Shown here: positions 1 to 46,006 of the stretch, one piece after another
Numbering within the stretch: position 1 is the first letter of the stretch
Layout: each line of letters opens with the position of its first letter
Assembly (NCBI RefSeq): GCF_017940685.1
Contig: NZ_JAGAYD010000192.1
Location: forward strand, 1 to 46,006
Reading direction: 5' to 3'
DNA: 46,006 nt
Source of the DNA: Butyrivibrio sp.
GTDB lineage: Bacteria; Bacillota; Clostridia; Lachnospirales; Lachnospiraceae
Notes under the pieces: generated by a model
What the model saw: only the letters and a program-made list of their open reading frames with translations
Database searches by the model: none
Told to the model about the DNA's origin: nothing
Translations under genes and position numbers: made by a program

Positions 1-43
1 TCTCATTGCACACAATGAGACAAAAGAACCGTCCCCGTGTCAC
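1..43 (-). repeat. Unit of the 39-bp GGGGACGGTTCT repeat family, left edge
   Basis: The first 20 bases form a small hairpin (TCTCATTG, loop CACA, CAATGAGA). They run into AGAACCGTCCCCGTGTC, the reverse complement of the family core GACACGGGGACGGTTCT. The unit ends just before the asnB ribosome binding site at 55-60, so it lies in the asnB leader or promoter region. Further units may continue outside the window. Confidence 0.85.
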
Positions 44-67
44 GAAAAATATATGGAGGAAAGAAGT

Positions 68-1651
68 ATGTGCGCAATTCTTACATACACCAGGAAAGAG
101 GCTGATGAAGCGTATTTCAAAGAGCTTCTTGAAAGGACCGCATCAAGAGGCCCTGACATGACAAGGATTATGAAGGTAAAGGGAGGTCTTATGGGCTTTA
201 ATCGCCTCTCCATCATGGGGCTTAATGAAGCGGGGATGCAGCCTTTTACACTGGGAGAGAGCGCGGTAGTCTGTAACGGCGAGCTCTACGGCTTTAAGGC
301 ATTAAGGACTTACCTTAAAAGCCTTGGTTATTCTTTTAAGTCAGACAGCGACTGCGAGATACTTCTTCCTCTTTATGAGAAGCTGGGCAGCAGGATGTTT
401 TCACTGCTTGACGCAGAGTTTGCCCTTGTTCTCTACGATGGGGAAAAAGATAAGTTCATAGCCGCCAGGGATCCGATAGGAATTAGGCCTCTTTACTACG
501 GCTACGACGAGGATGGATACATCCTCTTTGCTTCGGAGCCCAAGAACCTTATAGGTGCATGCAAGATGGTCAAACCTTTCCCGCCGGGACACTACTACGA
601 AGACGGCGAGTTTGTCTGCTACAGGGATTTGACCAGGGTAAAAGAGATAAAGACTGATTCCCTTGAAGTCATCACCAAGAACATCCACGACAAGCTGGTA
701 AGAGGCATAGAAAAGCGACTTGACGCTGACGCGCCGGTAGGATTTCTTTTATCAGGCGGCCTTGATTCATCACTTGTATGCGGCGTAGCAGCAAGGATTT
801 CGGATAAGCCCCTTGAGACCTTTGCAATAGGCATGGACATAGACGCCATCGATCTTAAGTACGCAAGGGAGGTTGCTGAATATATAGGAAGTAACCACCA
901 CGAAGTCATCATCACAAAAGACGACGTTATCGGAGCCTTGGAGCCTGTTATCCACGCTCTTGGAACTTATGACATCACTACCATAAGAGCTTCCATAGGA
1001 ATGTATCTTCTGTGCAAGTGGATCCACGAAAACACAGACATCAAGGTAATCCTTACAGGAGAGATCTCTGACGAGCTCTTTGGTTACAAATATACAGACT
1101 TTGCTCCAAATGCCGAGGCCTTTCAGGAAGAGGCAAAAAAGAGGATCAGAGAGATCCACATGTACGACGTTTTAAGGGCAGACAGATGCATCAGCGTAAA
1201 TTCCTTAGAAGCCCGAGTTCCATTTGGGGACCTTGATTTCGCAAGTTACGTAATGAGCATCGACCCTGAAAAGAAGCTAAACACCTACGGCATAGGAAAA
1301 TTTCTTTTGCGCAAAGCATTTGAAGAAGATAAGGTCATACCCCACAGCATCCTGATGCGTGAAAAGGCAGCATTCTCAGATGCAGTGGGACATTCCCTCC
1401 GGGACGACCTTATGGAATACGCAGACAGCGTCTATACCTACGCTGAGTACGAGATAGCGAGAAAGAAATATGACCACGCAACTCCCTTTACCAAGGAATC
1501 ACTTCTCTATCGTGAGATCTTTGAAAAGTACTACGAGGGCCAGTCAGAGATGGTAGTTGATTTCTGGATGCCAAACAAAAACTGGAAGGGCTGCAATGTA
1601 ACAGATCCGTCAGCGAGAGTTCTATCAAACTACGGAGCAAGTGGAGAGTAG
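68..1651 (+). CDS. asnB: Asparagine synthase (glutamine-hydrolysing)
   Basis: This 527-residue enzyme makes asparagine from aspartate, ATP and glutamine in the cytoplasm. The start is set at 68, not at the in-frame ATG at 53. GGAGGA at 55-60 sits 7 bases upstream of 68, and this start puts Cys at residue 2, where the class II glutamine amidotransferase nucleophile must be after Met removal. The N-terminal glutaminase half (about 1-190) has the family's GELYG segment and the ARDPIGIRPLYYG block. The synthetase half carries the ATP-pyrophosphatase loop LLSGGLDSSL at about residue 230 and the LTGEISDELFGY block. Length is close to E. coli AsnB. It is the first gene of a nitrogen assimilation block and is followed by glnN after 120 bp. 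Confidence 0.95.
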   Translation: MCAILTYTRKEADEAYFKELLERTASRGPDMTRIMKVKGGLMGFNRLSIMGLNEAGMQPFTLGESAVVCNGELYGFKALRTYLKSLGYSFKSDSDCEILLPLYEKLGSRMFSLLDAEFALVLYDGEKDKFIAARDPIGIRPLYYGYDEDGYILFASEPKNLIGACKMVKPFPPGHYYEDGEFVCYRDLTRVKEIKTDSLEVITKNIHDKLVRGIEKRLDADAPVGFLLSGGLDSSLVCGVAARISDKPLETFAIGMDIDAIDLKYAREVAEYIGSNHHEVIITKDDVIGALEPVIHALGTYDITTIRASIGMYLLCKWIHENTDIKVILTGEISDELFGYKYTDFAPNAEAFQEEAKKRIREIHMYDVLRADRCISVNSLEARVPFGDLDFASYVMSIDPEKKLNTYGIGKFLLRKAFEEDKVIPHSILMREKAAFSDAVGHSLRDDLMEYADSVYTYAEYEIARKKYDHATPFTKESLLYREIFEKYYEGQSEMVVDFWMPNKNWKGCNVTDPSARVLSNYGASGE

Positions 1652-1661
1652 AGCTCTTGCC

Positions 1662-1726
1662 GAGGTATTTTCGAGGCTAGTGCGAACCTCTGGGATTCAC
1701 TTGATGAGGTATTTTCGAATCTAGTG
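1662..1726 (+). repeat. Two direct copies of a 21-bp motif between asnB and glnN
   Basis: GAGGTATTTTCGA-NN-CTAGTG occurs at 1662-1682 and again at 1706-1726, 44 bp apart. The first copy can pair GAGG with CCTC downstream. The second lies inside an ATTCAC...GTGAAT inverted pair. It could be a regulatory or processing site for glnN; no known site was recognised. Confidence 0.6.
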
Positions 1727-1771
1727 AATATCCAGTAGCAATGATAAATGTAAATTAAGGAGGAGAACATC

Positions 1772-3754
1772 ATGATCAAAGCAAGCAAACTCACAGAAGA
1801 ATTTGGAAGTCTTGTTTTTAACGACAAAGTAATGAGGGACCGCCTTCCAAAGGACATCTACAAGGCAGTTCACAAAACTATAGAAAAGGGCACACACCTT
1901 GAGCTTGATGTAGCCAACTGCGTGGCAGCAGTTATGAAGGAATGGGCAGTTGAAAACGGCGCAACTCACTTCACACACTGGTTCCAGCCAATGACTGGTC
2001 TCACCGCAGAAAAGCACGACAGCTTCATTTCACCTATGGATGACGGCACAGTTATCATGGAGTTTTCCGGAAAAGAGCTTGTAAAGGGCGAGCCCGACGC
2101 ATCAAGTTTCCCATCTGGAGGCCTTCGTGCAACTTTTGAAGCAAGGGGCTACACAGCCTGGGATCCTTCATCACCAGCATTCATCAAGGATGGTTCACTT
2201 TACATCCCGACAGCTTTCTGCTCCTACGGCGGAGAAGCCCTTGATAAAAAGACACCTCTCCTTCGCTCAATGGAGGCTCTTTCAAATGAAGGCGTTAAGC
2301 TCCTTCACCTTCTTGGCTATGAAGATGTAGGAAGAGTGAACACAACAATCGGTTCAGAGCAGGAGTACTTCCTTATCGACAAGGACGATTACAAGAGAAG
2401 AAAAGATCTTTTGTTCACAGGCCGCACACTTATCGGTGCTCCAGCAACAAAGGGTCAGGAGATGGAAGATCACTACTTCGGCGTTATCAAGCCCAAGGTT
2501 TCAGAATACATGCATGACCTTGACGAAGAGCTGTGGAAACTTGGAATCCCGGCAAAGACCAAGCACAACGAGGTTGCTCCATCACAGCACGAGCTGGCAC
2601 CAGTATTCGAGACAGCAAACATCGCTGTAGACCACAACCAGCTCACAATGGAAGTTATGAAAAAAGTCGCAGACAGACATAACTTTGCTTGCCTCCTTCA
2701 TGAAAAGCCTTTCGAGGGCATCAACGGATCAGGTAAGCACAACAACTGGTCAGTGTGCACAGATACAGGAATCAACCTTCTTGACCCGGGTAAAAAGCCT
2801 GCAGAGAACATTCCTTTCCTGGTATTCCTTACAGCTGTAATTGCAGCAGTTGATGAGTATGCACCAATCCTAAGGCTTTCCGTTGCATCAGCAGGAAACG
2901 ACCACAGACTTGGCGGAAACGAGGCACCTCCGGCTATCATCTCAATCTTTTTAGGTGATGAGCTTGCAGAAGTCCTTAAGGCAATTGAAGAGGGCGCTGA
3001 TTATCAGGGCCAGGGCAAGTCCCAGATGTTCATGGGAGCCACAGTCCTTCCACACTTTACCAAGGACAACACCGACAGAAACAGAACTTCACCATTTGCA
3101 TTTACCGGAAACAAGTTCGAGTTCAGAATGCCTGGTTCATCAGTTTCTGTAGCAAATGCCAACATCGTCCTCAACACAGCAGTTGCTGAGGAAGTTGCCA
3201 AGATCTACGAAAAGCTTTCAGGTGTAAGCGAGGCAGACCTTAAGGACAAGGTAATGGAGGTCCTAAGGGAAACACTTATAGAGCATAAGAGAGTTCTTTT
3301 CAACGGAAACGGATACACAAGCGAGTGGGTAGAAGAAGCCGCAAAGAGAGGCCTTCCAAACCTTAAATCCCTTCCAGATGCAATGCCATACTGGATCGGC
3401 GACAGCTCCGTTGAGCTCTTTACAAAGCACGGCATCTTCACTAAGGAAGAGATCTTCTCAAGATATGAGATCCTGCTTGAAAACTACTCAAAGTCAGTAC
3501 ACATCGAAGCTCTCACAATGCAGGAGATGGTGAGAAAAGACCTTGCAGAAGGCCTTGTAGCTTATGAGAAGGATCTGACAAAAGAGATCATCCAGAAAAA
3601 GAGTGTGCTTGAAGGCGCAGGATGCGTCCTTGAAACAGGCGTACTTAAAGGACTTGAGGAAGCTTCTGAAAAGATGTGCGCAGCCCTTGATAAGCTTGCA
3701 AAAGACACAAAGACTGCTGAAGAAAAGTCAGAGAGCCTTGAGATGGCAGCTTAG
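1772..3754 (+). CDS. glnN: Glutamine synthetase type III, ended by an in-frame amber codon
   Basis: The 660-residue product is a type III glutamine synthetase (ATP-dependent amidation of glutamate, cytoplasmic). Typical GSIII segments are seen: FTHWFQPMTG and EKHDSF near residue 70-85, IGSEQEYFLID near 190, NEVAPSQHELAP near 268, and GSGKHNNWS near 315. GGAGGAG lies 8-9 bases before the ATG. GSIII enzymes are about 700 residues long. Here a TAG at 3752-3754 stops translation after EMAA, but the same frame stays open for 41 more codons to a TAA at 3878-3880. The continuation contains KYLSYPTYGQMLF, which resembles the conserved GSIII C-terminus. The reading is therefore a truncated, read-through or recently mutated gene; full length would be 702 codons. 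Activity without the tail is uncertain. Confidence 0.93.
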   Translation: MIKASKLTEEFGSLVFNDKVMRDRLPKDIYKAVHKTIEKGTHLELDVANCVAAVMKEWAVENGATHFTHWFQPMTGLTAEKHDSFISPMDDGTVIMEFSGKELVKGEPDASSFPSGGLRATFEARGYTAWDPSSPAFIKDGSLYIPTAFCSYGGEALDKKTPLLRSMEALSNEGVKLLHLLGYEDVGRVNTTIGSEQEYFLIDKDDYKRRKDLLFTGRTLIGAPATKGQEMEDHYFGVIKPKVSEYMHDLDEELWKLGIPAKTKHNEVAPSQHELAPVFETANIAVDHNQLTMEVMKKVADRHNFACLLHEKPFEGINGSGKHNNWSVCTDTGINLLDPGKKPAENIPFLVFLTAVIAAVDEYAPILRLSVASAGNDHRLGGNEAPPAIISIFLGDELAEVLKAIEEGADYQGQGKSQMFMGATVLPHFTKDNTDRNRTSPFAFTGNKFEFRMPGSSVSVANANIVLNTAVAEEVAKIYEKLSGVSEADLKDKVMEVLRETLIEHKRVLFNGNGYTSEWVEEAAKRGLPNLKSLPDAMPYWIGDSSVELFTKHGIFTKEEIFSRYEILLENYSKSVHIEALTMQEMVRKDLAEGLVAYEKDLTKEIIQKKSVLEGAGCVLETGVLKGLEEASEKMCAALDKLAKDTKTAEEKSESLEMAA

Positions 3755-3880
3755 TATGAAAAGACAGTCCTTGCAGATATGGATGAGCTCAGAAAATATG
3801 CTGATACAGCTGAAGCCCTTATCCCTGACAAGTACTTAAGTTACCCCACATACGGACAGATGCTTTTCTCATTAAGATAA
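3755..3880 (+). other. In-frame continuation of glnN beyond the amber codon
   Basis: The 41 codons directly after the TAG keep the glnN frame. They read as a charged helix (YEKTVLADMDELRKYADTAE) followed by LIPDKYLSYPTYGQMLF, and end at TAA 3878-3880. The end of this stretch matches the GSIII family C-terminal signature in type and position. It is therefore coding by descent, whether or not it is still translated. Confidence 0.85.
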
Positions 3881-3892
3881 AGAAAATTTTCG

Positions 3893-3921
3893 CCCCGCCG
3901 CAGGGAATTTATGCGGCGGGG
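3893..3921 (+). promoter_or_regulatory. GC-rich hairpin between glnN and gltB
   Basis: CCCCGCCGC (3893-3901) pairs perfectly with GCGGCGGGG (3913-3921) around an 11-base loop. No T-run follows, so it is more likely a partial attenuator or mRNA-stabilising or processing stem than a full terminator. It starts 13 bases after the ancestral glnN TAA and ends 24 bases before gltB. Confidence 0.6.
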
Positions 3922-3945
3922 GATTTGACGTAAGGTAGGATTAAA

Positions 3946-6900
3946 ATGGAAACTTGGATGAACGAAAGAGACGCCTGCGGAATAGGCGCAGTTATAAATA
4001 TAGACGGAAAGCCTGACAACAAGGTCCTGGACGATGCCCTTTCCATAGTTGAAAAGCTTGAGCACAGAGCTGGTAAAGACGCAACAGGAAAGGTTGGCGA
4101 CGGCGTTGGTATCCTTGTGCAGATTTCACATGACTTTTTTAAGAAGGCCGCAAAGGCAGCAGATATCGCTATTGGAGGCAAAGGAGACTACGGCGTTGGT
4201 ATGTTCTTTTTGCCCCAGGATCCAATGAAGCGCATGTTTGCAAAGCGCATGCTGGAAGTCATTGCTGAAAAGGAAGGACTTACTGTCCTTGGATGGCGCG
4301 ATGTCCCTACACACCCCGAGATCCTTGGAGAGGTGGCAGTAGCCTGCATGCCCTATATTTCACAGTGTTTTGTGAAAAGACCTGAAGGCACCCCAAAGGG
4401 GATCGACTTTGACAGAAAGCTCTACTCTCTAAGGCGTGAGTATGAGAAGTCTTCTGACGATACTTATATCTGCTCATTTTCATCAAGGACCATTGTTTAT
4501 AAGGGAATGTTCCTTGTAGGACAGCTGCGTCTCTTTTACCAGGACCTTCTTGACCCTGAGTACAGGACTGCAATTGCCATGGTTCATTCAAGGTTTTCTA
4601 CCAATACTACTCCCTCATGGCAGAGAGCTCATCCATACAGGATGATCGCCCACAACGGCGAGATCAACACCATAAGGGGTAACAGCGACAGGATGCTGGC
4701 TCGTGAGGAGACCATGTCTTCAGATGTGTTTGGGGATGACCTTTCAAAGGTGTACCCGGTCATCGCATCTTCTGGTTCTGACTCTGCAATGCTGGATAAC
4801 ACCCTGGAGTTTCTCTACATGAATGGCATGGACCTTCCTCTTGCCATGATGCTCACTATCCCTGAGCCCTGGAAGCACAACGACTTTATGGCTCAGGACA
4901 AAAAAGATTTCTACCACTACTACGCTACCATGATGGAGCCATGGGACGGGCCGGCTGCAGTTCTTTTCACCGATGGAGAGGTGTTTGGAGCAACTCTTGA
5001 CCGCAATGGCCTAAGACCATCAAGATATTACGTCACCAAGGATGGAAGGCTCATTCTGTCTTCCGAAGTTGGTGTTTTGGATATTCCAGAGGAGATTATT
5101 GAAAAGAAATCCAGGCTCTCTCCAGGTCACATGCTCCTTGTGGATACCAGGCAGGGCCGCATAATCTCAGACAAAGAGTGCAAGGACGGCTATGCGAAAA
5201 AGAGCCCCTACGGAGAGTGGCTTGACAGGTACCTTCTGCACCTTTCAGAGCTTAAGATCCCTAATAAGAAGATCGAGGTCCACAGTCAGGAGATGAGGGA
5301 CAAGCTCTACAAGGTCTTTGGCTATTCCTACGAGGACGTCAAGGATCAGATCATGCCCATGGCCACAGCAGGCATAGAGCCCACAGTTTCCATGGGAAGC
5401 GACATTCCGCTGGCTATGCTCTCTGATCACCACCAGATGCTGTTTTGCTACTTTAAGCAGCTCTTTGCTCAGGTTACAAACCCGCCAATCGACTCACTTC
5501 GCGAGAAGGTTGTCACTGACACTACAGTGTACATCGGATCTGACGGTAATTTGTTAAAAGAAAAGAACGACAACTGCAGAGTATTGGAGGTGAATAACCC
5601 TATCCTTACGGGAGTTGACCTTATTAAGATAAAGGCACTGGATCAGCCGGGATTTAAGGTTGAGACCATATCTCTTTTGTACTACAAGAACACATCAGTT
5701 GAAAAAGCTCTTGAGCAGCTGGGCATCTCTGTTGACAGGGCAGCCCAGGAGGGTGCCAACATAATCGTATTGTCCGACAGGGGCGTTGATGAAAACCACA
5801 TGCCGATCCCGTCACTTCTTGCGGTTTCCTCAGTGGAGCAGCATCTGGTGCGGACCAAGAGGCGCACAGCGGTTTCCATCATCCTTGAAAGCGGCGAACC
5901 AAGGGATGTTCACCAGGTGGCAACACTTCTTGGCTTTGGTGCAAGAGCTATAAATCCATACCTTGCCCACGAGTGCATCGCAGAGCTCATTGACATCGGA
6001 ATCCTTGATAAGGACTACCATACTGCAATAGCAGATTACAACAAGGCTCTTCTTGGGGGCGTTGTTAAGATTGCAGCAAAAATGGGCATCTCAACTCTTC
6101 AGTCCTATCAGTCAGCAAGGATATTTGAGGCCATCGGCCTTTCAAAAGAGCTTATAGATAAGTATTTTACTGGAACCACCAGCAGAGTCGGCGGAATCGG
6201 CATTGAAGAGATTGGAGAGGACGTTGAAAAGCGCCACAACAGTGCTTTTGATCCTCTTGGACTTCACACCGACGAAAGCCTTGACTCCTTTGGATTCCAT
6301 TCCCTTCGAAGCGGCGACAACATGGAAGATCACATGTACAGCCCAAAGACCATTGTGACTTTGCAAAGGGCCGTAAGGGAAGGAAATTACGATCTCTTCA
6401 GGCAGTACACAGATATGGTGGACGACGAGGACAGGCCACATACGCTTAGAGCTCTTTTGTCCCTGGTACCAGGCGGAAAGCCGGTTCCTATTGAAGAAGT
6501 TGAAAGCGAAGAGGAAATCGTAAAGAGGTTCCAGACCGGAGCCATGAGCTATGGATCTCTTTCCAAGGAAGCCCACGAGACACTGGCCATCGCCATGAAC
6601 AGACTGGGCGGAAAGAGCAACACCGGCGAAGGAGGAGAACTTCCTGAGAGGTTTGGAACTATAGCAAACAGCGCGGTTAAGCAGGTTGCATCGGGACGTT
6701 TTGGCGTATCCAGCAGCTACCTCTTAAGTGCAAAAGAGATCCAGATAAAGATGGCACAGGGCGCCAAGCCTGGAGAGGGCGGACATCTGCCGGGCAAAAA
6801 AGTATACCCGTGGGTTGCAAAGACAAGATTTTCAACACCAGGTGTTGCCCTGATATCACCACCACCTCACCACGACATCTATTCTATCGAGGATCTGGCA

Positions 6901-8502
6901 CAGCTTATTTACGATCTTAAAAATGCCAACGACAAGGCCAGGATATCAGTCAAGCTGGTTTCTGAAGCGGGTGTTGGAACTATTGCTTCCGGCGTTGCCA
7001 AGGCAGGAGCCCAGGTTATCCTGATATCTGGCTACGACGGTGGAACAGGTGCAGCACCTTCATCTTCCGTTCACCACGCAGGACTTCCTTGGGAGCTTGG
7101 GGTAAGTGAAGCCCACCAGTCCCTTTTGGACAGCGGCCTTAGAAGCCACGTAGTCCTTGAAACTGACGGTAAGCTCATGACAGGTAGAGACGTTGCCATT
7201 GCGGCACTTCTTGGAGCTGAGGAATTTGGCTTTGCCACAGCGCCACTTGTATGCATGGGCTGCATGATGATGAGAGTCTGCAACAAGGATACATGTCCTG
7301 TTGGAATTGCAACTCAGAATGAGGAGCTCAGAAAGCGCTTTAAAGGAAAGCCTGAGCATGTCATGAACTTCATGCTCTTTATTGCAAGGCAGCTAAGGGA
7401 GATCATGGCGGGACTTGGATTTAGGACAGTTGCAGAGATGGTTGGAAGGACCGACTGCCTTAAGATGAGAAGCTATACGGGTACTTCAAGGCAGGCAAGG
7501 AAAAATGCTGCGGACCTTTCAAGGATCCTTGATCAGAAATATGCAGGGTGCGAAAAGAGCTCTTTTGACCAGGCAGATGCCTTTGACTTTGGCCTTGAAA
7601 AGACCTTGGATAGCAGGGTGCTGATACCTGCGTATGAGAAGAATAAAAAGAATTTGAAGAGCGGAGCCGGCAGCAGGGGCGCGGCAGCTAGAGCGGCCGG
7701 CGAAAGTGCGGACGTTTTGGTTGACATTTCAAGTACCGACAGAAGCTTTGGAACGCTCCTTGGCAGCAGGGTAACTGCGGACTTTGGAGACAGTCTTCCT
7801 GAAGACAGCTTTGTGGTTGAAGCCCATGGCGGCGGAGGCCAGTCCTTTGGTGCATTCCTTCCAAAAGGAGTTACCTTAAGGCTTTACGGTGATGCCAACG
7901 ACGGCTTTGGCAAGGGCTTGTCAGGAGGAAAGGTTGTGGTAAGGCCTTCTGAGAAAGCGACCTACAAGGCCCATGAAAATATAATCATCGGAAACGTTGC
8001 TCTCTACGGTGCAACTGCAGGAAAAGCCTATATCTGCGGCGCTGCAGGTGAGAGATTCTGCGTGCGAAATTCCGGAGCGGTGGCTGTTGCTGAAGGCTGC
8101 GGCGATCACGGCCTTGAGTACATGACCGGTGGCCGCGCTGTGATCCTTGGCATGACAGGCAAAAACTTTGCGGCTGGCATGAGCGGCGGAATCGCCTATG
8201 TTCTGGACAGGGAGCACACTCTTTATCTGAGGATGAACAAGGACATGGCGTCCCTCTATGAAGTTACGGAAAAGTACGATATTGCGGAGCTTCGCTCGAT
8301 ACTTGAGGATTATGTGGCTGAGACAGATTCTGAGTTTGCAAAAGAAATTTTGGAAAGCTTTGAAGAGAATCTGCCTGACTTTAAGAAGATCGTGCCAAAC
8401 GATTATCAGAAGATGATAACAGCCATAGGCAGGTACGAGGAGCAGGGAATCGATCACGAGCACGCAGTGCTTGAGGCGTTTAAGGAGATTAGTCATGGGT
8501 AA
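3946..8502 (+). CDS. gltB: Glutamate synthase large subunit
   Basis: The 1518-residue large subunit of NADPH-type glutamate synthase makes glutamate from 2-oxoglutarate and glutamine amide nitrogen. The order is a class II amidotransferase domain (nucleophile Cys12 in ERDACGIG, after a short propeptide), central domain, FMN-binding synthase domain (GAMSYGSLSKEAHETLA, then GGELPERFG) and C-terminal GXGXG beta-helix (GGGGQSFGAF onward). A cysteine set C1106-x5-C1112-x4-C1117 fits the 3Fe-4S cluster. AGGTAGGA precedes the ATG. Length is typical. The last 8 bases overlap gltD, which implies translational coupling. With glnN upstream the pair forms the GS-GOGAT cycle. Confidence 0.97.
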   Translation: METWMNERDACGIGAVINIDGKPDNKVLDDALSIVEKLEHRAGKDATGKVGDGVGILVQISHDFFKKAAKAADIAIGGKGDYGVGMFFLPQDPMKRMFAKRMLEVIAEKEGLTVLGWRDVPTHPEILGEVAVACMPYISQCFVKRPEGTPKGIDFDRKLYSLRREYEKSSDDTYICSFSSRTIVYKGMFLVGQLRLFYQDLLDPEYRTAIAMVHSRFSTNTTPSWQRAHPYRMIAHNGEINTIRGNSDRMLAREETMSSDVFGDDLSKVYPVIASSGSDSAMLDNTLEFLYMNGMDLPLAMMLTIPEPWKHNDFMAQDKKDFYHYYATMMEPWDGPAAVLFTDGEVFGATLDRNGLRPSRYYVTKDGRLILSSEVGVLDIPEEIIEKKSRLSPGHMLLVDTRQGRIISDKECKDGYAKKSPYGEWLDRYLLHLSELKIPNKKIEVHSQEMRDKLYKVFGYSYEDVKDQIMPMATAGIEPTVSMGSDIPLAMLSDHHQMLFCYFKQLFAQVTNPPIDSLREKVVTDTTVYIGSDGNLLKEKNDNCRVLEVNNPILTGVDLIKIKALDQPGFKVETISLLYYKNTSVEKALEQLGISVDRAAQEGANIIVLSDRGVDENHMPIPSLLAVSSVEQHLVRTKRRTAVSIILESGEPRDVHQVATLLGFGARAINPYLAHECIAELIDIGILDKDYHTAIADYNKALLGGVVKIAAKMGISTLQSYQSARIFEAIGLSKELIDKYFTGTTSRVGGIGIEEIGEDVEKRHNSAFDPLGLHTDESLDSFGFHSLRSGDNMEDHMYSPKTIVTLQRAVREGNYDLFRQYTDMVDDEDRPHTLRALLSLVPGGKPVPIEEVESEEEIVKRFQTGAMSYGSLSKEAHETLAIAMNRLGGKSNTGEGGELPERFGTIANSAVKQVASGRFGVSSSYLLSAKEIQIKMAQGAKPGEGGHLPGKKVYPWVAKTRFSTPGVALISPPPHHDIYSIEDLAQLIYDLKNANDKARISVKLVSEAGVGTIASGVAKAGAQVILISGYDGGTGAAPSSSVHHAGLPWELGVSEAHQSLLDSGLRSHVVLETDGKLMTGRDVAIAALLGAEEFGFATAPLVCMGCMMMRVCNKDTCPVGIATQNEELRKRFKGKPEHVMNFMLFIARQLREIMAGLGFRTVAEMVGRTDCLKMRSYTGTSRQARKNAADLSRILDQKYAGCEKSSFDQADAFDFGLEKTLDSRVLIPAYEKNKKNLKSGAGSRGAAARAAGESADVLVDISSTDRSFGTLLGSRVTADFGDSLPEDSFVVEAHGGGGQSFGAFLPKGVTLRLYGDANDGFGKGLSGGKVVVRPSEKATYKAHENIIIGNVALYGATAGKAYICGAAGERFCVRNSGAVAVAEGCGDHGLEYMTGGRAVILGMTGKNFAAGMSGGIAYVLDREHTLYLRMNKDMASLYEVTEKYDIAELRSILEDYVAETDSEFAKEILESFEENLPDFKKIVPNDYQKMITAIGRYEEQGIDHEHAVLEAFKEISHG

Positions 8503-10072
8503 GGAAACAGGATTTCTTGAATTTAGCAGAATGAATAACGGGGATGTTGCGCCCCTTGAAAGGATACAGAATTTCGAGGAATTCCACACTCCGCTGGTTC
8601 CTGAAGACAGAAGAAAACAGGCTGCAAGGTGCATGAACTGTGGTGTTCCGTTTTGTCAGTCTGCCATGAACCTGAGCGGAATGGTGGTTGGATGTCCTCT
8701 TCACAATCTCATTCCTGAGTGGAATGATGAACTTTACAAGGGACATGATGAGCATGCATTTAACAGGCTCCACAAGACCAGCAATTTCCCTGAGTTTACA
8801 GGCCGCGTGTGCCCTGCTCTTTGCGAGAAGGCCTGCATGTGTGGACAGTACGGAGATTCAGTAACGGTCCATGACAATGAGCTGTTCCTGGTGGAAAGAG
8901 CTTATGAAAAGGGCTATATTAAGCCGGTAATTCCAAAGGTTAGAAGCGGAAAGACTGTCGCTGTTGTTGGAAGTGGCCCATCAGGACTTGCTGTGGCTGA
9001 TGAGCTCAATCACAGAGGTCACTCTGTTACAGTGTTTGAGCGTGAGGATGAGATTGGTGGCCTTCTGATGTACGGAATCCCCAACATGAAGCTTGATAAG
9101 AGCGTTATAAAGCGCAGAAGAAAGCTCATGGAGGAGGAAGGCGTTAAGTTTGTCACAGGAGTAGATGTTGGCAGGGATAAGGATTCTCGTGAAATCTTAG
9201 ATGGTTTTGATGCTGTGGTTTTGTGTTGCGGCTCCAAGAAACCAAGACCACTTGCGGCAGCTGAGCCAGGTAAAGTCGGCGGTGTATATTACGCTGTTGA
9301 TTTTCTGACTCAGAATACCAAGGCGCTTATGAAGGCTTCAGATAGAAGCGCCTCCGCTCTTAAGAAAGTTGGTGGTTACATCGACGCTGCAGGTAAGAAC
9401 GTTGTCATCGTCGGTGGCGGAGATACAGGTAACGACTGTATTGGAACAGTCATAAGGCAGGGAGCAAAGAGCGTCACTGCCCTTGAGATGATGCCAAAGC
9501 CCCCAGTAGACCGCGCTCCCTCAAATCCATGGCCAGAATGGCCAAAGACCCTCAAGACCGACTATGGCCACGAAGAAGCTATCGCAGTATTTGGCTCAGA
9601 TCCACGAGTATTTGAGACCACAGTAAAGAGCGTCACTATAGATAAAAAGGGCAATCTTAAGGAGATAGAAACAGTTAAAGTTGCCTTCAAGGACGGCAAG
9701 CTCACTGAAGTTCCTGGCTCCGAAAAGAAGCTTAAATGCGAGCTCCTTCTCATCGCCGCCGGCTTTATCGGCTGCGAAGACTACACCGCGGGGGCCTTTA
9801 ACCTTAAGCTCACAGGGCGCGGAACTGTCGAGCCCATGGAAACAAGACACGGGGACGGTTCTAGTGTCTCATTGCGCACAACAAGACACGGGGACGGTTC
9901 TGTTGTCTCATCGCAGCATGGCAAGCCAGTAAGCATCTACAGGGCTGGCCAAAAGCTCTTTTCCGCAGGAGACATGCGCCGTGGCCAGTCCCTTGTAGTC
10001 TGGGCCATCGCCGAAGGCAGAGCCTGTGCTAAGGAAGTGGATGAATTCCTTATGGGCTATTCGAATTTGTAA
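8495..10072 (+). CDS. gltD: Glutamate synthase small subunit, with repeat insertion
   Basis: The 525-residue small subunit passes electrons from NADPH to the large subunit. The ATG at 8495 follows AAGGAG and overlaps gltB; the upstream in-frame TTG is rejected. N-terminal cysteine groups ([29 protein letters not shown]) bind 4Fe-4S clusters. Two dinucleotide folds follow: [15 protein letters not shown] near residue 155 and [15 protein letters not shown] near 305. The C-terminal [18 protein letters not shown] is the family signature. Residues about 450-472 are foreign: they are the translation of two 39-bp-spaced copies of the window's GACACGGGGACGGTTCT repeat. The insertion stays in frame and lies between a beta strand and the final FAD segment. 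Function is probably retained, but this is inferred. Confidence 0.96.
9843..9911 (+). repeat. Two repeat units inserted inside gltD
   Basis: The core GACACGGGGACGGTTCT starts at 9846 and again at 9885, exactly 39 bases (13 codons) apart, with the usual TGTCTCATTGCGCACAACAA spacer. Both units are read in the gltD frame without a stop, giving TRHGDGS twice. Confidence 0.92.
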
Positions 10073-10107
10073 GAAGATTTTATGACGTTTTCTTATTATT
10101 CAAAACG

Positions 10108-10182
10108 TTGCACAAGTCAGTGGTAAAATAATAGAATTCGTGCATATTTATGCTATTCAAACCTATGTCAAAAGGCTATAAT
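10108..10182 (+). promoter_or_regulatory. Candidate purF promoters
   Basis: TTGCAC (10108-10113) and TAGAAT (10132-10137) are 18 bases apart. A perfect TATAAT follows at 10177-10182, but with a weak -35. Either would place the long hairpin at 10216-10292 inside the purF leader RNA. Confidence 0.45.
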
Positions 10183-10215
10183 TCCATTTGGAATACTTAA
10201 TAGGGAAATAATGAA

Positions 10216-10292
10216 CCTCAAAAGCTTACAAATTCCCTTTGACGAGGTCAAGCGACAGCCTCGAGGAAAAGGGAATTTGTAAGCTTTTGGGG
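10216..10292 (+). promoter_or_regulatory. Long hairpin in the purF leader
   Basis: A 25-base left arm (10216-10240) pairs with 10268-10292 with one G-T mismatch (a G-U wobble in RNA). The 27-base loop contains an inner stem, CGAGG (10243-10247) with CCTCG (10259-10263). It ends 24 bases before the purF ribosome binding site. No T-run follows, so it is not a simple terminator. No purine or other known riboswitch core was recognised. Confidence 0.75.
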
Positions 10293-10327
10293 TGGATTTG
10301 TATTTTAGAAAAGAGTGGAGGAAGCGT

Positions 10328-11716
10328 ATGGATTTTGTCGATATGGACAGGATTCACGAGGAGTGCGGCGTGTTTGGAATTTATGCTCCAGCTGGAACTG
10401 AGGTTGGCAGGGACATCTACTACGGCCTTATGGCGCTGCAGCACCGTGGCCAGGAATCTGCCGGCATTTCGATTTCTGATACCCAGGGCCCTAAGGGCAA
10501 CATCACCACCAAGAAGGGCATGGGCCTTGTGAATGAGGTCTTTAATAAAAAAGATTTCGAGACCCTTAAGGGAAACATCGGCGTTGGTCATGTGCGCTAC
10601 TCTACGACTGGTGGCAGCTGTATCGAGAATGCCCAGCCCATTGCTATGAACTACATCAAGGGAAGTCTTGCCCTGGTCCACAACGGCAACATCATGAATG
10701 CCGACGAGATCAAGGAAAGGCAGATGTACAGGGGCCAGGCTCACTTTACAACTTCTGACTCAGAGGTCCTTGCTTATGAGATCATCAGCGAAAGGATCCG
10801 CTCAGCCAGCATCGAAGAGGCTGTCATCAGAGTTGCAGGAACCTTAAAGGGTGGCTATGCCTGCATCATCATGAGTCCACGTAAGCTGGTTGCAGTAAGG
10901 GATCCATTTGGTATTAAGCCTCTTGTTTTAGGGAAAAGAGATGGAGCCTTTATTCTGGCTTCTGAAACCGCTGCAATTGATGCAGTTGGCGGACAGTTTA
11001 TAAGAGACATTAAGCCTGGAGAGATTGTAACTGTCACAGAGGATGGGCAGCTACTTAGCAACGAATCTTTATGCCAGAAACATCACGCTCACTGTGTGTT
11101 TGAGTATATCTATTTTGCCAGAACAGATTCAGTTATTGATGGGATTCTTGTTCATGAAGCAAGGATCAGGGCTGGAGAGGCCCTTGCCAAGAGGCTTCCT
11201 GTGGAGGCAGACATTGTTGCAGGCGTTCCAGACTCAGGTCTTGCAGCAGCTGAAGGCTATGCCAAGGCCTCAGGAATTCCATTTGCCATTGCTTTTCACA
11301 AGAACAGCTACATCGGAAGGAGCTTTATCAAGCCCACTGATGAGGAAAGAAATTCCGCAGTTCATATGAAATTAAACGTCCTTAGGGATGTGGTAAAAGA
11401 TAAGAGGATAGTTCTCATAGATGATTCCATTGTCCGTGGAACTACCATGAAATACATCATCGAGATGCTTCGCCTGTCTGGCGCCAAGGAAGTACATGTA
11501 AGGATCAGTGCACCACCTTTCCTGTATCCATGCTACTATGGCACAGATGTTCCAAGCTCAGGTCAGCTCATAGCTTCTGAGCACTCCTACGAAGACATCA
11601 GGCAGAAGATCGGAGCAGATTCCCTTGCATACCTTCAGATAGAGGATTTCAAGGAAATGCTTGGAGACTTGGAGCTTTGTAAGGCATGCTTTGACAGTAA
11701 ATATCCAGTTGAATGA
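10328..11716 (+). CDS. purF: Amidophosphoribosyltransferase
   Basis: The 462-residue enzyme performs the first committed step of purine synthesis, glutamine plus PRPP to phosphoribosylamine. The start at 10328 has GGAGG at 10317-10321; a GTG 36 bases upstream lies in the hairpin and is rejected. A propeptide of 12 residues precedes the nucleophile Cys in HEECGVFGIY, as in Bacillus-type PurF. The PRPP loop is VLIDDSIVRGTT near residue 360. Cysteines in HAHCVFEY, FLYPCYYG and ELCKACFD match the four ligands of the 4Fe-4S cluster in the Fe-S class of PurF. It stands alone here, without other pur genes, and ends at a terminator. Confidence 0.96.
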   Translation: MDFVDMDRIHEECGVFGIYAPAGTEVGRDIYYGLMALQHRGQESAGISISDTQGPKGNITTKKGMGLVNEVFNKKDFETLKGNIGVGHVRYSTTGGSCIENAQPIAMNYIKGSLALVHNGNIMNADEIKERQMYRGQAHFTTSDSEVLAYEIISERIRSASIEEAVIRVAGTLKGGYACIIMSPRKLVAVRDPFGIKPLVLGKRDGAFILASETAAIDAVGGQFIRDIKPGEIVTVTEDGQLLSNESLCQKHHAHCVFEYIYFARTDSVIDGILVHEARIRAGEALAKRLPVEADIVAGVPDSGLAAAEGYAKASGIPFAIAFHKNSYIGRSFIKPTDEERNSAVHMKLNVLRDVVKDKRIVLIDDSIVRGTTMKYIIEMLRLSGAKEVHVRISAPPFLYPCYYGTDVPSSGQLIASEHSYEDIRQKIGADSLAYLQIEDFKEMLGDLELCKACFDSKYPVE

Positions 11717-11749
11717 ATAAACAAGAGACAAGGACTGCTTTGCAAAAGG

Positions 11750-11780
11750 AAAACGCCCCGGATTATAGCCGAGGCGTTTT
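11750..11780 (+). terminator. Terminator after purF
   Basis: AAAACGCC pairs with GGCGTTTT, with an inner CGG/CCG, 33 bases after the purF stop. The A-rich left side and T-rich right side could make it work in both directions. Confidence 0.7.
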
Positions 11781-11815
11781 CTTGTGTTATGAGTGTTCTT
11801 TGAGAGGAAAAAAAG

Positions 11816-12005
11816 TATCTTCGCAGGTGAAGTCGGACTGGCATGTGATCATGTACATCTGGCATTCCCCGCGGAATCAGGTATCAACCGGTGAAAGCTG
11901 ATACCCAGGCTGGGTATCCGAGATACCCTTATTCATAATATGAGGGGGAGATGGCGCCAAATGCTTGGCGCCAGGGTGTGCGCAATCTAGTGCGCACGCC
12001 TTTTA
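11816..12005. other. Hairpin-rich intergenic stretch between purF and trxA
   Basis: About 190 bases hold a chain of short inverted repeats: CTTC/GAAG, ATTCC-CCGC-GGAAT, GGTATCA...TGATACC, GGGTATC-CGA-GATACCC, CCCTTAT...ATGAGGG, TGGCGCCA...TGGCGCCA and TGTGCGCA-ATCTAG-TGCGCACG. The last ones could end the trxA transcript on the minus strand. No credible coding frame is present. The stretch was compared from memory with SRP, 6S, T-box and common riboswitch cores without a match. Confidence 0.45.
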
Positions 12006-12009
12006 TTTT

Positions 12010-12327
12010 TTACAGTGCTGCATCAAGTCTTGCTGCAAGAGCATCTGCGGACATAGCGCCTGTCACGGAGTCAATAACTTCGCCGTTCTTGAAGATAAGG
12101 AAGCTTGGAATTGACATGATGTTGTATCTACCTGCAAGATCGCTGTTCTCATCTGAGTTAACCTTACCAACCTTCATCTTGCCATCATACTTCTCAGCCA
12201 TCTTCTCAACTATTGGCATCATCATCTTGCAAGGTCCGCACCAGTCTGCGTAGAAATCTACAAGTACTGGGATATCGCTCTTTAAAACTTCTGTTTCGAA
12301 ATTAGCTTCTGTGAATTGGTATTCCAT
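12010..12327 (-). CDS. trxA: Thioredoxin
   Basis: The 105-residue cytoplasmic disulfide reductase has the active site WCGPC near residue 29, the cis-proline segment SIPSF and the usual length. The start is the ATG at 12327, with AGGAG (minus strand of 12336-12340) 8 bases upstream. An in-frame start 18 bases further up has no ribosome binding site. It is divergently placed from purF and separately transcribed; no thioredoxin reductase gene is adjacent. Confidence 0.95.
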   Translation of the reverse strand: MEYQFTEANFETEVLKSDIPVLVDFYADWCGPCKMMMPIVEKMAEKYDGKMKVGKVNSDENSDLAGRYNIMSIPSFLIFKNGEVIDSVTGAMSADALAARLDAAL

Positions 12328-12480
12328 AATATGTTCTCCTTTCATGGAGATCGCACATTGAAGATTATATTTCCTGTTCTCATGTGCTGATCGTAAATTG
12401 TAAAGTATCTGTTATTAGTTATTCTGTGTTGTGGTGTAGTGGTTTGTGTTTCTTGTTTCTTGATACAATTATATTTAACA

Positions 12481-12513
12481 CAATTAAATTATATTGTCAA
12501 CAATTAAATTGTA
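12481..12513 (-). promoter_or_regulatory. trxA promoter region with palindromic ACAATT boxes
   Basis: On the minus strand TTGACA (plus-strand 12495-12500) is followed after 17 bases by TAAATA, with TATAAT slightly further on. A perfect palindrome, ACAATT-A-AATTGT, overlaps the -35 side at 12500-12512, and further ACAATTA half-sites lie nearby. This looks like a promoter with an operator, but the regulator is unknown. Confidence 0.4.
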
Positions 12514-12528
12514 AAAATTTAAAAACCG

Positions 12529-12557
12529 CAAAAAAGAGGTACCAAGCGGTACCTCTT
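12529..12557 (-). terminator. Rho-independent terminator after nadE
   Basis: Read on the minus strand, AAGAGGTACC pairs perfectly with GGTACCTCTT around a 4-base loop and is followed by a T-run. It lies a few bases past the nadE stop. Confidence 0.9.
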
Positions 12558-12562
12558 CATGT

Positions 12563-13312
12563 TCAACTTCTCTTATACATTGGAATAGTCTGAAGCTTGT
12601 GGAGATTGAGCCTGTGCAGGCGGTCAATCTTTTCTTTTGTAGCCTGATCATCGATCTCGCCGGTAAGAACGTAGTGGTCGAGGGTAGCGTAGGTAAATCC
12701 AAGCTTGTCCTCATCTGACATTCCAGAAAGACCGTCAGATGGAGTCTTGTGGATGAGCTCCTTAGGAAAGCCAAGAGCATCGCCAATTTGCAGCATCTCG
12801 CAAACAAGGTAGTCTGAGCAGGGGCTGAAATCGCCGGCTGCATCGCCGTACTTGGTGGAGTAGCCAACCCAGTCCTCAGACCTGTTGCAGGTATTGGTAA
12901 CTCGCCCGCCCTCAGGAAGTGACTGGGCAATTGCATAAAGAGTTGTCATCCTGATGCGAGGAGGAGTGTTGATGATGGCATCCTTGCCAATCTCTACGCC
13001 TGCAGCCTTGAGAGCCGCATACTCGCCTTCAACTGCAGGATTGATATTAACGATAAAGTGCCTGATTCCCAGCACTTCAACAACCTTCTTGGAATCCGCA
13101 ATATCTTTTTGCTCGCCGTTAGGCATTAAAACACCAACAACACGCTCTTTTCCAAGAGCCTTAACAAGAAGTGCCGCCACAATTGATGAATCCTTACCGC
13201 CGGATATTCCAATAACAGCGTTGGCCTTGGGACCATTGTTCTCGAACCAGTCTCTGATCCAGGCTACAATGTGTTCTATTTCAGCTTCCGCGTTGAAATT
13301 CTCTAAACTCAT
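12563..13312 (-). CDS. nadE: NAD synthetase (ammonia-dependent type)
   Basis: The 249-residue enzyme amidates nicotinate adenine dinucleotide to NAD. The ATP-pyrophosphatase loop is GISGGKDSS near residue 38. NTCNRSEDWVGYSTKYGD and HKTPSDGL are NadE substrate-binding blocks. There is no glutaminase domain, so ammonia or a partner must supply nitrogen. The ATG at 13312 is preferred over an in-frame GTG 15 bases upstream because AAGGTGAGG precedes it. It is downstream of the fused adenylyltransferase-phosphoribosyltransferase on the same strand, separated by three repeat units and an 11-G tract. Together they cover the last three steps of the Preiss-Handler route. Confidence 0.95.
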   Translation of the reverse strand: MSLENFNAEAEIEHIVAWIRDWFENNGPKANAVIGISGGKDSSIVAALLVKALGKERVVGVLMPNGEQKDIADSKKVVEVLGIRHFIVNINPAVEGEYAALKAAGVEIGKDAIINTPPRIRMTTLYAIAQSLPEGGRVTNTCNRSEDWVGYSTKYGDAAGDFSPCSDYLVCEMLQIGDALGFPKELIHKTPSDGLSGMSDEDKLGFTYATLDHYVLTGEIDDQATKEKIDRLHRLNLHKLQTIPMYKRS

Positions 13313-13331
13313 ATTTCTTTTCCTCACCTTT

Positions 13332-13342
13332 CCCCCCCCCCC
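13332..13342 (-). repeat. Eleven-G homopolymer upstream of nadE
   Basis: Eleven consecutive C on the plus strand (G on the coding strand) lie about 20 bases upstream of the nadE start, directly beside its ribosome binding site. Such tracts are prone to slippage. Confidence 0.9.
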
Positions 13343-13393
13343 AATAATCCCAGGGCGTAAGTACAGTTTCTTTATCTTCTATACGAAGATCAT

Positions 13394-13500
13394 GACAATA
13401 GAACCGTCCCCGTGTCAGATTGTATGCAATGAGACAGAAGAACCGTCCCTGTGTCATGTTGTACACAATGAGACAGAAGAACCGTCCCCGTGTCTTGTCA
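13394..13500 (-). repeat. Three tandem 39-bp repeat units between the nad genes
   Basis: Core AGAACCGTCCC(C/T)GTGTC occurs three times, with GTGTC ends at 13412, 13451 and 13490: two exact 39-base periods. The spacer (AATGAGACAGA and neighbours) is also conserved, which argues against CRISPR spacers. The last unit supplies the TGA stop of the fused gene upstream. Confidence 0.95.
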
Positions 13501-15225
13501 GGTTACCTCGTGCTCCATTCTCCAGTTGATGCAGCGCTGGAGGTAGTCAACGTAGGCGGGGTTCTTGCACATGCCCTTGCCTTCCACGTCGGAGATCTTG
13601 GCTACGTCCTGGCCGTTGCAGGCGGTGGTCTTCATGACGATGTTGAGGGCAGGAACCTTGGTGTCGTTGGCGATGTAGGTTCCGATTCCGAAAGCGACTT
13701 TGGCTCTGCCGTCGAAGTGGGCGTGGATCTTGTTTGCGCGCTCGAAGTCAAGGCTATCGGAGAACAGAAGGGTCTTGGTGGTTGGATCGATGCCAAGGCT
13801 CTTGTAGTGCTCGATCATCTTCTCGCCCCATTCGATCGGGTCTCCGCTGTCGTGACGAACGCCGGAGAACAGTGTTGAATAGGTCAGCTGGAAGTCGCGA
13901 AGGAAGCAGTCTGTTGTGATTGCGTCTGTAAGGGCTGTTCCGTTCAGGATTCCATATTCCTTTACCCAGTAATCAAGGGCGTACCAGTTGGAGTATGCAG
14001 GGTTGTGCTTGTGGTTACCCTGGCCTACGCACATGATCCACTCGTGAGCCATGGTTCCAACAGGGTTAACGCCGAGCTTTTTGGCTAAAAGAACGTTTGA
14101 TGTTCCTACAAACTTTGACTTGCCAAGGTTTGCTTCCTTGAGCTTAAGTACTGCAAGCTCCTGGGCCTCAGCAGATAAGCGCCTACGAAGGCCAAACTCT
14201 GAGAATGCGCCGATGTTGTAGGTTCCATCTGTCAAAAGAGCTATCTTCGCATCGAGTTTTTCCTCGAAGCTCTCCATGAGCTCATCATAATCGTAAGCCA
14301 TTCTGAAATATACTTCGTTGACAATGGCAAGAGTTGGAATCTCGTACATGGAGGTGTTGAGCCATGTTCCGTTGGTCTCAATTGCAAGACCACACTCAGC
14401 ATCTGTATTAATAGTGAAGTCTTCATATCTTGGGTGCCAGAGACGAAGGAAATCAACGTAGGACTTCTTGATCCACTTGATGCCTGCCAGGTAGTTAAGC
14501 TCATCCTCTGTGAAGTTTAAGTCGCAGTACAGGTAAATCTGCCTCTTTATCTCATCAACCATCTCTTTTGTGAAGTGCACGTCCTTGTTGCGGCACTTAA
14601 AAGACCAGGTGGTGGTGTAATCTGGGAAGTTGTGGTAGATTGCCTGACCCATTGAGAATTTGTAAAGGTCAGTTTCAAGTAAGCTGTCAATAATTGGATT
14701 CATGGGATCCTCCTCAAGTTTTCCTGTCTTACGCAGGTATTGTTCAAAAACAAAATTGATGTCGCCAAGGTGGACCTGTGGATTATTCCTGATCTGGGTT
14801 CCGCTGGCTTTGATCACAGTGCGGTCCACGAGGACAAATTTATGATCCGGGTAGATAGGCTGCAATTTCTCAACATAAGGTGGCTCTCCTGTGTACCAGG
14901 TAAACTCTGCGGAATCAGGTTCGATACCTGCGGAGTAAAATAGCTCTTTTCCCCATGCCACCCAGTTCTCATGGGTGAAGGTTCCATCAAGGCCTATCTT
15001 CTTGTCGTCGATAAGTCCAACGATCACCCTCGGGTTGTCTCTGAATATCTCCTTAACCAGCTTGTAGCGCATGGTAAAAGGCAGAAAGTCCTTGCCACGA
15101 TCCTGCTGATAGCCGCATACTGCGATGATCATGCGGTCGTTTTCTGCAAGAGCTCTTTCTATTAAAGACTCATGTCCCTTGTGAAGGGGAATGAAACATC
15201 CAAAAACAATTCCTATCTTTTCCAT
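13498..15225 (-). CDS. Fused NadR-type adenylyltransferase / nicotinate phosphoribosyltransferase
   Basis: One 575-residue frame joins two enzymes. Residues 1-170 resemble the NadR-type nicotinamide nucleotide adenylyltransferase: GCFIPLHKGH nucleotide motif, GYQQDRG, and ASGTQIRNNP (the ISxTxxR type). From residue 175 the sequence is a complete PncB-type nicotinate phosphoribosyltransferase of about 400 residues (TDLYKFSMGQA, FSGVRHDSGDP, FGIGTYIAND). No stop separates them. An internal ATG at 14703 has an excellent GAGGAGG 6 bases upstream, so free PncB could also be made. The start at 15225 has GAGGA before it; the longer upstream frame is rejected. The product would turn nicotinate into NaMN and then NaAD, feeding nadE. 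The TGA stop lies in the adjoining repeat. Confidence 0.9.
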   Translation of the reverse strand: MEKIGIVFGCFIPLHKGHESLIERALAENDRMIIAVCGYQQDRGKDFLPFTMRYKLVKEIFRDNPRVIVGLIDDKKIGLDGTFTHENWVAWGKELFYSAGIEPDSAEFTWYTGEPPYVEKLQPIYPDHKFVLVDRTVIKASGTQIRNNPQVHLGDINFVFEQYLRKTGKLEEDPMNPIIDSLLETDLYKFSMGQAIYHNFPDYTTTWSFKCRNKDVHFTKEMVDEIKRQIYLYCDLNFTEDELNYLAGIKWIKKSYVDFLRLWHPRYEDFTINTDAECGLAIETNGTWLNTSMYEIPTLAIVNEVYFRMAYDYDELMESFEEKLDAKIALLTDGTYNIGAFSEFGLRRRLSAEAQELAVLKLKEANLGKSKFVGTSNVLLAKKLGVNPVGTMAHEWIMCVGQGNHKHNPAYSNWYALDYWVKEYGILNGTALTDAITTDCFLRDFQLTYSTLFSGVRHDSGDPIEWGEKMIEHYKSLGIDPTTKTLLFSDSLDFERANKIHAHFDGRAKVAFGIGTYIANDTKVPALNIVMKTTACNGQDVAKISDVEGKGMCKNPAYVDYLQRCINWRMEHEVT

Positions 15226-15625
15226 AATAAAGTCCTCATCTGCACCCCATTGTGCTTTTTCGAGTATACCACAATTAAGGTTATGAAAAAACATTCATCT
15301 TCCCTATTAATAGGTAGATGCAATATCTAGTGCAGGCTTTATTTTGACATGATTTTGGATGGAAAAAGAACTGCATCCGCAAAGGCGCATAAACACTGGC
15401 TTTGCGCCGCTTAAATCATATTTCTGCAATTTCTTGTTTTTACCCTCTTAATCAATGATTTCATATCAAACGTTTTCTTTACAATCCCTTTATAATCTTC
15501 ATTTAAGCTTCATCATATTCATTTTCTTTTAAGCTGAATCTACAAAAATCAGGTACTTGTATGATTTTTTGTATGATAGGCAGACATGTACCATATATAT
15601 AACAAAGGATGGAGAGGATAATGCC
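15226..15625. other. Intergenic region with divergent promoters
   Basis: These 400 bases separate the minus-strand nad genes from the plus-strand surface-protein cluster. A minus-strand extended -10 (TGGTATACT, TATACT at plus 15263-15268) fits the nad fusion gene. A plus-strand TATAAT lies at 15491-15496. A GGCGCA...TGCGCC hairpin is near 15384-15410. No gene or known riboswitch was found here. Confidence 0.5.
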
Positions 15626-15826
15626 ATGAAAAACTCAAAAGGAACATTCATCGTAAAAGTTGATAACTATCAAAGTGGCACCTGGCAAGGCAGAGTCATT
15701 TGGGCAGATGAGAACGTGACAGAGCACTTCAGAAGCACTCTGGAACTTATGAAGCTCATTGATGAAGCGGTAAATGCACAGGCTGTAAGCATGCAGCTTC
15801 CAGGAGATGCATGCTCAGCTGGTTAA
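15626..15826 (+). CDS. Small WQG-domain protein, unrecognised family
   Basis: The 66-residue protein consists almost entirely of one domain: GTFIVKVDNYQSGTWQGRVIW, then a short acidic turn and STLELMKLIDEAVN. The same pattern, GTFVIQVVYRQDASWQGHVIY...SALELIKIIDRAV, ends the 156-residue protein at 22805-23275. The two genes flank the giant surface protein. The start at 15626 has GGAGAGG 8 bases upstream; a TTG 69 bases earlier lacks one. No signal peptide is visible, so it is probably cytoplasmic. From memory, similar short proteins are widespread in Lachnospiraceae without a known function. It might regulate or chaperone the surface protein; that is inference from position. Confidence 0.8.
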   Translation: MKNSKGTFIVKVDNYQSGTWQGRVIWADENVTEHFRSTLELMKLIDEAVNAQAVSMQLPGDACSAG

Positions 15827-15881
15827 ACACACCTAAGTAGCACGTTGTTACGGCAAAAGTTAGGTTGAGGAGGTACAAGCT

Positions 15882-18800
15882 ATGTTGAGAAAATGGAACA
15901 GATTTTTATCATTCCTTCTTGCAATAGCTCTTATAGCTACCACATTCCAAAGTGATCTGACCACAATAAGAGTTTTTGCGGAGGAAGACGTCGAAATTGA
16001 AGAGTCTTCCAATGAAGACTACGAGCCTGAGGCAGAGCAGGAACCAGCCTCAGAGGAGTCAGAGCCAGAATATGCACCTCCTTCAGAGGGCGAAGCCTCT
16101 GAAGATGCAGGAAGTGGCGGAAATGAGGATGCCGGTAATGGCGGAAGCGAAGATGGTGAGAACCCGCAGGAGCCTTCAGAGGAGATCCCGGAAGAGGGCG
16201 AAGAGATAATCCCCGAAGAGGAGATAATCCCTGAGGAAGAGATCATCCCTGAAGAAGAGGAAGAGCTTCCAGAGGTTAAAGAAGTAACAGTAACCTACAG
16301 GGCTGAGCTTGGCGGTAAGGTTTCAAAGTCAAAAGAAACCATCGACATCAACGACAAGGATGCTGAGTTTGAGGGATCAACAGCAAGCCCGGTAAATAAG
16401 TACTATCAGTTTACTGAGTGGGTTGACGAAGACGGAAACACAGTTACAACTGGTGAAACTCTTGTTCCTTCCGACATAGATGAAGATACATCATTTACAG
16501 CAAGATTCATGAAGCTTTCAGACATGCCAGCACAGGGCTTTTCAGGAAGTGCAGGCGGAATGGACGTAGCAGTTTCTGCTGACGAAGGTATTTTCCCTGA
16601 CGGAACATACATGGTAGTCACAGCAATTTCAAGGTCCGAAGCCATGGATGCAGCAGCAGATGCTCTTGGATCAGAGGTTAAAAACGCTGTGGGCGTAGAT
16701 ATTTCTTTCTACAACGCAGACGGTGAGAGCATTGAGCCAGCAAACTCCAAGATGGTTCACGTATCACTTTCACTTTCAAGCTCTCTTGAAGGCGATTCCT
16801 TCAAGGTTATCCATAAAGACGACAACGGAAATTCAGACGTTGTGGCAAGCGCAAGCGCAGACGGCGCAGACTTTGAGACAGGAAGCTTTTCTATCTACAT
16901 CATCGCAGATGATGACGAGTCAGTAGTTCCTCCAGAGATCCTTGCGGTTTGCACCTACGAATTCTATAACGGAGATACTCTTTTTAACACTCAGTCGATC
17001 AAGAAGGGCGATGTACTTGCAGATCCTGGCATTCCAGCTCTTGAAGCTGGCGAAGAGTTCACAGGATGGTACGTAGGCAATGATAAGATCGAATTTGGAA
17101 AAGAGATAACAGATGTAACCGCAAATGCAACTATCAAGGCCACAGCCAAGATTGAAAAGACTCTTTACCTGACATTCAGAGGTCTTGACGGCGAAGTAGT
17201 TCAGGTTAAGAAGATCGGCGCGAAAGAAGAAGGTTATCCTTACATCTCAACAGCCGGTCCTACAGTTGAACCAAAAGAACCAACCCAGGCTTTCAAGGGA
17301 TGGGCATCTACTGAAGGCGCAACAAAAGCAGAGGAGAAGATAGATGCAAGTCTGAATACCGATGCGTATCCCGTTATCATTGATGCTTACTGGATCACCT
17401 TTGATAAGAACGACGGCGGAAATGGCGGAGCAAGCTACACACCTCCTGTATATGTAGAAGCTGGTGAGCCTGCAACAGAAGCTGAGCCTGATGCCCCAGA
17501 GAGAGTCGGATATACATTTGACGGCTGGTATTTGGAGCAGGGAAGCGGCGATGGACAGGTTGTTGGTGACCCGTTTGACTTTAGTAGCACACTTGATAGG
17601 AACATCACTCTTTTCGCTAAGTGGACAGCAAATGCTACAACCCAGTACACAGTGATCCTTTGGGAACAGAAGATCGACGATCACAAAGATGCGGCAGATT
17701 CAGCAAAGACCTATGATTTCAAGGCTTCTTACACCAAAGAAGGCATTACCAACACACCATTTAGTGAAGCAACTCACGTAGAACCATATAAGTCAAGCCA
17801 CAGCACGGGCTTCCACTACGCAAGATGCGAATTTGTCAGGATGGATGGAGAAAACAAGATACCTGTCAGCGCTATAAGGGCTAAGGGCGACTCCATTGTA
17901 AACATCTATTTTGACAGAGATCTTATTACTATTGGATTTAGCTATAAAATTGATGGCAATTGGTATGATCTTCCATCCTATACTGGTCTGTATGGTCAGC
18001 TCTTCTCGAAATACGAAGACGAAGGATACGTATGGCCTGATACGGTTGGAAATTACAGTATTGACTGGTATGAAGAAAAGAAAAATGACAGCCCCGCAGG
18101 AACACACATGACATTCCTGGGAACCTTCCTTAAGACACATACATACTACGGAAAGATAGGAAGTAGCGGAAGTTACCATATAAGGCACTATAAACAGGGT
18201 ACTGATGGACAATACAAGCCAAATGCCCCTGATAATGAGACATTGGAAAACGGCGGAACCTTCTACTTCTCCAATAAGTACAATGGTTTTGAGGTGAAAC
18301 AGTACTACAAGGGCAGCAATTATCCTAGCAGTGAAAGCAGCTGGAAAACAGCAACTAACGGAGGAAGCACTTCATACAGCAGCAATCTCTTCATAAGATA
18401 CGAGAGAAAGAAATTCGACCTGACCTTCATGGACAACTTTGACGGCACTCAGTCTCAGAAAGCAAAGATTGAAGGCATTTACTACGAAAAGAGTCTTACA
18501 GGCTATGAAGGACAGGCTCCTCAGAAGGAAGACATGCCAAAGCGTCTTGGCTACGAATTTGCTGGATGGTACGAAGATATTGCGGGCTCAACACCATTTA
18601 ACTGGAATCAGCCAATGCCTGCAGCCAACAAGGTTGTTTACGCAAAATACACACCAATTACCGTACACATCACCCTGGATCCTAATGAGGGAACACTTCC
18701 AGATGGCCAGGATGCAGAGTTTGATCTTCCTTTCCACAGCGTGGTGCCAAAGGACATCATAATGCAGACCACAAGAGATGGCTATCAGCTGGTTGGCTGG

Positions 18801-21800
18801 TATGAAGGAAACACAGCCTACGGCTATCCAGAGCTTGAAAAGGACACAACCCTCAAAGCAAAATGGCGCAAGATCGGCTCAGTAAACGTAGTATACGACG
18901 CAAGTCCAAATGGAAGCGACGCACCAAAAGATATCTATAGCTATGCAGGAGATTCTGCAGTGGTTGTTGCTGGAAAACCTGCCACGATCGAAGAAGGCTA
19001 CACCTTCATTGGATGGAGGATCATTGGAGATGAGACTAATGAGATCCACTATCCAAACGGCGTATTTGAAATATCTTCTGAATACATAGACGGAAGTACA
19101 GTAACCCTTAAGGCGGTATATCAGAAGACCGGCGACCCTGGAACTTCAACAGAGGAAGCGATTATTACCTACGACGCCAACGGCGGAATCGGCGGACAAA
19201 AGAGCTTTACCTACAGAAGGAATGAAGCCTTTACCGCAAAGACAGCAGCTGCACTTGAATTTAGCAGAAGTGGTTACAGGTTCCTCGGATGGGCAAAGAG
19301 CGCAGATGCTACAGATCCTTGGATCACAGAAGGAACAAAGATAGCAGTTGATAACCTGCCTGACCTTCCAAATACACTTTATGCAGTATGGAAGCAGAAC
19401 ACAGGCAAGTACCATATCGAGTACTACAAGGGTGTTGTTACAGAGCCTTCGGATGACGATCACTTCCTCGGTGCAACAACTCCGGTAGAAGAAGTTGTTG
19501 GCAAGGAAATTTATCTTACAGACGCTCAGATCAATGCTAATAGGCCTTCTGAAGGCTACCAGGCTGGAGAGCAGCTTGACAGACCTTACGTGATACATGA
19601 AGGCGATGACAACGTGATCTACGTTCTCTACAAGCCGGTAGTGGTTGAGGTAGTAGTAGAAGGAACACAGATCAGCAAGGTTTACGACGGAAATACCTAT
19701 TCCGTAAAAGGATATAAGGTTGTAAGCATCACCGAAGGCACAGGCTATCAGGAGTCATACATCAGATATAATGGAAATCTTGATATCAGCGCAACTCACG
19801 TTGAAGACTCAGAAGAGATAATTCTTGATCCAAATAAATTCGTTAACAATAGCTCTTTTGACGACGCAAGTGTTAAGTTCATTATCGGAAGTGTTCAGAG
19901 CAACAAGGTAGAGATCACACCAGCAGAGCTTACAATTAAGACCCTTGGCGCAGAGAAAGAGTACGACGGAACACCTCTTACAGCAGGCGGATCCATCGAG
20001 GGATTTGTGGGAAGTGACAGTGCAACCTTCACACTTACTGGAAGCCAGACAGAAGTTGGAGAATCTGACAATACATACAATATTGTATGGGATCATGCAA
20101 AAGAGTCTGACTACACTAAGAAGGAGACCATCGGAAAACTTAAAGTAACACACAACCAGTCCAAGATCACAGTTAAAACAATTGGCGGTGTATGGACCTA
20201 CGATGGAAAAGAGCATGGCGCAACCGTAGAAGTAACCGGCATTCCAGCTGGATATGTCCTTGAAGAGTATTCATCAAGTGCAAAGGCTAAGGATGTAACT
20301 GATGCAGCAGTTGAAGCTACAGCAGACAATCTGGTTATTACCTACAATGGCGTGGATGTAACTGGAAAGCTCAATATCCAGTATGAGTACGGCACCATTA
20401 CCGTTAATCCTGCTCCTTACAGCATTGAGACATTCTCAGATGAGAAGGTTTACGACGGAACACCTCTTACAGCAGGCGGTGAGATCACAGGCATCGTAGA
20501 AGGCGAGACAGTAAGCTTTGCTACAACCGGAAAGCAGACAGTTCCTGGAACAAGTGACAACACCTACAGACTTACATGGGGAACTGCAAAGGCTTCCAAC
20601 TACAAGCTGGCTGGCGAGATCATTGGCAAGCTCACTGTAAAAGATACTGAAGCTGAGATAGTAGTTACTACCAAGGCTGGAATATTCACCTACGATGGAA
20701 CCTTAAAGAAAGCAGAAGTCAGCTACACAGGAGTTCCTGATGGATACACGGTAACTGAGGCAAGTTCAGATACACAGGCAACTGACGTAACTGCTGCAAT
20801 CCACGCAAAGGCAGATCATTTCAAGATCCTGAACCCTGCAGGCGAGGATGTAACAGGTAAACTCAAGATCACATACGTAGAAGATGACCTTATCATCAAC
20901 CCTGCTCCTCTTACAGTAATTACAAAGAGCGCAGCAAAGCCTTATGACGGAAGTCCTCTTACAGCAGAAGGAACAATAGATGGTTTCGTAAACGGCGAGA
21001 GTGCTCCATTTACAGTAACCGGTACCCAGACAGATGTTGGTAAGTCAGATAACACCTATGAGATTGACTGGAACGACACATCAGCAACAGCTAAGAAGGG
21101 TAACTACGAGATAAAAGAAACTGTTGGAGAACTTGAAGTTACTGAGTTTGATAAGGAAGTTACAATAAAGACAACTGGTGGACAGTTCCCATACGATGGT
21201 GAGCCTCACGGCGCAACAAAGGTAGAGGTCATCGGACTTCCTGAGGGCTACACATATGAAGCTTCTTCAACAACTACAGTTACAGAAGTTGCAGATGGAA
21301 TAAAAGACGTAACAGCTGATCAGCTTAAGATCTTCAATAACAAGGGCGAGGATATCACAGAGGTCATCAAAAAGAGATTTGAAGATGACAAGATTGAGAT
21401 CACCGCAAGACCTGTAACAGTCTACATTGATGGTAACAACAAGACTGCAATGTACAACGGTACATGGCATGAAGTTACAGACTACAAGGAAACTGGTATA
21501 TCAGATCCTCTTTACAAGACTGAGTACTACAAGTTTAGCGGCGAAGCTAAGGCAAGAAGAATGGCAGTTGGTACAACTTACATGGGACTTAAGGATGATC
21601 AGTTTACCAACAACAATACAAACTTTAAAGTAACCTTCGACATCATAGACGGCTTCATCACCATCAGAGACCGAGGCGAAGGCGAGAAGTACAGCATCAC
21701 GGCAATTACAGATCCTGTAACTAAGACCTACACCGGCGAAGTATTTAAGGACTTTGACTACAGACTTGTTGGCGAAGGACCTACTGACAGCGTGATTGAA

Positions 21801-22598
21801 GGTGTGACAAGAGCAATCAGAGATGGCATTTCAAGGATTGCAGACGCATTCACATTGACAGCTGGAGCTTCTGACGGCAGCGAAGAGCATACCGTTGAGA
21901 TAAACGGCGTAACCTTCACAGTAACTGGTCTCTACGTTCCTACAGAGAAGAGAGATGCAGGTTCATACGATCTTGATATCGAAGGAACCATAGTGATCAA
22001 GGATCCTGAAGGAAACGTAGTAACAGATCAGTTCAATGACCTTAAGAAGGAAATTGGCAAACTCACCATCGAGCCAATGCCAATACACGTTGAATCTCCA
22101 AGCGATTCGAAGCAGTACGACGGAACACCTCTTACAAATAACAAAGTATTTACTGACAAGCCTTGGGGCATCGGAGATGAAGTCAAATATGTAGTAACCG
22201 GAAGTCAGACAGCAGTTGGATCAAGCCCTAACTACTTTGAGATAACCGGCGATGGCGTTGACTTTGATAGGAACTACGTGATCGACAAGAAGGAAGGAAC
22301 ACTGACAGTAACAAGCGTTCCTGGTGGCGGCGGAGACGATCCTACACCTGGCGGCGGTGGTGATCCTACACCTACAACAATTACTGACACTCCTACACCT
22401 ACAGCTCCTACTCCAATAGCTCCTCCTCCAGCAGCAGTCCTCGGAGCAGTAAGAGACGACGGTCCTGCAGTTCTCGGAGCAAGACGCGCAAGAACCGACG
22501 ACGTATCCAACAGGGCAGCAAGGATCTTCATAGCCCTGATCGCAGCCGGCATTGCAGCAGCTCTTTTGGCAACCAGGAAAAAAGATCCTGAAACATGA
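15882..22598 (+). CDS. Giant repeat-containing cell-surface protein
   Basis: The 2238-residue protein starts with a signal peptide (basic MLRKWNRF, hydrophobic core, cleavage probably after RVFA near residue 33). An acidic Glu/Pro stretch with EEIIPEEE repeats follows to about 136. Residues about 139-1230 hold InlB B-repeat/Flg_new modules ending in FxGWY...LxAKW patterns. Residues about 1255-2140 hold MBG-like modules marked by YDGTPLTAGG; the DNA encoding that motif recurs near 19962 and 20453. A Gly/Pro/Thr linker, two VLGA motifs (AVLGAVRDD, AVLGARRARTDD), a transmembrane helix and RKK end it. No LPXTG is present. It is likely an exported, wall-spanning or membrane-held adhesin or matrix protein. 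GAGGAGG precedes the ATG. The TGA stop belongs to the adjoining repeat. Confidence 0.92.
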   Translation: MLRKWNRFLSFLLAIALIATTFQSDLTTIRVFAEEDVEIEESSNEDYEPEAEQEPASEESEPEYAPPSEGEASEDAGSGGNEDAGNGGSEDGENPQEPSEEIPEEGEEIIPEEEIIPEEEIIPEEEEELPEVKEVTVTYRAELGGKVSKSKETIDINDKDAEFEGSTASPVNKYYQFTEWVDEDGNTVTTGETLVPSDIDEDTSFTARFMKLSDMPAQGFSGSAGGMDVAVSADEGIFPDGTYMVVTAISRSEAMDAAADALGSEVKNAVGVDISFYNADGESIEPANSKMVHVSLSLSSSLEGDSFKVIHKDDNGNSDVVASASADGADFETGSFSIYIIADDDESVVPPEILAVCTYEFYNGDTLFNTQSIKKGDVLADPGIPALEAGEEFTGWYVGNDKIEFGKEITDVTANATIKATAKIEKTLYLTFRGLDGEVVQVKKIGAKEEGYPYISTAGPTVEPKEPTQAFKGWASTEGATKAEEKIDASLNTDAYPVIIDAYWITFDKNDGGNGGASYTPPVYVEAGEPATEAEPDAPERVGYTFDGWYLEQGSGDGQVVGDPFDFSSTLDRNITLFAKWTANATTQYTVILWEQKIDDHKDAADSAKTYDFKASYTKEGITNTPFSEATHVEPYKSSHSTGFHYARCEFVRMDGENKIPVSAIRAKGDSIVNIYFDRDLITIGFSYKIDGNWYDLPSYTGLYGQLFSKYEDEGYVWPDTVGNYSIDWYEEKKNDSPAGTHMTFLGTFLKTHTYYGKIGSSGSYHIRHYKQGTDGQYKPNAPDNETLENGGTFYFSNKYNGFEVKQYYKGSNYPSSESSWKTATNGGSTSYSSNLFIRYERKKFDLTFMDNFDGTQSQKAKIEGIYYEKSLTGYEGQAPQKEDMPKRLGYEFAGWYEDIAGSTPFNWNQPMPAANKVVYAKYTPITVHITLDPNEGTLPDGQDAEFDLPFHSVVPKDIIMQTTRDGYQLVGWYEGNTAYGYPELEKDTTLKAKWRKIGSVNVVYDASPNGSDAPKDIYSYAGDSAVVVAGKPATIEEGYTFIGWRIIGDETNEIHYPNGVFEISSEYIDGSTVTLKAVYQKTGDPGTSTEEAIITYDANGGIGGQKSFTYRRNEAFTAKTAAALEFSRSGYRFLGWAKSADATDPWITEGTKIAVDNLPDLPNTLYAVWKQNTGKYHIEYYKGVVTEPSDDDHFLGATTPVEEVVGKEIYLTDAQINANRPSEGYQAGEQLDRPYVIHEGDDNVIYVLYKPVVVEVVVEGTQISKVYDGNTYSVKGYKVVSITEGTGYQESYIRYNGNLDISATHVEDSEEIILDPNKFVNNSSFDDASVKFIIGSVQSNKVEITPAELTIKTLGAEKEYDGTPLTAGGSIEGFVGSDSATFTLTGSQTEVGESDNTYNIVWDHAKESDYTKKETIGKLKVTHNQSKITVKTIGGVWTYDGKEHGATVEVTGIPAGYVLEEYSSSAKAKDVTDAAVEATADNLVITYNGVDVTGKLNIQYEYGTITVNPAPYSIETFSDEKVYDGTPLTAGGEITGIVEGETVSFATTGKQTVPGTSDNTYRLTWGTAKASNYKLAGEIIGKLTVKDTEAEIVVTTKAGIFTYDGTLKKAEVSYTGVPDGYTVTEASSDTQATDVTAAIHAKADHFKILNPAGEDVTGKLKITYVEDDLIINPAPLTVITKSAAKPYDGSPLTAEGTIDGFVNGESAPFTVTGTQTDVGKSDNTYEIDWNDTSATAKKGNYEIKETVGELEVTEFDKEVTIKTTGGQFPYDGEPHGATKVEVIGLPEGYTYEASSTTTVTEVADGIKDVTADQLKIFNNKGEDITEVIKKRFEDDKIEITARPVTVYIDGNNKTAMYNGTWHEVTDYKETGISDPLYKTEYYKFSGEAKARRMAVGTTYMGLKDDQFTNNNTNFKVTFDIIDGFITIRDRGEGEKYSITAITDPVTKTYTGEVFKDFDYRLVGEGPTDSVIEGVTRAIRDGISRIADAFTLTAGASDGSEEHTVEINGVTFTVTGLYVPTEKRDAGSYDLDIEGTIVIKDPEGNVVTDQFNDLKKEIGKLTIEPMPIHVESPSDSKQYDGTPLTNNKVFTDKPWGIGDEVKYVVTGSQTAVGSSPNYFEITGDGVDFDRNYVIDKKEGTLTVTSVPGGGGDDPTPGGGGDPTPTTITDTPTPTAPTPIAPPPAAVLGAVRDDGPAVLGARRARTDDVSNRAARIFIALIAAGIAAALLATRKKDPET

Positions 22599-22660
22599 CA
22601 CGGGGACGGTTCTACTGTCTCATTGTGCACAACAAGACACGGGGACGGTTCTGTTGTCTC
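22596..22660 (+). repeat. Two tandem 39-bp repeat units after the surface-protein gene
   Basis: The GACACGGGGACGGTTCT core begins at 22597 and 22636 (39-base period). TGA at 22596-22598 is both the first bases of the repeat and the stop codon of the upstream gene. Confidence 0.95.
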
Positions 22661-22682
22661 CTCGATTCGGTAAATGGGTTGG

Positions 22683-22709
22683 ACCCCGGAAGATTAAATC
22701 TTTCGGGGT
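22683..22709 (+). terminator. Terminator of the surface-protein transcript
   Basis: A 12-base stem (22683-22694 with 22698-22709, one G-U) has a 3-base loop. It is followed by a modest T-rich stretch. Confidence 0.65.
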
Positions 22710-22751
22710 TCAATCTTTGCATTATTCTCGCAATTGATTATCCTGCTGTGT

Positions 22752-22757
22752 TATACT
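22752..22757 (+). promoter_or_regulatory. Candidate -10 box for the 22805 gene
   Basis: TATACT lies after the terminator. Transcription would start near 22764, which makes the in-frame ATG at 22763 unlikely and favours 22805 as start. The -35 is not clear. Confidence 0.4.
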
Positions 22758-22804
22758 AAAGTATGATTATCGATTTCTTTTTGAAAAGGATAGAAGCGCG
22801 AAAA

Positions 22805-23275
22805 ATGAGTGATTCCAAGCAGATGCTTTTTGCCAGAAACCTAATATGTGTATGCATCGATGACAACAAGGATGCAGACTACCAGGGACTTATCTACCAT
22901 CAGTATGCTGATGAGCCAATAAGCTTTAACGGCATTGCCAGCATGATCCTGGAGATGGAGAATCTTTTCGATGAGTGGGACTTCCCCCAAAGAGGACTTG
23001 CAGAGCGCAAGTTCGACAAGAAAAAGGAAAACCACAAAAGACCTGTTTCCGAAACCGGGGATGACAGGCTCAAGATCGAGATCATCTCCGATACACACGG
23101 AGTTCGCAACGTTCAGAATAAAAAGGGTAAGCTTGGCACCTTCGTGATCCAGGTTGTGTACAGGCAGGATGCGTCCTGGCAGGGACATGTTATTTATCAG
23201 GAAGACAACGAGAAGCTTGACTTTAACAGTGCACTTGAGCTCATCAAGATCATTGACAGGGCTGTTACTAAATAA
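22805..23275 (+). CDS. Two-domain WQG-family protein, unrecognised
   Basis: The 156-residue protein seems to be an internal duplication. The N-terminal half (ICVCIDDNKDADYQGLIYHQ...SFNGIASMILEMENLFDE) has the same layout as the C-terminal half (FVIQVVYRQDASWQGHVIYQ...DFNSALELIKIIDRAV). The C-terminal half is close to the 66-residue protein upstream of the surface-protein gene. A charged linker (KFDKKKENHKRP) joins the halves. No signal peptide or membrane segment is seen. The start is chosen because the likely -10 lies just before the earlier ATG; the ribosome binding site (AAGGA, 14 bases away) is weak, so the start is uncertain. Function is unknown. Confidence 0.75.
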   Translation: MSDSKQMLFARNLICVCIDDNKDADYQGLIYHQYADEPISFNGIASMILEMENLFDEWDFPQRGLAERKFDKKKENHKRPVSETGDDRLKIEIISDTHGVRNVQNKKGKLGTFVIQVVYRQDASWQGHVIYQEDNEKLDFNSALELIKIIDRAVTK

Positions 23276-23281
23276 ATGTGA

Positions 23282-24112
23282 TTGGTGTTTGGGTTGGGAA
23301 AAAAGAGAAGCAGAAAAAAGAAATTATTCGTTCTAGGTATATTGCTGGTAGTTATTCTTTTGGCCGCTATTGTGGGCTTTAAGATATATACCAGCAATTA
23401 TTATGCTGCGGATGAGCCTTCCCTTGAACTTGTGCAGGAAAGCGTTGGAAAGAACGTATCCTGTTACACAGACAATACTGGAACCGTGTTTTTGCCAAAA
23501 GAGCAGCAGGTGAAGGCTGTGATCTTCTTTTACCCGGGAGGCAAGGTCGAATACACGGCTTACAGTGCTCTTATGTATGAGCTTGCGGATAAGGGCTATA
23601 TCTGTGTGCTTCCCAGAATGCCTGAAAATCTGGCTTTTCTCAGGGTGGATGCCATGGATGCTATTCAGGTCAACTACGCACAGGAGATGACAGCGGTAAA
23701 GAACCTGGACTGGTACCTTGCGGGGCACTCTCTGGGAGGTGTGGCAGCAGCCAAGTATCTGACGGAGGAGGTTACTCCTGACGCGGGAGAACAGAGCGGA
23801 GGAACTGGCACCAAGGCCGATACTTTCAAGGGACTGATCCTGTGCGCGTCATATCCGGCTGATGACCTTTCAGGTCTTCCCCTAAGATTTTTGTCCATAA
23901 GAGGCTCCAATGACGGAGTTTTGAACCTTAAGAGATATGAAGAGAGCAGGAAATTCTGGCCAGCTGACTCCACCGAGAAGGTGATAGATGGCGGAATCCA
24001 CAGCTTTTTTGGCTGCTATGGGATTCAGAAGGGCGACGGAGAGCCCGGGATAACCAACATGGAGCAGCTTGAGACCACAGCTGAGATGATAGATGAGTGG
24101 ATCGGTAACTGA
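23282..24112 (+). CDS. Membrane-anchored alpha/beta hydrolase
   Basis: The 276-residue protein has a basic start (GKKRSRKKK) and one hydrophobic helix at about residues 14-36, so the catalytic domain lies outside the membrane. The fold is an alpha/beta hydrolase: FFYPGGKVEYTAY oxyanion region, nucleophile elbow GHSLGG near residue 145, acid in RGSNDGV near 215, and His in GGIHSFFGCYG near 240. The substrate cannot be told; an esterase or lipase-like role is likely. Start is unclear: TTG at 23282 or GTG at 23285, with no strong ribosome binding site and no suitable ATG. It lies 6 bases after the preceding gene, so it may be translationally coupled. Confidence 0.82.
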   Translation: MVFGLGKKRSRKKKLFVLGILLVVILLAAIVGFKIYTSNYYAADEPSLELVQESVGKNVSCYTDNTGTVFLPKEQQVKAVIFFYPGGKVEYTAYSALMYELADKGYICVLPRMPENLAFLRVDAMDAIQVNYAQEMTAVKNLDWYLAGHSLGGVAAAKYLTEEVTPDAGEQSGGTGTKADTFKGLILCASYPADDLSGLPLRFLSIRGSNDGVLNLKRYEESRKFWPADSTEKVIDGGIHSFFGCYGIQKGDGEPGITNMEQLETTAEMIDEWIGN

Positions 24113-24155
24113 CCACAGGAATTTGCAAAGATTGCAGGATGGAGGATTTTGTTTC

Positions 24156-25739
24156 ATGGAATTTCAGATAGTAGAAGTGTTTAAGAGAAGCATAACCGCA
24201 GAACTTGTATCTGACAAGATCTTTAAACAGGACGCAGAATTTGACGTATATATTAACGGGGAAAAGAGCCTTAGGACCGATAGAAATGTGTTCTCTGTCA
24301 TGGGGCTAATACCTGATACTAAGTATGTGATGAAAGTTGAGGCTTCTGATGGCTCTTTTGCGGAAAAAGAATTCGTAACAGAGCATGAGTCAGTGCTCCT
24401 TGACGTCACAGCCTTTGGCGCAAAGGGCGATGGCAAGACTCCCGATACAGCTGCAATACAGGCGGCCATCAGCTGCTGTCCCAAGGACGGAACTGTTTAC
24501 CTGCCAGAAGGAGACTACTACTGCACACCGCTTTTCCTTAAGAGCGATATGACACTGTGGATCGGCGACGGCGCCAGGATCCTGGGAGATACTGACAGAA
24601 ATCACTATCCGGTCCTCCCTGGAATGACAAGGAGCACTGATGAAAAGAGTGAGTACAATCTCGGTACCTGGGAGGGCAACCCACTTGATTCATTCGCTTC
24701 TCTTGTAACTGCTGTGGATGCGGAGAACCTTGATATTGTGGGTCCGGGCACTATTGACGGAAATGCCCCAAATAGCGACTGGTGGAAGAACCCCAAGATC
24801 AAGAGGACTGCCTGGAGACCGAATGATCTTTTCCTTGCAAGATGCAGGAAGGTGAGAGTTCAGGGAATCACAGTGCAGAATTCACCTTGCTGGACAGTGC
24901 ATCCATATTATAGCGAAGACTTATCTTTCCTTAATCTGTATATTCACAATCCTTCGGATTCACCTAATACAGACGGCCTTGATCCTGAGAGCTGCAAGGG
25001 CGTAAGGATCCTTGGAACTGTTATTTCTGTTGGAGATGACTGCATCGCGATAAAGAGCGGCAAGTACTATATGAGCATGAAGCACCACAAGGTTACTGAA
25101 GATGTGGTGATCCGCAACTGCAAGTTTGAGCGTGGCCACGGCAGCGTGACTGTTGGATCCGAGATTGCAGGTGGCGTAAAGAATGTGAGGGTTTCCCAGT
25201 GCATCTTTGACGGCACAGACAGGGGACTTAGGATCAAGACAAGGCGCGGCCGCGGCGAGAGGTCAGTGCTTGATGATATTCTTTTCGAAAACATTGATAT
25301 GAGCGGGGTTCACATGCCCTTTACTGTAAATATGTTCTATTTCTGCGATCCTGACGGACATACAGATTATGTGCAGAATCAGGAGGCGGCTCCTGTTAAT
25401 GAGATGACTCCGGCAATTGGCACAATCTCCGGCCGCGGCATTAACTGCACCGGCGCAAGTGCCTGCGTGCTGTGTGCTGTGGGACTTCCTGAGAGCCCAA
25501 TTGGTAAGCTTGATTTTGAGAATATCAGGGTGTCATTCCTGCCTGAAGGCGAGCGGGTTCCGGAGCGCCCTGTCATGATGGACAATTTTGATGAGATGAA
25601 CGGCCGCAGCATTTATGCTAAGAATGTAAAAGAGCTGGTGCTTAAGGATGTTAAGATAAGTGGCAGTGCAGATAACGAGCCTGAGCTTATCGGGGTTGAG
25701 AACAAGGTTCTTGAGGGAGTTGAATATGCTGGAAATTAA
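24156..25739 (+). CDS. GH28 polygalacturonase-type glycoside hydrolase, cytoplasmic
   Basis: The 527-residue protein has a short beta-sandwich-like N-terminus (1-80) and a right-handed beta-helix domain beginning DVTAFGAKGDGKTPDTAAIQ. All GH28 catalytic motifs are present: N271-T-D273, D294-D295 in VGDDCIAIKSG, G327-H-G329 and R359-I-K361. It hydrolyses alpha-1,4-galacturonan; the long N-terminal part suggests exo action on oligomers. No signal peptide is seen, so it probably works on imported oligogalacturonides. The ATG at 24156 has GGATGGAGGA before it; a longer frame starting in the upstream gene is rejected. The 3' end overlaps the pectinesterase gene by 14 bases. Confidence 0.93.
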   Translation: MEFQIVEVFKRSITAELVSDKIFKQDAEFDVYINGEKSLRTDRNVFSVMGLIPDTKYVMKVEASDGSFAEKEFVTEHESVLLDVTAFGAKGDGKTPDTAAIQAAISCCPKDGTVYLPEGDYYCTPLFLKSDMTLWIGDGARILGDTDRNHYPVLPGMTRSTDEKSEYNLGTWEGNPLDSFASLVTAVDAENLDIVGPGTIDGNAPNSDWWKNPKIKRTAWRPNDLFLARCRKVRVQGITVQNSPCWTVHPYYSEDLSFLNLYIHNPSDSPNTDGLDPESCKGVRILGTVISVGDDCIAIKSGKYYMSMKHHKVTEDVVIRNCKFERGHGSVTVGSEIAGGVKNVRVSQCIFDGTDRGLRIKTRRGRGERSVLDDILFENIDMSGVHMPFTVNMFYFCDPDGHTDYVQNQEAAPVNEMTPAIGTISGRGINCTGASACVLCAVGLPESPIGKLDFENIRVSFLPEGERVPERPVMMDNFDEMNGRSIYAKNVKELVLKDVKISGSADNEPELIGVENKVLEGVEYAGN

Positions 25740-26847
25740 GGTTGAAAAAAACGGCGGTGACTTTTCTTTTATACAGGAAGCTATAGACGCAGTCCCTTAC
25801 GAGGAGAGCGCGGTCATCAGGATTGGCGAAGGTATATTTAACGAGAAGCTCTTTTGCGAAAAAAAGGATATTACCTTTGTTGGCGCAGGAATCGATAAGA
25901 CGGTGATCGACTTTGACGACTACGCCAATGAGATCATGGAGGACGGCTCAAAGCGCGGAACTTTCAGGAGCTACACCGCATTTTTGGGTGGAAAGCGCGT
26001 TACGGTCCGGGACATGACTATCAGAAACAGCGCAGGAGACGGCCGTGTTGTGGGCCAGGCTGTAGCTGTTTACGCTGATGCGGATGTGTGCCTGTTTGAA
26101 AATGTGGAGATGAACGGCTGCCAGGATACTCTTTTCTGCGCGCCGCTTCCAAGGGCTGAGAGGCAAAAGAATGGCTTCATGGGGCCAAGGGTCATGACTG
26201 AGAGGCGCCTTACTAAGCAGTATTACAAGAACTGCATCATTACTGGTGATGTGGACTTCATATTTGGCGGCGCAGATGCGGTGTTTGATGACTGCAGGAT
26301 CGTCTGCAACGACAGGATGCATGGCAGCAACAGGATGCTTGATGTGATGGGCGCTGCGGGCAGCAGGGTGGCCAAGGTTGGAGCTGGTAATGGTGGTGCT
26401 TCTGGAGCGGGGCAAGGCGTTGCAGGTGCTGGTAAGCTCGATAAGGACCAGATTGACGTCACAGAGCGCCTTGTAAATGGATATGTTACGGCGGCTTGTG
26501 GCCTTTCCAGTGATCTTGGTTTCGTGTTCAGGAATTGCACGGTTACTGGCGCTGAGGGTTGCGAAGAAGGCAGCGTGTTCCTTGGTCGTCCATGGCGCGA
26601 GGAAGCCAGGACCGTGTTCATTAACTGTGTTTGCGATAAGTCTATTGCGCCAGAGCGCTTCTCTGGCTGGGGCGGAATCACTAAGGACGAGCCGCAGACT
26701 TTCTATGGGGAGTTCGGAACAAGGCTTGTGGATGGACAACTGGTGGACCTTTCTTCCAAGAATACATGGGTTAAGGATGTCGATGAGGCGATGGCAGCGG
26801 AGCTTTCAAAAAGGGCTGATGAAGTTGTGAAGGCCTGCACTGCCTAA
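25726..26847 (+). CDS. CE8 pectinesterase, cytoplasmic
   Basis: The 373-residue enzyme demethylates methyl-esterified pectin fragments. Active-site residues can be placed: Gln111 (GQAVAVYAD), Q133-D134-T (acid/base), D177 in GDVDFIFGG (nucleophile) and Arg288 in LGRPW. There is no signal peptide. GAGGGAG lies 6 bases before the ATG at 25726, inside the end of the GH28 gene, so the two are co-translated and likely act in sequence on imported pectin oligomers. Residues about 208-240 form a Gly/Ala/Val-rich, low-complexity insertion between beta-helix coils. Confidence 0.93.
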   Translation: MLEIKVEKNGGDFSFIQEAIDAVPYEESAVIRIGEGIFNEKLFCEKKDITFVGAGIDKTVIDFDDYANEIMEDGSKRGTFRSYTAFLGGKRVTVRDMTIRNSAGDGRVVGQAVAVYADADVCLFENVEMNGCQDTLFCAPLPRAERQKNGFMGPRVMTERRLTKQYYKNCIITGDVDFIFGGADAVFDDCRIVCNDRMHGSNRMLDVMGAAGSRVAKVGAGNGGASGAGQGVAGAGKLDKDQIDVTERLVNGYVTAACGLSSDLGFVFRNCTVTGAEGCEEGSVFLGRPWREEARTVFINCVCDKSIAPERFSGWGGITKDEPQTFYGEFGTRLVDGQLVDLSSKNTWVKDVDEAMAAELSKRADEVVKACTA

Positions 26848-26876
26848 ATTGAAGAAAAGCAAAAAGTAGCAGAATT

Positions 26877-27536
26877 ATGAGAAAAGTGAAATTGAAAAAT
26901 AGAATACGGCTCATGGCATTGATGGCTATGGTGCTGGTGGTCATGGTGTTTACTGGATGCGGTAGAAAGCCAGCGGAGCAGCCAGAAAGTGCTGGAAGCG
27001 CGGCTACAGTCGACTTGTCATCCTTCATGGAGTCAAGTGACGAAGCGTCGTCCGAGGATTCATCGGCAGGAGCTGATGAAATGGCGTTAGTGGGCACATC
27101 GGCAGAGGCTGGCGAAGCAGCATCAGAGGATTCATCTGCGGAGTCTGATGAAGCCTCAGCTGTAACAACCGAATATACAGCCCATATTGAGCCTCTCCTT
27201 GATGAAGACGGCACCTACACCACCAAGGCAGATGTGGCGCTGTACATTCACACTTATGGGAAGCTCCCTTCAAATTTCATGACCAAGAAGCAGGCCAAAA
27301 AGCTTGGCTGGAGCGGCGGATCACTAGAAGATTTCGCGCCGGGAATGTGTATCGGCGGAGATTATTTTGGGAATTATGAAGGCTTGCTGCCAGAAGACAA
27401 GGAGTATCACGAGTGCGACATAGATACTCTGGGTAAAAAGAGCCGTGGAGCAAAGCGCATCATCTATTCGGATGATGGATATATCTACTACACAGAGGAT
27501 CACTACGAGAGCTTTGAACAGCTATACGGAGAATAA
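26877..27536 (+). CDS. Barnase-family ribonuclease, lipoprotein
   Basis: The 219-residue protein begins with a lipoprotein signal (VVMVFTGC, lipidated Cys28). A Ser/Asp/Glu/Ala linker (about 29-98) contains two related blocks, DEASSEDSSAGADE and GEAASEDSSAESDE. Residues about 112-219 align with barnase: K129 in YGKLPSNFM (barnase Lys27), E179 in HECDID (Glu73), R190 and R194 in SRGAKRIIYS (Arg83, Arg87) and H209 in EDHYESF (His102). All catalytic positions are kept. It should cleave RNA outside the cytoplasm, at the outer face of the membrane. The barstar gene follows after 2 bases. The ribosome binding site is weak. It lies 29 bases after the pectinesterase. Confidence 0.93.
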   Translation: MRKVKLKNRIRLMALMAMVLVVMVFTGCGRKPAEQPESAGSAATVDLSSFMESSDEASSEDSSAGADEMALVGTSAEAGEAASEDSSAESDEASAVTTEYTAHIEPLLDEDGTYTTKADVALYIHTYGKLPSNFMTKKQAKKLGWSGGSLEDFAPGMCIGGDYFGNYEGLLPEDKEYHECDIDTLGKKSRGAKRIIYSDDGYIYYTEDHYESFEQLYGE

Positions 27537-27538
27537 CG

Positions 27539-27817
27539 ATGGAACAGGTTTTTTACATCGACTTAAAGGGAATAACTACCAAAGAGGAACTTCATGCTCT
27601 CCTGCGAAAAGAGCTGCCTCTTCCGGAATATTATGGCGACAACCTTGATGCTTTCTACGATGTACTGACTGAGAAAGGTGAAGGTTGGAACATTATCTTT
27701 TACAATTGCACAGAAACAATAACTGGCGATATCGAAAAATACATGACTAATCTTGAAAAACTCTGCAACCGTGCAGTTTCAGAATGCGACAATTTGAAGA
27801 TCCGCTTCTTTCCCTGA
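27539..27817 (+). CDS. Barstar-family ribonuclease inhibitor
   Basis: The 92-residue protein matches barstar in length. Its inhibitory helix YYGDNLDAFYDVL corresponds to YYGENLDALWDCL of Bacillus barstar; the key Asp39 is D41 here and Asp35 is D37. There is no signal peptide, so it stays in the cytoplasm and would neutralise unexported or re-entering nuclease. GGAG lies 7 bases before the ATG and overlaps the end of the nuclease gene, which implies coupled expression. Confidence 0.94.
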   Translation: MEQVFYIDLKGITTKEELHALLRKELPLPEYYGDNLDAFYDVLTEKGEGWNIIFYNCTETITGDIEKYMTNLEKLCNRAVSECDNLKIRFFP

Positions 27818-27893
27818 AGTGTCTGCATGAGGTAATGCATTCTGTCCAATATTTGTTTGACAGCCCCTGATTTTTCCATTAACATAGTTGTAT

Positions 27894-28011
27894 TGATGAG
27901 AGGGAGTAGCTGGTTGGCACCTGTGCCAGCTGTCGAGCCCGTCAGGACGATGCAAGTGCATCCGAGCTCGACATAAGGTTTATTACTTTACTGACAGCAA
28001 GACTTTTGTCA
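27894..28011 (+). promoter_or_regulatory. yybP-ykoY family (Mn2+) riboswitch
   Basis: The family's conserved elements appear in order: GGGAGTAGC (27902-27910), a hairpin GCTGG...CCAGC, a GTCGAG...CTCGAC stem enclosing CCCGTCAGGA, and GACATA followed later by AGCAAGACTTT near the 3' side. P1 can form between 27894-27902 and 28003-28011. That 3' strand is also the left arm of the terminator at 27999-28039, so aptamer folding would block termination, as in an ON switch. The identification is from the remembered consensus and structure, not a covariance search. Confidence 0.82.
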
Positions 28012-28043
28012 TAGCAAAAGGGGCTATGATAGAAGTCTTTTTT
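27999..28043 (+). terminator. Riboswitch-controlled terminator
   Basis: A 17-base-pair stem (27999-28015 with 28023-28039, two G-U pairs) with a 7-base loop overlaps a T-run at 28038-28043. It shares 28003-28011 with the riboswitch P1 stem and precedes the permease ribosome binding site. Confidence 0.88.
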
Positions 28044-28075
28044 GTTAACATAGAAAATCGGAGGAAAAAAAGAAA

Positions 28076-29344
28076 TTGAAAACACTTGCTATCATTTTGT
28101 TTGTACTGATGTACATCCTTATGATCACGCTGCCAAAGAGGCGTGCGATCGTGGCACTAACAACGGCTGTTATTTTTGTGGCTACAGGAATTTTGCCGCT
28201 TAAGGATGTATTTTTCGCCATTGACTGGAACGTGCTGATGATGATCTTTGGTACCATGGTCATCGTTGATTACTTCATCGATTCCAAGATGCCTAATCTT
28301 ATCGCGGAAAAGCTCCTGGATGTGGCACCAAATGTAATGTGGGTTACAATCTTCATGTCCCTGTTTTCTGGAATCATCTCAGCATTCATCGACAACGTTG
28401 CTACAGTTCTGATGGTTGCACCTGTTGGTCTGGCTATCTGCAAGAAACTTAAAATATCACCTGTTCCCATGATCATCTGTATTGCAGTATCATCAAACCT
28501 TCAGGGTGCTGCAACACTTGTTGGTGACACAACTTCCATCATGCTGGCTGCAGCAGCCAAGATGGACTTCAATGATTTCTTCTGGATGGAAGGTCATCCT
28601 GGAATGTTCTTCGCTGTAGAGCTTGGTGCTCTTGCCACAGTTCCCATAATGATGTGGATGTTCAGGAAAGACAAGGAGCCTGTAAGCAACGAAGAGCACA
28701 CAACAGTAACAGACTATGTTCCAACCATCATGATGCTGGGACACGTTGTACTTCTTGTAATTGCTTCATTCATTCCAAACAAACCAGATGTTACCAATGG
28801 TGTGATCTGTATGGTTTGCGGAATTATCAATATCGTCTGGGAGATCTTTATCTCCAAGGGAACAGACAGTATGTGGAAGGCACTTAAGGCCATCGATTAC
28901 GACACAATGCTTCTCCTCGCTGGACTGTTCTGTGTTATCGCAGGTATCACCAATGTTGGCATCATTGACGAGCTGGCTCAGCTCATTGCCACAAGCGGAA
29001 AAGGAAATGTATTCCTTCTCTATACATTGATCGTTTTCGGATCAGTTGTTATTTCAGCATTTATCGACAACATTCCATATGTAGCAACAATGCTTCCTGT
29101 GCTTGCATCTCTTTCAAGCGTAATGTCAGTAAGCCCACTGCTTTTATACTTTGGACTTCTGATCGGTGCAACCCTTGGCGGAAACCTTACACCGATCGGC
29201 GCTTCTGCTAATATCGCAGGTGTAGGTATGCTACGAAAAGAGGGCTACGAGGTATCCTTTGGAGACTTCATGAAGATCGGTGTTCCATTCACACTGACAG
29301 CGGTTTGCATTGGATATCTTTTTATCTGGATCGTATACGCGTAA
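28076..29344 (+). CDS. ArsB/NhaD/SLC13-type ion permease under riboswitch control
   Basis: The 422-residue membrane protein has about 11 hydrophobic segments and the two inverted halves typical of the ion transporter superfamily: AFIDNVATVLMVAPVG near residue 105 and AFIDNIPYVATMLPV near 325. SNLQGAATLVGDTTSIML and GATLGGNLTPIGASANI are the paired substrate-loop motifs. This family moves arsenite, citrate/dicarboxylates, Na+/H+ or other ions; the substrate here is not readable. The start is TTG at 28076 with GGAGG at 28060-28064. The Mn2+-type riboswitch and terminator directly upstream suggest a role in metal homeostasis, perhaps Mn2+ or coupled organic-acid transport. Confidence 0.88.
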   Translation: MKTLAIILFVLMYILMITLPKRRAIVALTTAVIFVATGILPLKDVFFAIDWNVLMMIFGTMVIVDYFIDSKMPNLIAEKLLDVAPNVMWVTIFMSLFSGIISAFIDNVATVLMVAPVGLAICKKLKISPVPMIICIAVSSNLQGAATLVGDTTSIMLAAAAKMDFNDFFWMEGHPGMFFAVELGALATVPIMMWMFRKDKEPVSNEEHTTVTDYVPTIMMLGHVVLLVIASFIPNKPDVTNGVICMVCGIINIVWEIFISKGTDSMWKALKAIDYDTMLLLAGLFCVIAGITNVGIIDELAQLIATSGKGNVFLLYTLIVFGSVVISAFIDNIPYVATMLPVLASLSSVMSVSPLLLYFGLLIGATLGGNLTPIGASANIAGVGMLRKEGYEVSFGDFMKIGVPFTLTAVCIGYLFIWIVYA

Positions 29345-29433
29345 AAGAGATAGAATCAGGACTTTAAAATATCAAGAGATATTGTTTGGCAAGAAGCATT
29401 ATCTCGCATTAGTAGATGATCAGGAGGTTTCAT

Positions 29434-30468
29434 ATGAGGCAGATCACACTTGGCAAAACTGGCATAACTGCGCCGCAGAACGGCTTTGGCGCTCTTCCGA
29501 TTCAGAGAGTATCTGAGAATGAGGCCGTTAAGATCTTAAGAAAGGCCTATGAGGGCGGAATGACCTATTTTGATACCGCAAGGGCCTACACAGACAGTGA
29601 GGTCAAGCTTGGAAAGGCTTTCTCAGAGGCTGGACTTCGGGACAAGCTCTTTATCGCAACCAAGACTGCATCCACAACGCCAGAAGGATTCTGGTCTGAC
29701 CTTGAGACTTCCCTTAAGAACCTTCAGACCGACTATATAGACCTTTATCAGTTCCACATGGTGAGCCAGTGCTACAGGCCTGGTGATGGAACTGGCATGT
29801 ACGAGTGCATGCTTAAGGCCAAGGAGGAAGGCAAGATCCGCCACATCGGCGTAACAGCCCATAAGCTTATGGTGGCTAAAGAGTGCATAGAATCTGACCT
29901 TTACGAGACAATGCAGTTCCCACTTAGCTATCTTTCTTCTGAAAAAGAGATTGAGCTTGTTAAGATGTGCAAGGACCACAACATGGGATATATCGCCATG
30001 AAGGGCCTGGCTGGAGGGCTTATTAACCGCTCCGACGCAGCGATGGCATTCATGACACAGTTTGACAACGTAATGCCTATCTGGGGCGTTCAGAGGGAAA
30101 AAGAACTTGATGAGTGGCTTTCATATTTTGACAACACTCCAGAAATGACCGAAGAGATCAGCTCTTTTATCGAAAAAGAAAAGGAAGAGTTGGCAGGAGA
30201 CTTCTGCAGGGGCTGTGGATACTGCATGCCATGTCCAATGGGCATCAAGATCAACAACTGCGCGAGAATGTCTCTTATGATAAGGCGCGCTCCATCACAG
30301 AGCTGGCTTTCAAAAGAGTGGCAGGATGAGATGGCCAAGATTGACACCTGCATAAACTGCAGAGCCTGCACCACCAAGTGTCCTTACGAGCTTAGCACTC
30401 CGGAGCTTCTTAAGAAAAACTATGAGGACTACAAAAAGGTACTTGCAGGAGAAGTATCAGTGATGTAA
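29434..30468 (+). CDS. Aldo/keto reductase with C-terminal 4Fe-4S motifs
   Basis: The 344-residue protein has an aldo/keto reductase barrel (FDTARAYTDSE with catalytic Asp and Tyr near residue 50, Lys in IATKTAS, His in YQFHMVS). It is followed by two ferredoxin-like cysteine groups: CRGCGYCMPCPMGIKINNC near 260 and CINCRACTTKCPYE near 310. It belongs to the common anaerobe family of Fe-S aldo/keto reductases; the substrate is unknown. The ATG at 29434 follows AGGAGG 6 bases upstream, and an ATG 18 bases earlier is rejected. The next gene, a DUF1858 protein, may share a redox role. Confidence 0.92.
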   Translation: MRQITLGKTGITAPQNGFGALPIQRVSENEAVKILRKAYEGGMTYFDTARAYTDSEVKLGKAFSEAGLRDKLFIATKTASTTPEGFWSDLETSLKNLQTDYIDLYQFHMVSQCYRPGDGTGMYECMLKAKEEGKIRHIGVTAHKLMVAKECIESDLYETMQFPLSYLSSEKEIELVKMCKDHNMGYIAMKGLAGGLINRSDAAMAFMTQFDNVMPIWGVQREKELDEWLSYFDNTPEMTEEISSFIEKEKEELAGDFCRGCGYCMPCPMGIKINNCARMSLMIRRAPSQSWLSKEWQDEMAKIDTCINCRACTTKCPYELSTPELLKKNYEDYKKVLAGEVSVM

Positions 30469-30549
30469 AATGATTTTGCACAATTTATTATCATGCGCCG
30501 GTAAATAAGCGCAAGCCCGCTTGTTATGCGGGATACAGGAGATATAACA

Positions 30550-30858
30550 ATGGGATCATTAAAGGATTTATTCTTTGGTAGTGATACAGAAAGAGAGGCA
30601 AGCAACATGGAAAACGAAGAACTTCAGAAAGAGAACGCATCAGCAAATGGCGATCTTGTAGATTCCAGCATGCTGGTTGGCGATATTATTTCTAAGCATC
30701 CACTTGCAGCGCAGTTCCTTATGGAATGCGGAATGGGATGCATCTCATGCCCGGCTTCACAGATGGAGTCACTGGCTGAGGCCTGTGCAGTTCACGGAAT
30801 CGACGGCAACGAGATCGTAGATGCGCTGAACGATTACCTGCTCGAGCACAACGCTTAA
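30550..30858 (+). CDS. DUF1858 domain protein
   Basis: The 102-residue protein has a polar N-terminus (1-40) and a DUF1858 domain: MLVGDIISKHPLAAQFLMECGMGCISCPAS...SLAEACAVHGID. The C-x2-C pair is the signature of this putative redox-disulfide domain, often found with hybrid-cluster or Fe-S repair proteins. The start at 30550 has AGGAGA 8 bases upstream; an internal ATG at 30607 with GAGAGG is also possible. It is followed at once by a repeat-derived terminator. Confidence 0.85.
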   Translation: MGSLKDLFFGSDTEREASNMENEELQKENASANGDLVDSSMLVGDIISKHPLAAQFLMECGMGCISCPASQMESLAEACAVHGIDGNEIVDALNDYLLEHNA

Positions 30859-30871
30859 ATTAAATAAAAAT

Positions 30872-30924
30872 CAAAACAAGGGGACGGTTCTGTTGCAACA
30901 GAATCGTCCCCTTGTTTTGTTTTT
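30872..30924 (+). terminator. Terminator built from a repeat-family palindrome
   Basis: Arms 30872-30895 and 30896-30919 are complementary over 24 bases with one G-U and no loop. They contain GGGGACGGTTCTGTTG and its partner and are followed by TTTTT. It is a variant of the window's repeat core (AAGGGGACGG instead of ACGGGGACGG) positioned as the terminator of the DUF1858 gene. Confidence 0.85.
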
Positions 30925-30978
30925 CGTGTATAATAGTATTATCAAGTTGCTAAAGTGTTTCTTTATGAGGGTATGGGA

Positions 30979-32700
30979 ATGGCATTTAACAATATTAACG
31001 AACTGGACATTGAAGCAAAACATGAACAGGATTTCAGGCGAACGATCCTAGTGGTTGATGATGAGCCTGTTAATCTCAGGCTTCTAGGTAATATCCTTAA
31101 GGATGAATATGATATAGCCTACGCAGAGACGGGGGATGAAGCTCTTTTAGAAATTAAGAATCAGAAAGACTTTTTGTCACTGGTGCTTTTGGATCTTCAT
31201 ATGCCATGTGGAAACGGCTATATGGTCCTTGATGAAATCAAGAACAATGAAGAACTTATGAACATTCCGGTTATTGTACTGACGGCAGATAATTCAGCTG
31301 AGGTTGAGAGTTTGCGTCGTGGGGCAATAGATTTTTTAAACAAGCCCTATAACAGGCCAGAGGTTATAAGAGCAAGGGTAAGGCGCGCAATTGAGCTGTC
31401 CATCGACAGAAACATCATCGATGCCACAGGAAAAGATAAGCTCACAGGCCTTCTTACCAAGGATTATTTCTTCCAGTATGCCCATGAGTACGACAAGTTC
31501 CATCCAGAGCAGGAAGTTGACGCAGTGGTTGTTAACATCAACAAGTTCCACCTGATAAATGAGCTCTACGGAAGGAACTATGGAGATAAGGTGCTGTGTA
31601 CCATAGCGGATGGCGTCAGGTCTTTTGCCAGAGGCTGTGGAGGCGTTGCCTGCAGGGATAATGCGGATTGTTTCTATATTTACATTGAGCATCAGGAAAA
31701 CTATGACTATCTGACCAAGATCCTGGCGGACAGGCTGATCGACATCACGGACAAGCACGATTTCCACTTCAGGATTGGTATCTATCCCGATATCTATCAT
31801 TCTGTAAACCTGGAGCAGCGCTTTGACAGGGCACTTCAAGCCAGCAACAGTGTTTCCAAGAACTCAAATCACGATGTTGTGGCAATTTACGATAACAATA
31901 TGCATGAAAAAGAGCTGTATGAGGCCAAGCTTCTTAACGGCATTGAGAAAGCTCTTTTGGAAAAGCAGTTTAATGTGGTGTTTCAGCCAAAGTATGACAT
32001 CACAGGAGACGAGCCCAAGCTGTGCAGTGCAGAGGTTCTGGTCAGGTGGAAGCATCCGGAGCTAGGGTTTGTAAGACCCGATGTCTTTATCCCGCTGTTT
32101 GAGGAAAATGGCCGGATCAAGGAGCTTGACCGCTTTGTGTGGCAGGAGGCCGCCAAGCAGATAAAGCGTTGGAAGGACATGTACGGCGTGACAATGCCGC
32201 TTTCTGTGAATGTTTCAAGGGTTGATATTTTTGACCCTGATCTTTTAGATTTTTTGAAGGAAATATTGGAAGAAAATTCTCTTGAGCCAAAGGACATGCA
32301 CCTTGAGATAACAGAGACTGCGTACACTGACTCTGTGACCACCATAGTTGAAGTGGTGAACAGTTTGCGGGAAGCGGGGTTCAAGGTGGAGATGGACGAC
32401 TTTGGAAAGGGCTATTCCTCCCTTAATATGCTGACGTCCCTGCCAATTGATGCATTAAAGCTAGATATGGGCTTTATCAAGGGAGTTGCTGAGAACAACA
32501 AAGAGCTGAGCATGGTGGAATTCATCGTGAACGTGGCAAGATTCCTGGAAGTGCCCCTGATAGCGGAGGGCGTTGAAAACTCTGAGCAGTATTTGCTTCT
32601 TAAGAAGGCCGGCTGCGATGTTATACAGGGTTACTACTTCTCTAAGCCTGTCAACACCAGTGAATTCGGGCATTTGATTGAGAAAAACGCAGAGAGATAG
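30979..32700 (+). CDS. Response regulator with degenerate GGDEF and intact EAL domain
   Basis: The 573-residue protein has a receiver domain (about 20-145: acidic pocket VVDDE, phospho-Asp in LLDLHMP, Lys in LNKPYN). A GGDEF-like domain (about 155-300) has RDNAD where GGDEF should be, so cyclase activity is unlikely. The EAL domain (about 315-570) keeps SAEVLVRWKHP, NVSR, EITET, MDDFGKGYSSL, KLDMGFI, AEGVE and QGYYFSKP. It is therefore predicted to hydrolyse c-di-GMP when phosphorylated by an unlinked kinase. The ATG at 30979 has GAGGG 7 bases before it; a GTG 24 bases earlier is less likely. It stands alone between terminators. Confidence 0.92.
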   Translation: MAFNNINELDIEAKHEQDFRRTILVVDDEPVNLRLLGNILKDEYDIAYAETGDEALLEIKNQKDFLSLVLLDLHMPCGNGYMVLDEIKNNEELMNIPVIVLTADNSAEVESLRRGAIDFLNKPYNRPEVIRARVRRAIELSIDRNIIDATGKDKLTGLLTKDYFFQYAHEYDKFHPEQEVDAVVVNINKFHLINELYGRNYGDKVLCTIADGVRSFARGCGGVACRDNADCFYIYIEHQENYDYLTKILADRLIDITDKHDFHFRIGIYPDIYHSVNLEQRFDRALQASNSVSKNSNHDVVAIYDNNMHEKELYEAKLLNGIEKALLEKQFNVVFQPKYDITGDEPKLCSAEVLVRWKHPELGFVRPDVFIPLFEENGRIKELDRFVWQEAAKQIKRWKDMYGVTMPLSVNVSRVDIFDPDLLDFLKEILEENSLEPKDMHLEITETAYTDSVTTIVEVVNSLREAGFKVEMDDFGKGYSSLNMLTSLPIDALKLDMGFIKGVAENNKELSMVEFIVNVARFLEVPLIAEGVENSEQYLLLKKAGCDVIQGYYFSKPVNTSEFGHLIEKNAER

Positions 32701-32801
32701 CAGAGGCGGGAGATACTGGCGTGGTGAAGAGTGGATTGGTTAACACGAATTATCCCTTATGAAGCCGGTTGCTTTCGTAAATGGCCGGATTGTAGCTGCC
32801 G

Positions 32802-32893
32802 TTGGTTGAAAATAAGTGTTGTGCGAAAAGAGGTACAATTGCTAAGTTGTTTTAGAATTGTACCTCTTTTTGATTTTGCTACTTATCACCCAA
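32802..32893. repeat. MITE-like palindromic element A
   Basis: The ends are TTGGTTGA and TCACCCAA. The inner stem GAAAAGAGGTACAATT (from 32825) pairs with AATTGTACCTCTTTT (to about 32870). The T-run makes the core a plausible terminator for the preceding gene. Confidence 0.7.
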
Positions 32894-32959
32894 TCAACCC
32901 AAAAGCTACAGGTAAACTATTGGAAATCTAGAAGCTGAATATGTAAAAAAGATTATACG

Positions 32960-33050
32960 TGGGTGAAATAGAGGGGGTTATTGTAAAGCGGTACCATTGA
33001 TGTGATGATGGGCAATATACCTATTTTGCAAATTTAAATCTTTTCACCCA
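32960..33050. repeat. MITE-like palindromic element B
   Basis: Ends TGGGTGAAA and TTTCACCCA are perfect inverted repeats. The inner boxes (AAAGCGGTACC, ATATACCTATTTTG) are decayed forms of those in element A. Length is 91 bases. Confidence 0.65.
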
Positions 33051-33118
33051 AGAGCAAGAGATAATACTTCATGTTTTGGTTTCAGTTTAATGACACGATT
33101 ATCTATTTGATATGCTTC

Positions 33119-33208
33119 TGGGTGATAATTAAGAAATTCTAAAAGAGATACCAATTGACCATCCTAGACGTCGTATACCTATTTTGTTTCATAGTCACAT
33201 TACACCCA
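33119..33208. repeat. MITE-like palindromic element C
   Basis: Ends TGGGTG and CACCCA enclose AAAAGAGATACC and GTATACCTATTTTG at the same offsets as in A and B. Length is 90 bases. Confidence 0.65.
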
Positions 33209-33304
33209 AAATGTGTATCTACCAGGCTGTATTTTGCTCACAATACATTTAACCTACAATACTTGTGAACATTAAACACTTATAAAATGATATTGAAAAG
33301 CGCA

Positions 33305-33334
33305 CAAAAAAACGACTGCCGTCTGGCACCCGTT
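33305..33334 (-). terminator. Terminator of the 33367-33723 gene
   Basis: On the minus strand AACGGGTGCC pairs with GGCAGTCGTT (one mismatch, one G-U) around a 4-base loop, followed by seven T. Confidence 0.8.
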
Positions 33335-33366
33335 CTTTTGCAAACTATATAATTCACCTACCTACC

Positions 33367-33723
33367 TTACGCGAACAGGTCGATAGCACTGCCGCTCATT
33401 CCATAGCTCAGAGCCTGCGTATTCTGGGCGTATCCTGTGGTCATGCCCTGGAATTTGGAAGCCACATCATTATACATACGATTTGCTTCCTGGCTCTTTT
33501 TTACTGAATTGATTGAAAGTGCCAGTGGATCGCTCTCGTCATCTGCCTTAGGAATTTCCTGTGCGTTAGGATAAACCACAGGAGGCACGTTCATGATGGC
33601 ATTTGACATTCCAGTTTCAACAAATGCATCTGACACATCAGCCTCGTTCCTAACGCTGTAATTCATTGGCTGAATATAATTCATTCCATATGTATTTCCA
33701 ATACTTCCAATTGAAAGTCCCAT
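33367..33723 (-). CDS. Unrecognised small protein
   Basis: The 118-residue protein has no signal peptide or membrane helix and no motif I recognise. It is rich in Ser, Asn, Gly and Met (MGLSIGSIGNTYGMN at the start, YGMSGSAIDLF at the end). A central helix-like part (SINSVKKSQEANRMYNDVASKFQG) is followed by a glycine/tyrosine tail. The start at 33723 has AAGGGG about 6 bases upstream; a longer frame of 137 codons lacks this. It ends at a good terminator and seems to be a single-gene transcript. Confidence 0.6.
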   Translation of the reverse strand: MGLSIGSIGNTYGMNYIQPMNYSVRNEADVSDAFVETGMSNAIMNVPPVVYPNAQEIPKADDESDPLALSINSVKKSQEANRMYNDVASKFQGMTTGYAQNTQALSYGMSGSAIDLFA

Positions 33724-33885
33724 TCTTTTCCCCTTGATGACGCGCTTAAGGGCAACAATTTGGACCCTCTGCGCTGTCATCTAAAAAACCGCAAACTATC
33801 CTTTTACTTAGCTTGTACAAAGATGGTACATCCAGGGGCTCTTTGATTCAATTATGAGAATGGGAAATAAATATTAAATAAACAT

Positions 33886-33925
33886 AAAATCGCCGCAAAA
33901 GGCTTAACCATGCCCTTCGCGGCGA
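33886..33925 (-). terminator. Terminator of the 33937-34212 gene
   Basis: On the minus strand TCGCCGC pairs with GCGGCGA, with further partial pairing inside, followed by TTTTA. Confidence 0.7.
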
Positions 33926-33936
33926 ACTGTCCATTG

Positions 33937-34212
33937 TTAAATGTTTTCGAGTGCTCTAAACTCATCAAACTGCGGATCTTCAACAAAGTCCATAATGAGA
34001 TTCAGTGGCGTCAGCCCAATGGCCTCATGATGGATCTGCTGCTTAATGACCATCTTCTCGTAGTTAGAAAGAGTCTGATACTCAGGATGTGTCTTTTCAT
34101 ACTTCTCATTAAGCTGGTCAAATAGATTGTACTCCGGATCACCCCACGCAAATACTTGAGCTGTCTTTAAATTTGGTTTGAACGGAGAATATTGCAGCTG
34201 GTTAGTTGGCAT
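33937..34212 (-). CDS. Unrecognised small protein
   Basis: The 91-residue soluble protein has the tyrosine-rich N-terminus MPTNQLQYSPFKPN, then GDPEYNLFDQLNEKYEKTHPEY and helices ending MDFVEDPQFDEFRALE. AGGAG lies 8 bases before the ATG, and a terminator follows the stop, so it is very likely a real gene. No family was recognised. It is on the opposite strand to the nuclease-like gene to its right, in the same AT-rich island. Confidence 0.7.
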   Translation of the reverse strand: MPTNQLQYSPFKPNLKTAQVFAWGDPEYNLFDQLNEKYEKTHPEYQTLSNYEKMVIKQQIHHEAIGLTPLNLIMDFVEDPQFDEFRALENI

Positions 34213-34533
34213 AATCAGTGCTCCTTTCTCTGTGCAAGACTAATACATTTCCCCTTCATCAATATAATAGCACAAAAGCAAACTAAATTTCACTAAGTTT
34301 GTAGCGAAAACGATATTAAATTTCAGTAAGCTATAGTGACAGTAGTTATGCTTTACTACAGTCAATATCCCATTTCTTAAGGAAAATTAATAAATTTCGA
34401 TGGTAAATCTTAAGAATTATCTGTTAGCCTAGTATTTGTGCAATTCTTGCACATTCTTATGGAATTCTTTTTGGCGTGTCGCCTTATTTTTTCCAAAAGA
34501 ACAATCAAAATAATTAAGAAAAGAGGTAACAAC
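34213..34533. other. AT-rich divergent intergenic region
   Basis: These 321 bases separate two divergent genes. Many A/T tracts could serve as promoters in both directions, but no pair of boxes stands out. No repeat-family copy or known RNA was seen. Confidence 0.4.
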
Positions 34534-35325
34534 ATGGACATTACTGCACTTATGCTAGCAGAACGTGAAAGAATTGAAGGTGAGTTACAGAAAGAACTAC
34601 TTGAGTTTGAACAGTCAAAGTATCCAGAAGGAAGACTCAAGACAATGAAAAATGGAAATTATTATAAGTACTATCAAGCAGTGAACACATCTTCTGGCGT
34701 GAAATGGATATATATTAAGAAAGACAATCAAAAACTGGCAAGAGCATTAGCGATGAAGGCATATAAAAAACGGACTATATATGGACTTGAGCGGGAGATT
34801 AGAGCAATAGACGCCTATCTGGGACTATATCCCAGGCAAACTGCTGATGCGTTGATCCGAGAGGCGCCAGGATTTAAAACACTTTTGGAATCAGAAATCA
34901 TACCTGAGTTTGATTGCAAGGATTGGGAACTTGAAGAATATGAGCGCAGTACTAATCACCCGGAACAGCTTGATTGTCCTACTTTGAAAGGACCTCTCGT
35001 GCGTTCAAAGTCTGAAGCTGCGATAGCAGATGAACTATATAGAAGAGGAATCCCTTATAGATATGAATGGGTTAGAGAATTCGGTGGAAGAATTTTAAGC
35101 CCAGACTTTACAATCATGGACCCGAAAACTTTGAAAATATACATTTGGGAACACTATGGAAAAATGGATGATCCGGATTACATAGAAAAATATTTGAGCA
35201 AAATGCAGACCTATACTAGAAATGGCTATATTGAGACAATGAATCTTATTTGCACATATGAGACCTTGTCATGCCCGTTTACTTCAGTTAATGCAGTGGA
35301 AGTGATTGAAAAATACTTCATTTAG
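34534..35325 (+). CDS. PD-(D/E)XK nuclease-like protein
   Basis: The 263-residue protein has a coiled N-terminal half with basic stretches (KKDNQKLARALAMKAYKKR). The C-terminal domain follows a restriction-endonuclease-like layout: RSKSE (E161), GIPYRYEWV, SPDFTI (D191), YIWEHYGKMDDPDY (E206-H207) and K223 in a helix. This WEH form is, from memory, common in short Lachnospiraceae proteins of unknown role. Nuclease activity is inferred only. The ATG at 34534 follows AAGAGG; a longer frame upstream is rejected. Lower G+C than its surroundings and palindromic elements on both sides suggest acquisition by transfer. Confidence 0.72.
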   Translation: MDITALMLAERERIEGELQKELLEFEQSKYPEGRLKTMKNGNYYKYYQAVNTSSGVKWIYIKKDNQKLARALAMKAYKKRTIYGLEREIRAIDAYLGLYPRQTADALIREAPGFKTLLESEIIPEFDCKDWELEEYERSTNHPEQLDCPTLKGPLVRSKSEAAIADELYRRGIPYRYEWVREFGGRILSPDFTIMDPKTLKIYIWEHYGKMDDPDYIEKYLSKMQTYTRNGYIETMNLICTYETLSCPFTSVNAVEVIEKYFI

Positions 35326-35343
35326 ATAATTGGCGTTTTCCAT

Positions 35344-35539
35344 TTGGGTGAGAGGTGAAGATTTTTGAAAAGAGGTATCCGTGATATCTTTGATTTTATG
35401 CCTATGCAGAGGGAATAATAGTACAAAAAGTATACCTCTTTTACGAGACTAACACTATCTACCCATCAAATAACGATATAACGTTAATAATTATATAAAT
35501 TGATATACCTCTTTTTCAAAACGTTGAATTCTCACCCAA
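35344..35539. repeat. Compound MITE-like element (D/E) upstream of the CLC gene
   Basis: TTGGGTGAGA (35344-35353) and TCTCACCCAA (35530-35539) are perfect 10-base inverted ends. Inside, GAAAAGAGGTAT (35367-35378) is complementary, with one extra T, to ATACCTCTTTTTC (35505-35517). A second TATACCTCTTTT...ACCCA half lies at about 35431-35465, so two elements may be merged. It occupies most of the 311-base gap between 35325 and 35637. Confidence 0.7.
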
Positions 35540-35636
35540 CGGTACAAAATATGTAATTTGAATTCCAACCCATAAGTGATAATATGAGAAAAGAATTTCA
35601 CAGACACAAATATAATGGAAAAGAGCTTAGGATAAC

Positions 35637-36920
35637 ATGTCTTTTTTTGATAAGTCGAAAGAAAACATAATCGAACACATCCCGGACCTGGATCTTGTAG
35701 GCAGAGTAAGAGTTCTCCTTCGCTGGGTGATACTTGGATGTATGACAGGAGCCATAGTTGGCGCTATTGGAGCAATGTTCTCCAAGGCAATCAGCATGGC
35801 GACGGCTTTTAGGACAAGTCATGACCTTATAATCCTGGGATTGCCACTGGCAGGACTTTTAATAGTGTTCATGTACAGGCTGTGCAAGGACTATGAAGAT
35901 AAGGGCACAAATCTTGTGATCAAGTCAATTCAGGAGGGAGAGCACCTTCCGGTGATGAAGGCGCCGCTTATCTTTATTTCAACCACACTTACTCACCTGT
36001 TTGGTGGATCTACAGGACGTGAGAGCGCTGCACTGCAGATGGGAGGCAGCATTGGCTATAACCTGGGGAAGTTATGCAGGTTAAAAGAGGGTAACGTCAA
36101 GATCATGACTATGTGCGGCATGAGTGCAGCGTTTTCGGCGCTTTTTGGAACACCAATGACAGCATCATTCATGGCCATGGAGATAGAAAACGTAGGTGTA
36201 ATGTACTATTCAGCACTTGTTCCCTGCGTAATATCAGCTCTGACAGCCCAGGGCGTTGCTGAGTTTTTGGGGGCAACAGGAGAGCAGTTTGCGGTAAATA
36301 TTGTTCCGGAATTTACAGCTACCCAGGGAATCTACACAGGGCTTCTGGCGCTTCTTTGCGCAATTGTCAGCGTACTCTTTTGCCAGGTGTTGAAATTTTC
36401 TGGAAAGACATACAAAAAGCTCCTTCCGAACCCCTACCTTCGCGTATTTGTAGGCGGCGTAATCGTCGTTGCGCTTACATATTTATCTGGCACAAGATTC
36501 TACAACGGCGCAGGAATGAATGTTATTGAGATGGCCATAAAGGGAGAGGCTCCTGCACTAGCGTTTCTTCTTAAGATAATCTTTACGGCGCTGACCCTTG
36601 GGGCTGGCTATAAAGGCGGCGAGATCGTGCCAGCTCTTTACATAGGAGCTACATTTGGAAGCCTTTACTCACAGATTTTTGGCTTGCATCCGGCTCTTTG
36701 CGCAGCCATCGGAATGGGTGCGCTGTTCTGCGGCGTGACGAACTGCCCGATATCATCGCTGTTTATCTGCTTTGAGCTCTTTGGATTTAAAGGAATGCCA
36801 TACTACCTTCTGGCAATCGCACTCAGCTACACTTTCTCAGGCTACTACAGCCTTTACAGCAGCCAGAAGATCATGTACTCCAAGTTCCACAACAAGTACG
36901 TCAACAGGGAAACCAAGTGA
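35637..36920 (+). CDS. CLC-family chloride/fluoride channel or antiporter
   Basis: The 427-residue membrane protein has about 10 hydrophobic segments and the CLC signature loops GGSTGRESAALQMGG (near residue 122), GTPMTASFMAMEIE and GGEIVPALYIGATFG (near 325). The STGRE-x2-A-QMGG form resembles the bacterial fluoride/proton CLC branch (STGREGTAVQMGG), but Ser-Ala replaces Gly-Thr, so the transported anion is uncertain. There is no C-terminal CBS domain. The ribosome binding site (TAGGA) is modest. No fluoride riboswitch was recognised upstream. Confidence 0.92.
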   Translation: MSFFDKSKENIIEHIPDLDLVGRVRVLLRWVILGCMTGAIVGAIGAMFSKAISMATAFRTSHDLIILGLPLAGLLIVFMYRLCKDYEDKGTNLVIKSIQEGEHLPVMKAPLIFISTTLTHLFGGSTGRESAALQMGGSIGYNLGKLCRLKEGNVKIMTMCGMSAAFSALFGTPMTASFMAMEIENVGVMYYSALVPCVISALTAQGVAEFLGATGEQFAVNIVPEFTATQGIYTGLLALLCAIVSVLFCQVLKFSGKTYKKLLPNPYLRVFVGGVIVVALTYLSGTRFYNGAGMNVIEMAIKGEAPALAFLLKIIFTALTLGAGYKGGEIVPALYIGATFGSLYSQIFGLHPALCAAIGMGALFCGVTNCPISSLFICFELFGFKGMPYYLLAIALSYTFSGYYSLYSSQKIMYSKFHNKYVNRETK

Positions 36921-36979
36921 TCCTGCAAGAATTACATGCAGTTCCCTGAAAAGAAATATCGACAGAGAGATCATATAAT

Positions 36980-37384
36980 ATGAAAAAGATAAAAGACGCA
37001 ATCCTGGCAATTCTGGCAGTGGCGTTTGTTTATACAATCTTTTATATAACGAAAATAGGCTGTCCTATCAAGTTCCTGACAGGTATTTCCTGTATGGGAT
37101 GTGGCATGACAAGGGCATATCTGTCACTGCTACATTTGGATTTTGGTGGAGCTTTTCGATATCACCCGTTATTCCCAATACCAGTTATCGCTGCAGTCAT
37201 ATTTCTTTTCAGATCCCGGATTTCGCAAAAGATTGTTAAAGTTTTGTTATTTACAACCATAGTCCTCTTCTCTATAATATACCTGTTGAGGATTTTGGAC
37301 CCTTCTGACACAGTTGTAGTATTTGAACCCGCTAATGGGGCGGTTGTCAGGGGGATTCATATGATTGTGGAGGAGATTAAATAA
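36980..37384 (+). CDS. DUF2752 membrane protein
   Basis: The 134-residue protein has three hydrophobic segments and the DUF2752 signature CPIKFLTGISCMGCGMTRA, followed by LDFGGAFRYHPLFPIPV. The cysteine-rich loop may bind a metal or haem; function is unknown. Its stop directly abuts the ATG of the next gene, so the pair is co-translated. From memory this family often sits next to DUF4234 zinc-ribbon proteins, as it does here. Confidence 0.88.
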   Translation: MKKIKDAILAILAVAFVYTIFYITKIGCPIKFLTGISCMGCGMTRAYLSLLHLDFGGAFRYHPLFPIPVIAAVIFLFRSRISQKIVKVLLFTTIVLFSIIYLLRILDPSDTVVVFEPANGAVVRGIHMIVEEIK

Positions 37385-37987
37385 ATGTTTTGTGAGAATT
37401 GTGGAACTCAGATAGAAGATGGCGCTAAGTTCTGCCCTAATTGTGGAACACCAGTTGCCAGCAGCAGTGAAGTAAAGGGCTTTGTATATAACGAGAGCGC
37501 ACAAGCTCCAGGGGCTGGCCAGACATACAACAATAATTATAACAACTACCAGAATACCAGCTACAACGCAGGCCCTCAGGCATTCATGCCACTTAGAACG
37601 GACAGAAGTCTTCTGATATTCATACTGCTTACACTGGTTACCTGCGGAATCTATCTGTACATATTTATGTATTACATGATCAAGGACATCAACACAGCCT
37701 GCGCTGGTGATGGAGACGAGACACCTGGACTTTTGGTGTACATCCTGCTTTCATTGGTAACATGCGGTATTTATTCATACATCTGGCTCTACAAGGTTGG
37801 CGAAAGACTTGCAAGAAACTGCCAGAGATACGGCTATTCAGTTACTGAGAACGGTACAACAGTGCTTCTTTGGTTCATCTTTGGTATGTGGCTTTGCGGA
37901 ATTGGACCATTCATCGGATGGAACATTCTTATCAATAACACCAACATGGTGTGCATGGGCTACAACAGAGAACATGGCGTTGGTTGA
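37385..37987 (+). CDS. Zinc-ribbon DUF4234 membrane protein
   Basis: The 200-residue protein starts with a zinc ribbon (C3-x2-C6, C17-x2-C20). A disordered Asn/Gln/Tyr linker to about 70 follows, then a DUF4234 domain with four hydrophobic segments and twice the motif LVTCGIY (LLTLVTCGIYLYIFMYYM and LLSLVTCGIYSYIWLYK). GGAGGAG in the end of the upstream gene is the ribosome binding site. Role unknown; a membrane-associated sensor or assembly factor is conceivable. A strong terminator follows. Confidence 0.85.
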   Translation: MFCENCGTQIEDGAKFCPNCGTPVASSSEVKGFVYNESAQAPGAGQTYNNNYNNYQNTSYNAGPQAFMPLRTDRSLLIFILLTLVTCGIYLYIFMYYMIKDINTACAGDGDETPGLLVYILLSLVTCGIYSYIWLYKVGERLARNCQRYGYSVTENGTTVLLWFIFGMWLCGIGPFIGWNILINNTNMVCMGYNREHGVG

Positions 37988-38031
37988 GAATACAGCGCTT
38001 TACATTTTAATATGTCAAAAGAGCTAACACT

Positions 38032-38065
38032 GCTCTGGGGTGATCATTCATCCCAGAGCTTTTTT
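38032..38065 (+). terminator. Terminator after the zinc-ribbon gene
   Basis: A 12-base-pair stem (38032-38043 with 38048-38059) with one G-U is followed by TTTTTT. Confidence 0.9.
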
Positions 38066-38247
38066 CTGTAAATTTACACCTTTCAGAAAGCGATTGAGTG
38101 CAGTGTCCACCCACTTTGCACGTTTCACGGACTGCAATCTCCACAATCCCGCAATATACGCGAAAACGAACATGAATTAACGTTTATTACATGATTGCAT
38201 TAATGTTTCATGGAGCGTAGAATTAATTCATAGGGGGGATAAACTTC

Positions 38248-38772
38248 ATGCTCAAATTAGCTTATGTGGGGATTGCCTTTTCGCTGGTCTTCTACGTAGT
38301 ATTTGGTTTAGCGGTTCGTTTCATGGAGCTATCTGATAAGTCCAGGAACAAGGCAAGGCTTGGAATTCTTCTTACTTCCATGATCATTTTTTCAATATCG
38401 GGTATCACCGCCGGAGTCCTTAATATAAAAATAGGGCTTATGATTTATGGCGTTGGTTTTCTTCTTTTCTCTTTAGTCGCGGTCGTCGTCGTTTTTTCCA
38501 TATTTATTGAACTTCATCAGATCAATTTAAGAGTCCGTATGCGCAGATTTATGGTTCTGTTTGATATTGTGGACAGATTCATTAATGAAGGCAAGACAAG
38601 AGATGAGATATTTGATTACCTGACGGTGAGCCAGAAACTTTCACATAGAGAGGCTTCGGATTTCCTTGAGTTCATTTCAGACCCTCACAATCATCAGTTT
38701 TTATCTGACGTCAACAGCCAGATCCAGGAAGCCAAGCTGATGCAGAAGGCAGAGAGCGACTTCTATAGATAG
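38248..38772 (+). CDS. Unrecognised membrane protein
   Basis: The 174-residue protein has three hydrophobic segments (about 5-25, 39-58, 64-90) and a charged C-terminal half. That half has helical content (RRFMVLFDIVDRFINEGKTRDEIFDYLTVSQKLSHREASDFLEF) and is probably cytoplasmic. AGGGGGG lies about 9 bases before the ATG. No family was recognised. It is preceded by a gap of 260 bases that holds the previous terminator and AT-rich promoter-like sequence, and is followed at once by the large palindrome. Confidence 0.7.
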   Translation: MLKLAYVGIAFSLVFYVVFGLAVRFMELSDKSRNKARLGILLTSMIIFSISGITAGVLNIKIGLMIYGVGFLLFSLVAVVVVFSIFIELHQINLRVRMRRFMVLFDIVDRFINEGKTRDEIFDYLTVSQKLSHREASDFLEFISDPHNHQFLSDVNSQIQEAKLMQKAESDFYR

Positions 38773-38787
38773 AATAGATCTTTGAAT

Positions 38788-38897
38788 AAGACATGGGGGC
38801 GGTTTGCTGACACGGGGACGGTTCTACTGTCAGGTTTTACTAAGATAAAACCTGACAGTAGAACCGTCCCCGTGTCAGCAAACCGCCCCCATGTCTT
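38788..38897. repeat. 52-bp perfect palindrome of the repeat family, copy 1
   Basis: Arms 38788-38839 and 38846-38897 are perfectly complementary over 52 bases around the loop CTAAGA. The inner part carries GACACGGGGACGGTTCT followed by ACTGTCAGGTTTTA. The outer part is a diverged unit (GACATGGGGGCGGTTTG). It lies between a convergent-free gene end and the livJ promoter. Confidence 0.97.
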
Positions 38898-38940
38898 GTT
38901 GCGCGCAATGAGACGGTAGAACCGTCCCCGTGGCTTTTTT
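38898..38940 (-). repeat. Additional repeat unit beside palindrome copy 1
   Basis: GCGCGCAATGAGACGGTAGAACCGTCCCCGTG continues the family spacer and core in reverse orientation. GACGGT-AGA-ACCGTC can form a small stem, and TTTTTT follows a few bases later, so it may act as a plus-strand terminator. Confidence 0.7.
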
Positions 38941-38960
38941 CACTTTTTTGCTTTAAAGTA

Positions 38961-38988
38961 TTGACTTTTTACTAATAATAATTAAACT
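38961..38988 (+). promoter_or_regulatory. livJ promoter
   Basis: TTGACT (38961-38966) and TAAACT (38983-38988) are 16 bases apart in an AT-rich stretch, about 57 bases before livJ. A TTGTATACAA palindrome lies a little downstream and may be an operator. Confidence 0.5.
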
Positions 38989-39044
38989 TGAAATATATAT
39001 ATTTAGATTGTATACAAATATACAAATTGAGGAGGAAATGAATT

Positions 39045-40205
39045 ATGAAGAAGTTTAACAAAGTATTCAGTGCTGTTCTTGCTTCAGCAATGGCTGCTTC
39101 ACTTCTTGCAGGATGCGGCGGCGCAGCAGCAGGTGGAAGCAATACATTCAAGATTGGTGCCATCGGACCTCTTACAGGTGCTGCAGCAGCTTACGGTAAC
39201 GCAGTAGTTAACGGAGCACAGATCGCTGTCGATGAGATCAACGAGGCTGGCGGTATCAATGGCGTTCAGATCGAGTACAAGTCAGAGGATGATGAGCTTA
39301 ACGCTGAGAAGTCAGTTAACGCTTACAACACTCTTAAGGACTGGGGTATGCAGATCCTTGTTGGTTCTACAACATCTGCCTGCTCAATCGCAGTTTCAGA
39401 GAACACTAAGAACGACAACATGTTCCAGCTTACACCTTCAGGATCAGCTGAGGATTGCGTAAAGTATGATAACGTATTCCGTGTATGCTTCTCAGATCCT
39501 AACCAGGGTATTGCTTCAGCTCAGTACATCAGTGATCACAACCTTGCAACTAAGGTTGGTATCATCTACGACAACTCAGACGTTTATTCTTCAGGTATCT
39601 ACCAGAAGTTCGTAGAAGAGTCTGCTGGCAAGAACTTTGAGATCGTTTCAGCAGAGGCTTATACACAGGACAACAACACAGACTTCTCTGTACAGCTTCA
39701 GAAGGCTAAGGATGCAGGCGCAGACCTCGTATTCCTTCCTATCTACTACTCAGATGCAGCTCTGATCCTTACACAGGCCAACACAATGGGATATGCTCCT
39801 ACATTCTTCGGTGTTGATGGTATGGACGGAATCCTTACAGTTGAGAACTTTGATCCATCACTTGCTGAGGGCGTAATGCTTCTTACACCTTTCGCAGCTG
39901 ATGCTACAGATGACCTCACAGTTAACTTCGTTAAGAAGTACAACGAGAAGTATGGCGAGACTCCTAACCAGTTCGCAGCTGATGCTTACGATGCAGTTTA
40001 CATCATCAAGGCAGCTATCGAGAAGTCAGGCGTTACACCAGACAAGACAACAGAGGAGATCTGCGAGGCACTTAAGGGCGCTATGACTCAGATCGAGGCT
40101 ACAGGTCTTACATCACAGAAGATGACATGGGATGCTTCAGGTGAGCCTAACAAGGAGCCTAAGGCTGTTGTTATCAAGAACGGCACTTACGTTTCAGCCG
40201 AGTAA
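39045..40205 (+). CDS. livJ: Branched-chain amino acid ABC transporter substrate-binding lipoprotein
   Basis: The 386-residue protein has a lipoprotein signal (ASLLAGC, lipidated Cys24). The periplasmic-binding-protein fold of the Leu/Ile/Val class is clear: FKIGAIGPLTGAAAAYG, GAQIAVDEINEAGGINGVQIEYKSEDDE, VGSTTSACSIAVSE. GAGGAGG precedes the ATG by 10 bases. It is followed by a terminator and then livHMGF, the usual arrangement for making more binding protein than membrane parts. The exact amino acid is not readable. Confidence 0.95.
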   Translation: MKKFNKVFSAVLASAMAASLLAGCGGAAAGGSNTFKIGAIGPLTGAAAAYGNAVVNGAQIAVDEINEAGGINGVQIEYKSEDDELNAEKSVNAYNTLKDWGMQILVGSTTSACSIAVSENTKNDNMFQLTPSGSAEDCVKYDNVFRVCFSDPNQGIASAQYISDHNLATKVGIIYDNSDVYSSGIYQKFVEESAGKNFEIVSAEAYTQDNNTDFSVQLQKAKDAGADLVFLPIYYSDAALILTQANTMGYAPTFFGVDGMDGILTVENFDPSLAEGVMLLTPFAADATDDLTVNFVKKYNEKYGETPNQFAADAYDAVYIIKAAIEKSGVTPDKTTEEICEALKGAMTQIEATGLTSQKMTWDASGEPNKEPKAVVIKNGTYVSAE

Positions 40206-40302
40206 AGCACTTGGTGAGGTTCTTTCCAGAGTAATGTTTTTTCACAGCGAAAAGAGCTAACGCCCCAGACACAATTTAACAACGACTAAACATTTTCATA
40301 CA

Positions 40303-40347
40303 GCGAGGGATGCTGTCACAGGTATCCCTCGCGTTCTTAGTTTTTTT
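40303..40347 (+). terminator. Partial terminator between livJ and livH
   Basis: GCGAGGGAT (40303-40311) pairs perfectly with ATCCCTCGC (40324-40332). GTTCTTAG and a run of seven T follow. Leakage here could set the livJ to livHMGF ratio. Confidence 0.8.
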
Positions 40348-40428
40348 AGCTAAAATCACATTGGATTTCGAATGTAATTCGTATATCATAGAATAAGTAA
40401 TTAATAATGATCAACTCGGAGGTGCGGG

Positions 40429-41313
40429 ATGAGTTTTTTAACCTATCTCATTAATGGACTTAGTCTTGGCAGTATTTATGCCATCATAGCCCTTGGTTAC
40501 ACCATGGTTTATGGTATTGCCAAGATGCTGAATTTTGCTCATGGTGACTTCATCATGGTGGGCTGCTATATTATCTTTTCAGTGAGCGCAGCGCTTTCTG
40601 GCAATTCAGTGGTGGGCATTATCGTGGCTATCATCCTGTGCACCGTTCTTGGCGTCACCACAGAGTTCGTGGCATACAGGCCTCTTCGCGGAGCAGCATC
40701 TCCCCTGGCGGTTCTGATCACAGCTATCGGTGTCAGCTATCTTTTGGAAAATATTGCGCTTCTTATCTATGGCGCAGATATCAAGTCATTTACATCAGTT
40801 GTAACATGGGAGGGCGTAAGCTTCGCAGGCGGAGAGCTCAAGATCCAGGGCGTAACCATCATCACTATCCTGGTCAGCGTTGTGATCCTCATTGCCCTTC
40901 AGCTTTTCATCAATAAGACCAAGCAGGGACAGGCTATGCTGGCGGCTTCAGAAGATAAGGGAGCTGCAGCGCTTATGGGCATCAATGTTAACCGTACCAT
41001 CGCTCTTACATTTGCCATCGGTTCAGCCCTTGCAGCTGTGGCTGGGGCGCTTCTTTGCTCAGCTTATCCTTCACTTTCACCGTACACAGGCGCTATGCCT
41101 GGTATCAAGGCTTTCGTAGCTGCGGTTCTTGGCGGAATCGGCTCAATCCCTGGCGCCATGATCGGCGGACTGGTCCTTGGAATCGTTGAGATCCTGTCCA
41201 AGACCTACATTTCATCGCAGCTGTCCGACGCCATCGTGTTTGGAATCCTGGTAGTGGTGCTCCTTGTTAAGCCTACAGGAATCCTTGGCAAGCAGATTCA
41301 GGAAAAAGTGTAA
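40429..41313 (+). CDS. livH: Branched-chain amino acid ABC permease
   Basis: The 294-residue inner-membrane permease has the LivH start motif (LINGLSLGSIYAIIALGYTMVYGIAKMLNFAHGDF, by position residues 7-41). The conserved coupling segment GIKAFVAAVLGGIGSIPGAMIGGLVLG lies near 225. CGGAGG precedes the ATG. It is the first gene of a tight livHMGF run with gaps of 2-14 bases. Confidence 0.96.
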   Translation: MSFLTYLINGLSLGSIYAIIALGYTMVYGIAKMLNFAHGDFIMVGCYIIFSVSAALSGNSVVGIIVAIILCTVLGVTTEFVAYRPLRGAASPLAVLITAIGVSYLLENIALLIYGADIKSFTSVVTWEGVSFAGGELKIQGVTIITILVSVVILIALQLFINKTKQGQAMLAASEDKGAAALMGINVNRTIALTFAIGSALAAVAGALLCSAYPSLSPYTGAMPGIKAFVAAVLGGIGSIPGAMIGGLVLGIVEILSKTYISSQLSDAIVFGILVVVLLVKPTGILGKQIQEKV

Positions 41314-41327
41314 AGGAGGGAGGAGCC

Positions 41328-42380
41328 ATGAAAAACAAGATCACTAAAAATAACTTAATCACCTATGGCATCGTCCTTGCCTTCTACATAATCGTTGAGA
41401 TCCTGATGATGACAGGGGCTTTATCAAGCCATATGAAGGGTCTTTTGGTCCCAATGACATATTATGCAATAATCGCTGTTGCCCTTAACCTCTGCGTAGG
41501 TATTCTGGGCGAATTGTCCATCGGACACTGCGGATTCATGTGCATTGGCGCTTTCACCAGCGCATTCTTTTCAAGGGCAACTGAAAACAGCATTCCCACA
41601 GTGCCAAGATTCATTATTGCGTTCATCATCGGAATTGCATTCGCAGCGCTGTTTGGTTTCCTTATTGGTATTCCGGTTCTTCGTCTTAAAGGTGACTATC
41701 TGGCGATTGTAACACTGGCATTTGGCGAGATCATCAAGAACGTCATCAACTCTTTTTACATAGGAATTGACGGAAAGGGCCTTCACTTCTCCATGAAGGA
41801 CAGCATGAGCCTTGGCATGGAGGCAGATGGTGACATAATCGTTAACGGCGCTATGGGCATTACAGGAACTCCCCACAACGCAAACTTCACCATCGGTGTT
41901 GTGGTGCTCCTCATATCTCTTTTCGTTGTACAGAACCTTGTTAATTCCAGGGACGGCCGCGCGATCATGGCCATCCGTGACAACTATATCGCCGCAGAGG
42001 CAACAGGCATCAATATCACAGGCTACAAGATGATGGCATTTACCATTTCTGCTGCAATTGCAGGGGCTGCGGGAGTTCTTTTCTCCCACAACATCACAAC
42101 GCTTACGGCGTCATCCCAGTACTTTGGCTACAACGCGTCGATCATGATTCTGGTTTACGTGGTGCTTGGCGGCATCGGAAACATCAGAGGCAGCGTCATT
42201 GCAGCCTGCGTGCTGTACCTGCTTCCTGAGCTGCTTAGAGGCCTCAACACCTACCGTATGCTGATCTACTCAATCGTGCTCATCGTCATGATGATCGTGA
42301 ACTGGTCACCTAAGATTATCGAGTGGCGGAAAAGAACTTTCGGCCGCGTGAGCTTCAGACGCGCAAAGGAGGTGGCTTGA
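41328..42380 (+). CDS. livM: Branched-chain amino acid ABC permease
   Basis: The 350-residue second permease has the LivM signature (YAIIAVALNLCVGILGELSIGHCGFMCIGAF) and the coupling region (ILVYVVLGGIGNIRGSVIAACVL). GGAGGGAGGAG before the ATG is an unusually long ribosome binding site. Ends 2 bases before livG. Confidence 0.96.
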   Translation: MKNKITKNNLITYGIVLAFYIIVEILMMTGALSSHMKGLLVPMTYYAIIAVALNLCVGILGELSIGHCGFMCIGAFTSAFFSRATENSIPTVPRFIIAFIIGIAFAALFGFLIGIPVLRLKGDYLAIVTLAFGEIIKNVINSFYIGIDGKGLHFSMKDSMSLGMEADGDIIVNGAMGITGTPHNANFTIGVVVLLISLFVVQNLVNSRDGRAIMAIRDNYIAAEATGINITGYKMMAFTISAAIAGAAGVLFSHNITTLTASSQYFGYNASIMILVYVVLGGIGNIRGSVIAACVLYLLPELLRGLNTYRMLIYSIVLIVMMIVNWSPKIIEWRKRTFGRVSFRRAKEVA

Positions 42381-42382
42381 AC

Positions 42383-43141
42383 ATGGCACTTCTTGACGTA
42401 AATAACTTAAGCATTTCATTCGGCGGTCTTCGTGCCGTGGACAATTTCAATATATCCATCGAAAAGGGTGAGCTCTACGGCCTTATCGGACCTAACGGCG
42501 CCGGAAAGACCACTGTTTTCAACCTTTTGACCGGAGTGTACAAGCCAAATGAAGGAATCATAAGGCTTGACGGCGAGGACATCACAAGAAAGAGCACCAT
42601 CGAGATCAACCACGCCGGAATAGCCAGAACCTTCCAGAACATCAGGCTTTTCAAGAACATGAGCGTTATCGACAACGTTAAGGTTGGGCTTTCCGAGCAC
42701 TTTAAGTACAGTGCCCTTGAGGGAATCCTTCATCTGGGAAGGTTTTCCAAGGTGGAAAAAGAGATGGATGCCGAGGCAATGCGCCTTCTAAAGGTCTTTG
42801 ATCTTGACGCCGAGAGGGATACTCTTGCAGCCAACCTCCCTTATGGTAAGCAGCGTAAGCTTGAGATCGCAAGAGCCATGGCAACAGGTCCTAAGCTGTT
42901 GCTCCTTGACGAGCCAGCAGCTGGCATGAACCCGAATGAGACAAAAGAGCTGATGGACACCATAGCCCTTGTCCGCAGGGAGTTTGACATGACGATCCTT
43001 CTTATCGAGCACGATATGAAGCTGGTTTCCGGAATCTGCGAAAAGCTCACGGTTTTAAACTTTGGGCGAGTACTGTGTCAGGGCGAAACAAAAGAAGTGC
43101 TCGCAAATCCTGAAGTTATAACAGCATATCTTGGAGAGTAA
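42383..43141 (+). CDS. livG: Branched-chain amino acid ABC transporter ATPase
   Basis: The 252-residue ATPase has Walker A GPNGAGKTT near residue 39, the LivG-type signature LPYGKQRKLEIARAMA, Walker B LLLLDEPAAG and the H-loop LIEHDMKLV. The start is the ATG at 42383 with AAAGGAGG 10 bases upstream; a longer frame within livM is rejected. Confidence 0.96.
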   Translation: MALLDVNNLSISFGGLRAVDNFNISIEKGELYGLIGPNGAGKTTVFNLLTGVYKPNEGIIRLDGEDITRKSTIEINHAGIARTFQNIRLFKNMSVIDNVKVGLSEHFKYSALEGILHLGRFSKVEKEMDAEAMRLLKVFDLDAERDTLAANLPYGKQRKLEIARAMATGPKLLLLDEPAAGMNPNETKELMDTIALVRREFDMTILLIEHDMKLVSGICEKLTVLNFGRVLCQGETKEVLANPEVITAYLGE

Positions 43142-43143
43142 CT

Positions 43144-43857
43144 ATGAGTTCAATATTAGAAGTTAAAGACTTAAGTGTATATTATGGCGTGATCCAGGCC
43201 CTTAAAGGGATCTCTTTTCACGTAGACAAAGGGGAGATCGTGGCCCTCATAGGTGCTAACGGCGCGGGAAAGACCACGACGCTTCACACTCTGTCTGGCC
43301 TTATCAATGCTGACGGCGGAAGCATCAATTACAAGGGGCATGAGCTTACCAAGATTCCAAGCCATCAGATCGTGACCTTCGGAATGGCCCAGGTGCCGGA
43401 GGGAAGGCGCGTGTTCGCCGAGATGACCGTGCTCCAGAACCTTAAGATGGGAGCTTACACCAGAAACGACAAGGCGGAGATGGAAGCTACGCTGGCTACC
43501 ATCTACAAGCGTTTCCCAAGGCTTGAAGAGCGTAAGAACCAGCTGGCTGGAACTCTTTCCGGCGGTGAGCAGCAGATGCTTGCCATGGGAAGAGCCCTTA
43601 TGTCACATCCAGACCTGATCCTGATGGATGAGCCGTCCATGGGACTTTCACCGATTTTTGTTAACGAGATCTTCAGCATCATCGAGGATGTCAACAAGGA
43701 CGGAGTAACGGTGCTTCTGGTTGAGCAGAACGCCAAGAAGGCCCTTTCTATCGCCAACAGAGCATACGTACTGGAGACCGGTTCTATTGCCAAAGAGGGT
43801 GATGCAAAAGAGCTACTTAATGATGAAGCAATCAGAAAAGCTTATCTGGGTGAGTGA
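43144..43857 (+). CDS. livF: Branched-chain amino acid ABC transporter ATPase
   Basis: The 237-residue ATPase has Walker A GANGAGKTT, the LivF-type PEGRRVFAEMTVLQNL, signature LSGGEQQMLAMGRALM, Walker B LILMDEPSMGL and LVEQNAKKAL. GGAGAG in the end of livG serves as ribosome binding site. Confidence 0.96.
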   Translation: MSSILEVKDLSVYYGVIQALKGISFHVDKGEIVALIGANGAGKTTTLHTLSGLINADGGSINYKGHELTKIPSHQIVTFGMAQVPEGRRVFAEMTVLQNLKMGAYTRNDKAEMEATLATIYKRFPRLEERKNQLAGTLSGGEQQMLAMGRALMSHPDLILMDEPSMGLSPIFVNEIFSIIEDVNKDGVTVLLVEQNAKKALSIANRAYVLETGSIAKEGDAKELLNDEAIRKAYLGE

Positions 43858-43908
43858 TCCCTGCAGAAATATGTTTTTTCACATGTCATAGACAAAATGG
43901 AGGCGCAT

Positions 43909-44547
43909 ATGAAGCGTAATATAGTCATCACAATTGCAAGACAGTACGGAAGCGGCGGAAGGACTGTAGGAGAGATGCTGGCAAAGGACCTTGGCATTCA
44001 CTACTACGACCACGAGCTGATCAAGCTTGCCTCTGAGGAGAGCGGCATCAACGAGAGCCTCTTTCTTGAGACCGATGAAAAGATGAGAAATAACGGGTTC
44101 TTTAAGGTGCCTGTGAGAGTATATACCGGCGAGATAATTGGACCAAGCAGCAAGGAATTTACTTCTGAGGACAACCTGTTTGCGTTCCAGGCCAAGTCCA
44201 TTAAGAAGCTTGCTGAGACCACAAGCTGTGTTATCGTGGGAAGGGCTGCGGACTTTGTGCTTAGGGACTACGACAATGTCCTTAGCGTATTCGTTCATGC
44301 GCCGCATGATTTCCTTGTGGAACAGGCAGCCAAGGTAAAGAGCCTTCCTAAGGATGAGCTGGAGAAGTTTATGGCAAGGGAAGACAAGTACAGGGCTTCT
44401 TACTATGAGCACCACACAGGGCAGAAGTGGACAGATGCCATGAACTATGACCTGTGCCTTGATAGTAGCAAGCTCGGATTTGAGAAGTGCGTAGAGGCCA
44501 TCAAGGCCCACGCCAAGGTTAGATTTGGGGAAGATATTTTCGACTGA
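43909..44547 (+). CDS. Cytidylate-kinase-like family protein
   Basis: The 212-residue P-loop protein of the cytidylate kinase-like family has ARQYGSGGRTVGEMLAKDLG as its nucleotide-binding loop, VIVGRAADFVLRDY as second strand-helix unit and a C-terminal helix. A true cytidylate kinase would be longer in its CMP-binding part, so the substrate is uncertain. The ATG at 43909 follows GGAGG by 5 bases; an ATG 12 bases earlier overlaps that site and is rejected. It lies 51 bases after livF without a terminator between, so it is likely read with the transporter operon. Confidence 0.85.
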   Translation: MKRNIVITIARQYGSGGRTVGEMLAKDLGIHYYDHELIKLASEESGINESLFLETDEKMRNNGFFKVPVRVYTGEIIGPSSKEFTSEDNLFAFQAKSIKKLAETTSCVIVGRAADFVLRDYDNVLSVFVHAPHDFLVEQAAKVKSLPKDELEKFMAREDKYRASYYEHHTGQKWTDAMNYDLCLDSSKLGFEKCVEAIKAHAKVRFGEDIFD

Positions 44548-44555
44548 AGAAAGTA

Positions 44556-44588
44556 AGAGCGGAGGCGAGAAACCTCCGCTCTTTTTTT
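44556..44588 (+). terminator. Terminator of the liv operon
   Basis: AGAGCGGAGG pairs perfectly with CCTCCGCTCT around a 7-base loop, followed by seven T. Confidence 0.95.
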
Positions 44589-44594
44589 GACTAG

Positions 44595-44700
44595 ACACGG
44601 GGATGGTTCTGCTGACACGGGGACGGTTCTACTGTCAGGTTTTACTTAGATAAAACCTGACAGTAGAACCGTCCCCGTGTCAGCAGAACCATCCCCGTGT
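44595..44700. repeat. 50-bp perfect palindrome of the repeat family, copy 2
   Basis: Arms 44595-44644 and 44651-44700 are perfectly complementary over 50 bases around loop CTTAGA. The inner 33 bases of each arm equal those of copy 1. The outer part differs (ACACGGGGATGGTTCTG here) yet pairs perfectly with its own partner. It sits between the convergent ends of the liv operon and the chemotaxis receptor gene. Confidence 0.97.
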
Positions 44701-44719
44701 GTTGTCCCAGTGTCTCGCT

Positions 44720-46006
44720 TTATTTGAAGAACGCCAAATCTCTTTCAAGCTGCTCTGCTACGCCCTTTAGGTCGTTTGCATTGCCAGCCAGAGTTGTAAC
44801 TGTTGCGGAAAGTTCCTGCATGGAAGCACCAGTTTCCTGTGAGGAAGCAGCGTTCTCTTCGGAGATTGCTGAAAGTGCGCTCATGGTGTCGACAACAGCG
44901 TTCTTACTGGTCTCGCACTGGTCAGCGCCGTCGCTGATGGTCTTTACGCCGCCAACTGTGGAGTTGATGTCGCCCAGCATTCCGTTGATGGAAGAGATGG
45001 TTCCTTCAAGGGCCTGCTGCTGATCAAGATTGCCCTGACGTACGTCGTCTGCAGCGCTAACTGCGGCGCGAGCCTCTTCAAGGAGAACTTCCATTTCTTT
45101 CTTAATCTCATCTGCCATAACTCTTGAGCTTTCTGCAAGGTTTCCAATCTCACCTGCAACAACTGCAAAGCCTTTTCCAGCTTCGCCAGCTCTTGCAGCC
45201 TCGATGGAAGCGTTGAGGGACAGAAGGTTTGTCTGGGTTGCGATTGATGTGATTCCTTCAACCTTGGAAGATATGCTGTTAACAGCGTCCTGGGTTCTCT
45301 GGATGGTGGTTGAAATCTCGTCGATCTTGGCTGTCATCTCTGATGAGGAGTCTTTCAGGGAAGCAAGGGATGTGCTGGATACTTCAGATGCTTCTTTCAT
45401 CTTGCTTGCCAGTTGGTCAAGTTCTCCTGTAGATGTCTGTACGTTTCCAACAGCATCTCCGATCCTGCCAACATTATCTGCTGCGTTCTGGATCTCGTCA
45501 GCCTGCTGGGTTGCTCCGGATGCGATTTCCTGAACTGCGTTTGAAACGTCCTCAGCTGTGTGGGAAATCTGGTCTGCCATGTCAGAGAGCTCTGCTGATG
45601 AGGAATTAACTGATTGGGCAGATTGCCTGATATTTGAAACGATCTCTTCAAGAGTATCGATAAGTCCATTGGTATTTCGTAGGGTCAAGCCAAGCTCATC
45701 ATTTCTGTCCAGGAATTTCTTTGCCTTGATGAATTCGCCGTTAGCCAGATGTTCAACGCTCTTGTTGATCTCTTCGATGGCCTTGGTCATGCCTGTTGAA
45801 AGATATACAGCCACAAGAATGGAAAGTACCAGTACGATCAGTGCGATCACTACCATGAAAGCGATCGATCTTCCCACCTGGGCGTTTACGGCTTCTCTTG
45901 AAACGCCGGTAAATGCCATGGCAACAGTCTTTCCTGATTCGTCTTTAACAGGAACATATGCGACAAAATAGGCTTTTCCGGCAACCTGGGTATTGGTGGA
46001 TGAGAA
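44720..46006 (-). CDS. Methyl-accepting chemotaxis protein, C-terminal part (runs off the window)
   Basis: At least 428 codons are open to the right edge. An in-frame Met at 45919 is not the true start, because the frame continues upstream with sequence like the end of an extracellular Cache sensor ([23 protein letters not shown]). Next come a transmembrane helix ([20 protein letters not shown]), a HAMP segment and a long coiled-coil signalling domain. The hairpin tip has [26 protein letters not shown], the conserved CheA/CheW contact. It ends in a charged helix without a NWETF-like tail. It implies a chemotactic, probably flagellated organism. Confidence 0.94.

Follow-up and report, generated by a model that had tools for sequence, protein, structure and literature searches.

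REPINs and their RAYT transposases are known from Pseudomonas and E. coli, and compensatory changes on either side of the hairpin are among the features reported in the sections of that work cited here (PMC3116915). GTAG and CGTC REPs, TIRYT genes, TIR families and the motif GGGGWSAS have been described as well (PMC3733652, in the part cited). TIRs form repeat families in dimers or clusters in some species (the cited parts of PMC3733652 and PMC6006769), and for subclass 2.1 RAYT genes, section 20 of PMC6006769 reports that no REP-like sequences were found near the gene. The cited part of PMC8794818 describes template switching as a process that creates hairpins and may maintain them, with a less clear maintenance role for short stems, and calls complete loop inversions very rare in rRNA genes. 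It is an open question how perfect hairpins maintain their stems when so few intermediates are seen.

Here we analyze two palindromes in a 46,006-nucleotide stretch of Butyrivibrio DNA (the window), together with the window's own genome (G000; 3.67 Mb, 281 contigs) and its relatives. As in the REPIN/RAYT system in the cited part of PMC3116915, the palindromes are hairpin-forming inverted doublets of a short palindromic unit present in high copy, and an associated Y1 (HUH) transposase gene is flanked by the same units. Unlike that system, they lack a conserved GTAG and carry their conserved 12-mer in the loop of the unit, with a variable stem; in addition, doublets are nested in layers with centers inverted or replaced at orthologous sites. 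A RAYT-like gene between an inverted pair of G-rich repeats recalls TIRYT genes and TIRs as presented in the cited parts of PMC3733652 and PMC6006769; GGGGACGG, however, differs at the seventh position from the TIRYT/subclass 2.1 motif GGGG[AT][CG]A[CG]. A further difference from TIRYT/TIR systems is copy number, with as many as 60 exact-core doublets in a genome; helix-turn-helix matches of the transposase C-terminus stay below threshold. Quasi-palindrome correction by template switching is expected to leave two-arm changes, loop inversions and perfect stems that arise in a single step (PMC8794818, in the part cited). In the GGGGACGGTTCT family, orthologous sites display both loop inversions and changes matched between the two arms, for which other causes are possible; in contrast to the rRNA genes, inversion is found at 6 of 14 informative loci of this one repeat family. 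Searches of the open literature for the motif string, for RAYT in Firmicutes or Butyrivibrio and for nested palindromes retrieved no description of the family.

Two-layer palindromes in the window

The palindromes at 38788 and 44595 are two-layer nests of small hairpins with the core GGGGACGGTTCT. Their parts, and the other units of the window, are as follows.

38785..38900, no strand: two-layer palindrome, 55-nt arms at 98%, 6-nt loop; perfect core 38788-38897
38788..38807, plus strand: palindrome 38788, outer layer, left arm, AAGACATGGGGGCGGTTTGC
38808..38877, no strand: palindrome 38788, inner REPIN-like unit, TGACACGGGGACGGTTCTAC...GTAGAACCGTCCCCGTGTCA, loop 38840-38845
38878..38897, minus strand: palindrome 38788, outer layer, right arm, exact reverse complement of 38788-38807
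38912..38932, minus strand: additional REP unit immediately outside palindrome 38788, with a counterpart in the G034 ortholog
44589..44706, no strand: sister two-layer palindrome, 56-nt arms at 96%; perfect core 44595-44700
44595..44612, plus strand: sister palindrome 44595, outer layer, left arm, ACACGGGGATGGTTCTGC
44613..44682, no strand: sister palindrome 44595, inner REPIN-like unit, loop 44645-44650
44683..44700, minus strand: sister palindrome 44595, outer layer, right arm
30867..30924, no strand: single-layer zero-loop palindrome of the GGGGACGGTTCT family; the G034 ortholog has a three-layer nest there
9851..9901, plus strand: two direct (head-to-tail) REP units, 39 bp apart, within an oxidoreductase-like ORF (8471-10072)
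13400..13489, minus strand: three direct REP units, 39 bp apart
22602..22652, plus strand: two direct REP units, 39 bp apart, immediately past the ORF 15882-22598
25..36, minus strand: REP unit at the contig edge

The initial annotation had described a perfect palindrome with a self-complementary sister copy, and both are real: the first has 52-nt arms (38788-38839 and 38846-38897) around a 6-nt loop (38840-38845), and the sister (44595-44700) has perfect 50-nt arms, likewise with a 6-nt loop. The inner part of each arm is common to the two copies as claimed, over 34 nt rather than the 33 given. Outside it the copies diverge (AAGACATGGGGGCGGTTTGC versus ACACGGGGATGGTTCTGC), and in each the outer sequence is identical between the two arms. 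Outer units next to an inner unit were collected in G000 with the pattern GGGNNGGTTN{1,8}CTGACANGGGGACGG (27 matches). In this list GGGATGGTTCTGC beside the inner unit is restricted to the two arms of 44595 and GGGGCGGTTTGC to the two arms of 38788, which bears out the claim that outer differences are matched between arms.

Folded as single-stranded DNA, the two palindromes reach z = -23.1 (38788) and -20.6 (44595), with none of 200 shuffles each as stable. Rfam family RF04248 (MIR7486) attains exactly its gathering score on both strands at 38789-38896 of the window; we treat the match as spurious because mostly base pairing, not sequence, makes the score. Long perfect hairpins may attract false matches to RF04248.

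Within the window both palindromes lie between genes. Palindrome 38788 starts 15 bases beyond the end of an ORF (stop at 38772) and ahead of a periplasmic binding protein gene (39045), and 44595 is placed between a cytidylate-kinase-like gene and a convergent chemotaxis-receptor-like gene. One direct REP pair is inside an ORF. The spacing of head-to-tail units at 9851-9901, 13400-13489 and 22602-22652 is exactly 39 bp, equal to 13 codons for the pair within the oxidoreductase-like ORF.

The repeat family and its RAYT genes

The core GGGGACGGTTCT has 194 exact copies in G000, against 0 for the reversed control, and 46 inverted core pairs 10-40 nt apart. Four related genomes carry 46 to 60 palindromes each. 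Inverted core pairs occur in 21 of 80 genomes of the genus and, in an even draw from the family, in 21 of 396 genomes representing 20 of 280 genera, those listed having widely different stems. Units near RAYT genes fold as stem-loops whose loop keeps GGGGACGGTTCT or a variant thereof. The stems differ between genomes yet stay complementary (AGACA/TGTCT, AGCCA/TGGCT, TGAGTCA/TGACTCA, TATACCAA/TTGGTATA). GTAG 5' of the stem is not conserved, arising only where the free dinucleotide is AC. The family has the two hallmarks of REPINs, a high-copy short palindromic unit and two inverted units forming one long hairpin; it is REPIN-like, built from stem-loop units paired in inverted orientation, but the loop is what is conserved and GTAG is not fixed. 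Another REPIN-like family, marked by GGGGACGTTACAG, is nested at an orthologous site of the window in G031 (L035, 2183-2279), and GGGGACGTTACAG units also flank a second RAYT gene in G062 (L173).

G000 encodes one Y1 transposase of the RAYT kind, a 252-aa protein on contig C241 whose ORF contains an HVHL motif and is bracketed by GGGGACGGTTCT-family units. It scores 49.5 bits with Pfam Y1_Tnp (cut-off 23) and 48.5 bits with NCBIfam NF047646 REP_Tyr_transpos, below the equivalog cut-off of 80. A helix-turn-helix search of the C-terminus returned sub-threshold matches only (MarR_2 for the G000 protein, HTH_23 for its relative L185), and phmmer against PDB returned no relative at E <= 0.1. Relatives with at least 39% identity are present in 18 of 80 genomes of the genus (26 genomes at E <= 1e-20), including 11 of 11 genomes with at least three palindromes and 7 of the 69 others. 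Thirty RAYT loci were fetched, and 19 scanned for flanking units; stem-loop units lie near the gene in 18 of these 19 and on both sides in 14. Twelve of 33 named relatives are labelled Butyrivibrio, among them all eight with at least 73% identity. The palindromes are associated with a RAYT/TIRYT-type Y1 transposase in Butyrivibrio-type bacteria, as seen in the genome counts and the flanking units alike. The hairpins are probably mobile, and the RAYT would be the protein that moves the doublets. The family represents a REP-like population linked to RAYT genes, putatively of subclass 2.1, whose flanking units hold the motif in the loop.

Several further features of the RAYT loci were observed. 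The genus also has a more distant group of RAYT genes (31-36% identity; L164-L170, L174, L175) with other repeats on their flanks, such as GGTCCTAGGGGACGGGGTTAGTGGTCC. Several RAYT genes (L147, L148, L152, L155, L157, L159, L173) have one stop codon within the matched stretch, TAG in G031, G034, G022 and G017 and TAA in G007, G025 and the second G062 gene; this may simply be the terminal stop. Beside the G000 gene (L033, 131-250) lies an asymmetric nest with four tandem 20-bp units in the left arm and two in the right.

Arm matching within genomes

With moderate confidence, we propose that template switching across the folded palindrome keeps the arms matched in these nested REPIN-like hairpins accompanied by RAYT. 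The nests are inverted doublets of a small stem-loop unit with the conserved loop GGGGACGGTTCT, and layers would form when a site occupied by a doublet keeps its outer layer while the center is replaced by another doublet. During replication the palindrome would fold and the polymerase would switch template, and the arms would stay matched because one is copied from the other. A symmetric double switch would flip the center. In an asymmetric switch, a stretch of one arm would be replaced by the complement of its partner; a private mutation or small duplication would then appear in both arms or be lost from both. We infer the timing at replication, the predominance of interstrand switching and the relative age of the layers. 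A more far-reaching version, which we put forward only tentatively, envisages self-renewing invertible hairpins: frequent interstrand template switches would flip the innermost block, bring orientation near to random among related genomes and homogenize the outer arms, and repeated capture of doublets at the dyad would add layers. On this version, REPIN nests would be a natural, replicated record of template switching in bacterial replication. With 46 to 60 palindromes in each of four genomes, private marks, layers and orientable centers, the family could serve to measure the rate, direction and tract length of copying between arms.

The free dinucleotide that follows GGTTCT varies between loci and is equal in both arms at 101 of 102 palindromes of G000, G031 and G034. 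In a larger set, adjacent inverted exact units have the same dinucleotide in 123 of 126 cases versus 22 of 70 for adjacent direct units, the internal control for arm coupling. Nearness or shared descent does not homogenize direct neighbors, and the idea that they are homogenized as well was rejected on these figures. Matching extends outward. Over the outer 30 nt, a palindrome's own arms agree at a mean of 15.8 (G000), 23.8 (G031) and 23.9 (G034) positions and shuffled arms at 11.3, 13.2 and 15.3, respectively (93 of the 102 palindromes, those with 30 nt on both sides; 33 from G000, 25 from G031 and 35 from G034). Forty symmetric outer-unit pairs were read by hand from lists of outer units, and 32 were identical (shuffled mean 6.7, maximum 16). 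Thus, the inverted neighbors and the outer-unit pairs both support the coupling above independent mutation expected by the initial annotation. At 36 of 102 loci (each ortholog taken as its own locus), both arms carry the private variants, and both window copies are among them; private one-arm variants (324 over the 102 loci) are dominated by palindrome edges and are not taken as a rate. Two elements of G076 were omitted from the dinucleotide, outer-30-nt and private-variant counts.

Two other ways of treating the outer layers were set aside. The notion that they are copied flank of any kind was unsupported by eye, the layers looking REP-derived, and a fuzzy-regex count of units per cluster was dropped because it misses decayed outer units.

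Coupling is strong, not absolute. Uncoupled arm mutations, which the initial annotation had named as a refutation of its reading, occur in a minority of cases. Outer-unit deviations at two variable positions fall in both arms in five instances and in one arm in five (5 of 10), with 0.85 shared expected, and one-arm changes are found at 7 of 18 orthologous loci. In other genomes of the genus coupling tends to be weaker: a trinucleotide is equal in both arms at 10 of 11 elements in G007 (all 11), 20 of 25 examined in G010 (of 35), 14 of 25 examined in G017 (of 26), 3 of 4 in G005 and 2 of 3 in G022, the last two not above shuffles. The arms are uncoupled, that is, in 5 of 25 elements examined in G010 and 11 of 25 in G017, and the weak coupling in G017 speaks against template switching.

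Mixed arm pairs also bear on a different explanation, that selection for the folded hairpin, as single-stranded DNA seen by RAYT or as RNA, keeps pairing via ordinary compensatory mutations. In G010 and G017, 13 of 16 mixed pairs are separated by a single C/T difference, so that one strand retains a G-T pair, and the stems of single REP units covary between genomes, both as such selection would have it. We nonetheless regard it as improbable: dinucleotide intermediates are few (3 of 126 mixed in G000, G031 and G034), no obvious function attaches to pairing in the outer layers, which consist of decayed units, and two-arm indels (L221, L124) and center inversions are left unexplained. Of the three options raised in the initial annotation (template switching, gene conversion and folding selection), selection for folding on its own has the weakest support.

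In the TTATTTTA family an A/G asymmetry 9 bases from the dyad is kept in 22 of 23 elements, and the dinucleotide farther out matches in 23 of 23. Template switching would produce this combination if the innermost block flips whole while the outer part is homogenized. By analogy with the stem bulge under selection in E. coli REPs (PMC8266576, in the part cited), the near-loop A/G mismatch could instead be kept by selection.

Layers, inversions and two-arm changes at orthologous sites

Site 38788 in G034 has the same inner element except for the loop, a left outer unit with one or two differences and no right outer unit, whereas in G000 the right unit is the exact complement of its own left unit. 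Either gain of the right unit in G000, as copying from the left arm would give, or its loss in G034 could account for the difference. In G031 the site holds the nested palindrome of the GGGGACGTTACAG family. At site 44595, G031 has a related outer frame around another center, as pieced together from two contig ends overlapping within the palindrome; the G034 ortholog has no unit there, and G076 has other elements plus about 3 kb more.

The main rival to template switching is replacement, in which RAYT or recombination keeps swapping the occupant of a site for another, already symmetric copy from the population. Matched differences would be inherited from different master copies, and orientation would be random because an incoming copy can insert in either direction. 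A shared or related outer layer surrounds another center at three further sites (L068/L086/L118, L072 and L076/L090, and L069/L124) besides 44595, and layered composites of the GGTTTGC|TGACAC and GGTTCTGC|TGACAC types recur at several loci, as replacement would have it. We rate this explanation as rather unlikely, with the counterevidence given below. The initial annotation had overlooked the RAYT-associated REP doublets, the outer layer shared with a relative despite another center at some sites, and the incompleteness of coupling. Since the doublets are presumably a mobile family, some of the symmetry can come in with an arriving copy that is already symmetric.

From 145 exact-core palindromes, 105 ortholog comparisons were obtained (both directions). 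Identity across the palindrome reaches 85% or more in 23 distinct comparisons, which cover 18 loci. The first batch of G031 and G034 elements was chosen mainly by similarity to the window element and is rich in two-layer forms, and a later batch mostly by the TGTCT pattern. Loci with indels (L055/L115, L097/L126, L113/L221, L065/L215) were read by eye. The center is inverted relative to the flanks at 6 of 14 informative loci and keeps its orientation at 8. L065/L215 leans inverted and was left out of the orientation count, L128/L230 (another center family) was counted neither way, and L110/L114/L053 and window/L034 are uninformative for orientation. Matched two-arm changes are present at 7 of 18 loci, as are the one-arm changes noted above.

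Center inverted, scored by script: L075 versus L137 and L237; L053/L114 near 42639; L061/L136; L001/L233; L101/L129
Center inverted, scored by eye: L055/L115
Same orientation, scored by script: L041/L238; L088/L120; L220/L232; L228/L076; L047/L098; L095/L124
Same orientation, scored by eye: L097/L126; L113/L221
Two-arm changes: L047/L098; L095/L124; L097/L126; L001/L233; L101/L129; L065/L215; L113/L221
One-arm changes: L088/L120; L072/L228; L053/L114 near 42639; L095/L124; L055/L115; L061/L136; L113/L221

Among the two-arm events, the clearest is found in L221, where both arms have a 5-bp duplication relative to L113 that is absent from the other 50 palindromes in the family list (G031 and G034, 36 and 15 palindromes). 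An earlier view drawn from few conserved loci, that no coupled change occurs in place, was overturned by this larger set of loci. L075 and L001 give the cleanest inversions. At L055/L115, L061/L136 and L001/L233 the A/G asymmetry of the TTATTTTA family flips with the center. One-arm changes at L088/L120 and L053/L114 sit in the outer layer, and the inner element is unchanged at L041/L238, L110/L114, L137/L237 and L220/L232; one-arm changes left uncorrected at 7 of 18 loci, together with these unchanged inner elements, indicate that correction is slow or episodic. The arm-to-arm correction put forward in the initial annotation is upheld to the extent that center inversions and two-arm changes fit template switching, with the qualification that coupling is not absolute.

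At 4 of 7 two-arm loci (L047/L098, L095/L124, L097/L126, L101/L129) the outer layer is different too, and this holds at least in part for 4 of 6 inverted loci (L061/L136, L101/L129, L055/L115 and one arm of L053/L114), so that a whole-element swap is also possible there. Set against this, the dinucleotide is unchanged at all six inverted loci, and at four (L075, L053/L114, L061/L136 and L055/L115) no more than one position of the inner arms differs besides the flip. For the private two-arm variants (8 of 93 loci, 36 of 102 loci), the listed or sampled copies include no donor, the L221 duplication is unmatched in the other 50 entries of its family list, and master copies must themselves somehow acquire two-arm changes.

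Orientation and layers rest on draft assemblies (three core genomes), which is the main caveat. An assembler could mirror an arm or choose a center or orientation arbitrarily, and draft contigs often end inside palindromes (C47, C134, C185, C218 and C231 in G000; C35 and C10 in G031). Such an artefact is nevertheless very improbable as the source of the pattern. Both flanks of the elements align to independent assemblies, with 74-97% identity in 23 comparisons, and two of the six flipped elements (L075 and L001) are only 70-72 nt long, which should be shorter than a usual short read. Matched variable arms are found in more complete assemblies as well (G007 and G010, 99% complete).
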